Assembly (NCBI GenBank): GCA_019119395.1
Contig: DWXC01000003.1
Coordinates: forward strand, 1-58,528
Source: Candidatus Borkfalkia stercoripullorum
Lineage (GTDB): Bacteria; Bacillota; Clostridia; Christensenellales; Borkfalkiaceae
Direction of reading: 5' to 3'
Length of the DNA stretch: 58,528 nucleotides
Shown here: piece by piece, positions 1-58,528 of the stretch
Layout: each line of letters begins with the position of its first letter
Position numbering within the stretch: the first letter of the stretch is position 1
Notes under the pieces: model-generated
What the model was told of the DNA's origin: nothing
The model's database searches: none
What the model saw: the letters and a program-made list of their open reading frames with translations, nothing else
Program-made: the position numbers and the translations under genes

Positions 1-180
1 CTGTCAAAGAAAAAGACAGTTATTATTATTGCGCATACGCTTTCAATCGTGCGTAATGCAGATAAGATTTTGGTCGTTGATAACGGCAAAATAGCCGAGG
101 AAGGCACGCATGACGAATTGCTTGCCAAAAAGGGCAAATATGCAAATATGTGGGAGGCAGAGCAAAAGCTTATAAGCTAA
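1..180 (+). CDS. ABC transporter ATP-binding protein, C-terminal fragment
   Basis: Only the last 59 codons lie in the window; the start is off the left edge. The fragment has the H-loop of an ABC ATPase (AHTLS, His about residue 11), followed by the usual RNADKILVV strand and the EEGTHDELL tail typical of ABC exporters with fused membrane and nucleotide-binding domains (MsbA/LmrA type). It would power substrate export across the membrane. The ending GKYANMWEAEQK is typical of such exporters. The substrate cannot be inferred. A strong hairpin terminator follows 40 bp after the TAA stop. Confidence 0.85.
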   Translation: MSKKKTVIIIAHTLSIVRNADKILVVDNGKIAEEGTHDELLAKKGKYANMWEAEQKLIS

Positions 181-219
181 AAATCAAAAAATACGTCATT
201 AAATGATTACCAAATCAAG

Positions 220-273
220 CAAGTCGAAAAAAGAGTGCGAGTTCTTATGAACCCGCACTCTTTTTTCGACTTG
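220..273. terminator. Long bidirectional intrinsic terminator
   Basis: A 25-bp inverted repeat (220-244 against 249-273) has one mismatch and a 4-base loop (TTAT). The GC-rich core GAGTGCG/CGCACTC is flanked by A6 on the left and T6 on the right, so it can terminate transcription in both directions. It sits between the convergent ABC transporter (+) and SGNH hydrolase (-) genes. Confidence 0.9.
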
Positions 274-371
274 TCCTTATGGTGTATTCGTTTTTATTTT
301 ATTATTAGATTTTCTCTATCGAATACACCTTTTCGGGGCGGTTTTTTATTTGTTGAAAACGCCGTCGGGTT

Positions 372-1121
372 TTACGCCGTGCCTTCCGCGCGCCGCGGCG
401 AAGGCAGGCTTTCCGCCCGTCGCAATATGCATTCGGCAATGAGGTCGTGCCCGGCCTGGTTGGGGTGTATGCCGTCGTCGGACAGAAAGTCGAGCATGTC
501 CGGCTTCATCAGAAATTCCGTGCGGCAGTCGAAAAGGGGGAATCCGTTCGACAGCGCGGCTTTTGTGACGGCGTTGCTGTAACTTTCCTGATGCCGCGCG
601 ATATTCGTCACGTCTCCCGCGAAAAATTTCATCACTTCCGCGCCGTCCGCCCTTGCGGAGATCACGTTTTTGAAATACCGTTCCGAGCTGATCGGGGTGA
701 GATTGGTGAAAAACGCCCGTATGCCTGCCTTTTTCAGGGCGCGCGCGGTGTCGTCGAGCAGCTCTTCGAACAGGGGCAGGGGCGTGCGCGGCGTGTGATA
801 CGCAAACGGATCGCGCGCGACTTTTTCCCAGTCGTAATCGCAGTCGTTTCCTCCGAGGGAAAAGACGGCGACGTCGCCGTCTCCCGCGTTTTTGATGTAA
901 TCGGAAATGTATCCTTTTTCGACGCATTTGGCGAGGGTCATGCCGAACGCGGAACGGTTTTCGATCTCTATTCCGAGTGTTTGCGCGACGGTGTCGACGG
1001 CGCATCTGCCGATGCGCCTGACCTTGTTGCCTTCAAGGTATAGCCCTTTGGGGATCGAGTCTCCGAAAAGGGTCGCTTTCTCCTTTGCGTTCGTGCCCGT
1101 TCGGGCGATCCTGATTTGCAT
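372..1121 (-). CDS. SGNH/GDSL-family hydrolase (esterase/lipase-like)
   Basis: This 249-residue protein has the block motifs of SGNH hydrolases: GDS at residues 20-22 (Ser22 nucleophile), GGND near 90 (oxyanion hole) and DDGIHPNQAGH at 215-225 (catalytic Asp and His219). The family removes acyl or acetyl groups from lipids, sugars or cell-wall polymers. No signal peptide or membrane segment is seen, so it is probably cytoplasmic. The ATG at 1121 has an AGGAG Shine-Dalgarno 6 nt upstream. It converges on the ABC gene and shares its terminator. The substrate is unknown. Confidence 0.85.
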   Translation of the reverse strand: MQIRIARTGTNAKEKATLFGDSIPKGLYLEGNKVRRIGRCAVDTVAQTLGIEIENRSAFGMTLAKCVEKGYISDYIKNAGDGDVAVFSLGGNDCDYDWEKVARDPFAYHTPRTPLPLFEELLDDTARALKKAGIRAFFTNLTPISSERYFKNVISARADGAEVMKFFAGDVTNIARHQESYSNAVTKAALSNGFPLFDCRTEFLMKPDMLDFLSDDGIHPNQAGHDLIAECILRRAESLPSPRRAEGTA

Positions 1122-1282
1122 GGTTTTCTCCTTTTTGCCGCGTTTGGGCGGACGTTTTTTTGTTTCTGCGCGCGAGGGCCGTGCGGCGCGTGGCCTTTCT
1201 TCCGCGCCCGCGGGTTCGCCGTCTTTCGGTATGCGGAAGGGGCGGCCTTTGCCGCGGCGGCGCGCGTTCTTTTGTTTTCTTT

Positions 1283-1311
1283 ATCATAGCAGATCGCCGC
1301 GGGTATGTAAA
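1283..1311 (-). promoter_or_regulatory. Candidate sigma-A promoter for the SGNH hydrolase
   Basis: On the minus strand, TTTACA (1311-1306) and TATGAT (1288-1283) are separated by 17 bp. The predicted start is about 155 nt upstream of the ATG, leaving a GC-rich leader in which I recognise no known riboswitch. Confidence 0.5.
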
Positions 1312-1329
1312 TAAACTCGCGCGTGCCGG

Positions 1330-1369
1330 CGCTCTACCTTTCGCGGTGAGAAAAGTAGAGCGTTTTTTT
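1330..1369 (+). terminator. Hairpin plus T7, apparently an orphan terminator
   Basis: A 13-bp stem with one mismatch (1330-1342 against 1350-1362, core CGCTCTAC/GTAGAGCG) is followed by seven Ts on the plus strand. No plus-strand gene lies upstream of it; it is between the start of the SGNH gene (-) and the promoter of the XRE gene (+). The rest of the 1122-1480 gap holds only the two promoters. Confidence 0.6.
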
Positions 1370-1446
1370 GGACTCTACGCACGGTGGAGAGACCTTTTTT
1401 GCTTCAAATTTCTCCGAATTTTTACATGAAATGCATGCCGTACGCA

Positions 1447-1474
1447 TTGATTTGCGGGCAATTTGTGTTATAAT
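1447..1474 (+). promoter_or_regulatory. Sigma-A promoter giving a leaderless XRE-gene mRNA
   Basis: TTGATT (1447-1452) and a perfect TATAAT (1469-1474) are spaced 16 bp apart. The expected +1, 7 nt past the -10 box, is position 1481, which is the A of the ATG. Confidence 0.75.
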
Positions 1475-1480
1475 AAATAC

Positions 1481-2071
1481 ATGGATGATTGGAAAGCCGC
1501 GCTCGCGGAGAATCTCGTGCGGTGCCGCAAGGCGGCGGGCATGACCCAGCTCGAGGTCGCCGAAAAACTCAATTATTCGGATAAGGCCGTCTCCAAATGG
1601 GAGCGGGGCGAAGGGCTTCCCGACCTTTGCGTGCTCAAAGCGCTTTCCGAACTGTACGGGGTGTCGCTCGACTATTTCGTCACCGCCCACGCGGACGGCG
1701 AAGCGCCCCGCGGGAATGAGAGGAAGGAAGGGAAGCGCCGTCTCGTTTGGGCGCTGTGCGCCTGTGCCCTCGTATGGGTGGTCGCTACGGCGGTCTTTGC
1801 CCTTCTGGGCATTTTCAAAGTCGAAGGGGATATCTGGCTCTGCTTTGTTTTCGCCGCGCCCGTCACGTGCATCCTGCTCATCGTGTTCGCCGCGCTCTGG
1901 GGCGGGCGGTACCATGTGTTTGCCGCCGTCACGGGACTGATCTGGACGTGCGCGCTCGCTCTTTTTTTGAGCTGGCGCGCGGAAAATATCTGGCTGGTGT
2001 TCGTCGCGGCGGCACCGTTGGAAGTGCTTGCCTTATTCTGGTTTATTTTGCGCCCGAAAAAGTCAAAATAA
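1481..2071 (+). CDS. XRE-family regulator with C-terminal membrane domain
   Basis: The 196-residue protein begins with a helix-turn-helix of the XRE/Cro type (about residues 9-62; the MTQLEVAEKLNYSDKAVSKW stretch is the DNA-reading core), then a charged linker and four predicted membrane helices (about 85-195). It is likely a membrane-tethered transcription regulator; the target genes are unknown. ATG 1481 was chosen because the HTH begins right after it. An upstream in-frame TTG (1463) would lie inside the -10 box. There is no Shine-Dalgarno, consistent with a leaderless transcript. The next gene, alr, has its own promoter, so the two are not obligately co-transcribed. Confidence 0.85.
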   Translation: MDDWKAALAENLVRCRKAAGMTQLEVAEKLNYSDKAVSKWERGEGLPDLCVLKALSELYGVSLDYFVTAHADGEAPRGNERKEGKRRLVWALCACALVWVVATAVFALLGIFKVEGDIWLCFVFAAPVTCILLIVFAALWGGRYHVFAAVTGLIWTCALALFLSWRAENIWLVFVAAAPLEVLALFWFILRPKKSK

Positions 2072-2100
2072 TTGCAAAACGCACGTATCTGTGCTATAAT
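2072..2100 (+). promoter_or_regulatory. Sigma-A promoter of alr
   Basis: TTGCAA (2072-2077), a 17-bp spacer and TATAAT (2095-2100) begin directly after the stop codon of the XRE gene. The leader to the alr ATG is about 76 nt. It contains CCCGCA copies at 2121 and 2141 that could pair with TGCGGG (2169-2174), which overlaps the Shine-Dalgarno. Confidence 0.8.
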
Positions 2101-2182
2101 TTTTATCGGACGCGCGTTTGCCCGCACTTTTTGATCCGTTCCCGCATAAAATGGATATTAAATTCGTTTGCGGGAGGGCGTC

Positions 2183-3199
2183 ATGCAGCAGAACAGGGCG
2201 GTCATCCGTCTCGATCATATCAGGGAAAACGCGAAAATTCTGCGCAGGGCGGCGGATGCGAAGCTGTGCGCGGTCGTCAAGGCTGACGGGTACGGCCACG
2301 GCGCGGCGGAAACCGCGCGGGCCCTCGCGGGCGTTGCGGACATGTTCGCCGTAGCGCTCGTCGACGAAGGCGCATGTCTACGGCTTTCCTGTCCGGCCGA
2401 TATTCTCGTACTCGTTCCGCCTCTTTCGGAGGAAGAAGCGTTGCGCGGCGTCGCGTCCGGGCTGATCTTTACCGTCGGCGACGCGGCCGACTGCGCTCTC
2501 GTTTCCCGCGCGGCGGAAAAACTGGGCAAAACGGCGCGCTGCCATCTCAAGGTCAATACGGGCATGAACCGTTTCGGCTTCGACTTGACAGGTTTTTCGG
2601 CTTTCTGCAAGTCGCGAAAGCCGCGGAACGTGCGCATCGAGGGGATATTCTCCCACTTTTATATGCCCGAAAACGCGGAAGTCACAAAAAATCAGTTCGT
2701 CCGTTTTCAGCTTTTTTGCGATCTTGCGGAAAACGCGTTCGGCGGGTTGGTCAAACATATCGCCGCGACGGGCGGTCTGCTTGCGGACGGGCGCTACGCG
2801 CTGGACATGGTTCGCCCGGGAATCGGGCTGTACGGGTATCTTCCGCACGGCTTTGCGGGGGCGCTCCCGCTGAAAAAGGCGATGCGCGTCTATTCGAGCG
2901 CGGTCTGCAGCCGCCGTTTCGGGAGCGGCGGTGCGGGTTACGGCGCGTATGCGGGCGGTGCGGGTTCGTGGCTGACCGCGGTGCGGTGCGGCTATGCCGA
3001 CGGCTTTTTCCGGCGCGGCGGCATCGGCAACGTCAACAGTTTGTGCATGGACGCGTTTCTTTATCCCCAAAAAAAGGAAAAATACGGGGAGGTCTGCGTG
3101 CTTTCGGATGCGGACGCATATGCGGAGGCGAACGGCACGATCTCTTACGAAGCGCTCGTGAACGCGGGCAAAAGGGCGGTCAAAATCTATGTCGGATGA
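2183..3199 (+). CDS. alr: Alanine racemase
   Basis: A PLP enzyme converting L- to D-alanine for peptidoglycan. The N-terminal TIM barrel carries the cofactor lysine in VVKADGYGHG (Lys33), and the C-terminal domain has the GAGYGAY motif that supplies the second catalytic tyrosine. At 338 residues it is somewhat shorter than the usual 370-390. ATG 2183 was chosen because GGGAGG lies at 2172-2177; a TTG at 2168 is in frame but would overlap that ribosome site. It overlaps the next gene by 11 bp, so translation is probably coupled. Confidence 0.93.
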   Translation: MQQNRAVIRLDHIRENAKILRRAADAKLCAVVKADGYGHGAAETARALAGVADMFAVALVDEGACLRLSCPADILVLVPPLSEEEALRGVASGLIFTVGDAADCALVSRAAEKLGKTARCHLKVNTGMNRFGFDLTGFSAFCKSRKPRNVRIEGIFSHFYMPENAEVTKNQFVRFQLFCDLAENAFGGLVKHIAATGGLLADGRYALDMVRPGIGLYGYLPHGFAGALPLKKAMRVYSSAVCSRRFGSGGAGYGAYAGGAGSWLTAVRCGYADGFFRRGGIGNVNSLCMDAFLYPQKKEKYGEVCVLSDADAYAEANGTISYEALVNAGKRAVKIYVG

Positions 3200-3746
3200 C
3201 GTCGCGCGGCAAAAGTCCGCGCTCAGGGAACTCATGAAGGCGCGCCGCCGTGCATGTACGGACAGGCCCGCTCGCGACGGGGAGATATTTGCGCGTTTTT
3301 TTGCGCTTCCGCAAGCGCGGAGCGCCGCCTCTTATTTTTTGTATAACGCCTTTTCCCACGAAGCGGCGACCCGCGCGATCGCTTTGCGGCTTCTGCATGA
3401 GGGGAAAGAAGTATATTTTCCACGCACGCGGGGCAAAGAGATGCATGCCGTCCGCTTTTATGAAGGACAGGCCCTGCAAAAGGGCGCGTTCGGCATCGAA
3501 GAGCCGCAGGGCGAACCGTACTTCGGAAAAATAGAAGTCTGCGTGCTGCCGCTTTTGGCGGCGGACACGGATTTTTTCCGCCTCGGTTACGGCGGCGGGT
3601 ATTACGACAGATTCCTGTCGGACAGAAATATTTATAAAATCGGGCTGTGTTACGATTTTCAGCTCGTCGATAAAGTCCCCCGCGAGCCGCACGATGCCGT
3701 GCTGGACGCGCTCGTGACGGACAAGCGCACGCTCGTGCGCAGATAA
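3189..3746 (+). CDS. 5-formyltetrahydrofolate cyclo-ligase
   Basis: This enzyme uses ATP to convert 5-formyl-THF to 5,10-methenyl-THF, returning stored folate to the one-carbon pool used by PurN and AICAR transformylase. The 185-residue length is normal. The family signature LGYGGGYYDR is present at about residues 133-142, with the N-terminal Arg/Lys-rich helix (REL-KARRR) that binds nucleotide. It starts inside the end of alr. Common symbols are fthC, ygfA or mthfs. Confidence 0.92.
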   Translation: MSDDVARQKSALRELMKARRRACTDRPARDGEIFARFFALPQARSAASYFLYNAFSHEAATRAIALRLLHEGKEVYFPRTRGKEMHAVRFYEGQALQKGAFGIEEPQGEPYFGKIEVCVLPLLAADTDFFRLGYGGGYYDRFLSDRNIYKIGLCYDFQLVDKVPREPHDAVLDALVTDKRTLVRR

Positions 3747-3757
3747 CAGGAGGAAAC

Positions 3758-4375
3758 ATGGAAAAAACAAAAAGCGGGCCGATATGGAGCGTGATAGAAT
3801 ATGCGCGGCGGGCGGTCACGCCTTTCGTCATCAATCTGATGTTCGGCATGACGATGTTCGCGTGCGCGGCGATCAAAAACGACGAGGCGCGCATCATCCT
3901 TTCGTATTTGCTTCTCGTACTCACGTACATCGCGTCCTTTGTGCTCATCCGTACCATGGGCGAAAACGCTTATAAAATGAAAGTCGCGGGGGAAAGGAAG
4001 CGCAAGGGACAGCCTTTGGGGCTGACCGATTCGAAGGATGCGTATTGGCCCGCGAAGGAATACCGCGGATACAAGGGCTTCGTCATCGGCGCGGTCGTCA
4101 GCCTGATCCCGATCGTTTTTATCGTGATCGACGCTGCGGCGGGCGTTTCGGGCGTGCGCGTCGCGTGCGCGATGCTCGCCGGGTGGGCGTTCTTCCCTCC
4201 GGTCGTGATATCGACTTCGGCAAACATTCTTTTTTCGCTCATTCCCTGCGCGATCCAGATCGTCGTGGCGGGCGTGGCTTACATCATGGGCGGCAATAAA
4301 GAGAAACTCCGCCAGTTCGCCCTCGAACAGCGCGAAGCGGACGTCTCCAAAGCCAAAGGGGAGAAAAAACGTTGA
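3758..4375 (+). CDS. Multi-pass membrane protein of unknown function
   Basis: This 205-residue protein has about five hydrophobic segments: two near residues 20-70, then an Arg/Lys-rich cytoplasmic loop, then three from about 108 to 185. The C-terminus is charged (EKLRQFALEQREADVSKAKGEKKR). I do not recognise a family. It has a good AGGAGG ribosome site, and its stop overlaps the rsmD start, so it is translationally coupled to rsmD. Its placement between folate and rRNA-modification genes does not define a role. Confidence 0.8.
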   Translation: MEKTKSGPIWSVIEYARRAVTPFVINLMFGMTMFACAAIKNDEARIILSYLLLVLTYIASFVLIRTMGENAYKMKVAGERKRKGQPLGLTDSKDAYWPAKEYRGYKGFVIGAVVSLIPIVFIVIDAAAGVSGVRVACAMLAGWAFFPPVVISTSANILFSLIPCAIQIVVAGVAYIMGGNKEKLRQFALEQREADVSKAKGEKKR

Positions 4376-4899
4376 GGATCATCGGCGGAAAATACAGGGG
4401 CAAAGCGCTCGCCGCGTTTAAAGGGCGCGATATCCGCCCCACGGCGGACAGGGTGAAAGAATCGCTGTTCAACATCCTTGCGCCCGAGATCAGCGGCGCG
4501 AACGTCCTCGATCTCTTTGCCGGCAGCGGCAGCGTGGGGCTGGAAGCCATATCGCGCGGCGCGGATTACGTCGTATTCAACGACGTTTCCAAGGAAAGCC
4601 TCGCCGTCCTGCGCAAAAACTGCACGGCTTTGAAAGTCGAGCCGAAAATCTATAACCTCGATTACCGGGAGTTGCTTTCGACGATCGACGTCACCTTCGA
4701 CGTCATATTCATCGACCCGCCTTACAAAAGCGGGTTCGGGAGAGACGCGCTCGGCATCATCGCAAAGCGTTCGCTGCTCAATACGGGCGGCGTCGCGGTG
4801 TTTGAAAGCGACCGTCCCTTCGAAGGGGACGCCGGCCTCGTCAAATACGACGAAAGGAAGTACGGTTCTACCTATCTCACCTTTTTTTCGCCGGATTGA
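4372..4899 (+). CDS. rsmD: 16S rRNA (guanine966-N2)-methyltransferase
   Basis: An S-adenosylmethionine-dependent methyltransferase acting on the 30S subunit. The 175-residue protein opens with the family hallmark MRIIGGKYRGK and the RPTADRVKESLFN motif, then has the SAM-binding LDLFAGSGSVGLEA stretch (about 46-60) and the catalytic DPPY motif (about 115-118). The start is TTG 4372, overlapping the TGA of the preceding gene (TTGA). With coaD downstream and ylbJ nearby it forms the ylbH-ylbI-ylbJ neighbourhood of Bacillota. Confidence 0.94.
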   Translation: MRIIGGKYRGKALAAFKGRDIRPTADRVKESLFNILAPEISGANVLDLFAGSGSVGLEAISRGADYVVFNDVSKESLAVLRKNCTALKVEPKIYNLDYRELLSTIDVTFDVIFIDPPYKSGFGRDALGIIAKRSLLNTGGVAVFESDRPFEGDAGLVKYDERKYGSTYLTFFSPD

Positions 4900-4936
4900 G
4901 AAAGGAGAAGCGCTTTGCGCAAACGGGAGGAACGCA

Positions 4937-5431
4937 ATGAAAAGATGTCTGTTTGCGGGCACGTTCGACCCGCCCACGCTCGGGCATAAAGACGTGGTGA
5001 TGAAGTGCCTCGAGATCTTCGACGAGGTGATCGTCGCCATCCTCATCAATCCGAACAAAAAGCCGCTCTTTTCCGAAGAAGAGCGCCTTTGCATGCTGAA
5101 AAAGGTGTTCGCGGCTTACCCGAACGTGCGCGTCCTTTCTTACGACGGCCTTACGGTAGACCTTCTCCGCAGGGAGGGGGTGCGTTTTTACGTGCGCGGC
5201 ATACGCAACGGCACCGATTACGATTACGAGGCGCAGCTCAACTATATCAACGTGGACATGTATAAGGAAATGATCACCGTTTTTCTGCCCACGCGCCAGG
5301 AATTTCTGCATATCAGTTCGGGGCTGGTCAAAGACGCGCTCCGTTTCAATAAAGACGTGGACAGATATGTGCCCGAAGAGATCAGGGGGGATCTGAAGAA
5401 ATTCTTGCAGGAGAAAAAGAAAGATGTTTAA
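4937..5431 (+). CDS. coaD: Phosphopantetheine adenylyltransferase
   Basis: Adenylates 4'-phosphopantetheine to dephospho-CoA, the penultimate step of coenzyme A synthesis. The 164-residue length is typical. Nucleotidyltransferase motifs are GTFDPPTLGH at residues 8-17, RGIRNGTDYDYE near 89-100 and HISSGLVK near 125-132. ATG 4937 follows a GGGAGG ribosome site; an open frame extends upstream to 4802 but lacks family similarity. It overlaps the next gene by 8 bp. Confidence 0.95.
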   Translation: MKRCLFAGTFDPPTLGHKDVVMKCLEIFDEVIVAILINPNKKPLFSEEERLCMLKKVFAAYPNVRVLSYDGLTVDLLRREGVRFYVRGIRNGTDYDYEAQLNYINVDMYKEMITVFLPTRQEFLHISSGLVKDALRFNKDVDRYVPEEIRGDLKKFLQEKKKDV

Positions 5432-6449
5432 CAGAGAAGAAAAGATCCCCGAAGCGGAAGAGATCCTCGCGGAGTATCCTCTTCCCGACGATCTGAAAAA
5501 GATCAAGGCCGAGCGCGACGCGCTCGCTTCCGCGGTCATCCGCGGAGAAACGGACAAATTGCTCGTCATCGTCGGGCCTTGTTCCGCGCACGAGAGCAAA
5601 CCCGTGCTGGATTACGTCGAACGGCTGGGCAGGCTCAACGAAAAGGTCAAGGACAGGCTCGTGCTCGTCCCGCGCATCTATACGAACAAGCCCCGTACCA
5701 AGGGGGTGGGGTATAAGGGTATGTTCACCCAGCCCGACCCCAAAAGCCGCGAGGATATCCTCAAAGGCATCCTTACCATCCGAAAACTCAACATCGACGC
5801 GATCGGCGTGAGCGGGCTTTCCGCCGCGGACGAAATGCTGTACCCCGAAAATTACGCTTACATGGAAGATCTGCTCACATACGTCGCGGTGGGCGCGCGT
5901 TCGAGCGAAAACCAGATGCACCGCCTCATTTCCAGCGGCATCGATCTTCCTGTCGGCATCAAAAATCCGATGAGCGGCTCGATCCCTGTTCTCATCAATT
6001 CCATATACGCGGCGCAGAGCGGCGGGCAGGTGTTCAAATACCAGGGATGGCAGGTGCGCACCACGGGCAACAAGCTCGCGCACGCGGTGCTGCGCGGCGC
6101 GGTGGACGGGTACGGCAACGACATCCCGAACTTCCATTACGAAACGGTGATGAAGGTCATCGAAAGCTATTCCAAAACCGGGCTGGAAAACCCCGCGATC
6201 ATCATCGACACCAACCACTCCAATTCGGGCAAACAGTACAAACAGCAGATCCGCATCGTGGAGGAAGCCCTCAACAACCGCCTGTACGACAAGGATTTCA
6301 AGAAATACGTCAAGGGATTCATGATCGAAAGCTTCCTCGAAGAGGGAAATCAGAAAGAGGACATCGTGTACGGCAAGTCGATCACCGACGCCTGCCTCGG
6401 CTGGGCGGATACCGAACGGCTCATCCTCGACGTCGCAAATAAAGTCTAA
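5424..6449 (+). CDS. 3-deoxy-7-phosphoheptulonate (DAHP) synthase, class I
   Basis: Condenses phosphoenolpyruvate and erythrose 4-phosphate, the first step of the shikimate pathway. The 341-residue length fits the AroF/G/H (I-alpha) group. Visible motifs are VIVGPCSAH (about 47-55), the KPRT phosphoenolpyruvate-binding loop (about 90-93), GARSSENQ (the usual form is GARTTESQ) and IIDTNHSNSGK for metal binding. It starts inside coaD and is followed by prephenate dehydratase, so the first and late steps of phenylalanine synthesis sit together. Which end product inhibits it cannot be judged by eye. Confidence 0.93.
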   Translation: MFNREEKIPEAEEILAEYPLPDDLKKIKAERDALASAVIRGETDKLLVIVGPCSAHESKPVLDYVERLGRLNEKVKDRLVLVPRIYTNKPRTKGVGYKGMFTQPDPKSREDILKGILTIRKLNIDAIGVSGLSAADEMLYPENYAYMEDLLTYVAVGARSSENQMHRLISSGIDLPVGIKNPMSGSIPVLINSIYAAQSGGQVFKYQGWQVRTTGNKLAHAVLRGAVDGYGNDIPNFHYETVMKVIESYSKTGLENPAIIIDTNHSNSGKQYKQQIRIVEEALNNRLYDKDFKKYVKGFMIESFLEEGNQKEDIVYGKSITDACLGWADTERLILDVANKV

Positions 6450-6465
6450 ACGGTCGGAGGCGCGC

Positions 6466-7263
6466 ATGAAAGTTTCTTATCTCGGCCCGGACGGCAGTTA
6501 CAGTTCCCTCGCCTCGCGCGCGCTCGTGCCCGGGGCGGAGCTTGTCCCGTGCAAAAGTTTTTACGAAGCGGCGGAAAAATTAAAATCGGGCGAAACGCAT
6601 TACGCTGTCCTGCCCGTCGAAAACACGCTGCAGGGCGCGGTCACGCAAAACCTCGATCTTCTGTATGCGAACCCCGGGCTTTACGCCGTAAAGGAATACC
6701 TTCTGAAGATCGAACACCGCCTCATCGCGAAAAACGGCGCGCGCCTTTCCGGCATCGGGCGGGTGTTTTCGCATCAGCAGGCGATCCTGCAATGCGGCAG
6801 GTTTCTGGCGGAAAACCTTTCGGGCGCGCACGTCGTCTATACCGATTCGACAGCCGAAGGGGTCTCGCACGTCGAGAACATGACGGACGCGGCGATCGTC
6901 GGCGCGCACGTGCGCGCGGAGGGCTTTTCCTTCCTGACCGGAAACATCGCGGACGAGAAGAAAAATTATACCCATTTTCTGCTCGTGGCGAACGGTGAAG
7001 GCGAACTGCCCGCGCACTCATCCCGCATATATTTTGCGGCGACCTGCCCGCACGAACCGGGGTCTCTTCTCAAAATGCTGCAAATTCTGGCGGCGTTCGA
7101 TTTCAATATGACGAAGATCGAGTCGCGGCCGATCAAAAATTCCCCGGGCGAATACTGCTTTTTCATCGAATTCGAAGGGGACAGGGCTGCGGACGACGTG
7201 CGCGTCGTGCTTGCGCGGCTCAAAGCCTATACGAAAAATTTCAACCTTTTGGGCTGTTACTGA
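6466..7263 (+). CDS. pheA: Prephenate dehydratase with C-terminal ACT domain
   Basis: Converts prephenate to phenylpyruvate. The 265-residue protein has the catalytic domain (about 1-180; LGPDGSYS, VENTLQGAV, FSHQQAILQC, DSTAEGV) and an ACT regulatory domain (about 190-265; HEPGSLLKML and the phenylalanine-binding ESRP). The catalytic TRF motif reads T169-H170-F171, so the threonine is kept but the arginine is replaced. There is no chorismate mutase domain, so that activity must be encoded elsewhere. RBS CGGAGG precedes the ATG; it lies 16 bp after the DAHP synthase gene. Confidence 0.92.
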   Translation: MKVSYLGPDGSYSSLASRALVPGAELVPCKSFYEAAEKLKSGETHYAVLPVENTLQGAVTQNLDLLYANPGLYAVKEYLLKIEHRLIAKNGARLSGIGRVFSHQQAILQCGRFLAENLSGAHVVYTDSTAEGVSHVENMTDAAIVGAHVRAEGFSFLTGNIADEKKNYTHFLLVANGEGELPAHSSRIYFAATCPHEPGSLLKMLQILAAFDFNMTKIESRPIKNSPGEYCFFIEFEGDRAADDVRVVLARLKAYTKNFNLLGCY

Positions 7264-7264
7264 A

Positions 7265-7295
7265 AAGCGCCTTGCGCGTCCTCCGCGCGGCGCTT
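7265..7295. terminator. Hairpin between convergent pheA and ylbJ
   Basis: AAGCGCC (7265-7271) pairs with GGCGCTT (7289-7295), and GCGCG/CGCGC continues the stem past a 2-nt bulge. The following T-run is weak (GCCCTTTATT). It could serve both convergent genes. Confidence 0.5.
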
Positions 7296-7313
7296 GCCCT
7301 TTATTCGGGGCAT

Positions 7314-8321
7314 TCATCGCATTCCGGACAGCGCGCAGAGCCCGAGGCATATCAAAAAAGCCGCAATGCCCTGCGCGAATTTGAACAAAAGGAAAATGCC
7401 CGTCTTCGCGCCCGCTTTTTTCAGGTAGACGAGTTGCTGTGCGAGGATGCACGCCCCGCCGAACGTGATGAGGAACGCCGCGATCGGCAGCGCGGAAACG
7501 CCCGCGCCCGCGAGTTCGCCGCATCCGTGGGTCACCTCCAAAAGCCCCGCGGCGAACGCGCCGCCCGCGCCTTTTACGCCGAGCGCGGAAAAGAGCTTCT
7601 CCGAAAGCCATATCAGCGGCGAGAGAAGTTTGACCGCCGCAAGCATTTCGGCCAGCACGTAAAACAGGGCGATGAATCCGCCCACGCACAGGATGGAGGT
7701 AATGCCCCCGTAAACGCTCTCGTAGAGGATGTTGTCCGCCCGCGCGGCGCGCGGCGCCGCGGCGGGCGCCGCTTGTTTTTTGCGGAAACGCGCGGCGATC
7801 AGCGATACGCCGATCACGGCGATCAGGTGCGATGCAAACAGGATCGCGCCGCACGCGGCGCTCTGAAACATCGCGGCGCCCACGCTTCCGATGACGAACA
7901 TCGGGCCGGATGTGGAACACAGCGCGCCCGCGAAGGCTGCGTCCTTTTTTTCGATCAGTCCGTTTTCCGCAAGGTCGCAGACGACGCGGCTGCCCACGGG
8001 ATAGCCCGAAAGGGCGCTCATGAAAAAGCAATAGGACGCCGCGCCCGGCAGGCGGAACGCTTTGCGCATGAGCGGAGACAGCTTTTCGGCCGTTTTCGCG
8101 ACCGCTCCGAGTTTCGTCAGAAGCGCCGTCAGCACGAAAAACGGGAACAGCGACGGCACGACGGAAACAAGCCATATTCTGAGCCCCGCGAGGCATGCGG
8201 CGGCATATCGCTGCGGCGAAAGGGCGAGCATCGCCGTTGCGGCGAGTATGGCGGCGGAAGCCGCGGCGGCGGACAGATTTTTCCGCACCCTTTTTGCGGG
8301 GCGCGCGTGAGAGGCATACAT
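7314..8321 (-). CDS. ylbJ: YlbJ-like sporulation integral membrane protein (nucleoside-recognition/GATE fold)
   Basis: A 335-residue multi-pass membrane protein with about eight to ten hydrophobic helices, including the family segment GYPVGSRVVCDL and the terminal LLEVTHGCGELA region. The family is needed for spore formation in Bacillus subtilis, where ylbJ lies next to rsmD and coaD as it does here. It starts at ATG 8321, only 33 bp from the divergent patatin gene. No convincing Shine-Dalgarno is visible. This is one of the few direct hints that the organism is or was a spore-former. Confidence 0.85.
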   Translation of the reverse strand: MYASHARPAKRVRKNLSAAAASAAILAATAMLALSPQRYAAACLAGLRIWLVSVVPSLFPFFVLTALLTKLGAVAKTAEKLSPLMRKAFRLPGAASYCFFMSALSGYPVGSRVVCDLAENGLIEKKDAAFAGALCSTSGPMFVIGSVGAAMFQSAACGAILFASHLIAVIGVSLIAARFRKKQAAPAAAPRAARADNILYESVYGGITSILCVGGFIALFYVLAEMLAAVKLLSPLIWLSEKLFSALGVKGAGGAFAAGLLEVTHGCGELAGAGVSALPIAAFLITFGGACILAQQLVYLKKAGAKTGIFLLFKFAQGIAAFLICLGLCALSGMR

Positions 8322-8354
8322 ACTCTATATTTTTATGGACGAGGAGAAAAGAAT

Positions 8355-9146
8355 ATGAAAAAGAAACTTGGATTCGCGCTCGGCGCGGGCGGCGCGCGGG
8401 GCATCGCGCACATCGGCTTTTTGCAGGCGATGGACGAGGCGGGCATCCGCCCCGATTTTGTTTCGGGGTCTTCCATGGGCAGCATCGTCGGCGCATGTTA
8501 CTGCAAGGGCATGAAGCCTTCCGAAATGCTCGACATCGTGCGCGAACTCAAAACTTTCGATATCGTCGATTTCGGATTGTCGCCGATCACCAAACTCGGG
8601 CTGGTCAAATGGACGAAGGTGCGGAAAATGATGTCGGGATTTTTGGACGACTGCGACTTTTCCGCGCTGGAGATCCCGTTTTCCTGCGTGGCGGTCGATT
8701 TGATAAGCGGCGGACCCGTCACGTTTACGGAAGGGAGCGTCGTCGACGCCGTGCTGGCGTCCAGTTCCATTCCCACGGTGTTCCGCCCCGTGGAAAAGGA
8801 CGGGATGCTCCTCGTGGACGGAGGCGTGCTGTGCCGCGTGCCCGTCAGGCAGGTCAAAGACCTCGGCGCGGACGTAGTTGTTGCGGTGGACGTGCTCGGC
8901 AAAGTCCGCCCCGTCGAAAAAGTACCCAACGTCATTTCCCTCATCATGCGTACGTACGACGTCATGGACGCGGCGAAAACAGCGACCCAAAAGCGTTCCG
9001 CCCGGAAATATTGCGACCTTTGGCTCGAACCCGACATGGGCGATATCAGCCAGTACCGCATCCGCTTCGATCAGTCTGTATACGATGCGGGATATTACTG
9101 CGGCATGAATAACGCGGAAAAAATAAAAAACCTGTTGGAAAACTGA
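8355..9146 (+). CDS. Patatin-like phospholipase (RssA/YchK type)
   Basis: A Ser-Asp dyad lipid acyl hydrolase. The 263-residue protein has the oxyanion loop GAGGARG (residues 10-16), the nucleophile elbow GSSMG (about 38-42) and the catalytic DGG (about 154-156). No signal peptide is visible, so it probably acts on cytoplasmic lipid or acyl substrates. ATG 8355 has a GAGGAG ribosome site. It is divergent from ylbJ and ends 4 bp before the rarA-like gene, suggesting co-transcription. The in-frame extension upstream to 7272 is an artefact antisense to ylbJ. Confidence 0.9.
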   Translation: MKKKLGFALGAGGARGIAHIGFLQAMDEAGIRPDFVSGSSMGSIVGACYCKGMKPSEMLDIVRELKTFDIVDFGLSPITKLGLVKWTKVRKMMSGFLDDCDFSALEIPFSCVAVDLISGGPVTFTEGSVVDAVLASSSIPTVFRPVEKDGMLLVDGGVLCRVPVRQVKDLGADVVVAVDVLGKVRPVEKVPNVISLIMRTYDVMDAAKTATQKRSARKYCDLWLEPDMGDISQYRIRFDQSVYDAGYYCGMNNAEKIKNLLEN

Positions 9147-9150
9147 CCGT

Positions 9151-10386
9151 ATGGAGAATTTGTTTACGAATTTGCACAGCGAACTCAAACCGCTGGCGGA
9201 AAGGATGCGCCCGAAAACATTGGACGAATTTGTCGGGCAGCGCCACATACTCGGGGAGGGGAAACTCCTTAACAGGCTCATCCGGGCGAAAAAAGTTCCG
9301 AGCTGTATATTTTACGGCCCTCCGGGAACGGGAAAGACCACGCTTGCGAGGATCATCGCGGAAAATACGGGCGGGAAGTTCGTCATGATGAATGCGATCT
9401 CGAGCGGGGTGGCGGACGTCAAAGCCGTGATCGACGAGGCGAAAAAATCCTTCGAGATGTTCGGCAAAAAGACCTATCTCCTGCTGGACGAATGCCACAG
9501 GTGGAGCAAGTCGCAGAGCGATACATTATTGGAAGTGCTGGAATCGGGGAAACTGATCCTGATAGGTTCGACGACGGAATCGCCGAATTACAGCATGACG
9601 CGCGCGATCGTAAGCCGCTGCACGCTGTTCGAATTCAGACCGGTCGGCGCAGACGACATCAAGCGCGCGTTGAAAAGGGCGATCGGCGACGAAAGGGGAT
9701 TAAAGGCCTATAACATAAAGATCGACGACGAAGCCCTGACGTACTTTGCGGTTGCCTGCGCGGGCGACGTGCGCAGCGCGCTCAACGGGCTCGAACTCGG
9801 CGTTCTCACCACGCCCCCGAGCAAAGACGGCGGGATCGTTATCACCGTGGAGATCGCCGCGGAATGCCTGCAGAAAAAGGCGCTGAGCCTGAACGAGGAC
9901 GTGTTCTATCATATTTTGAGCGCTTTCTGCAAGAGCCTTCGCGGCAGCGACGCGACGGCGGCGCTGTACTATGCGAACCGCCTGATCGAAGCGGGGTGCG
10001 AGCCGCAGCTTCTGGCAAGGCGCACGATCGTGCATGCGAGTGAGGACTGCTGTTCGGCAAAGGCTCTGAACACCGCCTGCAACGCTCTGTACGCGCTGAA
10101 CAATCTGGGTATGCCGGAGGGGAACATCGTGTTGTCGCAGGCGATCATCGAAGTGTGCGAAGCGCCAAAAACCAACCGCGTTGTCGTGGCGATGGGGCGG
10201 GCGATCGACGACGCGCGCAACCACCCCGACGACAACATACCCGATTATTTGAAAAATCACACGGAAGCGAGCAAGCGGTATAAATATCCTCACGATTACG
10301 GCGGTTGGGTGGAACAGCAATACCTGCCCGATTCGCTGAAAGACAGGGATTATTTCGCCAAAGACGACAAAGGGTTCAAACATTAA
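9151..10386 (+). CDS. rarA: Replication-associated recombination ATPase (RarA/MgsA family)
   Basis: An AAA+ ATPase related to clamp loaders that acts at stalled replication forks. The 411-residue protein has Walker A GPPGTGKTT (about 53-61), Walker B LLLDECH (the usual form is FIDEIHR), sensor 1 GSTTESP and the C-terminal RarA tetramerisation region. The ending YKYPHDYGGWVEQQYLP is a strong family hallmark. It begins 4 bp after the patatin gene. Confidence 0.92.
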   Translation: MENLFTNLHSELKPLAERMRPKTLDEFVGQRHILGEGKLLNRLIRAKKVPSCIFYGPPGTGKTTLARIIAENTGGKFVMMNAISSGVADVKAVIDEAKKSFEMFGKKTYLLLDECHRWSKSQSDTLLEVLESGKLILIGSTTESPNYSMTRAIVSRCTLFEFRPVGADDIKRALKRAIGDERGLKAYNIKIDDEALTYFAVACAGDVRSALNGLELGVLTTPPSKDGGIVITVEIAAECLQKKALSLNEDVFYHILSAFCKSLRGSDATAALYYANRLIEAGCEPQLLARRTIVHASEDCCSAKALNTACNALYALNNLGMPEGNIVLSQAIIEVCEAPKTNRVVVAMGRAIDDARNHPDDNIPDYLKNHTEASKRYKYPHDYGGWVEQQYLPDSLKDRDYFAKDDKGFKH

Positions 10387-10462
10387 AAGGGCATCGGCCG
10401 GCGCATACGCGCGGACTGCGGGACTGTGCGCGGCGGCGGGAAATTAAGAAGACGGGTGAAAA

Positions 10463-12940
10463 ATGGCAGACCATATCGAGATCCGCGGCGCGCGGGTACA
10501 CAATCTGAAAAATATAAACGTGGACGTGCCTTTGAACGAGATCGTAGGGATCGCGGGCGTATCCGGTTCGGGAAAATCTTCGCTCGCGCTGGGCGTGCTC
10601 TATGCGGAGGGGTCGCGCCGCTATCTCGAAGCGCTTTCCACGTATACGCGGCGGCGCATGACGCAGGCGGCAAAGGCGCAGGTGGACGAGATTTTGTACG
10701 TTCCCGCGGCGCTCGCGCTGCACCAGCGCCCCGCCGTGCCGGGGATACGCAGCACGTTCGGCACGGGAACGGAACTTCTGAACAGTCTGCGTCTCATGTA
10801 TTCGCGCCTGGCGAGCCACCGCTGCCCGAACGGGCATTACCTTCCGCCGACGCTCGCCGTCGCCGCGGAAAAAGAACTCGTCTGCCCCGAATGCGGCGCA
10901 AGGTTCTACGCGCCGTCCGCGGAGGAACTCGCCTTCAACAGCAGCGGCGCATGCCCGACGTGCGGGGGGACGGGCATCGTGCGTACGGTCGACAGGAGCA
11001 CGCTCGTGCCCGACGACGGCCTGACCATAGACGAGGGCGCGGTCGCGCCATGGAACACGCTCATGTGGTCTCTGATGACGGACGTGTGCCGCGCGATGGG
11101 CGTGCGCACGGACGTGCCGTTCAGGGATCTGACGGACAGGGAAAAGGACATCGTGTTCAACGGCCCTGCCGAAAAGAAGCATATCCTGTACCGCGCGAAA
11201 AATTCGGACGTCGCCACAGAACTCGATTTCACGTTCTATAATGCCGTGTATACGGTGGAAAACGCGCTGTCCAAAGTAAAGGACGAGAGCGGCATGAAGC
11301 GCGTCGAACGCTTTTTGAAACAGGAAGCCTGCCCCGACTGCGGCGGTACGCGCCTGAGCGAAAAAGCGCGCGCGCCGCGCCTTTGCGGCATTTCCCTCGA
11401 CGAGGCGTGCCGCATGACGCTGACCGATCTGACCGATTGGGTGAACGGCGTCCCCGCGGGCCTGCCCGAAGAGATGCGCCCGATGGCCGAGAGTATCTGC
11501 GAATCTTTCCGCACGTCGGCGAAACGTCTGAAAGATCTCGGGCTTGGGTATCTCGCGCTCGACCGCGCCGCGGCCACCCTTTCCACGGGGGAGCGGCAGC
11601 GCATGCAACTCGCGCGCGCCGTCCGCAACCGCACGACGGGCGTGCTGTACGTGCTCGACGAACCGTCCGTCGGCCTGCATCCCGTCAATATCGCGGGGCT
11701 CGTCGACGTCATGCGCGACCTCGTCGCCGACGGCAACTCCGTCGTGCTGGTCGACCACGACGCGCAGATCCTGGGCGTGTCCGACCATATCATCGAAATG
11801 GGGCCGGGGGCGGGCGCGGACGGCGGCTTCGTCATCGCGCAGGGTACGGTCGCCGAGATCGCGAAGAACGCCAATTCGAAGATCGGCCCTTACCTGGATC
11901 GCGCGCATACGGAAAAATTGCGCCCGCGGACGCCCGCCGGCGAGTTGTTCGCGGAAGGCGAGATCCGTCTGTCCACGGGCGCGGTCCACACGGTCAGGCC
12001 CTTGGAAGTGCGCATACCGAAGGGCAGGCTCACCGTCGTGACGGGGGTATCCGGTTCGGGCAAAACGACGCTTATCCTCGAAAGCCTGATCCCCGCGCTC
12101 GAAGCGAAGATACAGGGCAAGCGCCTGCCGGGGCATGTCCGTTCGGTCGAAGCGGAAGGAATCGGACAGGTCAAACTCATAGACGCCACGCCAATCGGCA
12201 TAAACGTGCGTTCGACGGTCGCGACGTACGCGAACGTGCACGACGAATTGCGCAAAATATTCGCGCGCACGGCGGATGCGAAGGCGCGCGGGTACAAGGC
12301 GGGGGATTTTTCGTACAATACGGGAAAGCTCCGCTGCCCCGTCTGCGACGGCACGGGCGAAGTCAGCCTCGACGTGCAGTTTTTGCCCGACGTCGACATT
12401 CCCTGCCCAGAATGCCGCGGTTCACGCTATGCGAAGGAAGCGTATTCGGTGCGGTTCAAAACCAAGGGAGGGGAAGAACTTTCCCTGCCCGAGGTCATGG
12501 CGATGAGCGTGCATACGGCGCTCTCCGCCTGCCGCGATATGGAACTCGTATGCAGGCGGCTGCAGGTTCTCGACGATCTCGGGCTCGGGTATCTCACCCT
12601 CGGGGAAGCGACGCCGAGCCTGTCGGGCGGAGAGGCGCAGCGGCTCAAACTTGCGAGCGAGATGGGCAGGGCGCAGCAGGATTCCGTGTTCGTGTTCGAC
12701 GAACCGACGATCGGGCTGCATCCGCTGGACGTAAAGACGCTCGCGGGCGTGTTCGGGTCGCTGCTCGATCACGGCGCGACGGTCATCGTGATAGAACACG
12801 ACCTCGACGTCATCCGCAGCGCCGACTATATCGTGGATATGGGCCCGGGCGGCGGCAAAGAAGGGGGAACGGTCGTCGCGTGCGGCACGCCCGAAGATAT
12901 CAGAAACGCCCCCGAGAGCAAAACGGGCAGGTTCATTTAG
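10463..12940 (+). CDS. UvrA2-like ABC ATPase (excinuclease subunit A homologue)
   Basis: An 825-residue tandem ABC ATPase of the UvrA family. Walker A motifs are GVSGSGKSS (about 32-40) and GVSGSGKTT (about 528-536). Signatures are LSTGERQR in the first ATPase (usual LSGGE) and LSGGEAQR in the second. Zinc-finger CxxC pairs occur in both halves. It is over 100 residues shorter than UvrA1 (about 940), and the N-terminal region passes directly from the first Walker A to the zinc insertion, suggesting loss of the UvrB-binding domain, as in UvrA2 and drug-resistance homologues. It may protect DNA from intercalating compounds without UvrB (inference). Confidence 0.85.
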   Translation: MADHIEIRGARVHNLKNINVDVPLNEIVGIAGVSGSGKSSLALGVLYAEGSRRYLEALSTYTRRRMTQAAKAQVDEILYVPAALALHQRPAVPGIRSTFGTGTELLNSLRLMYSRLASHRCPNGHYLPPTLAVAAEKELVCPECGARFYAPSAEELAFNSSGACPTCGGTGIVRTVDRSTLVPDDGLTIDEGAVAPWNTLMWSLMTDVCRAMGVRTDVPFRDLTDREKDIVFNGPAEKKHILYRAKNSDVATELDFTFYNAVYTVENALSKVKDESGMKRVERFLKQEACPDCGGTRLSEKARAPRLCGISLDEACRMTLTDLTDWVNGVPAGLPEEMRPMAESICESFRTSAKRLKDLGLGYLALDRAAATLSTGERQRMQLARAVRNRTTGVLYVLDEPSVGLHPVNIAGLVDVMRDLVADGNSVVLVDHDAQILGVSDHIIEMGPGAGADGGFVIAQGTVAEIAKNANSKIGPYLDRAHTEKLRPRTPAGELFAEGEIRLSTGAVHTVRPLEVRIPKGRLTVVTGVSGSGKTTLILESLIPALEAKIQGKRLPGHVRSVEAEGIGQVKLIDATPIGINVRSTVATYANVHDELRKIFARTADAKARGYKAGDFSYNTGKLRCPVCDGTGEVSLDVQFLPDVDIPCPECRGSRYAKEAYSVRFKTKGGEELSLPEVMAMSVHTALSACRDMELVCRRLQVLDDLGLGYLTLGEATPSLSGGEAQRLKLASEMGRAQQDSVFVFDEPTIGLHPLDVKTLAGVFGSLLDHGATVIVIEHDLDVIRSADYIVDMGPGGGKEGGTVVACGTPEDIRNAPESKTGRFI

Positions 12941-13008
12941 AGCGTCGCGGCACATCCGGGAAGAAATTCACGAAAACGGCAAAAGAAAAAGAGTTAAAGC
13001 CCAAATAT

Positions 13009-13038
13009 TTGACAAAAACCGCTCCTTTGCGGTATAAT
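13009..13038 (+). promoter_or_regulatory. Consensus sigma-A promoter of the hydratase gene
   Basis: A perfect TTGACA (13009-13014) and a perfect TATAAT (13033-13038) with an 18-bp spacer. This is one of the closest matches to consensus in the window and suggests strong expression of the hydratase/macro pair. Confidence 0.9.
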
Positions 13039-13072
13039 GATTCATATATTCGACAAAAAGAGGAGAGAGAGC

Positions 13073-15301
13073 ATGATCAAACTCATCCGCGGCGGCTGTT
13101 ATTACATGAACGGTTCGCTCGTCAAGGAAAATCAGGCGTTTCTTACGGCGGCACAAAAGGAATCGGCGCGCAAAGGCACGATGTCTTACCGTATCCTGAA
13201 AGAGCACAACAGGGGAGACGAGGACAACCTCAAAATCAAATTCGACGCGATCGCTTCGCACGACATCACTTATGTCGGCATCATCCAGACGGCGAAGGCG
13301 AGCGGTCTGAAAGAGTTCCCTCTTTCCTACACGCTCACCAACTGCCACAACTCGCTGTGCGCGGTCGGCGGCACGATCAACGAGGACGACCACGTTTTCG
13401 GCCTTTCCGCGGCGAAAAAATACGGCGCGAACTTCGTTCCGCCCCATCTTGCGGTCATCCACCAGTACATGCGCGAGATGGAAGCCAAAGTCGGCCGCAT
13501 GATCCTCGGCAGCGACTCGCACACCCGCTACGGCGCGCTCGGCACGATGGCGGTCGGCGAGGGCGGCCCCGAGCTCGTCAAGCAGATCTTGAATCAGACC
13601 TACGACATCAAGCGGCCCGAAACGGTCGCGGTGTACCTGCGCGGCAACCTGAAAAAGGGCGTCGGCCCGCAGGACGTGGCGATCGCCCTGTGCGGCGCGG
13701 TGTTCAAAAACGGTTTCGTCAAAAATAAGATCCTCGAATTCGTCGGCCCGGGCATCAAAAACCTCTCCATGGATTACCGCAACGGCATCGACGTGATGAC
13801 GACGGAAACGGCATGCCTCTCTTCCATTTGGGAGACGGACGAAAAGACGCGGGAATATTACCGTATCCACGGCAGGGAAAAGGACTATAAGGAATTGAAG
13901 CCTTCCGATCCCGCATATTACGACTACGGCATCACGATCAACCTTTCGACCATCGAGCCGATGATCGCGCTCCCGTTCCACCCGAGCAACGCCTATACCG
14001 TCCGCGAACTTCTGGAGCACCCTTACGAGATCCTTTCCGAAGTGGAGGCTGCGGGCAGAAAACTCAAAGGGGACGATTCGTTCACCCTCACCGACAAGAT
14101 CAAAGACGGAAGGATATATGTAAATCAGGGCATCATTGCGGGCTGCGCGGGCGGCATGTACGAAAACATCGCCGAAGCGTATGAAATTTTGAAGGGCAAA
14201 TCCACGGGCGCGGGCGAATTTTCGCTCAGCGTGTATCCTTCCTCCCAGCCCGTTTACAAAGCGCTGGTCGAAAACGGCTATATCGGCGGGCTCATGGATG
14301 CGGGCGCGATCGTTAAAACGGCGTTCTGCGGGCCCTGCTTCGGCGCGGGCGACGTGCCCGCCAACAACGGGCTTTCCATCCGCCATACGACGCGCAACTT
14401 CGAAAGCCGCGAGGGCAGCAAGCCCGCGGCGGGACAGCTCGCGGCGGTCGCGCTCATGGACGCGCGTTCTATCGCGGCGACGGCCGCGAACGGCGGGTAT
14501 CTCACGCCCGCGACGGAAGCGGAGTTTACCAAAAAAGTCAAAAAATATTTCTTCGATTCCGAAATTTACAAAAACCGCGTCTATCGCGGCGCGGGCAAGG
14601 CGGAAAAAGACGCCGAACTCGTCTACGGCCCGAACATTGCGGACTGGCCGAAGATGATCCCGCTCGGCAGAAACGTGCTCATCAAGGCGGTCAGCGTCAT
14701 CAACGACCCCGTCACCACGACGGACGAACTCATCCCTTCGGGCGAAACTTCTTCTTACCGCTCCAACCCGTTGAAACTTGCGGAATTTGCGCTTTCCCGC
14801 AAAGACCCCGCATACGTCGGCAGGGCGAAGGAAGTCAAGGCGGACGAAGAAGCGCGCCGCGAGACGGGCAAACTCCCCGAACACGTCCTCAAAAAGGTGG
14901 AAAAGCTCAACATTTCCGAAGAGGGCACGATCTACGGCAGCTGCGTCGTGGCGGTCAAACCGGGCGACGGCTCCGCGCGCGAACAGGCGGCTTCCTGCCA
15001 GCGCGTGCTCGGCGGCATCGCCAACATTGCCAGGGAATACGCGACAAAGCGTTACCGCAGCAACCTCATCAACTGGGGGATGCTGCCCTTCACGGCGGGA
15101 AAACTGCACTTCAAGGTGGGGGATTATATCTATATCGAAAACATCGACCGCTACATCCGCGACGGCGCGGAAAAGATTCCCGCAAAGCAGTTGAGCGGCG
15201 GCAACGTCAAGGACATCGAACTTTCCGTCGGGTCTCTTACGCAGGATGAAAAGAACATCATCCTCAAAGGCTGCCTGATCAACTTCAACGCGGCGCGCTG
15301 A
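13073..15301 (+). CDS. Aconitase-superfamily hydratase
   Basis: A 742-residue protein of the aconitase/isopropylmalate isomerase superfamily. It has the SDSHTRYG active-site loop, a candidate [4Fe-4S] ligand in ETACLSS and a CxxC in FCGPCFGAGD, plus a C-terminal swivel domain with GSCVVAV. The IGSCTN-like segment reads AGCAGGMY. It resembles the YbhJ-like 'hydratase' group more than citrate-cycle AcnA, so the substrate is uncertain. ATG 13073 follows GAGGAG. It lies 42 bp upstream of the macrodomain gene with no terminator between, so the two are probably co-transcribed. Confidence 0.85.
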   Translation: MIKLIRGGCYYMNGSLVKENQAFLTAAQKESARKGTMSYRILKEHNRGDEDNLKIKFDAIASHDITYVGIIQTAKASGLKEFPLSYTLTNCHNSLCAVGGTINEDDHVFGLSAAKKYGANFVPPHLAVIHQYMREMEAKVGRMILGSDSHTRYGALGTMAVGEGGPELVKQILNQTYDIKRPETVAVYLRGNLKKGVGPQDVAIALCGAVFKNGFVKNKILEFVGPGIKNLSMDYRNGIDVMTTETACLSSIWETDEKTREYYRIHGREKDYKELKPSDPAYYDYGITINLSTIEPMIALPFHPSNAYTVRELLEHPYEILSEVEAAGRKLKGDDSFTLTDKIKDGRIYVNQGIIAGCAGGMYENIAEAYEILKGKSTGAGEFSLSVYPSSQPVYKALVENGYIGGLMDAGAIVKTAFCGPCFGAGDVPANNGLSIRHTTRNFESREGSKPAAGQLAAVALMDARSIAATAANGGYLTPATEAEFTKKVKKYFFDSEIYKNRVYRGAGKAEKDAELVYGPNIADWPKMIPLGRNVLIKAVSVINDPVTTTDELIPSGETSSYRSNPLKLAEFALSRKDPAYVGRAKEVKADEEARRETGKLPEHVLKKVEKLNISEEGTIYGSCVVAVKPGDGSAREQAASCQRVLGGIANIAREYATKRYRSNLINWGMLPFTAGKLHFKVGDYIYIENIDRYIRDGAEKIPAKQLSGGNVKDIELSVGSLTQDEKNIILKGCLINFNAAR

Positions 15302-15343
15302 AAAAGGCAACGAAGATCAAAATAAAAAGGGAGGTTTCGGCTC

Positions 15344-16189
15344 ATGCTCACATTGTCAGATTATAAAAACGCGATCGATCTCGTTTATAAGCCGAAGCCG
15401 CCCTTTACTTTATCCGAAGAGGAAAAGAGCGCGATCTGCGACGAAATGCTGGGCGTGCTTTTGGAAGAGCGCAACGAGATCGCCGCATTCAGTTATCCTT
15501 ATAAAGTCAAGCGCGATCTGATCTGGGGGTATCTCAATCAAAGGATGCCCAATCCCGTCAGCGCGCGCTTTCTGGAGATACAGGATAAACTCTTTTGGGC
15601 GGAAACGGTGGAAAACGGCATCGTGTCCTTATCCTCTCTCGAATTTGACAGGGGGATCGCCCTTTGGCAGGGGGATATCACACGCCTGGCCGCCGACGCC
15701 GTCGTGAATGCCGCGAACAGCGCTTTGCTCGGCTGTTTCATCCCGCATCACAAGTGCATCGACAACGTCATCCATTCCCGTGCGGGCGTGCAGCTTCGGC
15801 TGGACTGTTCCCGCATCATGGGCATGCAGGGCGAGCCGGAGCCTGCGGGCTGTGCGAAGATCACCCTCGGGTACAATCTCCCCGCAAAGTACGTCATCCA
15901 TACCGTCGGCCCTATGGTCGGCGTCAAACCGACGGAAACGGACGCGAGGACGCTTCGGAACTGCTATGTTTCCTGCCTGAACCTCGCGCGGGAAATGAAC
16001 CTGAAAAGCATCGCGTTCTGCTGTATCTCGACGGGCGTTTTCGGGTATCCGAACGACGAAGCCGCGGAGATCGCCGTCGGAGCGGTCAGGAACTGGCTGC
16101 TGGAAACGGGGTTCGACATCAAAGTCGTGTTCGACGTATTTCTGGATAAAGACCGCGCGATCTATGCCGACATCCTGAAAAATTTATGA
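15344..16189 (+). CDS. Zn-macrodomain protein-ADP-ribose hydrolase
   Basis: A 281-residue protein: an N-terminal helical extension (about 1-95), then a macrodomain (about 105-281) starting GDITRLAADAVVNAANS. The loop GCFIPHHKCIDNVIH (from about residue 129) is the Cys/His zinc-binding signature of the Zn-macro subgroup, which removes ADP-ribose from modified proteins. In characterised Firmicutes these enzymes sit next to a sirtuin-like ADP-ribosyltransferase and a lipoylated GcvH-like carrier; neither is present here. The ribosome site GGGAGG precedes the ATG. Partner and substrate are unknown. Confidence 0.88.
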   Translation: MLTLSDYKNAIDLVYKPKPPFTLSEEEKSAICDEMLGVLLEERNEIAAFSYPYKVKRDLIWGYLNQRMPNPVSARFLEIQDKLFWAETVENGIVSLSSLEFDRGIALWQGDITRLAADAVVNAANSALLGCFIPHHKCIDNVIHSRAGVQLRLDCSRIMGMQGEPEPAGCAKITLGYNLPAKYVIHTVGPMVGVKPTETDARTLRNCYVSCLNLAREMNLKSIAFCCISTGVFGYPNDEAAEIAVGAVRNWLLETGFDIKVVFDVFLDKDRAIYADILKNL

Positions 16190-16302
16190 CGCCAAAGCAA
16201 AGAGCCCCTCGTATGGCCGCCGCTGTATAGAGACTCGGGCGGATATCCTGAAAACTTATAAAAGCAAAATAAAGGCCCGCCGCGAAAATTCCGCGGGGGC
16301 AG

Positions 16303-16332
16303 AAAAAACGGAGCGGGATCGCTCCGTTTTTT
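16303..16332. terminator. Bidirectional intrinsic terminator
   Basis: AAAAAACGGAGC (16303-16314) and GCTCCGTTTTTT (16321-16332) form a 12-bp stem with a 6-base loop. It ends the hydratase-macro operon and may also stop the opposing minus-strand gene. Confidence 0.85.
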
Positions 16333-16375
16333 GTATAAAAAGTATTTTTGACAGAGGAAACGCCCCGAAACGGGA

Positions 16376-16426
16376 AAACGGCAAACGGCGGCAAACAAGC
16401 TGCCGTTTTCGTGCCGTTTGCCGCCG
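16376..16426. repeat. Nested inverted repeats in the intergenic region
   Basis: CGGCAAACGGC (16379-16389) is inverted at 16413-16423, and AAAACGGCA (16376-16384) pairs with TGCCGTTTT (16401-16409). Several mutually exclusive hairpins are possible. It lies just beyond the stop of the minus-strand gene at 16465 and may act in its transcription termination. Confidence 0.5.
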
Positions 16427-16464
16427 CGCCGCGTCTTTTTCTGAAAAGGGCATTTATGCCGTAT

Positions 16465-17166
16465 TCAATCCGAGGGAATTGCGTTCAATAATTTAAGCGC
16501 ATATTCAATGGTTTCCCTGTAATCGTGCGTGAAAGATGTGTTTTTCATATAATAAGCTTTTTTGTTATAAACGAGGATCGGATAAAAATATTGCTTACCC
16601 GAAAACGGATGCGACTTCATATAAGCGAAAGCCTCGGCCATATATTGCTTGAACGCCTTTACGTTGTCATCGAAACGGTCTTTGATGATTAAAATATAAA
16701 CCGGGAAATTCATAAGAGCCGCGTCGTCTGATTTACATTCTTGCAGCAATAAACCGATGTCCGATAAACCATCGATTTTTCGGAGAAGAATGTGCATATA
16801 AGTCAGCAGGTCGCTATCGCCGATATTTTCATATGTTTTCCGTAAAAAATTGTTTTCCGCGATTTCCGAAAAGCCGCCCGCAAGCAGGGCTTCACGGACA
16901 TTGTCTAAATCGGCCTCCGCTTTGCAATCCGTAAAATCGGCCGAAGCGAGTTTTTTTCCGAACTTCAGCATTTCCGCCTGCCGCAAAGCCTTGACGTTCA
17001 CGGCAATGAGGATCATACCGCCCGAAAAACAGAAACATGCGGCCGCGACGAGAAAAATAAAGGCGGTTTCATACGTATCTTTAACCAGAAGACCGCATGT
17101 AAAAAGGCATACGGAAAGAATAATCAAGAAAAAGAAAGTAACAAGAACGAATACGTGCCTTTTCAT
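16465..17166 (-). CDS. Two-helix membrane protein of unknown function
   Basis: A 233-residue protein with two N-terminal hydrophobic helices (about 5-28 and 34-58) and a soluble, probably cytoplasmic remainder with many Lys, Asp and Tyr residues. I do not recognise the family. The coding sequence is visibly less GC-rich than the surrounding metabolic genes, and it is a single minus-strand unit with its own promoter, which could indicate recent acquisition (inference). GGGGG upstream of ATG 17166 may serve as ribosome site. Confidence 0.75.
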   Translation of the reverse strand: MKRHVFVLVTFFFLIILSVCLFTCGLLVKDTYETAFIFLVAAACFCFSGGMILIAVNVKALRQAEMLKFGKKLASADFTDCKAEADLDNVREALLAGGFSEIAENNFLRKTYENIGDSDLLTYMHILLRKIDGLSDIGLLLQECKSDDAALMNFPVYILIIKDRFDDNVKAFKQYMAEAFAYMKSHPFSGKQYFYPILVYNKKAYYMKNTSFTHDYRETIEYALKLLNAIPSD

Positions 17167-17294
17167 AAGATTTGCCCCCGTTTCGGCATTCCTTTTATCG
17201 TTGCCGTCAGTCCGCTCGCTCCGTTCGCTTTTACCCGCCTTTTACACGTTTGACGGTTCTTGCGGTTTGTGCCTGCGGAAGTTTCTTATCTGAC

Positions 17295-17323
17295 ATTATA
17301 CGGAAAAATCATAACATTTGCAA
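17295..17323 (-). promoter_or_regulatory. Sigma-A promoter for the 16465-17166 gene
   Basis: Minus-strand TTGCAA (17323-17318) and TATAAT (17300-17295) are separated by 17 bp, leaving a leader of about 120 nt. The -35 box lies within a 14-bp tandem duplication. Confidence 0.7.
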
Positions 17324-17346
17324 GCGGAATCGTGCAAGCGGAATCG
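17319..17346. repeat. Perfect 14-bp tandem duplication over a -35 box
   Basis: The unit TGCAAGCGGAATCG occurs twice without a gap (17319-17332 and 17333-17346). The left copy contains most of the -35 hexamer of the minus-strand promoter. Confidence 0.8.
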
Positions 17347-17386
17347 GAATTTTTCAAACAACCTGCCGAAAAGCGCCCGCATTGTA

Positions 17387-17426
17387 AAAAACCAAAGCCG
17401 TCGGTTCACCGACGGCTTTGGTTTTT
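17387..17426. terminator. Strong bidirectional terminator
   Basis: An 18-bp perfect stem (17387-17404 against 17409-17426; core CCAAAGCCGTCGG) with loop TTCA, flanked by A-run and T-run. It follows the minus-strand gene ending at 17451. The rest of 17167-17450 holds the promoter and duplication for the next minus-strand gene. Confidence 0.9.
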
Positions 17427-17450
17427 GGTTTCATGGGAGCTGCGGCCGCT

Positions 17451-17744
17451 TTACGGGGCGGCGTGAGCGCTTGCCGCGAGCATCTTTTCGGGGCGGGCGG
17501 GACGCTCTTTCGCGGGTTTTCCGCTCCGCTTGATGCGGGCGTAATACTTTTCAAACTCTTTCATGCGTTCGCGCATGTGTTCGTAGCCGGGTTCTTCGAC
17601 CGCGCAAACGCTCTCCGTGCGCGAAAACCTGTCGCCGATGAAGGCGGGTTCGGCGGCGCGGCGGTAAGTAAAGTCGATAATAAGCAGGATGGACGCGGCG
17701 AGGCACACGGCGGCCGCCGTCAGGATGATCGTTCGCTTTTTCAT
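17451..17744 (-). CDS. Small single-helix membrane or secreted protein
   Basis: 97 residues: a basic start (MKKR) and one hydrophobic segment (about 6-24) that could be a signal anchor or signal peptide, then a charged region rich in Arg, Lys and Glu with a possible short coiled coil (HMRERMKEFEKYYARIK). No family recognised. It is flanked by a strong terminator and diverges from the TM1266 operon. Coding status rests on the start/hydrophobic-segment pattern and terminator placement. Confidence 0.6.
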   Translation of the reverse strand: MKKRTIILTAAAVCLAASILLIIDFTYRRAAEPAFIGDRFSRTESVCAVEEPGYEHMRERMKEFEKYYARIKRSGKPAKERPARPEKMLAASAHAAP

Positions 17745-17788
17745 GCCCGCAGTATGTGCGTAAAATTTTGTTTTATGCCGTCAAACGC

Positions 17789-17817
17789 TTGCTTTTTGCG
17801 CTGCGGGCGGATATAAT
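17789..17817 (+). promoter_or_regulatory. Sigma-A promoter of the TM1266/ABC importer operon
   Basis: TTGCTT (17789-17794), a 17-bp spacer and TATAAT (17812-17817). The transcript would start near 17824 and carry a structured leader of about 116 nt before the first ATG. Confidence 0.8.
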
Positions 17818-17823
17818 ATAGAA

Positions 17824-17939
17824 CGGAATTTAAACTTGAGTCGAAGGGTTCGCCCGACGGCAAAGGGGAGATACATAAAGTCTTTGGCAGCAAAGATTTG
17901 CGCCTCCTTTTTGCGTTGCGGGCAAAAGGGAGGCTTTTT
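17824..17939 (+). promoter_or_regulatory. Attenuator-like leader with alternative hairpins masking the ribosome site
   Basis: GCCTCCTTTTTGC (17902-17914) pairs with GCAAAAGGGAGGC (17922-17934), a 13-bp stem with one G-U pair that buries the GGGAGG Shine-Dalgarno and is followed by five Ts directly before the ATG at 17940. An upstream segment, GCAAAGGGGAG (17860-17870), can instead pair with 17904-17914 using two G-U pairs, freeing the ribosome site. A small hairpin with a TTCG loop (GGG-TTCG-CCC, about 17846-17855) lies 5' of that. This is an on/off switch layout. I recognise no known riboswitch class. Confidence 0.65.
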
Positions 17940-18188
17940 ATGTCGGAAACCAGGCTGGCGGTGGTCAGCATCATCAACGAATCGATGGACAGTTCCGAAA
18001 AGATGAACGCGCTTCTGCGCGATTTCGGGGAATACATCGTGGGCAGGATGGGCATACCGTACAAACTGAAAGGGGTTTTCGTACACGTCATCGTCATCGA
18101 CGCGCCGCAGGAGATCATCAACGCTCTGACCGGCAAACTCGGCATGATCGAAGGGGTGTCCGCAAAGACCTTGTTTTCCAAATATTAA
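17940..18188 (+). CDS. TM1266-family putative iron-only hydrogenase system regulator
   Basis: An 82-residue ferredoxin-like (ACT-type) small protein. The pattern RLAVVSIINES, NALLRDFGEYIVGRMGIPY, VIDAPQEIINALTGKLG and GVSAKT matches the TM1266 family, which is often found near [FeFe]-hydrogenase and maturation genes and is presumed regulatory; no ligand is established. Here it heads an ABC importer operon with no hydrogenase gene in the window. ATG 17940 sits immediately after the terminator-like hairpin of its leader. The next gene begins 53 bp downstream. Confidence 0.88.
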   Translation: MSETRLAVVSIINESMDSSEKMNALLRDFGEYIVGRMGIPYKLKGVFVHVIVIDAPQEIINALTGKLGMIEGVSAKTLFSKY

Positions 18189-18241
18189 AGCGCCTTTTGC
18201 CTGCGGCAAGTTTGAAAATTTTTTCAAAGGAGATTTGTAGG

Positions 18242-19279
18242 ATGAAAAAGACAGTTGCCGCGGCCATGTCCGCGGTCATGCTCGCGCTCGGCGCGGCGGC
18301 TTTCGCCGCATGCGAAAACGGCGGGTCAGATGTCGTTACGCTGCAATCTTACAACAGCGAAAGTCAGATCGTCGCCCTTCTGCAACAGGCGCAGAACAGC
18401 GGCGCCGAAGCGTACGGGGTACTCGGAGAGCCCTCGCTCACCAACGGAAAGGCGGAGGTCTCCTCCATATCCGTCGCCGTGGATTTTCAGGAGGAATGGA
18501 CGGCTATCACGGAATTTGACGGCTATCCGCAGGCTTCCCTGATCGCCCGCGGCACCTTTGCGCAATCGGATCCCGCGTTCATCGCGGCTTTTTCCGAAGC
18601 CCTCAAAGACAACGCGTCATGGCTTTCGCAGGAGGAAAATATCGATAAATTCGAGCAGAAGCTCGCCGCGTACAACGCCGCCGATCCCGACGGTTATCAG
18701 ACGACGCTTGCGGGCAAAACGTATACAACGGAGACCATCGCGAACTGCAATCTCGGCTATCAGAGCGCGCAGGAGGTAAAGGCGTCCGTCAAAGATTATG
18801 TGAACAGGCTGAGCGGCTCCGAGCCTGCCGACGGCTTTTTCTATGCCGCGCCCGCGTCCGGCGCGCAGGCGCAGGCGGAAGGGGATAAAACGGTCGACGT
18901 GTATCTGCCCGACGGCACGCCCGCGTTCGCGCTCGCCAAAGTGTTCACGGAAGGGGTGAGCGTCGCGGGCTATACGGTGCGCTTTCACATCGTAGCGGCG
19001 GGGCAGATCGGCACGATCTTTTCTTCCACGGCGGGCACGGAAGCGGAGGCGGATCTTGCGGTCATGCCCACCATCGGCGCGGCAAACGTGTACGCGAAGG
19101 CGGGCGGCATACAGCTCGTATCCACCCATGTTTTCGGCAATCTCTATATAGCTTCCGTGAACGGCACGGCCGATTCTTTGGAAGATCTGAGGGGCAAAAC
19201 GGTGTATACGACCGCCGCCACGACCATTCAGCTGCTGCAATATCTCCTCACGGCGAACGGCATCGAATATACCGTTTGA
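18242..19279 (+). CDS. ABC importer substrate-binding lipoprotein, apparently circularly permuted
   Basis: A 345-residue protein with a lipoprotein-type signal peptide (Cys24; a slightly atypical FAAC lipobox). In the related NMT1/THI5-like binding proteins I know, the order is a DGAPALALAKL-type start, a THGNLY segment, GKTV, an ANGIEY hinge, then the GEP, GYPQA and PADGFFY segments. Here the second half comes first (GVLGEP 59-64, GYPQA 94-98, EPADGFFY 194-201). A Gly/Ala/Gln linker (202-216) follows, then the first half (VYLPDGTPAFALAK from 220, THVFGNLY, LRGKTV), ending at ANGIEYTV exactly where the missing junction would be. ATG 18242 has AAAGGAG 8 nt upstream. Confidence 0.85.
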   Translation: MKKTVAAAMSAVMLALGAAAFAACENGGSDVVTLQSYNSESQIVALLQQAQNSGAEAYGVLGEPSLTNGKAEVSSISVAVDFQEEWTAITEFDGYPQASLIARGTFAQSDPAFIAAFSEALKDNASWLSQEENIDKFEQKLAAYNAADPDGYQTTLAGKTYTTETIANCNLGYQSAQEVKASVKDYVNRLSGSEPADGFFYAAPASGAQAQAEGDKTVDVYLPDGTPAFALAKVFTEGVSVAGYTVRFHIVAAGQIGTIFSSTAGTEAEADLAVMPTIGAANVYAKAGGIQLVSTHVFGNLYIASVNGTADSLEDLRGKTVYTTAATTIQLLQYLLTANGIEYTV

Positions 19280-19296
19280 CGCGGTAAAACAGACTT

Positions 19297-20058
19297 ATGA
19301 AGAGCGGAGCGAAAAAGATACTTCTGAATATATTGTTCCCCGTCGTCGTAACGGCGGCGATCTTCCTCATTTGGGCGATCGCCGCCGCCTCGATCGGCGC
19401 GTCGCTCATACTCCCTTCGCCCGCGGCGGCGATACGGGAGTTTTTCGCGTATTTTGCCGACGCCTCTTTTTGGCGCGCGCTGGGGAATACGATGTGGCGT
19501 TCGCTCTATTCTTTCCTCATTTCCTTTGTGCTGGCTTTCGCGTTCGCCGCGCTCGCGTACCGCTTTCCTCTCGCAAAGCGGCTTGCGGATCCCTTCGTGG
19601 CGTTTATCCGCGCGGTGCCCACGATGTCCGTCATACTGATCCTGATCATCTGGCTCAACGCGAGCCTCGCGCCCGCGGTCGTGGCGATCATCGTCATCTT
19701 TCCCACACTCTATTCGGCGTTTTCCGCCTCCATCGGCGGGGTAGACGCGGGCCTTGTGGAAATGTGCCGCGTTTACGGCGTGAGCACCAAAGACAAGCTC
19801 TGCAAACTCTATATCCCGCACATGGCGAGGGGGGTGTTCGAGGGGAGCGCGAGCGGGTTTTCCCTCAACATCAAGCTCGTCATCGCGGCGGAGGCGCTCG
19901 CGCACACCGCGCGCAGCATCGGCAACATGATGGATTTCGCGCAGGCGCTTCTCGAAACGGAAAAGCTCTTTGCGCTCACCATTGCGGCGGTCGTTTTGTC
20001 CGTCGCGTGCGAATGGCTTATAAAGCTGATCGGGAGGGCGGTGATACGATGGAAATGA
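19297..20058 (+). CDS. ABC importer permease (SsuC/TauC/ThiX-like)
   Basis: A 253-residue inner-membrane permease of the binding-protein-dependent type, with about six helices. The ATPase-coupling EAA-like loop is around EMCRVYGVSTKDKLCKLYIPHMARGV (about 149-174). FVAFIRAVPTMSVILILIIW is typical of sulfonate, taurine and HMP-type transporters. It lies 17 bp after the binding protein and overlaps the ATPase gene by 10 bp. Ligand unknown. Confidence 0.9.
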   Translation: MKSGAKKILLNILFPVVVTAAIFLIWAIAAASIGASLILPSPAAAIREFFAYFADASFWRALGNTMWRSLYSFLISFVLAFAFAALAYRFPLAKRLADPFVAFIRAVPTMSVILILIIWLNASLAPAVVAIIVIFPTLYSAFSASIGGVDAGLVEMCRVYGVSTKDKLCKLYIPHMARGVFEGSASGFSLNIKLVIAAEALAHTARSIGNMMDFAQALLETEKLFALTIAAVVLSVACEWLIKLIGRAVIRWK

Positions 20059-20756
20059 GCTGTTTTTCCGGCAAAAACATTCTTGTGGAAAACGTCGGCA
20101 AAAGGTACGGCGCGACGCCCGTCTACGAAAATTTTTCCCTCGAAATCGAAGAGGGGAGGATCACCTGCCTTCTGGGCGCGAGCGGGTGCGGCAAAACCAC
20201 GCTTCTGAACATGCTCGCGGGGCTTACGCCTTACGAGGGGAAAATAGAGAACGTGCCCGAGCGCATTTCTTATATTTTTCAGGAGGAGCGGCTTTTGCCC
20301 AACCTCACGGTAAAGCAGAACGTGGCGCTCGTGCTCGGCAAAAACGCAGACGGAAAGAAAATTTCCGAAATGCTCGAAAAGGTGGAACTTTCGGGTAAGG
20401 AGAACGCGTACCCCTCCGAACTTTCGGGCGGGCAGGCGCAGCGTGTATCCATAGCGCGCGCGTTCGCGTACCCTTCGGGGCTGATTTTGATGGATGAACC
20501 CTTTTCGTCCCTGGATACGGCGCTCAAAATACGTCTGATCGGCGTGTTCTGCCGCCTTTGGCAGGAGGAAAGGCGCACGGCGGTGTTCGTCACCCACGAT
20601 GCGGAAGAGGCATACATGCTCGCCCACCGCGCGGTATTGTTAAAGGACGGAAAAATCGCGGCGGATATCGGCGAAAACTCGCCCGTCCCCCGGCCTTACG
20701 GAGAAAATTCTCCGTTCAAACAGAAAATACTTGCCGAAATGCTCAAAAGCGAATGA
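20049..20756 (+). CDS. ABC importer ATPase
   Basis: A 235-residue ATPase that powers the importer: Walker A GASGCGKTT (about 43-51), Q-loop FQEERLLPNLTV, signature LSGGQAQR, Walker B LILMDEP, H-loop VTHD. ATG 20049 overlaps the permease end and follows GGGAGG (20033-20038); ATG 20055 is an alternative. The C-terminal tail is short and there is no extra regulatory domain. Confidence 0.92.
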   Translation: MEMSCFSGKNILVENVGKRYGATPVYENFSLEIEEGRITCLLGASGCGKTTLLNMLAGLTPYEGKIENVPERISYIFQEERLLPNLTVKQNVALVLGKNADGKKISEMLEKVELSGKENAYPSELSGGQAQRVSIARAFAYPSGLILMDEPFSSLDTALKIRLIGVFCRLWQEERRTAVFVTHDAEEAYMLAHRAVLLKDGKIAADIGENSPVPRPYGENSPFKQKILAEMLKSE

Positions 20757-20784
20757 TCCGGCAGGAGGGCTCGGCAAGCGGTCA

Positions 20785-20827
20785 AAAAGAGGCATTTTTT
20801 TGTTGATCGGCAAAACATGCCTCTTTT
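20785..20827 (+). terminator. Hairpin terminator of the TM1266/ABC operon
   Basis: AAAAGAGGCAT (20785-20795) pairs with ATGCCTCTTTT (20817-20827) around a 21-nt loop. The tail is T-containing but interrupted by GTC. Confidence 0.6.
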
Positions 20828-20830
20828 GTC

Positions 20831-20859
20831 TTGTAAAAAAGAGAAAAATATGGTATATT
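20831..20859 (+). promoter_or_regulatory. Sigma-A promoter of the HAD phosphatase gene
   Basis: TTGTAA (20831-20836), a 17-bp spacer and TATATT (20854-20859), 40 bp before the TTG start. Confidence 0.65.
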
Positions 20860-20898
20860 TAAGACAGGCTCTATAAGTTTCGGCAGGGAGATGATATT

Positions 20899-21726
20899 TT
20901 GAAAACATTGTTCGTATCCGATCTTGACGGTACGTTGCTGACTATCAAAGAGCGCGTTTCCGAATACAGCCTGGAACACCTGAATACGCTCATAGACGGT
21001 GGCATGCCGTTCACATACGCCACGGCGCGCTCGCTCAATTCGGCGGCAAAGGCGTGTTGGGGGCTTCGGCAGAACCTGCCCGTCATCCTGTACAACGGAG
21101 CGGTCATTATGGAACCGTCCGACCGAAAAATGCTGTATAACAATCATTTTAACGGCGGGCAGCTGCTGTATCTGAAAGAATTGTTCGCAAAACACGACGT
21201 GTGGCCGCTCGTCTACTCGTTCCACGGAGAAACAGAGCGCGTTTCCTGGGTAACGGAAAAAGAAACGCCGGGCATGCGCCGGTATCTCGACCGCCGCCGC
21301 GGAGATCCCAGGCTCAATCCGCTTCACGTAAGGGAAGATATCCGCGGGGACGACATTTTTTATTTCAATTGCATTGGCAGGAAGGAAGATCTCGACGCCC
21401 TGCACGAAGAGGTGGAAAACAGCCTCGACATGAAGTGTATTTACGAAAAGGAAACGTATCAGACCGATTACTGGTGCGAGATCATGCCGAAGAGCACTTC
21501 GAAAGGCGCGGCGGCGAAACAGCTCAAAGCCATTCTCGGGGCGGAAAAAATGGTGGCGTTCGGCGACGGCATCAACGATTACGACCTCTTCCGCGAAGCG
21601 GACGAAAGTTACGCCGTGATGAACGCCGACGAAAAACTGAAAGAGATGGCGACCGGGGTGATCGGTTACAGCGAAGAGGACGGCGTCGTAAAATTCCTCA
21701 TGGAAAATTTAAGCAGATATTTATAG
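20899..21726 (+). CDS. Cof-type HAD-superfamily phosphatase
   Basis: A 275-residue HAD hydrolase of the Cof/IIB group, acting on small phosphorylated metabolites. Motif I is DLDGTLL (nucleophile Asp8 or Asp9), motif II TYATAR, the lysine motif STSKG, and motif IV FGDGIND. The start is TTG 20899, chosen because the motif begins seven residues later, GGGAG lies just upstream, and the nearby ATG (20891) runs straight into a stop. The substrate cannot be told from sequence. Confidence 0.88.
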   Translation: MKTLFVSDLDGTLLTIKERVSEYSLEHLNTLIDGGMPFTYATARSLNSAAKACWGLRQNLPVILYNGAVIMEPSDRKMLYNNHFNGGQLLYLKELFAKHDVWPLVYSFHGETERVSWVTEKETPGMRRYLDRRRGDPRLNPLHVREDIRGDDIFYFNCIGRKEDLDALHEEVENSLDMKCIYEKETYQTDYWCEIMPKSTSKGAAAKQLKAILGAEKMVAFGDGINDYDLFREADESYAVMNADEKLKEMATGVIGYSEEDGVVKFLMENLSRYL

Positions 21727-21749
21727 CCGTTAAAGGAGAAGAATTGAAT

Positions 21750-22354
21750 ATGGCAAAAGAAAAGGCGAAAAAAGAGAAGAAAAAAAGTTCGTTTTGGAAA
21801 GACTTTAAGGCGTTTATTTCGCGCGGCAATATCGTAGACCTTGCGGTCGCGGTCGTCGTCGGCGCCGCGTTTACGGCGATCGTGAACAGTTGGTCAACGA
21901 CATCATCAAACCGCTGATCACATTGCTGTTCGGCGGAGAAGACATGAGCGATCTCGTCGTCGTGCTCAGAACCATCGTAGACCCCGATACGAACGAGATC
22001 GTCGATACGATCACTTTGAATTACGGAAATCTCATCATGGCGATACTCACGTTCCTCATCGACGCGTTCGTCATATTCACCGTGTTGCGCATCGTGCGCA
22101 ACGCACAGCGCAAGCTGAAAGAGGGAGCGGAGGCGCTCAAACAAAAAATGACGAAAGACGGGGCTTCGGAAGAGGAAGCGCAGCCCGTCGCGGAAGCGGC
22201 CGCTCCGGCCGTGCCTGCGGAACCGCCCAAACCCACGACCGAAGAGTTGCTCGCGGAAATACGCGATCTCCTGAAAGAGAATGCCGAGCTCAAAAAAACG
22301 GCGGCCGTCTCCGCGGAGGCTGACAACGTTGCGGAACGCCCCGCGCAAGAATGA
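21750..22354 (+). pseudogene. mscL: Large-conductance mechanosensitive channel, frameshifted
   Basis: The N-terminal part (ATG 21750, RBS AAAGGAG) reads FISRGNIVDLAVAVVVGAAF, the TM1 hallmark of MscL, up to IVNS, then runs into a stop at 21915. The continuation LVNDIIKPLI, TM2 and the C-terminal helix (EELLAEIRDLLKEN) is open in the next frame from 21890. Restoring one T in AGTTGGTC (around 21890) would give IVNSLVNDII, as in intact MscL. No slippery heptamer is visible, so this is a one-base deletion or assembly error rather than programmed shifting. The intact protein would be a pentameric osmotic safety valve. Confidence 0.88.
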
Positions 22355-22365
22355 TTTTAAACCCG

Positions 22366-22394
22366 AAAAGGACGGCTGTACCGTCCTTTTTTTT
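22366..22394 (+). terminator. Intrinsic terminator after mscL
   Basis: AAAAGGACGG (22366-22375) pairs with CCGTCCTTTT (22381-22390) around a 5-nt loop, followed by a run of eight Ts in all (22387-22394). Confidence 0.92.
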
Positions 22395-22465
22395 GTTTCG
22401 TGCCGTCTGCGCCGCCGCGGGCGAAAAATACCGATAAAATTTTCGCAAAAAGTACCCGCAAACAG

Positions 22466-22494
22466 TTTTTGAAACGCAAAGTTTGTGGTATAAT
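22466..22494 (+). promoter_or_regulatory. Extended -10 promoter pointing into the DUF1294 gene from behind
   Basis: TATAAT (22489-22494) is preceded by TGG (extended -10) with a weak -35 (TTTTTG, 17-bp spacer). It reads on the plus strand, antisense to the DUF1294 gene and toward purE. A 12-bp palindrome GCGCATATGCGC follows at 22533-22544. Confidence 0.55.
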
Positions 22495-22546
22495 TTATCC
22501 GTCACAGGTGCGGGCGCTATATTTTGTCGTACGCGCATATGCGCAT

Positions 22547-22849
22547 TTAAAAAGCGAGCGCGGGTATCCCGTTTCTGAACAGGATAAAAAACAGGTATAG
22601 GTTGAGCACGATCAGCACGGGCACGAGTATCATCAAAAGCAGGCTGTCCGTGCGGAATTTTGTCACGAACATCGCGGTATACACCGCCGTCGCGCCGCCG
22701 AGCAGGGATGCGATAATAAGTTTCGCGTCGGCCGAGGCCGCACGTTCTCCGCGTTCGTCGCGCCGCTTTTTTTGGGTCTTTACGAGAAGAAACCCGTACA
22801 GGTTGATCGCGGCGATATAGACGGCGGCAAGGATATATAATAAAAGCAT
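22547..22849 (-). CDS. DUF1294-like small membrane protein
   Basis: A 100-residue protein with about three hydrophobic helices and the DUF1294 pattern: INLYGFLL, then a basic Lys/Arg stretch, LIIASLLGGATAVYTAMF, and a basic turn before a last helix (LLLMILVPVLIVLNLYLFF). Function unknown. ATG 22849 was chosen because GAGGG lies 6 nt upstream; a TTG at 22885 extends the frame without a ribosome site. It is divergent from the purine operon. Confidence 0.75.
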   Translation of the reverse strand: MLLLYILAAVYIAAINLYGFLLVKTQKKRRDERGERAASADAKLIIASLLGGATAVYTAMFVTKFRTDSLLLMILVPVLIVLNLYLFFILFRNGIPALAF

Positions 22850-22911
22850 ATTGTTCCCTCGCGGAAGAGTATGCGCAGTATACAATCGGATTATGAACGG
22901 AGGTTATGAAT

Positions 22912-23409
22912 ATGGCAAAAGTTGCGATCCTCATGGGCAGCAAGTCTGACTTTCCCGTCGTCAGGCCTGCGGCCGAAGTGATCAAAAAATTCGGCGCGGA
23001 ATGCGAAGTGCGGGTCATCTCCGCCCACCGCACGCCCGATACGGCGCACGAGTTCGCCGCGAATGCGGAAAAGAACGGCACGGAAGTCATCATCTGCGCG
23101 GCGGGCAAAGCCGCGCACCTCGGCGGGGTCATCGCCGCATATACGACCCTTCCCGTCATCGGGCTTCCCGTCAAGACGGATATGATGGGCGGGCTCGACA
23201 GCCTCCTTTCCATCGTGCAGATGCCCTCGGGCATCCCCGTTGCGACGGTAGGGGTGAACGGCGGAGAAAACGCCGGGCTTCTGGCGCTGCAAATTCTTTC
23301 TTTGCGCTATCCCGACATTGCGGAAAAACTCAGAGGTTATAAAAAGCAGATGGCGGAAAAGATCGCCGCCGACGACGCCGCGTTGCAGGCGGAACTCAAA
23401 AATATTTAA
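22912..23409 (+). CDS. purE: 5-(carboxyamino)imidazole ribonucleotide mutase / AIR carboxylase
   Basis: A 165-residue purine enzyme adding the carboxyl group to AIR. Motifs: MGSKSDFPV (phosphate binding, near residue 8), SAHRTPD, GKAAHLGGVIAA and GLDSLLSIVQMP. First gene of a nine-gene purine operon. ATG 22912 is preferred over ATG 22906 because CGGAGG (22898-22903) would be only 2 nt from the earlier codon. No purK is in the cluster, so whether this is a class I mutase with purK elsewhere or a class II carboxylase is not settled by eye. Confidence 0.93.
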   Translation: MAKVAILMGSKSDFPVVRPAAEVIKKFGAECEVRVISAHRTPDTAHEFAANAEKNGTEVIICAAGKAAHLGGVIAAYTTLPVIGLPVKTDMMGGLDSLLSIVQMPSGIPVATVGVNGGENAGLLALQILSLRYPDIAEKLRGYKKQMAEKIAADDAALQAELKNI

Positions 23410-23440
23410 CGATTGCGAAAATCATCGGAGGTAAAATAAG

Positions 23441-24154
23441 ATGAAAAAAGGCGAGCAGCTTTACGAAGGCAAGGCGAAAAAGGTGTTTGCGACGGACGAT
23501 CCCGATATCGTCATCGTGGACTACAAAGACGACGCGACCGCGTTCAACGGGCTCAAAAAGGGCACGATCGCGGGCAAGGGCGTCATCAACAACAAAATGA
23601 GCAACATGATGTTCCGCATCATGGAACAGCACGGCATCCCCACGCATTTTGTGGAGGAGCTTTCCGACCGCGAAACGGCGGTCAAAAAAGTGCAGATCGT
23701 GCCCCTCGAAGTCATCATCCGCAACACGGCGGCGGGCAGCTTTTCCAAGCGTTACGGCGTGCCCGAAGGCAAAAAACTCCCCGTGACCGTTTTCGAATTC
23801 AGCTATAAAAACGACGATCTCGGAGACCCGCTCATCAACGACTATCACGCGCTCGCCATGGAGCTTGCGACCCCCGAAGAGATCGAAACGATCAAGCGCA
23901 TGGCGTTCAAGGTCAACGACGTCATGAAGGAATTTTTCGCTTCGCTCAACATCGACCTCATCGACTTCAAGCTCGAGTTCGGCAGATTCAAAGGGCAGAT
24001 CATCCTCGCGGACGAAATTTCACCCGACACCTGCCGTTTCTGGGATATGACCACCGGCGAAAAACTGGATAAGGACAGGTTCAGGAGAGATCTCGGCGGC
24101 GTAGAGGACGCATACAAAGAAGTATTCGCCCGTCTCACCGGCGGCAACAAGTGA
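23441..24154 (+). CDS. purC: SAICAR synthetase
   Basis: Joins CAIR and aspartate using ATP. The 237-residue length is typical. Motifs include LYEGKAKKV at the start, [11 protein letters not shown] and the [12 protein letters not shown] segment. A strong CGGAGG ribosome site precedes the ATG, and its TGA overlaps the GTG start of purF. Confidence 0.96.
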
Positions 24155-25596
24155 GCCGCTCTTTTATGTACGAAAGAGATCTGAAAGCGCCGTTCGACTG
24201 CATGCACGAAGAGTGCGGCGTTTTCGGCGTATACTCCGGCGAAACGCGCAATGTGGCGCACACCGCGTATTACGGACTGTTTGCCCTGCAGCACAGGGGG
24301 CAGGAGAGCGCGGGCATCGCCGTGGCTTATGCCGACAAAATTCAGTATTACAAGGGGATGGGCCTCGTTTCCGACGTGTTTGCGGGCGGCAGGCTCGATA
24401 CCCTTCCCGAAGGCGACATCGCGATCGGGCACGTCCGCTATTCCACGACGGGCGCGAGCCTGTCCGTCAACGCGCAGCCCGTCGTTTTTACGGGTAAGTG
24501 CGGCAAAACGGCGCTGGCGCACAACGGGAATCTGACAAACACGAAACAGCTGCGCGAAGAACTGATCGCCGACAACGCCGTCTTTCAGACGAGCATCGAC
24601 TCCGAAGTTATGGCGCTGCTCATCAACAAGTACAGCGACGGCGACATCGTGAAAGGGGTGCTCGCCGCCTGCGAACGCATCCGCGGCTCTTACGCGCTCG
24701 TCGTGATGACGGCGGATAAGCTCATCGCCGTGCGCGACCCGTACGGCGTGCGCCCGCTCGTGCTCGGCAAAAACATCGACGATACGGTCGTCGCCAGCGA
24801 AACGTGCGCGCTCGACGCGGTCGGCGCGGGGTACGTGCGCGACGTAAAGCCCGGCGAAGTCGTCGTCATCGATTCGCAGGGCGAACATTCGTATTTTTTG
24901 GATACGAAGGGCAAAAAGCCCGCCGCATGTATCTTCGAATACGTCTATTTCGCCCGCCCCGACAGCGTCATCGACGGGTTGAGCGTCTATCAGGCGCGCA
25001 AAGAGGCGGGGCGCATTCTCGCGCGTTCCAATCCGCATATCGAGGCGGACATCGTCAGCGGCGTGCCCGATTCGGGGTTGGTCGCGGCGCGGGGATATTC
25101 CGAAGTTTCGGGCATTCCATGCGTGGAGGCGCTCGCCAAAAACCGCTATGTGGGCAGGACGTTCATCCAGCCCGACCAGCACATGCGCGAGCACAGCGTC
25201 AGCGTGAAGATGAACGCGCTGCGCGCGAACATCGAGGGTAAGCGCGTCATCATCATCGACGATTCGATCGTGCGCGGCACGACCAGCCGCAAGATCGTCA
25301 AAATGCTGCGCGACGGCGGCGCGAAGGAAGTGCACATGATGGCCTGTTCTCCCGTCGTGAAGCATCCGTGCCACCTCGGCATCGATATCGAAACGTATTC
25401 CCAGCTCATCGGCGCAAATAAAACCGTCGAAGAGATCCGCGAATACATCGGCGCGGATTCGCTCACTTACATGTCGGCGGAAGGGCTGAAAGAGGCGTGC
25501 AAAGGCGCGGCTTACGGCTTCTGCACGGGGTGTTTTGACGGAAAATATCCCTATCCGCTCGAATTTGATCGGGCGGACAAACATAAATTCGAATAA
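24151..25596 (+). CDS. purF: Amidophosphoribosyltransferase
   Basis: Commits PRPP to purine synthesis. The 481-residue protein has a short propeptide ending MHEE, which would be removed to expose the catalytic Cys22 (CGVFGVYSG). The N-terminal glutaminase domain has YSTTGASLS. The PRPP-binding loop is [12 protein letters not shown]. Cysteines in [14 protein letters not shown] and FCTGC suggest the [4Fe-4S]-containing Bacillus-type enzyme. GTG 24151 overlaps the purC stop; ATG 24166 is an equally plausible start, and neither has a clear ribosome site. Confidence 0.95.
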
Positions 25597-25616
25597 TATA
25601 AGGACGGAAACTCAAA

Positions 25617-26645
25617 ATGGCAATATCGTACAAAGACAGCGGCGTAGACGTCGAAAGAGGTTATAAAGCGGTAGAACTGATGAAAAAGCACGTTCAGTCG
25701 ACGTTCGACGCGAACGTTTTGGGCGACATCGGTTCGTTCGGCGGCTTTTACTCCGTCGCGGGCGAAAAGATGAGCGAGCCCGTGCTCGTCGCCGGCACCG
25801 ACGGCGTGGGCACGAAGCTCAAATACGCCTTCCTCGCAAACCGCCACGACACCATCGGCATCGACGCGGTCGCCATGTGCGTGAACGACATCGTGTGCCA
25901 GGGCGCGAAGCCGCTCTTCTTTCTCGATTATTTTGCGACGGGCAAACTTTCTCCCGAAACGGTCGCGACGGTCGTATCCGGCATCGCGGAGGGCTGCCGC
26001 CAATCGGGCTGTGCGCTCATCGGCGGAGAAACGGCTGAAATGCCCGGGTTCTATCCCGACGGCGAGTACGATCTCGCCGGTTTTGCCGTGGGCATCGTAG
26101 ACAAAAAGGACGTCATCAACGGCAAGACCATAAAGGAGGGCGACGCGCTCGTCGGTATCGCGTCCAGCGGCATCCATTCCAACGGGTATTCGCTCGTGAG
26201 GCGGCTGTTCGGCGATTCCGCCAATTCGCACGACCTCGACCGCTACGACGACAGGCTGAAAGACAACGTGCTCAACGTCCTTTTAACGCCTACGAAAATT
26301 TATGTGAAAAGCGTTCTGAACCTCATTGCGAAAGTAAAGGTGAAGGGCATCGCGCACATCACGGGCGGCGGATTCATCGAAAACATCCCGCGCATCTTCC
26401 CCGAAGGGATCGGCTGCGTCATCGACAAAAATTCTTATCCCGTGCCCGAGATCTTCAAGATCATGAAGGAAAAGAGCGAAGCGAGCGACGATCAGCTCTA
26501 CAATACCTTCAACATGGGCATCGGCATGGTGTTCTGCGTGGACAAAAAGGACGTGCAAAAAACCATCGAAACGCTCAACGCCACAGGCGAAAAGGCGTAT
26601 CTCATCGGCGAAACGGTCAAGGGCAAAGGAGTCGCTTTCAAGTGA
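25617..26645 (+). CDS. purM: Phosphoribosylformylglycinamidine cyclo-ligase (AIR synthetase)
   Basis: Closes the imidazole ring of FGAM using ATP. The 342-residue protein has the family motifs GTDGVGTK (about 60-67), CVNDIVCQGAKPLFFLDY and GGGFIENIPR, in a PurM-type ATP-binding fold. The ribosome site AAGGACGG lies upstream. It overlaps purN by 4 bp (GTGA), so translation is coupled. Confidence 0.95.
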   Translation: MAISYKDSGVDVERGYKAVELMKKHVQSTFDANVLGDIGSFGGFYSVAGEKMSEPVLVAGTDGVGTKLKYAFLANRHDTIGIDAVAMCVNDIVCQGAKPLFFLDYFATGKLSPETVATVVSGIAEGCRQSGCALIGGETAEMPGFYPDGEYDLAGFAVGIVDKKDVINGKTIKEGDALVGIASSGIHSNGYSLVRRLFGDSANSHDLDRYDDRLKDNVLNVLLTPTKIYVKSVLNLIAKVKVKGIAHITGGGFIENIPRIFPEGIGCVIDKNSYPVPEIFKIMKEKSEASDDQLYNTFNMGIGMVFCVDKKDVQKTIETLNATGEKAYLIGETVKGKGVAFK

Positions 26646-27259
26646 AAAAGATAGCGGTGTTTGCCAGCGGTTCGGGCAGCGATTTTCAGTCCGTCATCGA
26701 CGCGAACGGGAAAGAGCCGTTCTGCGAGATCGCATTGCTCGTCGCGTCGAAAGAGGGTATCGGCGCGATCGAACGGGCAAAAAAGCACGGCATCGAATAC
26801 ATCGTGCGCAGCAAAAAGGATTACCCGTCCGTCGACGCGATGTTTGCGGATATCGTGGAAGAACTGAATAAAAGGGGCGTGGACTATGTCGTTCTGGCAG
26901 GGTATCTGTCCATGCTGAGCGCAAATTTCGTGCGCGCCTTTGCGGACAGGATCATCAACATTCACCCGTCCCTCATCCCGAGCTTTTGCGGCAAGGGCAA
27001 TTACGGGCTGAACGTTCACCGCGCGGCGATCGAATACGGAGTCAAAATTTCGGGGCTGACCGTGCATTTTGTGGACGAACAGTACGATACGGGCGCCATC
27101 ATTTTACAGCGCGCCGTCGAAGTCAAAGACGGCGACACGCCCGAAAGTTTGCAGGCGCGTATCCTTGAAGAGGAACATAAAGCCCTTCCCGAAGCCGTCC
27201 GCCTGCTTGCGACCGGCAAGCTCAAAAAAGAGGGCAGAAAGGTCACCATCATCGAATAA
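26642..27259 (+). CDS. purN: Phosphoribosylglycinamide formyltransferase
   Basis: Transfers formyl from 10-formyl-THF to GAR. The 205-residue protein has FASGSGSDFQ near the start, the catalytic Asn and His in IINIHPSLIP and the Asp in VDEQYDTG. GTG start overlapping the purM stop. Folate dependence links it to the cyclo-ligase gene at 3.2 kb. Confidence 0.95.
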   Translation: MKKIAVFASGSGSDFQSVIDANGKEPFCEIALLVASKEGIGAIERAKKHGIEYIVRSKKDYPSVDAMFADIVEELNKRGVDYVVLAGYLSMLSANFVRAFADRIINIHPSLIPSFCGKGNYGLNVHRAAIEYGVKISGLTVHFVDEQYDTGAIILQRAVEVKDGDTPESLQARILEEEHKALPEAVRLLATGKLKKEGRKVTIIE

Positions 27260-27276
27260 ACCAAGGAGAGTTATAT

Positions 27277-27999
27277 ATGAACGGTATTTACAAGGTGCAC
27301 GACATCGGCGAACTGATCAAAGACAACAGTTACGTCGGGCGCGGCATCGTCATCGGTTTGAGCGAGAGCGGCAAAAAGGCGGTTTTCGCGTACTTTATCA
27401 TGGGGCGCAGCGAAAACAGCCGCAACCGCGTGTTTACCGAAAAGGGGGAAGAGGTCACCATCTATCCCTTCGACGCGAGCAAGGTCAAAGACCCTTCGCT
27501 CATCATCTATTCCCCCGTGCGCCGCGCGGGCAATTCGGTCATCGTGACCAACGGCGACCAGACGGATACCGTTTATGACTTTCTTATGAAGGGCAAAACG
27601 TTTGAAGAAGCGCTCGAGACCCGCTGTTTCGAGCCGGACGCGCCAAATTTCACCCCGCGCATCAGCGGCGTTCTGAACTTTGCGGACGGGGCTTTCACTT
27701 ACAAAATGAGCATTCTGAAAAGCGCGGACGAAAAGGGGAGCGCCTGCAACCGCTATACCTTTTCGTATGCGCCGCTCAAAGGGATGGGGCATTTTATCCA
27801 CACTTATAACTGCGACGGCGACCCGATACCTACCTTTACGGGCGAACCCGAGCGCGTGAAGATTCCCGACGATATAACCGCTTTTGCCGAAACGCTGTGG
27901 CAGAACCTGAACGAGGCGAACAAAATTTCCCTCTATGTCCGCTATACCGACCTTGAAAGCGGCGAATCCGAACGCGTGCTTCATAATAAAAACAAATAA
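27277..27999 (+). CDS. purO: IMP cyclohydrolase, PurO-like (stand-alone)
   Basis: Closes FAICAR to IMP, the last purine step. The 240-residue protein begins with YVGRGIVIG and carries GRSENSRNR, features of the PurO-type IMP_cyclohyd family (PF07826) and unlike the N-terminal domain of PurH. Its position directly before the AICAR transformylase supports the call. RBS AAGGAG. The symbol follows the archaeal enzyme. Confidence 0.85.
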   Translation: MNGIYKVHDIGELIKDNSYVGRGIVIGLSESGKKAVFAYFIMGRSENSRNRVFTEKGEEVTIYPFDASKVKDPSLIIYSPVRRAGNSVIVTNGDQTDTVYDFLMKGKTFEEALETRCFEPDAPNFTPRISGVLNFADGAFTYKMSILKSADEKGSACNRYTFSYAPLKGMGHFIHTYNCDGDPIPTFTGEPERVKIPDDITAFAETLWQNLNEANKISLYVRYTDLESGESERVLHNKNK

Positions 28000-28013
28000 G
28001 GGGAGGAACAGAG

Positions 28014-29198
28014 ATGAAAGAATTCGAACTCAAATACGGGTGCAACCCCAATCAGAAACCGGCGAAAATTTTCATGGAAAACGGGAAAGACCTTCCCATC
28101 GAAATTCTGAACGGCAAGCCCGGTTATATCAACTTTTTGGATGCATTCAACAGCTGGCAGCTCGTCAAAGATATAAAGGACAATCTGGGCGAAGTTGCGG
28201 CGACCTCTTTCAAACACGTCAGCCCCACGAGCGCGGCGATCGGTAAAAAACTTTCCGACCGCCTCAAAAAGTCCTGCTTTGTGGACGACATCGAAGGGCT
28301 TGACGATTCTCCCCTCGCCTGCGCGTATGCCCGCGCAAGGGGCACGGACAGGATGTCGTCCTTCGGCGACTGGATCGCCCTCTCCGACGAGTGCGACGAG
28401 GTGACGGCGAAGATCATCTCGCGCGAAGTTTCCGACGGCATCATCGCCCCCGGCTATTCTCCCAAGGCGCTCGAAATCCTCAAAGCCAAGCGCAAGGGGA
28501 GTTACAACATCGTAAAGATCGACAAGGACTATAAGCCCGATCCCGTCGAGCGCAAGCAGGTGTTCGGCGTGACCTTCGAGCAGGGAAGAAACGAATTCAA
28601 AATCGATAAAGACCTGCTTAAAAACATCGTTACGAAAAACAAAGATCTGCCCGAGTCTGCAAAGACCGACCTCATCATCTCGCTCATCACCTTGAAGTAT
28701 ACGCAGTCCAACTCCGTATGTTTTGCGGCGGACGGGCAGGCGATCGGCGTGGGCGCGGGGCAGCAGTCGCGCATCCACTGCACCCGCCTTGCGGGCAGCA
28801 AAGCCGACCTTTGGCATCTGCGCCAGAGCGACAAGGTTCTGAATTTACAGTTTGCCGAAGGGGTAGGGCGCCCCGATAAAAACAACATCATCGACATTTA
28901 TCTTTCCGACGAGTGCGAAGACGTTTTGGGCGATAACGTGTGGAAACAGTACTTCGCCGTCCGCCCCGAACCGTTCACCAAGGAAGAGCAGAAGGCTTAC
29001 CTTTCCAAAGTCACGGGCGTCTCTTTGGGCAGCGACGCGTTCTTCCCGTTCTCCGACAATATCGAGCGCGCGAAAAAGAGCGGCGTTTCCTATGTGGCGC
29101 AGCCGGGCGGTTCGGTCAGGGACGACCTCGTCATCGAGGCGTGCGACAAGTACGGCATGGTCATGGCATTCACGGGCATGCGCCTCTTCCACCATTGA
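28014..29198 (+). CDS. AICAR transformylase, stand-alone (PurH C-terminal domain type)
   Basis: Adds a formyl group to AICAR using 10-formyl-THF. The 394-residue protein opens [15 protein letters not shown], has [12 protein letters not shown] and, near the end, the [17 protein letters not shown] and [10 protein letters not shown] segments of the PurH transformylase domain. The N-terminal cyclohydrolase domain of normal PurH (about 200 residues) is absent; that activity is supplied by the adjacent PurO-like protein. Strong GGGGAGG ribosome site. Confidence 0.93.
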
Positions 29199-29219
29199 GC
29201 AATTTACTTTTTTCTGCCG

Positions 29220-29249
29220 GCGATGCGTGCGGTGAGCCGTGCGCATCGC
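29220..29249 (+). other. Intercistronic hairpin before purD
   Basis: GCGATGCG (29220-29227) pairs with CGCATCGC (29242-29249), with an inner CGG-TGAG-CCG stem beyond a symmetrical TG/TG internal loop. No T-run follows, so it is not a simple terminator. It sits in the longest gap of the operon (90 bp) and could mark RNA processing or stability control. Confidence 0.6.
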
Positions 29250-29288
29250 TGCAAATCGTTATAGGAATTTATTTTTCAAGGATCAGAT

Positions 29289-30569
29289 ATGAACGTTTTG
29301 GTTATCGGGAACGGCGGGCGCGAACATGCCATCGTCGCGGCGCTTTCCAAAAGTCCGAAGGTGGACAAAATTTATTGCATGAAGGGCAACGCGGGCATCG
29401 CGGAACTTGCCGAACTCGTCGATGTGAATTATTGCGACCTGAAAGCCGTGGGCGATTGGGTGGACGCGCATAAGGACGTAAAGTATACCGTCATCGCGCC
29501 CGACGATCCGCTCGCTTTGGGGCTTGCGGACGAACTCGAAGGCCGCGGCCACCGCGTTTTCGGGCCGAACAAGCGCGCCGCCGAAATAGAGTCGAGCAAG
29601 GCGTTTGCCAAAGAACTCATGAAAAAGTACGGCATCCCCACCGCGAAGTACGAAACTTTTTCCGATTACGAAAAGGCGCTCGCTTATGTGGAAAAGGGGA
29701 GCTTCCCCGTCGTTTTGAAGGCGGACGGGCTCGCGCTCGGCAAGGGCGTACTCATCTGCGAAAATTTGCAGCAGGCGAAAGACGGGCTGAAACAGATCAT
29801 GCTGGACAAGGCGTTCGGTTCTGCGGGCAACAAAGTCGTTATAGAAGAATTTTTGACGGGCAAAGAGTTTACCCCCGGCGAGGAGGTGTCCGTTCTGGCG
29901 TTCACCGACGGAAAGACCATCGTGCCGATGATCCCCAGCTGCGACCACAAGCGCGCCTTTGACGGCGACAAGGGATTAAACACCGGCGGCATGGGCACGT
30001 TCACGCCCTGCCCGTTCTACGACAAAGAGATCGCGGACGAAGTGATGGATAAGATCATGCTCCCCACGGTGGCGGCGATGAATGCGGAGGGCAGGTCTTT
30101 TAAGGGCGTTCTCTACTTCGGGCTCATGCGCACGAAAGAGGGCATGAAGGTGGTCGAATACAATTCCCGTTTCGGCGATCCAGAAACGCAGGTCGTCCTT
30201 CCCATGTTGAAGACCGATCTCATGGAAATTTTCGAGGCGGTCACCGACGAGCGCCTTGCGGATATTAAAATCGAGTGGGAAGAGGGCGCGTGCGTGTGCG
30301 TGGTGCTCGCCAGCGGCGGCTATCCCGTAAAGTACGAAAAGGGCAAAGAGATCACGGTCGGCGATCTCGACGAGGGCGTGTTCCTTTACCATGCGGGCAC
30401 GAAGCGCGAAAACGGCGTTCTCAAAACGGACGGCGGCAGGGTGCTCGGCGTGTGCGCGAAGGGCAAAACGGTCGCCGAGGCGCGCGAAAAGGCGTACGCG
30501 AACGTGAAAAAGATACACTTCGACGGAATGCATTACCGCACCGATATCGGCATCAAATACAATAAATAA
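29289..30569 (+). CDS. purD: Phosphoribosylamine-glycine ligase (GAR synthetase)
   Basis: An ATP-grasp ligase making GAR from phosphoribosylamine and glycine. The 426-residue protein starts with VIGNGGREHA (residues 4-13), has FPVVLKADGLALGKGV in the ATP-grasp fold, GGMGTFTPCP and NSRFGDPETQ. RBS AAGGA. It is second to last in the purine operon. Confidence 0.96.
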   Translation: MNVLVIGNGGREHAIVAALSKSPKVDKIYCMKGNAGIAELAELVDVNYCDLKAVGDWVDAHKDVKYTVIAPDDPLALGLADELEGRGHRVFGPNKRAAEIESSKAFAKELMKKYGIPTAKYETFSDYEKALAYVEKGSFPVVLKADGLALGKGVLICENLQQAKDGLKQIMLDKAFGSAGNKVVIEEFLTGKEFTPGEEVSVLAFTDGKTIVPMIPSCDHKRAFDGDKGLNTGGMGTFTPCPFYDKEIADEVMDKIMLPTVAAMNAEGRSFKGVLYFGLMRTKEGMKVVEYNSRFGDPETQVVLPMLKTDLMEIFEAVTDERLADIKIEWEEGACVCVVLASGGYPVKYEKGKEITVGDLDEGVFLYHAGTKRENGVLKTDGGRVLGVCAKGKTVAEAREKAYANVKKIHFDGMHYRTDIGIKYNK

Positions 30570-30583
30570 AGAGGAAGCGAGCG

Positions 30584-33500
30584 ATGATCTACAGAATTTT
30601 CGTTGAAAAAAAGGACAATTTGCAGGCGAAGAAAATAAAAGACGACCTTTCCGCGCAGCTCTCCATTCATGCGGACGACGTGCGCGAAATCATCCGTTAC
30701 GACGTCGAGGGGCTTTCCGAAGAGGAACTCAAAGCCGCCGTCGTGAACGTGTTTTCCGAGCCGCCCGTAGACAACGTATATTTTGAAGAGGTTTCTTTCG
30801 ATAAAGAATACAAGGTGTTTGCGATCGCCTTCCTCGACGGGCAGTACGACCAGCGCGCGGACAGCGCGGCGCAGTGCGTGCAGCTTCTGACAAAAAAGGC
30901 GCGCCCGCTCATCAAGTGCGCGCGCGTCGTCGCGGTGAAAGGCGTTTCCGACGAAGAGTTTGCCCGCATCAAAAAGCATCTCATCAACCCCGTGGAAAGT
31001 TCGGAAGTTTCCCTTGCCAAGCCCAAGACGCTCGCCCGCGCGAAGATGCAGACGCAGGACGTGAAAGAGGTGGCGGGGTTCATCGCCATGTCCGACGAGG
31101 AGATCGCGGCTTACCACAAAAAGAACGGGTTCGCCATGAGCGTGGAAGATCTGGCGTTCGTGCGCGATTATTTCAAAAAAGAGGGCAGAAACCCGACGGA
31201 GACGGAAGTCAAGGTGATAGACACCTATTGGTCGGATCACTGCCGCCACACGACTTTTGCGACCGAGATCAGGGACGTGAAGATAGATTCCGACAACCCG
31301 CACATCGCAAAGGCTTATCGGCTGTATCAGGATCTTTTCGCGGAATTCAACGCAAAGCGGGAAGATAAATATCCCTGCCTCATGGACATCGCGACCATCG
31401 CGGTGAAAAAACTGAAAAAAGAGGGCAGGTTGGACAATCTGGATATTTCCGACGAGATCAACGCCTGCTCCATCTGCATAGACGCGGAGATAGACGGCAA
31501 GGCGGAAAAATATCTCGTCATGTTCAAGAACGAAACGCACAACCACCCGACCGAAATAGAGCCGTTCGGCGGGGCGGCGACCTGCCTCGGCGGCGCCATC
31601 CGCGATCCGCTTTCGGGCAGGACGTATGTCTATCAGGCGATGCGCGTGACGGGTTCGGCCGATCCACGGGAAAAGATAGAGGACACCCTCCCCGGCAAAC
31701 TTCCGCAGCGCGTCATCACCAAGACGGCTGCGGCGGGATTTTCTTCCTACGGCAACCAGATCGGGCTTGCGACGGGCATCGTTGACGAAGTGTACGACCC
31801 CGGTTACAAGGCGAAGAGGCTGGAAACGGGCTTCGTCGTCGGCGGGGCAAAGCGCGACATGGTGTACCGCGAAAAACCGAAGGAGGGCGACGTGATCATC
31901 CTGCTCGGCGGCGAAACGGGGCGCGACGGCTGCGGCGGCGCCACGGGCTCGTCCAAGGCGCACGACGCGCATTCGGTGGAGACCTGCGGCGCGGAAGTGC
32001 AGAAGGGCAACCCTCTCACCGAGCGCAAATTGCAGAGACTGTTTTTGAATAAAGAGGCGACCCGCCGCATCAAAAAATGCAACGACTTCGGCGCGGGCGG
32101 CGTTTCCGTCGCCATCGGCGAACTTTCGGACGGGCTGGTCATCAACCTCGACAAAGTTCCTCTCAAATACGAAGGGCTGTCGGGTACGGAACTTGCCATT
32201 TCCGAATCTCAGGAGCGCATGGCGGTCGTCGTGGACGCAAAGGAACAGGACGAGTTCATCCGCCTTGCCGCGGAAGAGAACCTCGCGGCGACGCCCGTCG
32301 CGGTCGTTACGGACGACAGGCGCATGAAGATGCTCTTCAAGGGGCGCGCCATCGTCGATATTTCGAGGGACTTCCTCGATACGAACGGCGTAAAACAGGT
32401 CATTTCCGCCGAGATCGAAGAGAAAGTGACCGATTTCTTCAAGCGCCGCGCGGAGAAATTTGCGGAAGGGCTTACCAAAGCGCTCTCTTCCCTCAACGTC
32501 TGCTCCAAGAAGGGGCTTTCGGAAATGTTTGACTCGACCATCGGCGCGCGCAGCGTGTACATGCCCTTCGGCGGCAAACGCCAACTTACGCCCGCCATCG
32601 CGATGGCGGCGAAGATCTGCGGGGGCGAAACGGACGTCGCCACCGTGTCCGCTTACGGATATTCGGCAAAACTGATGCGCGGCGCGCCGTTCACGGGCGC
32701 AATTTACAGCGTCGTGGCGTCCGTCGCGAAACTCATCGCGGCGGGGTGCGATTACGATGAGATCCGCCTCACCTTCCAGGAATTTTTCATGCGCTTGAAC
32801 CGCGACCCCAAACGCTGGGGCGTGCCGCTTTCGGCTCTGCTCGGCGCGCTGTACGCGCAGATCGGGTTGGGGCTCGGCGCGATCGGCGGAAAGGACAGCA
32901 TGAGCGGTACCTTCGAACACATCGACGTTCCGCCCACGCTCATCTCCTTCGCGCTTGCGCCCGCAAAGGCGAGCGGGCTCATCTCGAACGTGCTCGAAAA
33001 GGCGGGCACGAAACTTTGGCTCGTGCCCGTGCCCAAAGACGGGAGCGAAGTGCCCGACTTCAAAAAATTCGCGGAAGTCTGCCGCGAAGTGCATAAAAAT
33101 ATACAGAGCGGGAACATCCGCTTTGCGACGGTCGTGGAAAACGGCGGCACGGCGGCTGCCGTGGCGAAGTCCTGCTTCGGCAACGGTCTCGGCTTTGCCT
33201 TCGAAGGGGATGCAAAAACGCTGCTTTCCGAGCGGTACGGCGACCTCGTCGTGGCGCTTGACGATCCCGGCGCGGTATCCTTCGATAAAATTTATATCGG
33301 GAAAACAGCGGATAAAGATTTTACGCTCGGCGGCGACGTATTGAGCGGGAAAGACGCGCTCGAAGCGTTTACGGGCGCTTTGGAAAACGTGTTCCCCAAC
33401 AACGCGCCCGCGGCGGGCGTTGCCGTGGACTGCGATTTTGTCAGCGGCGGCAGATGTTACGAAAATATAGCGATCAAAACGGCGAAGCCGCGCGTGTTTA

Positions 33501-34282
33501 TTCCCGTATTCCCCGGTACGAACTGCGAGTTGGATACGGCGCGCAAGTTCCGCCTTGCGGGCGCGGAATGCGACGTGGTCGTTTTGAAGAACAGGAGCGC
33601 CTCCGACATCGAAGAGAGCGTGAAGGCTTTTGCCGACGCCGTTTCCCGCGCGAACATCGTGGCGTTCCCCGGCGGTTTTTCGGGCGGCGACGAGCCTGAC
33701 GGCAGCGGCAAGTTCATCGCTACGACCTTCCGCAACCCGTATATCGCCGAAGAGATCGAAAAACTTTTGAAACAGCGCGACGGGTTGATCCTGGGTATCT
33801 GTAACGGCTTCCAGGCGCTCATCAAATTGGGGCTCGTGCCTTACGGAGAGATCCGTCCGCTCGAAAGCGGCAGCCCGACTTTGACGTACAACAACATTTC
33901 GCGCCACGTTTCCACGCTCGTGGATATCCGCGTCGCGTCGAATAAGAGCCCCTGGCTTGCGGCGTGCAAGGTGGGCGACGTGTTCACCGTGCCCGTATCG
34001 CACGGCGAAGGCAAGATCGTAGCCCCCGAAAGCGAACTCATCAAAATGCGCGAAAAGGGGCAGATCGCCACGCAGTACTGCGACCTGAACGGAAAGCCCA
34101 CCATGCTTTACCCGTACAACCCGAACGGTTCGGCTTGGGCGATCGAGGGCATCACCTCGCCCGACGGCAGGGTATACGGCAAGATGGGGCATACCGAGCG
34201 CACGGGCGAAAACCTGTACAAAAACTGCACGGGCAATTTCGACATGAAACTGTTCGAAAGCGGCGTTAAATATTTTAAGTAA
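30584..34282 (+). CDS. purL: Phosphoribosylformylglycinamidine synthase, single chain
   Basis: Converts FGAR to FGAM using glutamine and ATP. The 1232-residue chain combines an N-terminal PurS-like region, two PurM-type ATPase repeats (SDHCRHTTF, ETHNHPTEIEPFGGAATCLGG, DFGAGGVSVAIGELSDG) and a C-terminal glutaminase (about 965-1232) with the triad Cys in LGICNGFQ, His in VSHGEGK and Glu in GHTERTGEN. The size matches the clade II single-chain form common in Clostridia, not PurSQL. It ends the purine operon, before a hairpin at 34289. Confidence 0.96.
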   Translation: MIYRIFVEKKDNLQAKKIKDDLSAQLSIHADDVREIIRYDVEGLSEEELKAAVVNVFSEPPVDNVYFEEVSFDKEYKVFAIAFLDGQYDQRADSAAQCVQLLTKKARPLIKCARVVAVKGVSDEEFARIKKHLINPVESSEVSLAKPKTLARAKMQTQDVKEVAGFIAMSDEEIAAYHKKNGFAMSVEDLAFVRDYFKKEGRNPTETEVKVIDTYWSDHCRHTTFATEIRDVKIDSDNPHIAKAYRLYQDLFAEFNAKREDKYPCLMDIATIAVKKLKKEGRLDNLDISDEINACSICIDAEIDGKAEKYLVMFKNETHNHPTEIEPFGGAATCLGGAIRDPLSGRTYVYQAMRVTGSADPREKIEDTLPGKLPQRVITKTAAAGFSSYGNQIGLATGIVDEVYDPGYKAKRLETGFVVGGAKRDMVYREKPKEGDVIILLGGETGRDGCGGATGSSKAHDAHSVETCGAEVQKGNPLTERKLQRLFLNKEATRRIKKCNDFGAGGVSVAIGELSDGLVINLDKVPLKYEGLSGTELAISESQERMAVVVDAKEQDEFIRLAAEENLAATPVAVVTDDRRMKMLFKGRAIVDISRDFLDTNGVKQVISAEIEEKVTDFFKRRAEKFAEGLTKALSSLNVCSKKGLSEMFDSTIGARSVYMPFGGKRQLTPAIAMAAKICGGETDVATVSAYGYSAKLMRGAPFTGAIYSVVASVAKLIAAGCDYDEIRLTFQEFFMRLNRDPKRWGVPLSALLGALYAQIGLGLGAIGGKDSMSGTFEHIDVPPTLISFALAPAKASGLISNVLEKAGTKLWLVPVPKDGSEVPDFKKFAEVCREVHKNIQSGNIRFATVVENGGTAAAVAKSCFGNGLGFAFEGDAKTLLSERYGDLVVALDDPGAVSFDKIYIGKTADKDFTLGGDVLSGKDALEAFTGALENVFPNNAPAAGVAVDCDFVSGGRCYENIAIKTAKPRVFIPVFPGTNCELDTARKFRLAGAECDVVVLKNRSASDIEESVKAFADAVSRANIVAFPGGFSGGDEPDGSGKFIATTFRNPYIAEEIEKLLKQRDGLILGICNGFQALIKLGLVPYGEIRPLESGSPTLTYNNISRHVSTLVDIRVASNKSPWLAACKVGDVFTVPVSHGEGKIVAPESELIKMREKGQIATQYCDLNGKPTMLYPYNPNGSAWAIEGITSPDGRVYGKMGHTERTGENLYKNCTGNFDMKLFESGVKYFK

Positions 34283-34288
34283 ATAAAG

Positions 34289-34320
34289 ACCGAAGGCTGC
34301 GGTTTTCCGCGGCCTTCGGT
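34289..34320 (+). terminator. Hairpin at the end of the purine operon
   Basis: A 14-bp stem (34289-34302 against 34307-34320, one G-U pair) with loop TTTT lies 6 bp after the purL stop. The T-run is absent (TCGTAT follows), so termination may be inefficient. Only about 40 bp separate it from the accessory island. Confidence 0.65.
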
Positions 34321-34362
34321 TCGTATATGAGAGGGGATGTTCACTTTGGTTAAAGCACTTTA

Positions 34363-34662
34363 TCAGCAGTCTATCCACTCGATTTCGCTTTCGGCTTCCC
34401 AAAAAGTTTTATTGTCCCATATTGGAGCAGCAAGAAACGCCTCGACGACATCCGCGCGTTTGTCGTAGGGTTTTGTCATAGTCCACAATGGGACATATGG
34501 AGTGGGGTTAGGGGGCTCGGGTTCCATTTGATCCAGAACAAGCGTAAAATTATTGTTCTTTACCCAACCTTGTATAAAATATTTAACTCCTTTGTAAAGG
34601 AACCACCTTTCGTCTCCATAGTAAAGTCCATCTACAAATTCGTTCACATTTCCGTCTATCAT
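34363..34662 (-). CDS. Small acidic hypothetical protein of the accessory island
   Basis: A 99-residue protein rich in Trp, Tyr, Asp and Glu (MIDGNVNEFVDGLYYGDERW; ending SEIEWIDC), pI visibly acidic, no membrane segment. Function not recognised. Acidic proteins of this size immediately downstream of an MGGRG-type protein could be an immunity partner or phage accessory (weak inference). ATG 34662 forms an ATGA overlap with a stop codon in the second frame of the preceding gene, suggesting original translational coupling. Confidence 0.6.
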   Translation of the reverse strand: MIDGNVNEFVDGLYYGDERWFLYKGVKYFIQGWVKNNNFTLVLDQMEPEPPNPTPYVPLWTMTKPYDKRADVVEAFLAAPIWDNKTFWEAESEIEWIDC

Positions 34663-34903
34663 TGTTCTGTCACTCCCTTAAAATATTTCTTGTAGAACTC
34701 ATATTCTTGTTTAGATATATCCTCATTTCATGGAAAGAGCCGTCGGGTTTTAGTTTGATATATACGTTGCTTGTATGTGATTCTTCGGGCAAAGAGTGTT
34801 TACCGCCTATGCCTTTCAGTACCTTAACGCCATTGATTTTACCGACTGTTTTGTATGTGTATGCAACGTTGTTGCCGCTTGCAAAAGTGCCGCGCCCGCC
34901 CAT
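34659..34903 (-). pseudogene. MGGRG-type small protein, probably frameshifted near its C-terminus
   Basis: It starts MGGRGTFASGN, a beginning common in small phage or conjugative-element proteins, and continues to KLKPDGSFHEMRIY in one frame, which ends at 34670 after an unlikely tail (LNKNMSSTRN). The +2 frame over the same stretch reads ISKQEYEFYKKYFKGVTEQ and stops in an ATGA overlap with the next gene's ATG, so I infer a one-base loss around 34715-34730. Its start overlaps the DUF4417 stop (TAATG). Function unknown; a toxin-like or head-morphogenesis-associated role is speculation. Confidence 0.5.
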
Positions 34904-35520
34904 TATCTCACCGCCTTTCTCGATGAGAAATAATCTACGGGGATAATGTTCCCGCGCATTTCGGCAAACGGAGTACCGAAACAGATGATCGTTTCGGGGT
35001 TCAGTCTTTCGAGCATAGCGTCATAACCGCGCATGAATCCCGTTTTGTTTTTCTTGCAGCCTATCATGCCTATTGCTACGACTGCATTTTGTTCTACACC
35101 GTCAAAGCAGAAATCATAAGTGGGGGCGAGTCCCCAACTTACAGTAGGGTAGACTGTAAGTCCGTGCGATTGCCAATATGCGCCGCACCAGCGGTTTTTT
35201 GCGATATTCTCTATCTGACGCCAAAGCGGCATATCGGCGTAAAGAGAATAGTCGGGTGTAAGAAGAAATTTGTATTGCGAGTATTTGCGCAAACTCTTTT
35301 GCGGATTGTCGTAAATATGTTCGAAACGATAATCATCCACAAAGAAGTGCACGCCGCATTCACGGTTGTATTCTTCTTTCGATTTTGTGTCGGAACAGGC
35401 GATGAGTTTTACGTCGCTTACAATAGGCTGACGCTTAACGATCGGTATGTTCCATTTTCCTGAGCACGGATACTCATTGCGCAGGAAAGTTTGTTTCAGT
35501 CTTACTTCGTTTGAGTGCAT
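34903..35520 (-). CDS. DUF4417 protein
   Basis: A 205-residue protein matching the DUF4417 pattern: HFFVDDYRFEHIYDNP, KFLLTPDYSLYADMPLWRQ, NRWCGAYWQ, PTVSW, FCFDGVEQNAVVAIG and RLNPETIICFG. The family is common in phages and integrative elements of Firmicutes; its activity is unknown. ATG 35520 was chosen because a perfect AGGAGGT lies 7 nt upstream. Its codon use is AT-richer than that of the purine genes. Confidence 0.85.
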   Translation of the reverse strand: MHSNEVRLKQTFLRNEYPCSGKWNIPIVKRQPIVSDVKLIACSDTKSKEEYNRECGVHFFVDDYRFEHIYDNPQKSLRKYSQYKFLLTPDYSLYADMPLWRQIENIAKNRWCGAYWQSHGLTVYPTVSWGLAPTYDFCFDGVEQNAVVAIGMIGCKKNKTGFMRGYDAMLERLNPETIICFGTPFAEMRGNIIPVDYFSSRKAVR

Positions 35521-35541
35521 ATACTGCACCTCCTGTTAAAA

Positions 35542-35580
35542 ATGTCAACCTTTGGTTGCCGTCAAGAAAATTGTTGACAT
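35542..35580. repeat. Nested palindromes between DUF4417 and the plus-strand promoter
   Basis: ATGTCAAC (35542-35549) is inverted as GTTGACAT (35573-35580), and CAACC-TTT-GGTTG (35546-35558) forms an inner palindrome. The right arm contains the -35 box of the plus-strand promoter, so this is a candidate operator, possibly for the island's XRE repressor. Confidence 0.55.
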
Positions 35581-35602
35581 AAAAGACAGGATTTGCTACA
35601 AT
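35574..35602 (+). promoter_or_regulatory. Near-consensus promoter on the plus strand of the island
   Basis: TTGACA (35574-35579), a 17-bp spacer and TACAAT (35597-35602). It points away from DUF4417 and against the immA gene; no convincing protein-coding gene lies downstream. Confidence 0.8.
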
Positions 35603-35608
35603 ACATAT

Positions 35609-35671
35609 GTCATGGATGTGTTATAGCATTCATCCCGAAAGGTCTTGATCTGATCGTTGCAGCGATTTTTT
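35609..35671 (+). ncRNA. Candidate short RNA of about 60 nt
   Basis: It would start about 7 nt after the -10 box and end at a small hairpin (ATCGT-TGCA-GCGAT, 35653-35666) running into six Ts (35666-35671). A 13-codon ORF (ATG 35607, MSWMCYSIHPERS) overlaps it, but its ATG precedes the predicted start site and it lacks a ribosome site. Function unknown; it could be a leader remnant. Confidence 0.4.
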
Positions 35672-35708
35672 CAAGGCTTTTCTTTTATGTTTTTCTCTGA
35701 AATTAAAT

Positions 35709-36257
35709 TTAAGCAGACTTTGAATTTTTTATTTTTTCGCGTTCAACGGCGCGCAGTTGCGAATCAGCGCACGCCAAAGAAACGGCGCAAGACTTATGAA
35801 TTTCATTTGAAGACATCCCGTCTATCAAATAGGACGGGGCAAGCAGTTCGCCGCCAAATACGTTGGCTTGCCATTCCGAATTTCGGTAACACGGAATTTT
35901 ACCGATTGGATCGGATTGACAAAACTCGATTGATCCCTCATCGTGCATAAAAAAATGACCGATTTCATGCGCGAGAGTCAAACGGTCGCGCCCGTTTCCG
36001 TGACATGCGCCGATATATACATCCTCACGGATGCATATCTTGTTTTCACTTGGGACGGTTTTGCCATGCAGTTCGCCCATTTCTTCCTGTGGGCAAATTT
36101 CGAGTATAAAACCTGAAAATACTTCGGGCAATATTCTTTCAATGAACCAGATAATGTCGAAGTATAAATCATTTTCGACACCCAAAGCACGGCGGATTCC
36201 TCTGACAAATGTTCAAATCTCTTGCCGTGATGTAGGTTTAACCGGGATCCCGCTCAT
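35709..36257 (-). pseudogene. ImmA/IrrE-type metallopeptidase with an in-frame stop
   Basis: The frame from ATG 36257 (ATGA overlap with the XRE gene) reads MSGIPVKPTSRQEI, then TGA (36213-36215), then TFVRGIRRALGVENDLYFD and onward to 35709. The zinc-peptidase motif AHEIGHFFMH is intact. The upstream residues and ATGA coupling match the family, so TGA probably replaces a sense codon such as CGA. Reinitiation at TTG 36185 could still make a 158-residue protein. ImmA-type proteases cleave the partner XRE repressor to induce mobile elements. Confidence 0.85.
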
Positions 36258-36613
36258 TTGTTTTCCTCGTTTTGCATCAATTTTTTAATTGCGTCTAACT
36301 GTTCATCGGTTAAATCGCTGAAAGAGCGTGCGAATGATACTGCAAGTTTTTTGGCGTTAGGCGAGGCCTCTCCGAAATCAAGTATAACTGCTTTCTCAGA
36401 AGCAGAAATGGCTTCATCCAGAGCATCTTCCTGGGAAGGGGTAAGCCGATAGGCTGAGCGGATCTTTAAATTCCACTCGTAGGGCATTTTTTTCTTTCCG
36501 AGTTCTACCGCAGACAAAAACGACGGAGTAACGCCAAGTTTTTGCGCCATTGTCAAAAGTACTTCGCCTTGATCGATGCGTAATTTTTTAAGAAATTTAC
36601 CGATTTCAGTCAT
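36254..36613 (-). CDS. XRE-family repressor-like regulator
   Basis: A 119-residue protein with an N-terminal HTH (MAQKLGVTPSFLSAVELGKKKMP, about 22-44) and a C-terminal region rich in Ala, Asp and Glu ending SDLTDEQLDAIKKLMQ. The gene overlaps immA by 4 bp. An XRE-ImmA pair is the usual lysogeny control unit of ICEBs1-like elements and prophages. RBS AGAGGTG. It diverges from nrdR. Confidence 0.88.
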   Translation of the reverse strand: MTEIGKFLKKLRIDQGEVLLTMAQKLGVTPSFLSAVELGKKKMPYEWNLKIRSAYRLTPSQEDALDEAISASEKAVILDFGEASPNAKKLAVSFARSFSDLTDEQLDAIKKLMQNEENK

Positions 36614-36645
36614 AATTAAACACCTCTATGTTTCATTGTAAGCAT

Positions 36646-36674
36646 ATGATAGCACATGAATTCATAAAATTCAA
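36646..36674 (-). promoter_or_regulatory. Promoter of the XRE-immA unit
   Basis: Minus-strand TTGAAT (36674-36669), 17-bp spacer, TATCAT (36651-36646). Near-palindromic AACCAATTAGTT lies just upstream of the -35 box and could be an autoregulatory site. Confidence 0.65.
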
Positions 36675-36789
36675 CTAATTGGTTCAATATTTTTACTTAA
36701 ATGTTTAAAACGCTTCCAAAGTTGATTCATCTTTTTGCCGCGCGATCGGCGAAGCGCATGCCAAAAACAGGTAAAATTTGCACAAATGC

Positions 36790-36818
36790 TTTACTTTTCG
36801 GCGATATTGTGTTATACT
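36790..36818 (+). promoter_or_regulatory. Promoter of nrdR
   Basis: TTTACT (36790-36795), 17-bp spacer, TATACT (36813-36818), about 37 nt of leader before the ATG. No complete tandem NrdR box is evident. Confidence 0.6.
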
Positions 36819-36861
36819 TATCTTCAATAACACAAGCGGTTGCGTATCGGAGAAAGTATTT

Positions 36862-37347
36862 ATGAAATGTATGTATTGCGGATGCACGGAAAGCAAGGTC
36901 ATCGACAGCCGTTCCACGGACGAGGGGCGCACCATACGCAGAAGGCGCGAGTGTATGCAGTGCGGCAGGCGCTTCACAACGTATGAAACCATCGAAACGA
37001 CCCCCGTGCTCGTCATCAAAAACGACGGGACGAGGCAGGCTTTCGACGCGAACAAGATCAAAAACGGCATTATAAAAGCGTGCGAAAAGAGGCCCGTTTC
37101 CCTTTCCAAGATCGACAAACTCGTCGAGGATATCAAAAAGGAGGTCTACAACTCGCTCGAGCAGGAGATCTCTTCCAAGCGTATCGGCGAAATGGTCATG
37201 GAGGGGCTTCGCGGAATCGACGAGGTCGCTTACGTCCGCTATGCGTCCGTATACAGGCAGTTTACAGACATCTCTTCCTTTATGCGCGAACTGGAAACGC
37301 TCATGCAGCATAAAGACAATAAATCAGACGAAAAACAGCCCGAATGA
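36862..37347 (+). CDS. nrdR: Transcriptional repressor NrdR
   Basis: Zinc- and nucleotide-binding repressor of ribonucleotide reductase genes. The 161-residue protein has the zinc ribbon (CMYCGC at 3-8, [12 protein letters not shown] at about 33-44) and an ATP-cone starting [17 protein letters not shown] 36862 was chosen because it begins at the ribbon; the frame extends upstream to 36778 without similarity. RBS CGGAG. Its stop codon lies within the loop of a terminator hairpin. Confidence 0.95.
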
Positions 37348-37358
37348 CGGGCTTTTTT
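37337..37358 (+). terminator. Intrinsic terminator overlapping the nrdR stop codon
   Basis: AGCCCG (37337-37342), loop AATGA, CGGGCT (37348-37353), then T-run to 37358. The loop contains the nrdR TGA. The ispG ATG is only 18 nt downstream, so a terminator sits directly in front of ispG. Confidence 0.75.
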
Positions 37359-37375
37359 CTTCGTTTCAGGGAAAT

Positions 37376-38419
37376 ATGACGAAAAAAATTTTTGTAGGCA
37401 ACGTTCCCGTGGGCGGGGGCGAACGCGTGAAAATACAATCGATGACGACTGCAAAGACGAGCGACGTGCCCGCCGTTCTGAAACAAATAAACGCCTTGGC
37501 AAATGCGGGGTGCGACATCGTGCGCGTCGCCGTGCCCGACGAGGCGGCGGCGAGGGCGGTCAGGGAAATTAAGGCGGCGTCGCCTCTTCCCGTCGTCGCG
37601 GATATCCATTTTTCGGCAAGGCTCGCGGTGCTCGCCATTGAAAACGGGGCGGATAAAGTGCGCATCAATCCCGGCAATATCGGCGGCGAAGACAAAATCG
37701 CGCTCGTTGCCGACTGCGTAAAGGCGCATCGTATCCCCGTGCGGGTGGGCGCGAATACGGGCAGCATCGAAAAGGGGTTTCTCGAAAAATACGGGAAGAA
37801 CGAATTTTCCCTCGTGGAGAGCGCGCTTTATAACGTGGGCATCCTCGAAAAGCACGGCATATCCGACATTGCGATTTCGGTGAAAGCGTCCGACGTGCCG
37901 CTCACCGTGCGCGCGTACAAACTTCTCTCGCAGAGGTGCGATTATCCGCTGCACCTCGGCGTTACGGAGGCGGGCACGAAGGAGAGCGGCGTGGTCAAGA
38001 GCAGCATCGGCATAGGCGCGCTGCTTTTGGACGGCATAGGGGACACGATACGCGTTTCCCTGTCGGCAGACCCCGTGGAAGAGATCTACGCCGCCAGGCG
38101 CATTTTGCGCGCGCTCGGGTTGGAAGAGGACTATGCCGACGTGATCGCCTGCCCGACCTGCGGGCGGTGCGAGTGGGACTGCATGGCGCTCGCCGAAAAG
38201 GTGGAAAAGAGGGCCTTCGGCGCGAAAAAGAAGTGCAGGATCGCCGTGATGGGCTGTATCGTGAACGGCCCCGGCGAGGCTGCGGACGCCGATATCGGCA
38301 TCGCGGGCGGGAAAGATTCCTGCCTGATCTTCCGCAAAGGCGTGCCCGAGACAAAAGTTCCGCGGGAGCGCGCGGAAGAAGAATTTATGAAGCGAGTGGA
38401 CGGGCTTTTAGGAAAGTGA
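37376..38419 (+). CDS. ispG: (E)-4-hydroxy-3-methylbut-2-enyl-diphosphate synthase
   Basis: An iron-sulfur enzyme of the MEP isoprenoid pathway, making HMBPP. The 347-residue length fits the two-domain bacterial form. It has QSMTTAKTSDV and VADIHFS in the TIM barrel and [4Fe-4S] ligands in CPTCGRCEWDC and VMGCIVNGPGE. ATG 37376 (weak GGGAA site) was chosen; the frame continues upstream through nrdR without similarity. ispG next to polC and rimP is common in Clostridia. Confidence 0.95.
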   Translation: MTKKIFVGNVPVGGGERVKIQSMTTAKTSDVPAVLKQINALANAGCDIVRVAVPDEAAARAVREIKAASPLPVVADIHFSARLAVLAIENGADKVRINPGNIGGEDKIALVADCVKAHRIPVRVGANTGSIEKGFLEKYGKNEFSLVESALYNVGILEKHGISDIAISVKASDVPLTVRAYKLLSQRCDYPLHLGVTEAGTKESGVVKSSIGIGALLLDGIGDTIRVSLSADPVEEIYAARRILRALGLEEDYADVIACPTCGRCEWDCMALAEKVEKRAFGAKKKCRIAVMGCIVNGPGEAADADIGIAGGKDSCLIFRKGVPETKVPRERAEEEFMKRVDGLLGK

Positions 38420-38422
38420 CGC

Positions 38423-39958
38423 ATGACGAGAGAGGAATTTTTGGAACGGCTGCACGGGAGGGAAAATTTCGGGCGCGCCGTGCTCAATAAGATAGAGATC
38501 GATAAGGACAAGCGGCGCTGTGAATTCACGCTGGTGACGGACGCCGCATATACGCCCGAGGACGAGGCTTTTGCGGAAAAACTGGCGCGGGAAGCGGTGC
38601 CCGCTTCGCTCGCCGTTTCGGTGAAGATCTCCAAGCTGGTCGCGGACGCGCAGCTGGTGCGGCACAAGATCGTCGAATACCTGTCGCAAAATCACCGCGC
38701 CGCGGCGGCGTTCGTCACGGCGGAGGACATCGGCGTCGAACAGAGCGGGGGCACGGTCAGATTCACGTTCGGCGTGGACGAGGAGGAGAAAAGGTTTTTC
38801 GAGACGCGCGGCATCGTCGAGGGCGTCGCCGCCATGCTGGAAAACAGTTTCTGCAACAAGTTCGAGGGCGCGCTCGTTTATAAGGACAAGGGCGAAATTC
38901 CGGACGAGACGGAGGAAACGGATGAGGACGACGAGCCGCTCGATTACCGCCCCGCGCGCACCTTCAAAATACACGACTTCGAGCCGATAGACTTTGCCGA
39001 CGTGCCCAAAGTCGCGACCTATATCAAAGACTGTACATTCCGTTCCACATCTCTGACGGTGTGCGGGAAGATCGAATTCATACAGGAGCGCACCTCGCAG
39101 AAAGGAAAGCCGTACCTTCGTTTCACCGTTTCCGACCCGACGGCGCGCATGAGCTTTTCCTATTTCATCAAAAAGAAAACGGAAGAAAAGGTGCGCGCGC
39201 TGCAACCGGGAGACTGGATCGTCTGCACGGGCGAGAACGAATTTTTCAACGACCGCCTGAGTTTTACCGCGCGGTATGTGAACAGGGGAAACCCGCCGCC
39301 CGACTTCGTGCCCGAAAAACTGCCGACGAAAGCCGTGCCCGCGCACTATAAAGTCGTCGCGCCCGAAAAACTGACCGACTACAATCAGATGAATCTGTTT
39401 GACAGGAGCGTCATTCCCGACTGTCTGAAAGAAAACACCTTCGTGGTTTTCGACCTGGAAACGACGGGGCTGGTCAATATCCCGACGAACGGAAAGATGG
39501 ACGCGATCACGGAGATCGGCGCGGTCAAGATCATAGACGGGGAGATCCGCGAGCGGTTCACCACCCTCGTCAACCCCGAGCGCGCGCTTTCGGAAGAGAT
39601 CGTAAAGCTTACCGGCATCACCGACGACATGGTGAAGGACGCGCCCAAGATCGGCGAGGTCATTCCCGATTTTTATAAATTCTGCGACGGGTGCTTCCTC
39701 GTCGGGCACAACGTGCAGTTCGACTACCGCTTTATACAGTACTACGGCGCGCAGGAAGATTACGCCTTCGAGCAGAAAACGTTCGACACGCTGTCCATCG
39801 CACAGTCGGAATTGTTCCTTAAAAACTACAAACTGGATACGATCGCCGACCATTACGGCATCGTGTTCAACCACCACAGGGCGTGCGACGACGCGTTGAC
39901 CACGGCAAAAATATTTATCGAGCTGATAAAAGCGAAAAAATGCTTGCCAAACGCTTAA
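38423..39958 (+). CDS. PolC-derived OB-fold plus DnaQ-like exonuclease, no polymerase
   Basis: A 511-residue protein occupying the polC locus (between ispG and rimP). It keeps a PolC-like N-terminal region (about 1-190), an OB fold (about 205-295; TVCGKIEFIQERTSQKGKPY) and a proofreading exonuclease (about 330-508) with FDLETTGL, VGHNVQFDYRF and HHRACDDA (ExoI, II and III). The PHP domain that PolC places around the exonuclease and the whole alpha polymerase part are missing. The frame ends cleanly and the rimP promoter begins at once. It may be a stand-alone proofreading subunit (inference). Confidence 0.82.
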   Translation: MTREEFLERLHGRENFGRAVLNKIEIDKDKRRCEFTLVTDAAYTPEDEAFAEKLAREAVPASLAVSVKISKLVADAQLVRHKIVEYLSQNHRAAAAFVTAEDIGVEQSGGTVRFTFGVDEEEKRFFETRGIVEGVAAMLENSFCNKFEGALVYKDKGEIPDETEETDEDDEPLDYRPARTFKIHDFEPIDFADVPKVATYIKDCTFRSTSLTVCGKIEFIQERTSQKGKPYLRFTVSDPTARMSFSYFIKKKTEEKVRALQPGDWIVCTGENEFFNDRLSFTARYVNRGNPPPDFVPEKLPTKAVPAHYKVVAPEKLTDYNQMNLFDRSVIPDCLKENTFVVFDLETTGLVNIPTNGKMDAITEIGAVKIIDGEIRERFTTLVNPERALSEEIVKLTGITDDMVKDAPKIGEVIPDFYKFCDGCFLVGHNVQFDYRFIQYYGAQEDYAFEQKTFDTLSIAQSELFLKNYKLDTIADHYGIVFNHHRACDDALTTAKIFIELIKAKKCLPNA

Positions 39959-39972
39959 CGGTATGGTATAAT
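39944..39972 (+). promoter_or_regulatory. Promoter of the rimP-nusA-infB operon
   Basis: TTGCCA (39944-39949), 17-bp spacer and TATAAT (39967-39972) with an upstream TGG (extended -10). The -35 box overlaps the last codons of the exonuclease gene. Confidence 0.85.
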
Positions 39973-39996
39973 ATACATACTGAATACGTTAGCTTG

Positions 39997-40031
39997 AGAT
40001 TGAGAGTGGGTCACCGCTCTCAAATCTTTTT
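39997..40031 (+). promoter_or_regulatory. rimP leader hairpin (terminator-like)
   Basis: AGATTGAGAG (39997-40006) pairs with CTCTCAAATCT (40017-40027; one bulged base) around GTGGG-like loop sequence, followed by Ts. A GAGAGTGGG-type hairpin in this spot is common upstream of rimP/ylxS in Firmicutes and may attenuate the operon. Confidence 0.65.
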
Positions 40032-40066
40032 ATGTGCGGGTTTTTCCGCAAAGAAAGGAGCGGGAC

Positions 40067-40543
40067 ATGAAAGTCAAAAGCGCGGAAGAGATCGAAAAGG
40101 CGCTCGCGCCGGTCGCGGAAGAGATCGGGGTCGGGATTTACGAGATCGTGTTCAAACAGGGGAAAAATCCTTCGTTGACCGTGTTTCTGGATACGGAAAA
40201 GGAGGGCGGGATCGACCTGGATACCTGCGAAAAATTCCATAACGCGATCGACCCCGTGCTGGACGAGCTCGACCCGACGTACGGGCAGCCGTATACGCTC
40301 AACGTGAGCAGCCCGGGCATAGACCGGCCTTTCAAAAAGGACAGCGATTATCTCCGCCATATCGGAAAAAAGGTGGAGATCAAACTGTACGCGCCGATGA
40401 AAGGCGAGAAATTTTTTGAAGCCGTCCTTTTGGAGTACAATCCCGCGGCGGGCAACGTGACCGTGGAAAAGAAAGGGGAAACTTTCAAGCTGAATCTTTC
40501 GCAAATCGTGAAAATGTCCGAAGCGATCGAATTCGATCAATGA
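40067..40543 (+). CDS. rimP: Ribosome maturation factor RimP
   Basis: Needed for 30S subunit maturation. 158 residues with the conserved LTVFLDTEKEGGIDLDTCEKF and the YTLNVSSPGIDRPF hallmark (about 88-101), then an Sm-like C-terminal domain. ATG 40067 follows AAAGGAG. First gene of the operon. Confidence 0.95.
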   Translation: MKVKSAEEIEKALAPVAEEIGVGIYEIVFKQGKNPSLTVFLDTEKEGGIDLDTCEKFHNAIDPVLDELDPTYGQPYTLNVSSPGIDRPFKKDSDYLRHIGKKVEIKLYAPMKGEKFFEAVLLEYNPAAGNVTVEKKGETFKLNLSQIVKMSEAIEFDQ

Positions 40544-40588
40544 GGAAAACCCAACAATACATTTCATTAAAACATCGAGGAGACGACA

Positions 40589-41704
40589 ATGGTTAACAAG
40601 GAGTTCTTTGCAGCGCTCGAAGATCTGGAAGCGGAAAAGGGGATCAGCAGCGAGATATTTTTGGACGCGCTCCGCGGGGCGCTTGTCGCGGCGTACAAAA
40701 AACAGTACGACGGCGGCGCGGGCACGGTGGACGTCGCGCTCAACCCCGAAAAGGGCTCGATCAAATTTTATACGGTCAAAACGGCGGTGGAAGAGGTCAT
40801 CGACCCCGAGAAGGAGATCTCTCTCGCCGAAGCGCACACCCTGAAAAAGAGTTATAAACTCGGCGACGAAGTCAGGCAGGAGTTCGTGCCCAAGGACTTC
40901 GGCCGCATTGCCGCGCAGACCGCGAAACAGGTCATCCTGCAAAAGCTCCACGAAACGGAGCGCGACAATACGCTGAATGAGTATTCCGACAAGAAAGACG
41001 AGCTGATGACCTGCGTCGTCCGCAAGGTGGACTCGAAAAACGTGTACGTCGAACTCGGCAAGGGCCAGGTCGAGGGGGTCATGCTCCCGCAGGATCAGGT
41101 GCCCGGCGAAAAATATAACGTCAACGACCGCATCAAGGTCTACGTGAAGAATATCAAAAACAACGGCAGGAACGCGCAGGTGCTCGTTTCCCGCGCGTCG
41201 GCGGGCCTTGTGAAGAGGCTGTTCGAAAACGAAGTTCCCGAGATCAAGTCGGGTTCGGTCGTCGTGAAGGCGATCACGCGCGAGGCGGGCCAGCGCACGA
41301 AAATGGCGATCGCCAGCACGGATCCGCAGGTGGACGCCGTCGGCGCGTGCGTCGGCAACAAGGGCGCGCGCGTCAATGCGGTCGTTGCCGAGCTCGGCGG
41401 AGAGAAGGTGGACATTATTCAATGGAGCGAAAACCCGCTCGAATTCATCGCAAAGGCGCTTTCGCCTGCAAAGGTCATTTCGGTGACGCAGGTGGACGAA
41501 AAATCCGCCGTGGCGGTCGTGCCCGACGACAAACTTTCCCTGGCGATCGGCAGGGACGGGCAGAACGCCCGCCTTGCGGCGCGGCTCACGGGCTGGAAGA
41601 TCGACGTAAAGAGCGAGAGCGCGGCGGCAAAACTCGCCGCCATGCAGCAGGAAGCGGAAGAAGCGGAACCGGAAACGGCGGAGGACGCGCCCGAAGAGGA
41701 ATAA
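40589..41704 (+). CDS. nusA: Transcription termination/antitermination factor NusA
   Basis: RNA polymerase-binding elongation factor. 371 residues: N-terminal domain (1 to about 125), S1 domain (about 135-200; VEGVMLPQDQVPGEKYNVND) and two KH domains (to about 345; GACVGNKGARV, LAIGRDGQNARLA), then an acidic tail (EEAEEAEPETAEDAPEEE). It lacks the extra C-terminal repeats of proteobacterial NusA, as usual for Gram-positives. RBS GAGGAG. Confidence 0.96.
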   Translation: MVNKEFFAALEDLEAEKGISSEIFLDALRGALVAAYKKQYDGGAGTVDVALNPEKGSIKFYTVKTAVEEVIDPEKEISLAEAHTLKKSYKLGDEVRQEFVPKDFGRIAAQTAKQVILQKLHETERDNTLNEYSDKKDELMTCVVRKVDSKNVYVELGKGQVEGVMLPQDQVPGEKYNVNDRIKVYVKNIKNNGRNAQVLVSRASAGLVKRLFENEVPEIKSGSVVVKAITREAGQRTKMAIASTDPQVDAVGACVGNKGARVNAVVAELGGEKVDIIQWSENPLEFIAKALSPAKVISVTQVDEKSAVAVVPDDKLSLAIGRDGQNARLAARLTGWKIDVKSESAAAKLAAMQQEAEEAEPETAEDAPEEE

Positions 41705-41729
41705 GGGGCGCTTTTGAGAGAGGTGCGGC

Positions 41730-41999
41730 GTGAAAGTCAAAAAGATCCCGATGCGCATGTGCATCGCGTGCCATGAGATGAAACCGAAAAAGGAGATGCT
41801 CCGCATCGTCAAGCCCAAGGAGGGCGACGCCTTTATCGATTTCACGGGCAAGGCCGCAGGGCGGGGCGCGTATATCTGCGACAATCCCGACTGCATCAGG
41901 AAACTGAAAAAGGCGAAACTGCTCAACAAGACTTTTTCGATGCCGATATCCGACGACGTGTATCAGCGGATCGAGGAGGAGTTTTTTGCAGGCAAGTAA
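41730..41999 (+). CDS. ylxR: YlxR/RnpM family RNA-binding protein
   Basis: An 89-residue basic protein with MRMCIACHEMKPKKEMLRIV and GRGAYICDNPDCIRKLKKA, the two conserved cysteine-containing motifs of the YlxR family, lately linked to RNase P modulation. GTG start at 41730 with GAGAGAGG upstream. It overlaps ylxQ by 14 bp. Confidence 0.92.
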   Translation: MKVKKIPMRMCIACHEMKPKKEMLRIVKPKEGDAFIDFTGKAAGRGAYICDNPDCIRKLKKAKLLNKTFSMPISDDVYQRIEEEFFAGK

Positions 42000-42312
42000 G
42001 GCGATGCGCTATCTCGGGCTGTGTATCCGCGCGGGTAAGCTCACGTGCGGGTTCAATGCGCTGGAAGCGGAAAAAAAGGACGTTTATCTGCTCATTTTGT
42101 GTTCTTCCGCATCGGAGAACGCAAAAAAGAGCGCGCTGAAGCTCAAAAACAAATTTGGCTGCGAGCTTTTGGAATATACGGGCGGACTGCTCGAGGACGC
42201 GACGGGCAAGCCGAATTGCAAGATCGCGGCGGTGAAGGAAAAAAACCTGGCGGGAGCGATCCTGTCGGTTTCGGGCGATGATTTGAAAATCTATTCGGGA
42301 GGCAATGGTTAA
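41986..42312 (+). CDS. ylxQ: YlxQ-type ribosomal protein L7Ae family protein
   Basis: A 108-residue L7Ae/L30e-fold RNA-binding protein, probably recognising kink-turn RNA. MRYLGLCIRAGKLTCGFNA at the start is typical. The start is TTG 41986 with GAGGAGGAG upstream, inside the end of ylxR. The C-terminus (KNLAGAIL) matches the family. Confidence 0.85.
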   Translation: MQASKAMRYLGLCIRAGKLTCGFNALEAEKKDVYLLILCSSASENAKKSALKLKNKFGCELLEYTGGLLEDATGKPNCKIAAVKEKNLAGAILSVSGDDLKIYSGGNG

Positions 42313-42317
42313 GCAAC

Positions 42318-45086
42318 ATGGCAGAGGCGAAGAAGAATTACGCGAATATCGAAAACATCAATACTCTTCTCGGCGCTGACGGGATAGGCGCGCTTTTGAA
42401 GGAAGTGCAGGGCACGGAAAAGAAAGTGGGCGATATCCTGAGAAAACTTTCCGATCTCGAGGGTGCGGCGAAAGCGCGCGCGCAGGAAGAGGCGGAAAAA
42501 GCCGAGGCGGAGGCCCGCGCGGCGGAAGAGCGTGCCGCGGCGGAGAGAGCTGCCGAAGCGCGGGCGCAAGCCGAAAAGGCTGCGCAAGCCGAGCCCGCCA
42601 AGCCTTCGGAAGAAAAGAAGGAAGAAAAAGCGGAAACGGTCAAAGCGGAGAACAAGGCCGAAACCGCCGAGAGAGAAGCGGCGGAAAACCCTCCGGAAAA
42701 GAATACGGAAAAACAAGAGGAAGCCGCGCAGGCGAAACAGCCGGAAGAGACGAAGCCGGCTGACGAAAAACCCGCAGAGCAGAAACCCGCAGAACAAAAG
42801 CCCGCGCAAAAGCCGGAGCGCACGTTCGTCAACAGCGAGCGCGCAGAGCGGCCCGCGCGTCCCGCTTACGGCGGCGAACGCCCCGCTTATAACAACAACG
42901 GCCAGCGCCCCGCGTACGGCGACCGCGCGCAGGGTCAGGGACGCCCTTACGGCGACCGCCCCGCAAACAGGCCGGCGTTCGGCGACAGGCGGCAGGCTTC
43001 GGGCGCCGCAGGCGCGTCGCAAAGGCCGTACAACGGAACGGCGGGCGCAAGGACGCCTATGGGCAGGCCTTCCGTCCCCGGGCAGAGACCGGCGGCCGGC
43101 GGGCCGCGTTTCGGAAGCGCGCCGCAGGTGACCCCGCCGGCGCAGAATAAAAACGCAAACAAAAAGAAAACGTACGACAAACCTTACGTCGAGCAGAAAA
43201 AGACGGTCAGCAAACGCGCGCTCGTCAAACAGCAGGTCTCCGTTTCCGACTTCGACGAGGACAAGAGCGGTTACAGGAAACTGCGCGTCAAGAAGCAAAA
43301 GCAGCAGACGGTGCAGACGGTCAAGATCGACCACGCGGTTGTGACGACGGAGAACATCCCGCTGAAAGTATTGAGCGAAAAACTCGGCATTACGGCGGTG
43401 GAGATCACCAAACGTCTCTTCAAAGAGGGCATCGCAAAGACGATCAACGACTCGATCGATTACGATACGGCGGCTTATATCGCTTCCGATCTCGGCATCG
43501 AACTCGAATACAAGCCTGAAAAGACGGCGGAAGAAGCGCTCAGCGAAATTTACGGGGAAGAGACTTCGGAAAATGAAAACAGCGTGACGCGCCCGCCCGT
43601 CGTGACCGTTATGGGACACGTCGACCACGGCAAGACCTCTCTTCTCGATAAGATCAGAAGCACCAACGTGACCGCGGGCGAAGCGGGCGGCATTACCCAG
43701 CATATCGGCGCGTATTCGGTCACGGTGGACGGCAAAGTCATCACATTTCTCGATACGCCCGGTCACGAAGCGTTCACGGCGATGCGCGCGCGCGGCGCGT
43801 CCGTCACGGATATCGTCGTTTTGGTCGTCGCGGCCGACGACGGCATCATGCCGCAGACGGTGGAAGCGATCAACCACTCCAAGGCGGCGAACGTGCCGAT
43901 CATCGTCGCCGTGAACAAAATGGATAAACCCGAAGCGAACCTCGACCGCGTAAAACAGGGGCTTACGAACAACGGCCTCGTGCCCGAAGAGTGGGGCGGC
44001 GACGCGATCGTCGTGCCTGTTTCGGCAAAGACGGGCGAAGGCATAGATAAGCTGCTCGAGGCCATCAACCTCGTTGCGGAAGTCAAAGAGCTGAAGGCGA
44101 ACCCGAATCAGCCTGCGCGCGGAACGATCATCGAGGCGAAACTGGACAAGGGCAAAGGCCCCGTCGCGTCCGTGCTCATCCAGAACGGCACGCTGCATAC
44201 GGGCGACAATATCATTTCCGGCACGACTTCGGGCAGGGTGCGCGCCATGATCGACGACAAGGGCAGGACGGTCAAGTCCGCAGGGCCTTCCATGGCGGTC
44301 TCCATTCTGGGATTGGAAGAAGTGCCGAATGCGGGCGATTCCATCATTGCGGTCGATCAGGATAAACTCTTAAAGCAGGTACTCGAAGAGAGAAAGAGAA
44401 AGGAGAGCGAGGCGCTCGTCAAATCGCAGACCCGCGTGACCCTCGACGACGTGTTCGGCAAGATCGCCGAAGGCAAGATCAAGGGGCTCAACATCATCGT
44501 GAAAGGCGACGTGCAGGGCTCGGTCGAAGCGGTCAAACAGTCCCTTCTCAAACTTTCCAACGACGAAGTGCGCGTGCATATCCTGCACAGCGGCGCGGGC
44601 GCGATCAACGAGTCCGACGTCATGCTGGCCGATTCGTCCAATGCGATCATCGTCGGCTTCAACGTCCGCCCCGACACGAAGGCGAAGGCGCTTGCGGAGC
44701 GCAGCGGCGTCGACGTGCGCACGTACAGGATCATTTACGAGCTTCTCGACGATATCCAGGCAGCGCTCAAGGGCATGCTCGCGCCCAAGTACAGGGAAGT
44801 GATGACGGGCAAGTGCGACGTTTTGCAGACGTTCAAGATCACGGGCGTCGGCATGGTCGCGGGCTGCTACGTGACCGAGGGCAAGATCGTGCGCAGCGGC
44901 AAACTTCGTATTTACCGCGACGACATCATGATCGTCGAAGGCGCGGTGCGCCAGCTCAAACGCTTCAAGGACGACGTGAAGGAAGTTTCCGGCGGCTTCG
45001 AATGCGGCGTGAGCATCGACGGGTTCGACGGTATCAAGGTCGGCGACGTCATCGAGTGCTATATCACGGAAGAAATACCCGCGTAA
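42318..45086 (+). CDS. infB: Translation initiation factor IF-2
   Basis: GTPase delivering initiator tRNA. The 922-residue protein has a long low-complexity N-terminus: an Ala/Glu/Lys-rich probable coiled coil (about 45-170) and an Arg/Pro/Tyr/Gly region with repeated RPAYG-like units (about 170-265). Then come the IF2_N domain ([17 protein letters not shown]) and the G domain from about residue 420 ([25 protein letters not shown]), followed by domains II-IV. A GGAGG sits 14 nt before ATG 42318, rather far for a ribosome site. Confidence 0.96.
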
Positions 45087-45146
45087 AAGATTGTTGCGGG
45101 ACGGCGCGCTTTTGGATGCGCGCAATACGTAAAATATCGGCGGAGA

Positions 45147-45180
45147 CCCGTTGCGGAATCATTCCGCGGCGGGCCTTTTT
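45147..45180 (+). terminator. Terminator-like hairpin between infB and rbfA
   Basis: CCCGTTGCGGAA (45147-45158) pairs with TTCCGCGGCGGG (45162-45173, two G-U pairs), followed by CCTTTTT. A smaller GCGCGC hairpin is at 45104-45123. The rest of the 297-bp gap shows no gene or promoter I can support, so this may be partial attenuation inside the operon. Confidence 0.65.
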
Positions 45181-45383
45181 AACGGCGCGGAGGGAATGCT
45201 TCGGAGACGGGGGAGGCCGTATTCCGATTTTTGTTCGGGTACGGAGTGCGGATGAGCCGAGCGTACGAACTGTATGCGCTTCGCAAAACGCATGAGAACG
45301 CGCGGATTTGCGGAATCTATATCAATAGGTGCGCATGGAGGAAGCTTTGTCTTTCAGCGCGCAAAATGGAAAGGAGCGGTCAT

Positions 45384-45776
45384 ATGAAATCATTGCGGGG
45401 GGAGAGACTCTCTTCCGAATATCAGAAAGCGGTCTACGAGATCATCTCGACGACCTTGAAAAACAGGACGGACAAGATCAAAGGGCTTGTCAGCGTGACG
45501 GGCGCGGATGTTTCTCCCGATCTGAAGAACGCGAAAATTTACGTCAGCATACTTGCGAAGAACGACGAAGAAAAAAAGGCGACATTCGACGAACTCTGCG
45601 CGCACGCGGGGTTTATCCGCCACGAGCTTGCGCATATGATGCGTTCGCGTACCGTGCCCGAGATCCGTTTTTTGTGGGACGGCAGCTTTGAATACGGCGA
45701 AAAGATCGACCGGCTCATCAAGCAGCTCGAAGAGAAAGAGGACGGAAAAAGCACGGACGGGGAGGGCGGCAAATGA
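45384..45776 (+). CDS. rbfA: Ribosome-binding factor A
   Basis: A 30S maturation factor with KH fold. 130 residues: RLSSEYQKAVYEIIS at the start, VTGADVSPDLKNAKIYVSI and RTVPEIRFLWDGS. ATG 45384 follows AAGGAG; the upstream in-frame extension has no similarity. It overlaps nrnA (ATGA). Confidence 0.94.
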   Translation: MKSLRGERLSSEYQKAVYEIISTTLKNRTDKIKGLVSVTGADVSPDLKNAKIYVSILAKNDEEKKATFDELCAHAGFIRHELAHMMRSRTVPEIRFLWDGSFEYGEKIDRLIKQLEEKEDGKSTDGEGGK

Positions 45777-46735
45777 ACCTGACCCTTGCCGAAATTGCGG
45801 AAAAATTAAAAAGGCTGAAAAGCGCCGTGATCTTCTGCCATATGCGCCCCGACGGGGATGCTGTGGGGGCGGCGATGGGACTGAAAAGGCTGCTCGAACG
45901 CTGCGGCGTTGCGTGCTCCGTCGCGTGCGAGAGCGTCATACCCGAAAAATTCCGCTTTTTGCCCGATACGGACGCGTTTTCCGCTCCCGTCGACATGGAT
46001 GCGGAGGCGTTTATCGCCGTCGATTCGAGCGATGAGAACAGGCTCGGGAAGTACGGAGATCTGTTCGCGAAGGCGAAAAAGGTCAAGTTCAATATCGATC
46101 ACCACATATCCAATACGCGTTTTGCCGACTATAACCATGTGGACGACGTTTCCGCTTCGTGTGAGATCGTGACCCGCCTCGCCGAACATCTCGGCGGCGT
46201 GAACGATGCGGTAACGGCGACTTTTCTGATGACGGGGCTGAGTTCGGACACGGGCAACTTCGCGCACAAAAACGTGACGGCGGATACTTTCCGCGCGGCA
46301 GCGTATCTTGCCGAACGCGGCGCGGACATCAACCTCGTGCAGTATAACATGTTCAAAAAGCAGACGAAAGAGCGCGCGAGGCTCTTCGGCGAAACGATGT
46401 CGAAGATACGTTACTTTGCCGAGGGAAAAATTGCGGTGATCGCCGTTACGAAGGGCGATCTGGAGCGCACGGGGGCGACTTCGGACATGACGGAAGGGTT
46501 TATCGATTTTCCCCTAGGCGTGGACGGCGTGGAAGTGGCTGCCTGCCTTTTGGAGACCGCGCAGAAAAAATTCAAGATCTCTCTCAGATCCAAAGGGAAA
46601 GCGAACGTGAACGAGATCGCGGCGGTGTACGGCGGAGGCGGGCATATACTCGCTAGCGGCTGCATGATCGGCGGGGAGCTGGAAGAGGCCGTCGACAAAC
46701 TGCGTTATACGATCGTGCAGCACCTTGCGGATTGA
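45773..46735 (+). CDS. nrnA: Bifunctional oligoribonuclease / PAP phosphatase NrnA (DHH family)
   Basis: Degrades 2-5 nt RNAs and dephosphorylates pAp. The 320-residue protein has the DHH motifs: HMRPDGDAVGAA (about 23-34), a DSSDENRL segment, NIDHHISN (about 105-112), TDTGNF-like SSDTGNF, and the DHHA1 domain GGGHILASGC. The start overlaps the rbfA stop. Confidence 0.94.
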   Translation: MNLTLAEIAEKLKRLKSAVIFCHMRPDGDAVGAAMGLKRLLERCGVACSVACESVIPEKFRFLPDTDAFSAPVDMDAEAFIAVDSSDENRLGKYGDLFAKAKKVKFNIDHHISNTRFADYNHVDDVSASCEIVTRLAEHLGGVNDAVTATFLMTGLSSDTGNFAHKNVTADTFRAAAYLAERGADINLVQYNMFKKQTKERARLFGETMSKIRYFAEGKIAVIAVTKGDLERTGATSDMTEGFIDFPLGVDGVEVAACLLETAQKKFKISLRSKGKANVNEIAAVYGGGGHILASGCMIGGELEEAVDKLRYTIVQHLAD

Positions 46736-46765
46736 ATCGCGGACGTTGGCATGCAGGAGCAAAAC

Positions 46766-47614
46766 ATGGAAAACATAAGCGGATTTATCAGCCTGAATAA
46801 GCCTTCCGGCATGTCGAGCGCCGCCGCGGTTTCCAGGGTGAAACGCGCGACGGGCATGGCTTGCGGTCATATGGGCACGCTCGACCCGATGGCGGAGGGG
46901 GTGCTTCCCGTGGCGGTGGGCAATGCTGCGCGCCTGTTCAATTACCTTTTGGAAAAGGAAAAAGTCTACCGCGCGGAATTTCGTTTCGGCGCGGAAACGG
47001 ATACGCTCGACGTTACGGGTACGCTTCTCCGTGAGGGGCTTCCCGTGCCGACCGCCGCGGAGATCGAGAGAGCGCTGCCCGATTTTTTGGGGAACATCGA
47101 ACAGATGCCGCCCGCATACAGCGCGAAGAGCGTGAACGGTGTGCGCGCCTATCAGCTTGCGCGGCAGGGGAAGGAAGTTGCTCTCAAACCTAAAACGGTG
47201 CGCGTGAACGAATTTTCGCTCGCGGGCGGAGACGGAGATACTTTCACGTTTGTCATCCGCTGCGGGGGCGGGACGTATGTGCGCTCGCTGGGGAGAGACC
47301 TGGCTGCGAAACTCGGTACGTGCGCCTGCATGACGAGGCTCGTGCGGGAAAAGAGCGGGTATTTTACGCTCGCAAACAGCATCGGCGTCGAACAGATCGA
47401 TCGATGGCGGGAACATTTCATTGAGCCGGACGCCGTTTTCGAAATGCCGTCGCTCGACTTTGACGGCGAAAATGCAAGGAAGATGAAAAACGGGCTGTCG
47501 CTTCCCTTCGGCGGGAAAGACGGATTGTATAAACTTTACTTCGACGACGTGTTTTACGGCATTGCGGAAGTGAAGGACGGGCGCGTGCGCGCCAAGGCAA
47601 AAATATGCGCATAG
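46766..47614 (+). CDS. truB: tRNA pseudouridine55 synthase
   Basis: Makes pseudouridine 55 in the tRNA T-loop. 282 residues: ISGFISLNKPSGMSS, then the catalytic aspartate in GTLDPMAEGVLPVAVG (about 39-54) and GTYVRSLGRDLA. ATG 46766 was chosen over ATG 46751 because AGGAG lies 6 nt before it. It overlaps ribF by 10 bp. Confidence 0.95.
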   Translation: MENISGFISLNKPSGMSSAAAVSRVKRATGMACGHMGTLDPMAEGVLPVAVGNAARLFNYLLEKEKVYRAEFRFGAETDTLDVTGTLLREGLPVPTAAEIERALPDFLGNIEQMPPAYSAKSVNGVRAYQLARQGKEVALKPKTVRVNEFSLAGGDGDTFTFVIRCGGGTYVRSLGRDLAAKLGTCACMTRLVREKSGYFTLANSIGVEQIDRWREHFIEPDAVFEMPSLDFDGENARKMKNGLSLPFGGKDGLYKLYFDDVFYGIAEVKDGRVRAKAKICA

Positions 47615-48480
47615 TACATTACGGAGACCGCGCGGAGGCATGCGTTTTTCTGCTCGGATATTTCGACGCGGTGCATGTTGGGCACAGAAAGCTCATTGCC
47701 CGAGCAAAAGCGCTTGCGGAAAAATTCGGCGTGAAAGTTGCCGCGCTCACCTTTGCGGACGGCAAAAGGGGGGATCAGGTGTATGTCCTTTCCGAGAGGG
47801 AAAAGATACTTTCTTCGCTCGGAGTGGATTATCTGTACGTCGCGCGGTTTGACGGCGCGTTCAAAAATACCGAGGGCGAGGCTTTTCTCGAAACCGTAGC
47901 GGACAACTGTTTTGTAAAAGCATTCGTGTGCGGAGAGGATTTCCGTTTCGGTAAAAACGCTGTTTGCGGCGGTTTATGTCTGACAGAGTACTGCAAAAAG
48001 CGGGGTATTGCGGTTGAAATATTGCCTTTGGTTTCCGTTGACGGGCAGAAAGCATCGGCAACGCTCGCAAAAAAATATCTGGACGAAGGGGATATAAAAT
48101 CGCTCAACGCCATGCTCGGAGACAATTATTTCATTTCGGGAAAAGTTTCGACGGAAGGGCGGCACGTCGGCAGAAACCTCGGATTTCCCACGGCGAACCT
48201 GCATCCTTTGGACGGCAAATATCCGCTTGCGCAGGGCGTGTACGCGGTGCGCGTGAAGATCGGGGCAACGGATTACCGCGGCATCGCGAATTTCGGGCCG
48301 CGCCCGACGTTCGGCGACGGACGCGTTGTATGCGAAACGTACATAGACGGTTTTTCGGGCGATCTGTACGGAAAAGAGCTTACGGTGCGCTTCGATTTCC
48401 GTATTCGCGGCGTCATGAAATTTTCTTCGGCGGAAGAACTCAAAAAACAACTTGAAAAGGACTTGGAGAAAATACGATGA
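47605..48480 (+). CDS. ribF: Bifunctional riboflavin kinase / FAD synthetase
   Basis: Makes FMN and FAD. 291 residues: N-terminal FAD synthetase with GYFDAVHVGH (usual GxFDGVHxGH; about 18-27) and EDFRFGKNA, and C-terminal flavokinase with GRNLGFPTANL and FGPRPTFGDG. It overlaps truB upstream and the next gene by 4 bp (ATGA). Confidence 0.95.
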   Translation: MRIVHYGDRAEACVFLLGYFDAVHVGHRKLIARAKALAEKFGVKVAALTFADGKRGDQVYVLSEREKILSSLGVDYLYVARFDGAFKNTEGEAFLETVADNCFVKAFVCGEDFRFGKNAVCGGLCLTEYCKKRGIAVEILPLVSVDGQKASATLAKKYLDEGDIKSLNAMLGDNYFISGKVSTEGRHVGRNLGFPTANLHPLDGKYPLAQGVYAVRVKIGATDYRGIANFGPRPTFGDGRVVCETYIDGFSGDLYGKELTVRFDFRIRGVMKFSSAEELKKQLEKDLEKIR

Positions 48481-49322
48481 TTTTATTCGGGCCGAGTGGC
48501 AACAGCGAAAGTTTTTATGCGGCGGGGTATACCCATACCGAGCAGTCGGCGAAATTCGTGAAAGACTTCGGGCTTGACTGCTTCGAATATTCTTTCGGCA
48601 GGGGCGTGCGCATGACGGAGGCGAAGGCGGTCTCCATAGGAGACGCGTTCCGGGAGCAGGGCGTTGAGATCAGTGTGCATGCGCCGTATTATATCAATTT
48701 TGCGAACCCTTCCGACGAGAGCGCGCAAAAATCTTACGGTTACGTTTTGGACAGCGGAAAAATGCTCAAACTCATGGGCGGGAAGCGCTGCGTGTTCCAC
48801 CCTGCCGCGCAGGGAAAAATGGAGCGCGAAGCGGCCGTCGCGCTGACGGAAGATCGGCTCAAAGTCCTGCGCGATTATATCTACCTCAACAATTTGGAAG
48901 ATCTGTATTTCTGCCCCGAAACGATGGGCAAGATCGCCCAGATCGGCACGCTCGAAGAGGTCGTGCGCTTTTGCAAAGTCGATAAGGTGTTCCTGCCGGC
49001 GGTGGACTTCGGTCATCTCAACGCGCGCGAACAGGGCAGCCTGAAAACGGTGTCCGACTATAAAGAGCGGCTGGAATATATGATCGCCGAACTCGGTTAC
49101 GAGCGGGTCAAACATTTCCACGTGCATTTTTCCAAAATACAGTACGGCGCGAAAGGCGAGGTAAGGCATCTGACTTTTGCCGATACCGAATACGGCCCCG
49201 AGTTCGCGCCCCTCGCTGCGGCGCTCAAAGAACTGAAATTGGAGCCGTATATCGTGAGCGAATCGGCGGGCACGCAGGCGGAGGACGCGCTGGAAATGAA
49301 GCGCGTTTACGGCGCGCTCTGA
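48477..49322 (+). CDS. Endonuclease IV-like TIM-barrel protein
   Basis: A 281-residue protein of the AP endonuclease 2 / xylose isomerase-like fold. Probable metal ligands are in SVHAPYYIN, CVFHPA, CPETMGK, VDFGHLNAR, HFHVHFS and the terminal SESAG. The arrangement fits deoxyribonuclease IV (Nfo), which cuts at abasic sites, but the sequence is a diverged member. It is translationally coupled to ribF by an ATGA overlap. Confidence 0.82.
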   Translation: MILFGPSGNSESFYAAGYTHTEQSAKFVKDFGLDCFEYSFGRGVRMTEAKAVSIGDAFREQGVEISVHAPYYINFANPSDESAQKSYGYVLDSGKMLKLMGGKRCVFHPAAQGKMEREAAVALTEDRLKVLRDYIYLNNLEDLYFCPETMGKIAQIGTLEEVVRFCKVDKVFLPAVDFGHLNAREQGSLKTVSDYKERLEYMIAELGYERVKHFHVHFSKIQYGAKGEVRHLTFADTEYGPEFAPLAAALKELKLEPYIVSESAGTQAEDALEMKRVYGAL

Positions 49323-49494
49323 AATCGGGGGAAAACGGCGCGCTGTGCGGAAGGGCTGCGTTCTCATGCCCGCGCGCATACGGTTGCGATGCGGCAGATG
49401 CGGAGCGTGAACGCCGCGGCCGGGTGCGGTTGGGCGCGACGGGCTTCGGCCGTAAAAATAAAGGCAAAAAGTATCGCGGATATGCGCCGAAAAA

Positions 49495-49523
49495 TTGACT
49501 TGAAGCGAAAAATTTGCTAAAAT
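49495..49523 (+). promoter_or_regulatory. Promoter giving a leaderless peptidase mRNA
   Basis: TTGACT (49495-49500), 17-bp spacer, TAAAAT (49518-49523). The expected +1 (49530) is the A of the ATG. The gap 49323-49494 shows nothing else. Confidence 0.7.
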
Positions 49524-49529
49524 AATTTT

Positions 49530-50582
49530 ATGGACAATACGAAAAGGGTTTTTCGTTCAATAAAGGCGGACGCGATGCTTACTGCCAGCCCCGATCTGCG
49601 CAGATACCTCACGGGGTTTGCGAGCAGTTTCGGCTTCGTATATACGGACGCACAGGAGAGCGTGTTTTTTACCGATCCGCGCTATGCGGAGGGGGCGCGC
49701 GCCGCGCTCAAAGACGCCTTTATCGCCGTAGAAGTGGCGCAGAGCGAGGAGACCGTTTTAGATTATATAAAGAGCAAAAAAATAAAGACGCTTGCGGTGC
49801 CGATGGAAAGGGTTTCCCTTCCGCAATACGCCGCGCTCAAAAAGCGCAGATTCAAACTGACGGACAGCATGCCCGCGCTCGAAGACAGGATGTGCTTTAA
49901 GACGGAAGAGGAGATCGGGCATATCGCGAAAGCGTGCGGGATCGCCGAGCGCGCGTTCGCAGACCTTTTGGGCCAACTCAAAGAGGGTATGACCGAAAAC
50001 GAGACTGCGGGGCTGCTCGAATATCTCATGCGCAAGCACGGCGCGGAGGACAGGTCGTTTGAAACGATCGTTGCCTTCGGCAAAAACACTTCCGTCCCGC
50101 ACCATGCTTCGTGCGAGGACAAGCTGAAAAAGGGAAGCGTTGTTCTCATCGATTTCGGGTGCAAGGTCGGCGGATATTGCTCGGACATGACCAGAACGTT
50201 CCTGTTCGGCGAAAATAAAGACGACGAATTCAAAGAAGTCTATGCGCACGTCCTCGAAGCGCACAGGATCGCCGCGGAAAACATTTGTAACGGCATGACG
50301 GGCATACAGGCCGACGGATTTGCGCGCGATCATCTGAAAAAATACGGGCTGGACAAATTTTTTACCCATTCGCTCGGCCACGGGATCGGCGTAAATATCC
50401 ATGAAGCGCCCAGGCTTTCCGCCGGCAGCGGAGATATTCTGCGCAACGGCATGGTCTTTTCCGTAGAGCCGGGCGTGTACTTCGAAGGTAAGTTCGGCAT
50501 CCGCATCGAGGACAGCGTAACGATCGAAAACGACAGAGTAAAATCTTTTATGAAAACGGAAAAAGGGCTGACGGTTTTATGA
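49530..50582 (+). CDS. Xaa-Pro aminopeptidase/dipeptidase (M24 family)
   Basis: A two-domain creatinase-like N-terminus (1 to about 120) and a pita-bread M24 peptidase. The five metal ligands are visible in [18 protein letters not shown] (two Asp), HGIGVNIHE (His), FSVEPGVY (Glu) and IRIEDSV (Glu). 350 residues is typical of short Gram-positive PepP/PepQ forms. No Shine-Dalgarno precedes ATG 49530. It is upstream of efp, as in many Firmicutes. Confidence 0.93.
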
Positions 50583-50649
50583 CGCCTTCGGCTTTGTTCG
50601 CGGCGGGGATACCCGCATAAAACAAGAAAAATCAAAGGAGAGACAGATC

Positions 50650-51207
50650 ATGATTTCAGCAGGAGATTTCAGAAAAGGCGTGACCATCGAGTATAACGGC
50701 AACGTATACGTCGTCGTTGAGTTCCAGCACGTAAAACCGGGCAAGGGCGCGGCGTTCGTCCGCACGAAGCTCAAAAACGTCGTTACGGGCGCGGTGCTCG
50801 AGCAGACGTTCAACCCTTCCGAAAAGGTGGAAAACGCGCACATCGAGACCAAAAAGATGACCTATTCGTATACCGACGGCGAACTGTATTGGTTCATGGA
50901 CGACGAATACAACCTGACGCCGCTCAACCACGACCAGGTCGAGGACGCGCTCAAGTATATCAAGGAAAACGACCCCGTCACGGTGCGTTTCTATAAGGGT
51001 GCGGCGTTCTCCGTCGAGTGCGAAAACTTCGTCGAACTCAAAATCGTCGAGGCCGAGCCGGGCGTGAAGGGCAACACCGCGACCAACGCGACCAAGATGG
51101 CGACGCTCGAGACGGGCGCGAAAATCCAGGTGCCTATGTTCGTGAACGAGGGCGAGACGATCCGCGTCGATACCCGCACGGGCGAATACATGGAGCGCGT
51201 GAAGTAA
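50650..51207 (+). CDS. efp: Elongation factor P
   Basis: Relieves ribosome stalling at polyproline. 185 residues in three beta-barrel domains. The tip lysine is Lys32 in KPGKGAAF, and the ending GEYMERVK is typical. RBS AAAGGAG before the ATG. Confidence 0.97.
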
Positions 51208-51208
51208 T

Positions 51209-51232
51209 CGGGAAAAGCGATCCGTTTTCCCG
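51209..51232 (+). terminator. Hairpin after efp
   Basis: CGGGAAAA (51209-51216) pairs with TTTTCCCG (51225-51232) just after the efp stop. No T-run follows, so it is a weak candidate terminator. Confidence 0.4.
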
Positions 51233-51388
51233 CAAAACAGAAAAGACGCCGTTACGGGCGTGCATACGGACGCGAATGCGCCGCGAAAGGACTGTGTTTT
51301 CCTGCGTTGAACGATTTGAGGCATAAAAGGGAAAGGACGGGCTGTTCGCGGCGCTTTTTATGCAAATCGGATGAAAGGGGAAGGAAAA

Positions 51389-52401
51389 ATGTCGAAAGAA
51401 TATCTTGTGTTTGCCAACTATTTTAACGGTTTGTGGAGAGGCGATAGTACAAAATGGGCGTGGGGCGGCCGTGATTGGCGGTTGGAGTACCCCGGGCGCA
51501 TACCGCTTGCGGGCTGTTACAACGGTGCGGATACGATGCGCGCGGAAATCGACTGTGCGGGCGGGGGCGGCGTGGACTGCTTCGTCATGCTGTGGTATCA
51601 CGACCCCGAAAAGTCGGTGGAGGGCGTGGAGCACCTGAACCGCGGCGTGGAGGACTTCATGAACAGCCCGAATGCGGGAAAGATGTCGTTCATGATCGAG
51701 GACTGAACCACCTGCCGTTTCTGACCGAGAGCGAGGCGGGCTGGGATAAGATCGCCTCTTATTTCGTGGACTGTATGAAGCACCCGTCCTATATGCGGGT
51801 GGGCGGAAAGGCGCTTTTCAAAATTCACGGGCTCACTTTCTTTTATTGCGAGACTGGCGGGGATATCGGCCGTGCGCGCAGGCGCATCGACTTTTTGCGC
51901 GACAGGGCGATGAAAGAGGGCGTCGGCGAATTGCTCGTCAGCGCGGGCGCGGAAGCCGAAGGGAGCGCGGAGTACAGGGCGCTTTTCGATTATTTCAGTT
52001 CTTACGCGGCAGATATTCCCGCGCCGCCCGAAACGGCGGAAAAACACCCGTACCGTTATCTGAAAGTGGCGGCTTTGGAAACCGCCGAAAAGTTTAAAGG
52101 GAAATTCCCGTATATGCCTTTCGTGATGGGCGGTTGGGATCCCGCGCCGTGGCACGACCCGCGCCCCTCGTTCAGCTTCCCTTCGGAGAGCGAGTGGCGG
52201 GATATGTTGATCGGCATGAAAAAACTGTTGGACGAAAACGAAGAACTCGGAATACCCTGCGGTAAAGGCAGGCAAAAGGCGTTCAATATTTACGCGTGGA
52301 ACGAATACGGCGAGGGCGGCATCCTTGCCCCGACGCTCGGCGACGGCGATATGAAACTGCGCGTGCTCAAAGAAGTGTTTTCGGGTGACGGAAGGCAATA
52401 G
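51389..52401 (+). pseudogene. Glycoside hydrolase family 99-like (WbsX-type) protein, frameshifted
   Basis: The first part (MSKEYLVFANYFNGLW to MSFMIED) ends at TGA 51704-51706. The continuation NHLPFLTESEAGWDKI and on to IYAWNEYGEGGILAPTLG (the family's closing motif) is open in another frame to 52401. Adding one G (GAC-TGG-AAC) restores a single protein of about 337 residues reading IEDWNHLPFL. GH99-like/WbsX proteins are associated with polysaccharide metabolism. ATG 51389 follows GGGAAGG; an ATG at 51371 is also in frame. Confidence 0.85.
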
Positions 52402-52520
52402 CGGCGGGGCGCCGTGCGGAAGCAACGATTGGGCGCGGCCCGTAAATCAAAAACAAAGCCGTTGCGGGGAGTATCCCGTGCGGAAGTCGGCGAAAATAAG
52501 AATCAGGTGAATCAGGTTGT

Positions 52521-52961
52521 ATGAGGGCTGTCATTCAGAGAGTTAAAGACACAAAATTGTCCGTGGACGGGATGCTCGTTTCCGAGATCCCGTACGGGCT
52601 TGCCGTATATCTCGGCGTGGGGGCGGGCGATACCGCCGAAAAGTGCGCGCCGATGGCGAAAAAGATCGCGCAGCTTCGGATATTCGAGGATGAGAACGGG
52701 AAGATGAATCTTTCCGTCAAGGAAGCGGGCGGGGAGATCCTGCTTATATCGCAATTTACGCTGTACGGCGACTGCTCGCACGGCAACCGCCCGAGTTTTA
52801 TCGGTGCGGCGCGCCCGGAAGTTGCCGAGCCGCTGTATGAAGAGGTCGCGGGGCGCTTGCGGCAGGAGTGGGGGCTGACCGTAAAACAGGGCGTTTTCGG
52901 CGCGGACATGAAAATCGAGCAATATAACGACGGGCCGGTCACGATTCTTTACGAGTGTTGA
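52521..52961 (+). CDS. dtd: D-aminoacyl-tRNA deacylase
   Basis: Removes D-amino acids from mis-charged tRNA. 146 residues: MRAVIQRV start, LLISQFTLYGD (about 75-85) and the Gly-cisPro-containing NDGPVTILYE end. The ribosome site is weak (TCAGGT). It runs into a 12-bp tandem repeat region 19 bp after the stop. Confidence 0.95.
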   Translation: MRAVIQRVKDTKLSVDGMLVSEIPYGLAVYLGVGAGDTAEKCAPMAKKIAQLRIFEDENGKMNLSVKEAGGEILLISQFTLYGDCSHGNRPSFIGAARPEVAEPLYEEVAGRLRQEWGLTVKQGVFGADMKIEQYNDGPVTILYEC

Positions 52962-52980
52962 AGAACGTGCGGTTTGTTTG

Positions 52981-53040
52981 GCGGGTTCGGTCAGGCTTTC
53001 GGTCTGGCTTTCGGTCAGACTTTCGGTCGGGTGTTCGGTC
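52981..53040. repeat. Five 12-bp tandem repeats ending TTCGGTC
   Basis: Five consecutive 12-mers, each ending in TTCGGTC (52981-52992, 52993-53004, 53005-53016, 53017-53028, 53029-53040), with variable first five bases. They lie between dtd and the MBL gene. In the MBL frame they read as FG-containing dipeptides, but no start or ribosome site supports that. Confidence 0.85.
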
Positions 53041-53153
53041 GCGGATTCAAATTTACGGCAGAGCGTTCGGCTTTTGCGCGGCCCTCATTGCCGGCATGTT
53101 TGCTGAATTTTGCGGGGCGGAGCAAAGGCCCGTGCGTCAAAAGGATTTTACGT

Positions 53154-53993
53154 ATGATATTGAAATATTTGGGAACGGCGGCGGCGGAGGGGTTCCCCGC
53201 GGCGTTCTGTAATTGTGAAAACTGTAAAAAGGCGCGGGAAAACGCAGGGAAGGAACTGCGCACGCGCTGTCAGGCAATGGTGGACGGAAAACTGCTCATC
53301 GACTTTCCCGCGGAGACGTATCTGCATGCGGTGCGGTTCGGGATAGATCTTTCCGCAATAGAAAACCTGCTCGTTACCCATTCGCATACAGACCATTTTT
53401 ATGCGCAGGAACTTTGCAACCGCGGTTATCGGTTTGCGCTGAACATGACCGCGCCCGCGCTCGATATTTACGGCAACGTCGAGGTTCGCGCCGTGTTCGA
53501 AGAGGGCACGCGCCGCGAGATCCGCCCTGCGGTGGCGGAAAATCTGCGTTTCCACACGGTGCGTCCGTTTGCGGATTTTGCGGCGGGAGATTATCGGGTG
53601 CTGACCCTTCCCGCACATCACGACGAGCGTGAAGAGGCGCTTTTGTATTGCGTGCAAAGGGGAGGCAAAACGCTCCTTTGGCTGAACGACACGGGGCCGA
53701 TGGGGGAAGATGTTTTTTCTTTTTTAGCGGAAAAAGGGGTGAAGGCCGACCTTGTCAGCTTCGACTGCACCTTTGCCGACGAGGAAAAACCTTCCAGCGC
53801 GAGACACATGAATATCTTTCAAAACTGCGAAATGCGCGAAAAAATGGTGAAATATCGCATTGTAAACGCAAATACAAAGTACTATGTCACGCATTTTTCG
53901 CACAACGGGGCGCCTTTCCGCGACAGGATGGAGCAAATGGCGCAAAAGTACGGATTTATCGCCGCGCATGACGGGGCGGAAGTCGAGGTGTAG
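53154..53993 (+). CDS. PhnP-like metallo-beta-lactamase-fold hydrolase
   Basis: 279 residues of the MBL fold: HSHTDHF supplies the HxHxDH metal motif (about 76-81), further ligands lie in LPAHHDE, LLWLNDTGPMG and VTHFSHNG. The opening LKYLGTAAAEGFPAAFCNCENC with paired cysteines resembles PhnP-type phosphodiesterases. The substrate is unknown. ATG 53154 was chosen because AAGGA lies upstream; the in-frame extension to 52974 covers the tandem repeats. Confidence 0.85.
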   Translation: MILKYLGTAAAEGFPAAFCNCENCKKARENAGKELRTRCQAMVDGKLLIDFPAETYLHAVRFGIDLSAIENLLVTHSHTDHFYAQELCNRGYRFALNMTAPALDIYGNVEVRAVFEEGTRREIRPAVAENLRFHTVRPFADFAAGDYRVLTLPAHHDEREEALLYCVQRGGKTLLWLNDTGPMGEDVFSFLAEKGVKADLVSFDCTFADEEKPSSARHMNIFQNCEMREKMVKYRIVNANTKYYVTHFSHNGAPFRDRMEQMAQKYGFIAAHDGAEVEV

Positions 53994-53997
53994 CGCG

Positions 53998-54624
53998 ATG
54001 TTGCCCGAGCAGGTGTGCAAAGAAATTCTTGCGATGGAAAAGAGGGATCTGGAAGAGACGGAGCGGCTGGCGAAAGAGGGTGAATTGGAAAAGTGCGGGT
54101 ATCATCCGCTTTTGCGGAAATTGCACGGCGAAAACCGCGAAAGGCTGTGCGAAATCATGGAAAGTTACGGCTTGCCGACGACGGAAAACGCGGGCGAGGC
54201 TGCGGCGCGGGCGGCGTGGCGCATCGTACAGCATTCCATCGGCGCGCCCGATTTTATGCGGCGCTGTCTGCGCCTTTACGTGGAAAGGAAGGAGGAAGTC
54301 CCGCCGGCATTTTGCGCTTATCTCGGCGACCGCATCGCCTTTTACGAGAGGCGTCCGCAGGTATACGGCACGCAGTTTGATTATGATTTGAACGGAAAAA
54401 TGTCTGTGTGGTGGCTCAAAGATGAGGGCGCTGTCGACGCGCTGCGCGCCGCGGCGGGGCTGAACCCGTTGCGGGAAGCGCGGGAGCGGTTCGGAAAATA
54501 TCCGGAAATTTCGAAAGAAGAGGCTCTCGCAAAGCGCGGGGAACAAGAGGCGTGGCTGATGGAAACGGGTTGGTGCACGGCAGAGGATATCGGAAAATAT
54601 TATGCCGCGCGCGGAAGAATCTGA
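53998..54624 (+). CDS. DUF6624 family protein
   Basis: 208 residues, mostly helical and charged, starting MLPEQVCKEILAMEKRD. The C-terminal half has AYLGDRIAFYERRPQVYGTQ and the following acidic/Trp stretch, which match the DUF6624 pattern (DR...G.PQ.YGTQ). Function unknown. ATG 53998 lies 4 bp after the MBL gene, so the two are co-transcribed. Confidence 0.78.
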   Translation: MLPEQVCKEILAMEKRDLEETERLAKEGELEKCGYHPLLRKLHGENRERLCEIMESYGLPTTENAGEAAARAAWRIVQHSIGAPDFMRRCLRLYVERKEEVPPAFCAYLGDRIAFYERRPQVYGTQFDYDLNGKMSVWWLKDEGAVDALRAAAGLNPLREARERFGKYPEISKEEALAKRGEQEAWLMETGWCTAEDIGKYYAARGRI

Positions 54625-54730
54625 CGGATATTTCTGTTGCGCCGTAAGCCGTCTTGATTTTTGCGCGATAGGAATTTTTGCAAGGTGCATCGGTAAATTT
54701 TTTTTTTGGCGCGACAGCCGCGGGGGCGGA

Positions 54731-54762
54731 AAGGCGTTCACGCACAGAAGCGTGAACGCCTT
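54731..54762 (+). terminator. 13-bp perfect hairpin after the DUF6624 gene
   Basis: AAGGCGTTCACGC (54731-54743) pairs with GCGTGAACGCCTT (54750-54762), loop ACAGAA, followed by AATTTTGC. Probable terminator with a modest T-tract. Confidence 0.7.
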
Positions 54763-54917
54763 AATTTTGCTGTTTCGTTATTTCCGTTTTTGCATTTTGC
54801 TTTTTGTTCATACCCGTCGGCTTAATTTTTTTACGGCCGTATCGCCGTCGGTGCGGCGAACGGTATGGCTTTCTGTTTTATGGTTTGCAATGGTCGGTCA
54901 AAACTTAAGAGTGTTAT

Positions 54918-54977
54918 GCCGGCATGCGCCTTTGGGCCGGCATGCGCCTTTGGGCCGGCATGCGCCTTTGGGCCGGC
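54918..54977. repeat. 18-bp tandem repeat, three perfect copies plus a partial
   Basis: GCCGGCATGCGCCTTTGG occurs at 54918-54935, 54936-54953 and 54954-54971 without change, then GCCGGC begins a fourth. The 54625-55014 gap otherwise contains only the hairpin at 54731. Each unit holds the palindromes GCCGGC and GCATGC. Confidence 0.9.
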
Positions 54978-55014
54978 TTGCGGCGGAGCGCCGGGAGGCA
55001 TATTGCGGGCGCCG

Positions 55015-55746
55015 TTAAATTTGCTTTATCGGCGGGCGGATGTTTTCGAAAATAACGTTGTCGACGATATTTTTGACGCGCCCGTATTCCTGTTCGGTGC
55101 GCACCGTCCAACCGAGCAGGAGGGTATCCTTCCTTTGCGCGGGCTTGTACGGCAGGTCGGCAATGTTGTAACTGATAAAATCGGGTTCGGTGAACGCGTT
55201 CAGGTTCATGTGTTTTACGACATACCGCGACGGCGTAAATTTCTCGTAAAAACATCCGAGTTGGCCGCGCAATATCTGCGGCGCGCGCTTTTTGACCTGC
55301 CAAAGCAGGCGCGGGTCGAAAGATTGCAAGGCAAATTCTCCCTTGTAATTTTTTAAAGAGTCGATTACTTTGCAAACGAGTTCTTTCCTGTTGCCTCCCG
55401 TTTTCAATTCGATGAGCAGGGGAATTTTTCCGCCGATAAATTGCAAAAATTCGGCAAAGAGCGGGATGCGCTCGCCTGTGCCGCCGAGCGTCAGTTCGGA
55501 AAGTTCATCCGCCGTCATATCGTCGGTTTTGCCTTTTACGCCTGTCATGCGGAAAAGATCGTCGTCGTGGAAGAGGATAAGTTTTCCGTCGCGCGTGAGC
55601 CGCGCGTCCGTTTCGACGGCGTAGCCCTCCTGCATCGCGCGGGAAAATGCGGCGTAGGAGTTTTCGGGTATTTTCTGTTCGGCGTCGTGCAGGCCGCGGT
55701 GGGCGATCGGCGTGGTAAGGAGAAAATGGTCTTTCGGAATGCGCAT
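55015..55746 (-). CDS. glpQ: Glycerophosphodiester phosphodiesterase
   Basis: Cleaves glycerophosphodiesters to glycerol 3-phosphate and an alcohol. 243 residues of the TIM-barrel GDPD family: AHRGLHD with catalytic His, ENSYAAF, ETDARLTRDG (Glu/Asp metal ligands), LFHDDDL, and LIELKTGG. No signal peptide, so a cytoplasmic UgpQ-like role is likely. RBS GGAGA before ATG 55746. It diverges from lepA. Confidence 0.92.
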   Translation of the reverse strand: MRIPKDHFLLTTPIAHRGLHDAEQKIPENSYAAFSRAMQEGYAVETDARLTRDGKLILFHDDDLFRMTGVKGKTDDMTADELSELTLGGTGERIPLFAEFLQFIGGKIPLLIELKTGGNRKELVCKVIDSLKNYKGEFALQSFDPRLLWQVKKRAPQILRGQLGCFYEKFTPSRYVVKHMNLNAFTEPDFISYNIADLPYKPAQRKDTLLLGWTVRTEQEYGRVKNIVDNVIFENIRPPIKQI

Positions 55747-55778
55747 AAAAGTTCTCCGCTGAAAAATTCAACGAAAAT

Positions 55779-55807
55779 ATTATACCACCGCCGCGGTGAA
55801 ATGGCAA
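55779..55807 (-). promoter_or_regulatory. Promoter of glpQ
   Basis: Minus-strand TTGCCA (55807-55802), 17-bp spacer, TATAAT (55784-55779). Confidence 0.8.
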
Positions 55808-55818
55808 TTTAATTGCCA
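55802..55818. repeat. Perfect palindrome joining the two divergent -35 boxes
   Basis: TGGCAATTTAATTGCCA is a perfect 17-bp palindrome. Its outer six bases on each side are the -35 boxes of glpQ and lepA. A dimeric regulator binding here could control both promoters. Confidence 0.75.
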
Positions 55819-55841
55819 AATTTTAAATTTTTTACTATAAT
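55813..55841 (+). promoter_or_regulatory. Promoter of lepA
   Basis: TTGCCA (55813-55818), 17-bp spacer, TATAAT (55836-55841); about 37 nt of leader before ATG 55885. Confidence 0.8.
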
Positions 55842-55884
55842 AGTAGGCGGATCAAATGCAATTTCAGAAAAAACGGAGCAAAGC

Positions 55885-57690
55885 ATGGCGAAACCCGATA
55901 AAAGGATCAGAAATTTTTGCATCATAGCGCATATCGACCACGGCAAAAGCACGATCGCCGACCGCATCATGGAGCTTACGGGGCAGGTCTCGAAAAGGGA
56001 TATGGAAGATCAGCTTCTCGACTCGATGGATCTCGAACGCGAGCGCGGTATCACCATAAAGCTCACACCTGTCAGGATGTTTTACAACGCCGACGACGGG
56101 CAGGAATACGAGTTCAACCTTATCGACACGCCGGGGCACGTCGACTTCACTTACGAAGTTTCGCGTTCGCTCGCCGCGTGCGAAGGGGCGATACTCGTCG
56201 TCGACGCGACGCAGGGCATCGAGGCGCAGACGCTGGCGAACGTATACCTCGCGCTGGAAAACGACCTCGAAATTATTCCCGTCATCAACAAAATAGACCT
56301 TCCTTCGGCGGATATCGATGGGACGAAAAAGGAAATAGAGGACGTCATAGGGTTGGACGCGTCGTATGCGCCCTGCGTTTCCGCAAAAGAGGGCACGAAT
56401 ATCAAAGACATTCTGGAGGCCATCGTCGCGCACGTTCCGCCCCCCGAGGGGGACACGGAAGCGCCGCTCAAAGCGCTGATCTTCGACAGCTATTACGACA
56501 ATTATAAGGGCGTCATCCTGTTCGTCCGCGTCAAGGACGGCAGCGTGAAAGTGGGCGACATGATAAAAACGTTCCGTTCGGACAAACAGTACGACGTGAC
56601 GGAAGTCGGCGCTTTCAGTCCGAAACTTGCGCCCAAGGAAATATTGCGGGCGGGCGAGGTCGGCTATATCGCGGCGAGCATCAAATCCATTCAGGACGTG
56701 GCGGTGGGCGATACGGTGACGAATGCGCTCCTTCCCGCGGCGGAGCCTTTGCCCGGTTATAAAAAGGTGCAGCCCGTCGTGTTCTGCGGTATCTATCCTT
56801 TGGACGGCAGTAAGTTCGGCGATTTGAAGGACGCGCTTTTGAAGCTGCAACTCAACGACGCGGCGCTCATTTTCGAACCGGATACGTCAGTCGCGCTCGG
56901 GTTCGGTTTCCGTTGCGGTTTTTTGGGGCTTTTGCATATGGAGATCATACAGGAGCGCATCGAGCGCGAGTTCAACCTCGAGATCATCACGACCGCGCCG
57001 AGCGTTTCGTACAAAGTGCATAAAACGGACGGGGAAGAGCTGTTTGTGGACAACCCGTCGCACCTGCCCGAACAGACGGACATCGAATACATGGAAGAGC
57101 CGATCGTGAAAGCGGAGATCTACTCTCCGCCCGAATATATCGGTTCAATTATGGACCTCTGCCGGGACAAACGCGGCGTGTTCAAAGACATGACCTACCT
57201 CGACGAAAAGCGGGTAAAGCTTTTGTACACCTTGCCGCTGAACGAAATTATTTACGACTTTTTCGATCAGATCAAATCGCGCACGCGCGGCTATGCGAGT
57301 TTCGACTACGAACTCATCGGATACGAGAAGAGCGAACTCGTAAAACTGGACATCCTGCTCAACGGCGACGTGTGCGACGCGCTTTCCATGATCGTGCATA
57401 AAGACAGGGCGTACCCGCGCGGCAGGGAACTTGCGGAAAACCTGAAAGAGGCGATCCCTCGCCAGCTTTTTGAAATTCCCATTCAGGCGGCCGTAGGGGG
57501 AAAGATCATCGCGCGCGAAACGGTGAAGGCCGTCCGCAAAGACGTGCTTGCAAAGTGTTACGGCGGCGACATCACCCGCAAGAAGAAGTTGCTCGAAAAG
57601 CAGAAAGAGGGCAAAAAGCGGATGCGCAGCATCGGTTCGGTGGAAGTGCCGAGCGAGGTGTTTATGTCGATATTAAAGACGAATAAATAA
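55885..57690 (+). CDS. lepA: Elongation factor 4 (LepA)
   Basis: Ribosome back-translocation/assembly GTPase. 601 residues: G1 AHIDHGKST (near 14-22), G3 DTPGHVDF, G4 NKIDLPSA, then EF-G-like domains and the LepA-specific C-terminus ([21 protein letters not shown]). ATG 55885 has CGGAG upstream; the in-frame extension to 55813 would overlap the promoter. Confidence 0.97.
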
Positions 57691-57765
57691 AGTTTTTGAA
57701 GTACTATGTTTGACATAATACAAGTAAAGTCCGGTTGGGAATCGGTTTGGTAAGAGGTAAAAATT

Positions 57766-58434
57766 ATGATCAAAGCGGTCGTATTGGATTTTTACGGCAC
57801 GATCGTCGAGGAAAGCTACGGGCTTCTCGATAAGATCGCCGATATATTTATCGGGCACGGCGCGGGGGCGGAACGCGCGGAAGTCTCGGCGATGTGGTGG
57901 CCGTATTTTCGGGAAAAGTGTGAACGTGCGCACGGAAAGGATTTTCGTTTGCAGAAAGAGATTTATCCCGAAGTGTTCCGCGATATGGCGGCAAAGACGG
58001 GGGCTTGCGGGCTTGATTTTTCAGAACTCGCGCAAATGGTCGTTCGGTTTGCGGCGCGTGCGCCGATGTTTGCCGATGCAGCCGGGTTTCTTTCGGAATG
58101 CCCGTTGCCGTATTACATCCTGTCCAATATCGACAATGCGGAATTGGCAAAAGTTCTTTCGGCACACGGGTTGAAGCCTTGCGGCGTGTTTACGAGCGAA
58201 GATGCGCGCGAATATAAACCGCGCAAAGGGATATTCGAAAAGGGGCTGAAAAAATTCGGGCTTTCGGCAGGCGAGGTTGTCTACGCGGGCGATTCTTATG
58301 TGAATGACTATCTCGGCGCGCAGGGCGCGGGGATCTTATCCTTTTGGCTGAACAGAAAGAATGAGCCTGTGCCCGCGGGCGTGCGGGCGATTCCGGATTT
58401 ATACGCGCTTTTGCCCGAGTTGGCAAAATTGTAA
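57766..58434 (+). CDS. HAD-superfamily hydrolase, subfamily IA
   Basis: 222 residues: motif I DFYGTIVEE (nucleophile Asp8; DxYGT instead of DxDGT, so the second Asp is replaced by Tyr), a helical cap, motif II ILSNID, a motif III lysine in REYKPRKGIF, and motif IV AGDSYVNDYLGA. Probably a small-molecule phosphatase or haloacid dehalogenase-like enzyme. RBS AGAGG. No gene is seen in the remaining 94 bp of the window. Confidence 0.85.
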   Translation: MIKAVVLDFYGTIVEESYGLLDKIADIFIGHGAGAERAEVSAMWWPYFREKCERAHGKDFRLQKEIYPEVFRDMAAKTGACGLDFSELAQMVVRFAARAPMFADAAGFLSECPLPYYILSNIDNAELAKVLSAHGLKPCGVFTSEDAREYKPRKGIFEKGLKKFGLSAGEVVYAGDSYVNDYLGAQGAGILSFWLNRKNEPVPAGVRAIPDLYALLPELAKL

Positions 58435-58528
58435 TGCGCGGTTCGGTCTTGCGAATAAAAAATGCGGAGCGTGGCGGAGCATGGATACAGTGTATCGCAA
58501 TCCGAAAAATAAAAACTTTTTTCAGCTC

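Follow-up and report, generated by a model that had tools for sequence, protein, structure and literature searches.

The gene at positions 18242 to 19279 of the window, the 58,528 nucleotide stretch of Candidatus Borkfalkia stercoripullorum DNA that was analysed, encodes a lipoprotein that belongs to an NMT1/SsuA-like ABC transporter and is circularly permuted. The two halves of the mature protein have been swapped in frame between the signal peptide region and the stop codon, with about 12 linker residues now bridging the former termini. Many changes of order have taken place in this orthologous gene across related genomes, with cuts at approximately positions 86, 124 and 170 of a 302-position profile of the ordinary protein. 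The favoured reading, to which a probability of roughly 0.88 is attached, is that the gene provides an NMT1/SsuA-like importer with its lipid-anchored substrate-binding protein, and that the mature domain of this protein was permuted in place, repeatedly and at three cut sites, with fold and binding retained; the participation of tandem duplication is a less certain part of it. The features of the gene and its cluster are as follows.

17940 to 18188, plus strand: TM1266-like small protein (PF21699/TIGR03959; profile match), heads the cluster
18242 to 19279, plus strand: permuted NMT1/SsuA-like substrate-binding lipoprotein, 345 amino acids, in the order signal, C half, linker, N half
18242 to 18313, plus strand: signal peptide with lipobox-like AFAAC, Cys24 at 18311 to 18313 (sequence pattern only)
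18329 to 18847, plus strand: C-terminal half of the ordinary protein, here first (model positions ∼125 to 301)
18848 to 18892, plus strand: linker rich in Ala, Gly, Ser and Gln, bridging the old C terminus (FFY) and the old N terminus (VDVYLPDG)
18893 to 19276, plus strand: N-terminal half of the ordinary protein, here last (model positions 1 to ∼124), final residues ANGIEYTV
19297 to 20058, plus strand: ABC transporter permease (PF00528; profile match)
20049 to 20756, plus strand: ABC transporter ATPase (PF00005; profile match)

After the signal peptide and Cys24, the protein has VVTLQSYNSES from residue 31, followed by GVLGEP, GYPQA and EPADGFFY. Beyond the linker come YLPDGTPAFALAK, THVFGNLY, LRGKTV and ANGIEYTV, and then the stop. 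An original prediction made from the DNA letters had listed these segments as standing in swapped order and had concluded that an NMT1-like binding protein had undergone natural circular permutation; the residues are present in the 345 amino acid open reading frame in exactly that sequence, and profile comparisons bear out the permutation. The ordinary-order profile, of 302 positions, was built only from 80 homologues in ordinary order. The native mature chain scores 154.1 bits against it, its best single stretch covering model positions 130–301. Rotations of the chain that start at residues 206–217, within the internal linker, score 305.3 bits each and cover positions 1–301. As rotation doubles the score, the window protein is a circular permutant: only in its reordered form does it align with ordinary homologues along the whole length. 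Five congeners (G028, G018, G011, G022 and G015) have proteins in ordinary order in which both halves are 52–67% identical to those of the window protein, in the opposite order. The possibility that the native order is the usual one among close relatives was checked in family alignments and does not hold. The only clear full-length solved relative is 3hn0, which we take to have the Type II fold. The ordinary profile aligns with it as a single collinear stretch over nearly the whole chain, and the permuted profile aligns as two stretches in reversed order.

Family membership is obscured in the native chain, which has no Pfam match. When reordered, the window protein scores 18.5 bits against PF09084 (NMT1), slightly below the cut-off of 20.5, and has a weak match of 23.4 bits to Phosphonate-bd, also below cut-off. 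Ordinary homologues score 35.4 bits (L154) and 19.1 bits (L005) against PF09084, that is, above and slightly below the same cut-off. Profile matches to 3hn0_A have E values of 3e-21 and 2.2e-29 for two ordinary groups (A3 and A4) and 3.5e-17 for a permuted group (A2, in two pieces). The adjoining permease and ATPase genes and the signal peptide with its lipobox-like pattern are as expected of an NMT1/THI5-like binding protein and its transporter. The protein resembles NMT1/THI5-like and SsuA-like binding proteins (PF09084, TIGR01728; 3hn0) in apparently belonging to the same family by sequence once reordered and in its permease and ATPase partners, and differs from the NMT1/THI5-like proteins in the reversal of its halves and the lack of a native Pfam match. 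The scores do not place it in the aliphatic sulfonate-binding SsuA subfamily (TIGR01728), the full and mature proteins reaching 20.6 and 20.8 bits, far from the curated cut-off of 163.5. No Type I binding-protein family in Pfam was matched by the window protein, native or reordered, or by the ordinary homologues, and homology to NMT1/SsuA-like proteins would rule out a permutant of the TpMglB-2 ‘Type Ic’ kind described below. Collinear annotation can miss permuted proteins, as the window protein, with no native match and weak matches when reordered, illustrates.

The permease and ATPase genes lie directly downstream of the binding-protein gene on the same strand, with the TM1266-like gene upstream. 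All 189 loci with enough sequence downstream, irrespective of order, have a same-strand permease homologue no more than 1.5 kb away on that side (63/63 loci for the ∼124 cut, 19/19 for ∼170, 3/3 for ∼86 and 104/104 ordinary). Among complete proteins, the lipobox-like pattern, taken as a pattern only, is present in 82 of the 89 that are permuted and 119 of the 126 in ordinary order. The TM1266-like gene belongs to a family named after iron-only hydrogenase systems. Of 211 relatives, of both orders, with enough sequence upstream, 133 carry it there; it leads the cluster in 40/62 loci of the ∼124 cut, 18/20 of ∼170, 4/4 of ∼86 and 71/125 ordinary ones. Upstream of this gene in the window is a conserved leader (17834 to 17939, plus strand) with the consensus AACCTGAGTCGAAGGGTnCGCCCGACGGCAAAGGGGAG, followed by a terminator-like hairpin and a T run immediately before the ATG. 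It folds better than shuffled sequences (z = −3.65; 1 of 200 shuffles equally good), and 14 leaders, the window's included, chosen from 133 distinct ones, can be aligned. No Rfam family was matched at gathering score in the window or in 16 loci; there were two weak matches below cut-off. The leader looks like an unassigned riboswitch-like element.

Permuted homologues, for which the original prediction had proposed a search, were found in other genomes. Within the genus, 37 of the 40 genomes searched have a match, 7 of them permuted (one, G009, seen partly because of a contig end) and 30 ordinary. At the family level, 277 of 301 genomes, drawn from a larger group, have a match, and many more permuted proteins are among the matches listed. 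In the order, 317 of 396 genomes match the ordinary profile. Thirty of these, chosen for having two or weak matches, were searched again, and 11 have permuted proteins, which belong to three further family-level groups (four in f3, one in f24 and six in f32); a contig-end fragment in f24 (G658) with the same beginning as the permuted form was left out of this count. Permuted forms thus occur in four family-level groups of the order. Among 391 genomes of the class, of which 112 have a match, no collinear permuted match was found outside the order among the matches listed, and where both pieces of a genome were among these matches, their order was ordinary. Seven records named Anaeroplasmataceae (L083, L085, L087, L094, L098, L099 and L101) have proteins in ordinary order that group with the window's subfamily, which suggests either transfer between distant gut bacteria or misnamed records.

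The final set consists of 223 distinct homologues, mostly from metagenome-assembled genomes, of which 130 are ordinary and 93 permuted. Eight rows were dropped from 231 (L016, L139, L279 and L284–L288) as incomplete, at contig ends or representing other binding proteins; L064 is a copy of L016, and L277, L282 and L283, with frames below 200 amino acids, were left out. The cut sites form three clusters on the ordinary profile: CUT124 with 68 proteins including that of the window, CUT170 with 21 and CUT86 with four. In most permuted proteins, the two pieces meet on the profile within about 10 positions; in a few divergent ones, the match of the first piece begins up to about 30 positions late. 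Linkers are similar at every cut and rich in A, G, S, T and E, with median lengths of 12 amino acids for CUT124 (range 10–30, n = 65), 11 for CUT170 (n = 21) and 13 for CUT86 (n = 3). The CUT86 proteins, L226 (G128), L230 (G170), L266 (G589) and L267 (G464), span two family-level groups and sit apart on the tree; L230, at a contig edge, was assigned by hand from its start at model position 89 and its tail. A permuted homologue in Eubacteriales iMGMC-975 (L139, 6001–6984) has an in-frame stop within its N half and may be a pseudogene, an assembly error or a split gene.

In SsuA of Xanthomonas citri, domain I contains both termini, and P107-T109 and G204-G211 form the two hinge segments (PMC3839906). 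The ∼86 cut falls after a GNLY[IV]V strand and before a DLKGK motif, at about residue 90–91 of 3hn0 by alignment, where the first crossover between the lobes should be. By an alignment read by hand, the ∼124 and ∼170 cuts correspond to about residues 126 and 160 of 3hn0, and they would lie between the crossovers or near the second. The original prediction had placed the window's cut at the interlobe crossover. This is not borne out: the cut is at model position ∼124, some 38 positions past the first crossover-like site, probably in a loop inside lobe 2 and away from the crossover. Cuts at the crossover-like site do occur, in the four CUT86 proteins. As judged from these alignments, all three cuts would be at or within lobe 2, with the lipid-anchored end shifted from lobe 1 to lobe 2 or the hinge, and the transporter would evidently tolerate the shifted anchor. 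The old termini probably lie together in lobe 1, so that a short linker can close them, and the new termini would be tolerated in surface loops.

To estimate the number of order changes, the 223 proteins were put into ordinary order, and a quick maximum-likelihood tree was built with the cut-site columns excluded. This tree, in which the long rows L272 and L278 are unsurely placed, has 22 order changes, at least 14 of them forced by branches with SH-aLRT of 95 or more, a count that does not separate gains from reversals; none of 200 shuffles gives a number as low as 22. The ordinary versus permuted count is likewise 22, and thus the tree does not require one permuted form to have turned directly into another. 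Smaller samples gave 5 changes (104 proteins) and 15 (166 proteins). A careful tree was then made from 45 rows, chosen by hand once the previous trees were available; it has nine changes, seven of them forced. Since 3hn0 and the relatives outside the order have the ordinary arrangement, this arrangement is taken as ancestral. On the tree, the window protein and that of G036 form a clade inside an otherwise ordinary group made up of the five congeners named above. The permuted protein of G033 lies beside the window/G036 pair, bootstrap values around the window being moderate (81–84), and it may or may not stem from the same permutation event as the window protein.

That the swap took place within the gene is seen most directly in two genomes of one genus group, the permuted G111 and the ordinary G121. 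The flanks are collinear, with 80% identity upstream and 72% downstream, and the DNA halves trade places between them: for the C half, L065 2425–2911 corresponds to L154 1951–2437, and for the N half, L065 2960–3281 corresponds to L154 1550–1871, both at 77.7% identity. A search of 26 permuted genomes gave, in 25 of them, no second full-length member of the subfamily, only weak distant binding-protein matches or nothing. The exception, G298, 58% complete, has an additional full-length ordinary copy (the two copies are at C36:17848–18729 and C61:10619–11551), which could be a transition state, a transferred paralogue or contamination. A general habit of permutation in the neighbourhood is ruled out, as only two of 10,485 homologous pairs of flanking reading frames other than the binding protein were flagged, against 1,503 of 5,902 binding-protein pairs; all four sequences in the two flagged pairs are antisense frames of the binding-protein gene. 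Sixteen positions are at least 90% conserved in the 130 ordinary proteins, and at every one of them 90% or more of the permuted proteins, taken together, carry the same residue. These conserved positions and the transporter genes that still adjoin point to a kept function. The fold and ligand binding, by Venus-flytrap closure, are probably unchanged, and the permuted protein would most likely bind a small ligand between its lobes and deliver it to the permease, in the manner of its ordinary orthologues.

Could the permuted proteins all descend from one ancient permutation that was inherited and sorted? The ∼124 cut hardly varies in position among the 68 of 93 permuted proteins that have it, as one ancestral event predicts, but such a history is very improbable. 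In the 45-row set, forcing the 11 CUT124 rows into one clade lowers the log-likelihood by 653 units and is rejected by the AU test (p = 1.7e-76, under the models used), and a single CUT124 origin appears in 0% of 200 bootstrap trees; a single CUT170 origin, less strongly excluded, appears in 4%. There are, moreover, three distinct cuts, and permuted and ordinary proteins are 75–78% identical within one genus group (g30). Trees of the separate halves have 18 changes for the N part (6 forced) and 17 for the C part (8 forced), and thus the pattern is not the product of one half. The same agreement weighs against fewer permutations followed by recombination or horizontal replacement between permuted and ordinary genes, which would make the order appear labile. 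Transfer may occur, as the second copy in G298 and the ordinary homologues in Anaeroplasmataceae-named records near the window's subfamily indicate, yet both halves would need replacing with their order unchanged, the flanks of the closest pair are collinear, and 25 of the 26 permuted genomes show no second full-length match of the subfamily; we regard this explanation as improbable, if less so than a single origin. The window and most relatives come from draft metagenome assemblies, and an assembly or binning artefact might be suspected. This has a negligible likelihood, given that the same in-frame order is found in the separate genomes G000 and G012 (99–100% identical; G012 is placed in the window's genus), in G036 (65%), G033 (49%) and many others, that some permuted genes are on long contigs, for example one of 655,911 bases (G173), and that the flanking genes show no swaps once the antisense frames are discounted.

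Repeated permutation in place is the preferred history, and the simplest candidate route to it, also put forward in the original prediction, is tandem duplication with loss of the outer pieces. Each event may have started when the mature part was duplicated in tandem and in frame behind a single signal peptide, giving signal-N-C-N-C, after which the first and last pieces would have been lost. Such a route would keep the signal peptide, produce an identical junction at the old termini every time and allow any cut. The main alternative is fission and re-fusion: the gene would have split in two, and its parts would have been joined again the other way round. This alternative gains some credit from the proteins classified, among which no duplicated intermediate (N-C-N-C or N-C-N) was found, L226, once a candidate ‘NCN’ intermediate, having turned out to represent the third cut point; the in-frame stop that splits the permuted gene L139 also fits. 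On the other hand, a secreted half would require a second signal peptide, none of the loci examined was seen to encode a lone half with a signal peptide of its own, and the half-only matches checked (L277, L279 and L282) run into contig ends. Fission and re-fusion seem unlikely, if clearly less so than replacement. Two further results count against the duplication route. With the exception of the split L139, no second half of at least 80 residues lies beside the gene in 230 loci, and microhomology does not exceed the control at the three boundaries in 122 ordinary genes, where the mean longest shared word is 6.64–6.75 as compared with 6.88 in the control, the middle boundary being approximate. 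A more speculative idea, and a rather doubtful one, is that the gene is an intragenic rearrangement hot spot, its mature part being repeatedly re-opened at one of three loops and re-closed in place by a short linker, probably in both directions and in at least four family-level groups, driven by a DNA-level process or by selection on the anchored lobe. If this were true, candidate drivers would be recurrent in-frame tandem duplication or circularisation, or selection on the lobe that carries the lipid anchor.

Natural circular permutations are usually treated as single old events between distant families. One precedent exists among binding proteins: TpMglB-2 (Tp0684) and its relatives are circularly permuted glucose-binding lipoproteins, for which the term ‘Type Ic’ was proposed (PMC4990184). 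As in the window protein, a lipid-anchored ABC substrate-binding protein has been naturally permuted; its permuted relatives occur in Gram-positive gut commensals, and tethering has been suggested as a reason (PMC4990184). Unlike the window family, TpMglB-2 is a Type I (cluster B) sugar-binding protein for which one permuted topology is described (PMC4990184). The window gene is NMT1/SsuA-like, with three cuts and many order changes in one orthologous operon gene, and its ordinary and permuted members are found within one genus. Duplication followed by truncation has been proposed as the route for permuted DNA methyltransferases and for saposin/swaposin, and permutation intermediates are reported to be documented for the methyltransferases (PMC3320104). 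The window gene differs from the methyltransferases in that no intermediates were found and that opposite orders occur in close relatives at the same locus. In the open-access literature of PubMed Central, no report was found of natural permutation in NMT1/SsuA-like binding proteins or of recurrent permutation within one binding-protein family. As far as could be seen, then, the kind of change is known from one other class of binding proteins, TpMglB-2; what is new is its recurrence, at three different cuts, and how closely related the opposite forms are.

The same gene, beside the same transporter genes, is thus found in four arrangements of the chain, and close relatives can have opposite ones. 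These natural orthologues allow testing of how permutants arise and which sites accept new termini, as well as whether order matters for folding, anchoring or transport. The repeated reshuffling of one nutrient-binding gene constitutes an unusual natural experiment in protein evolution.
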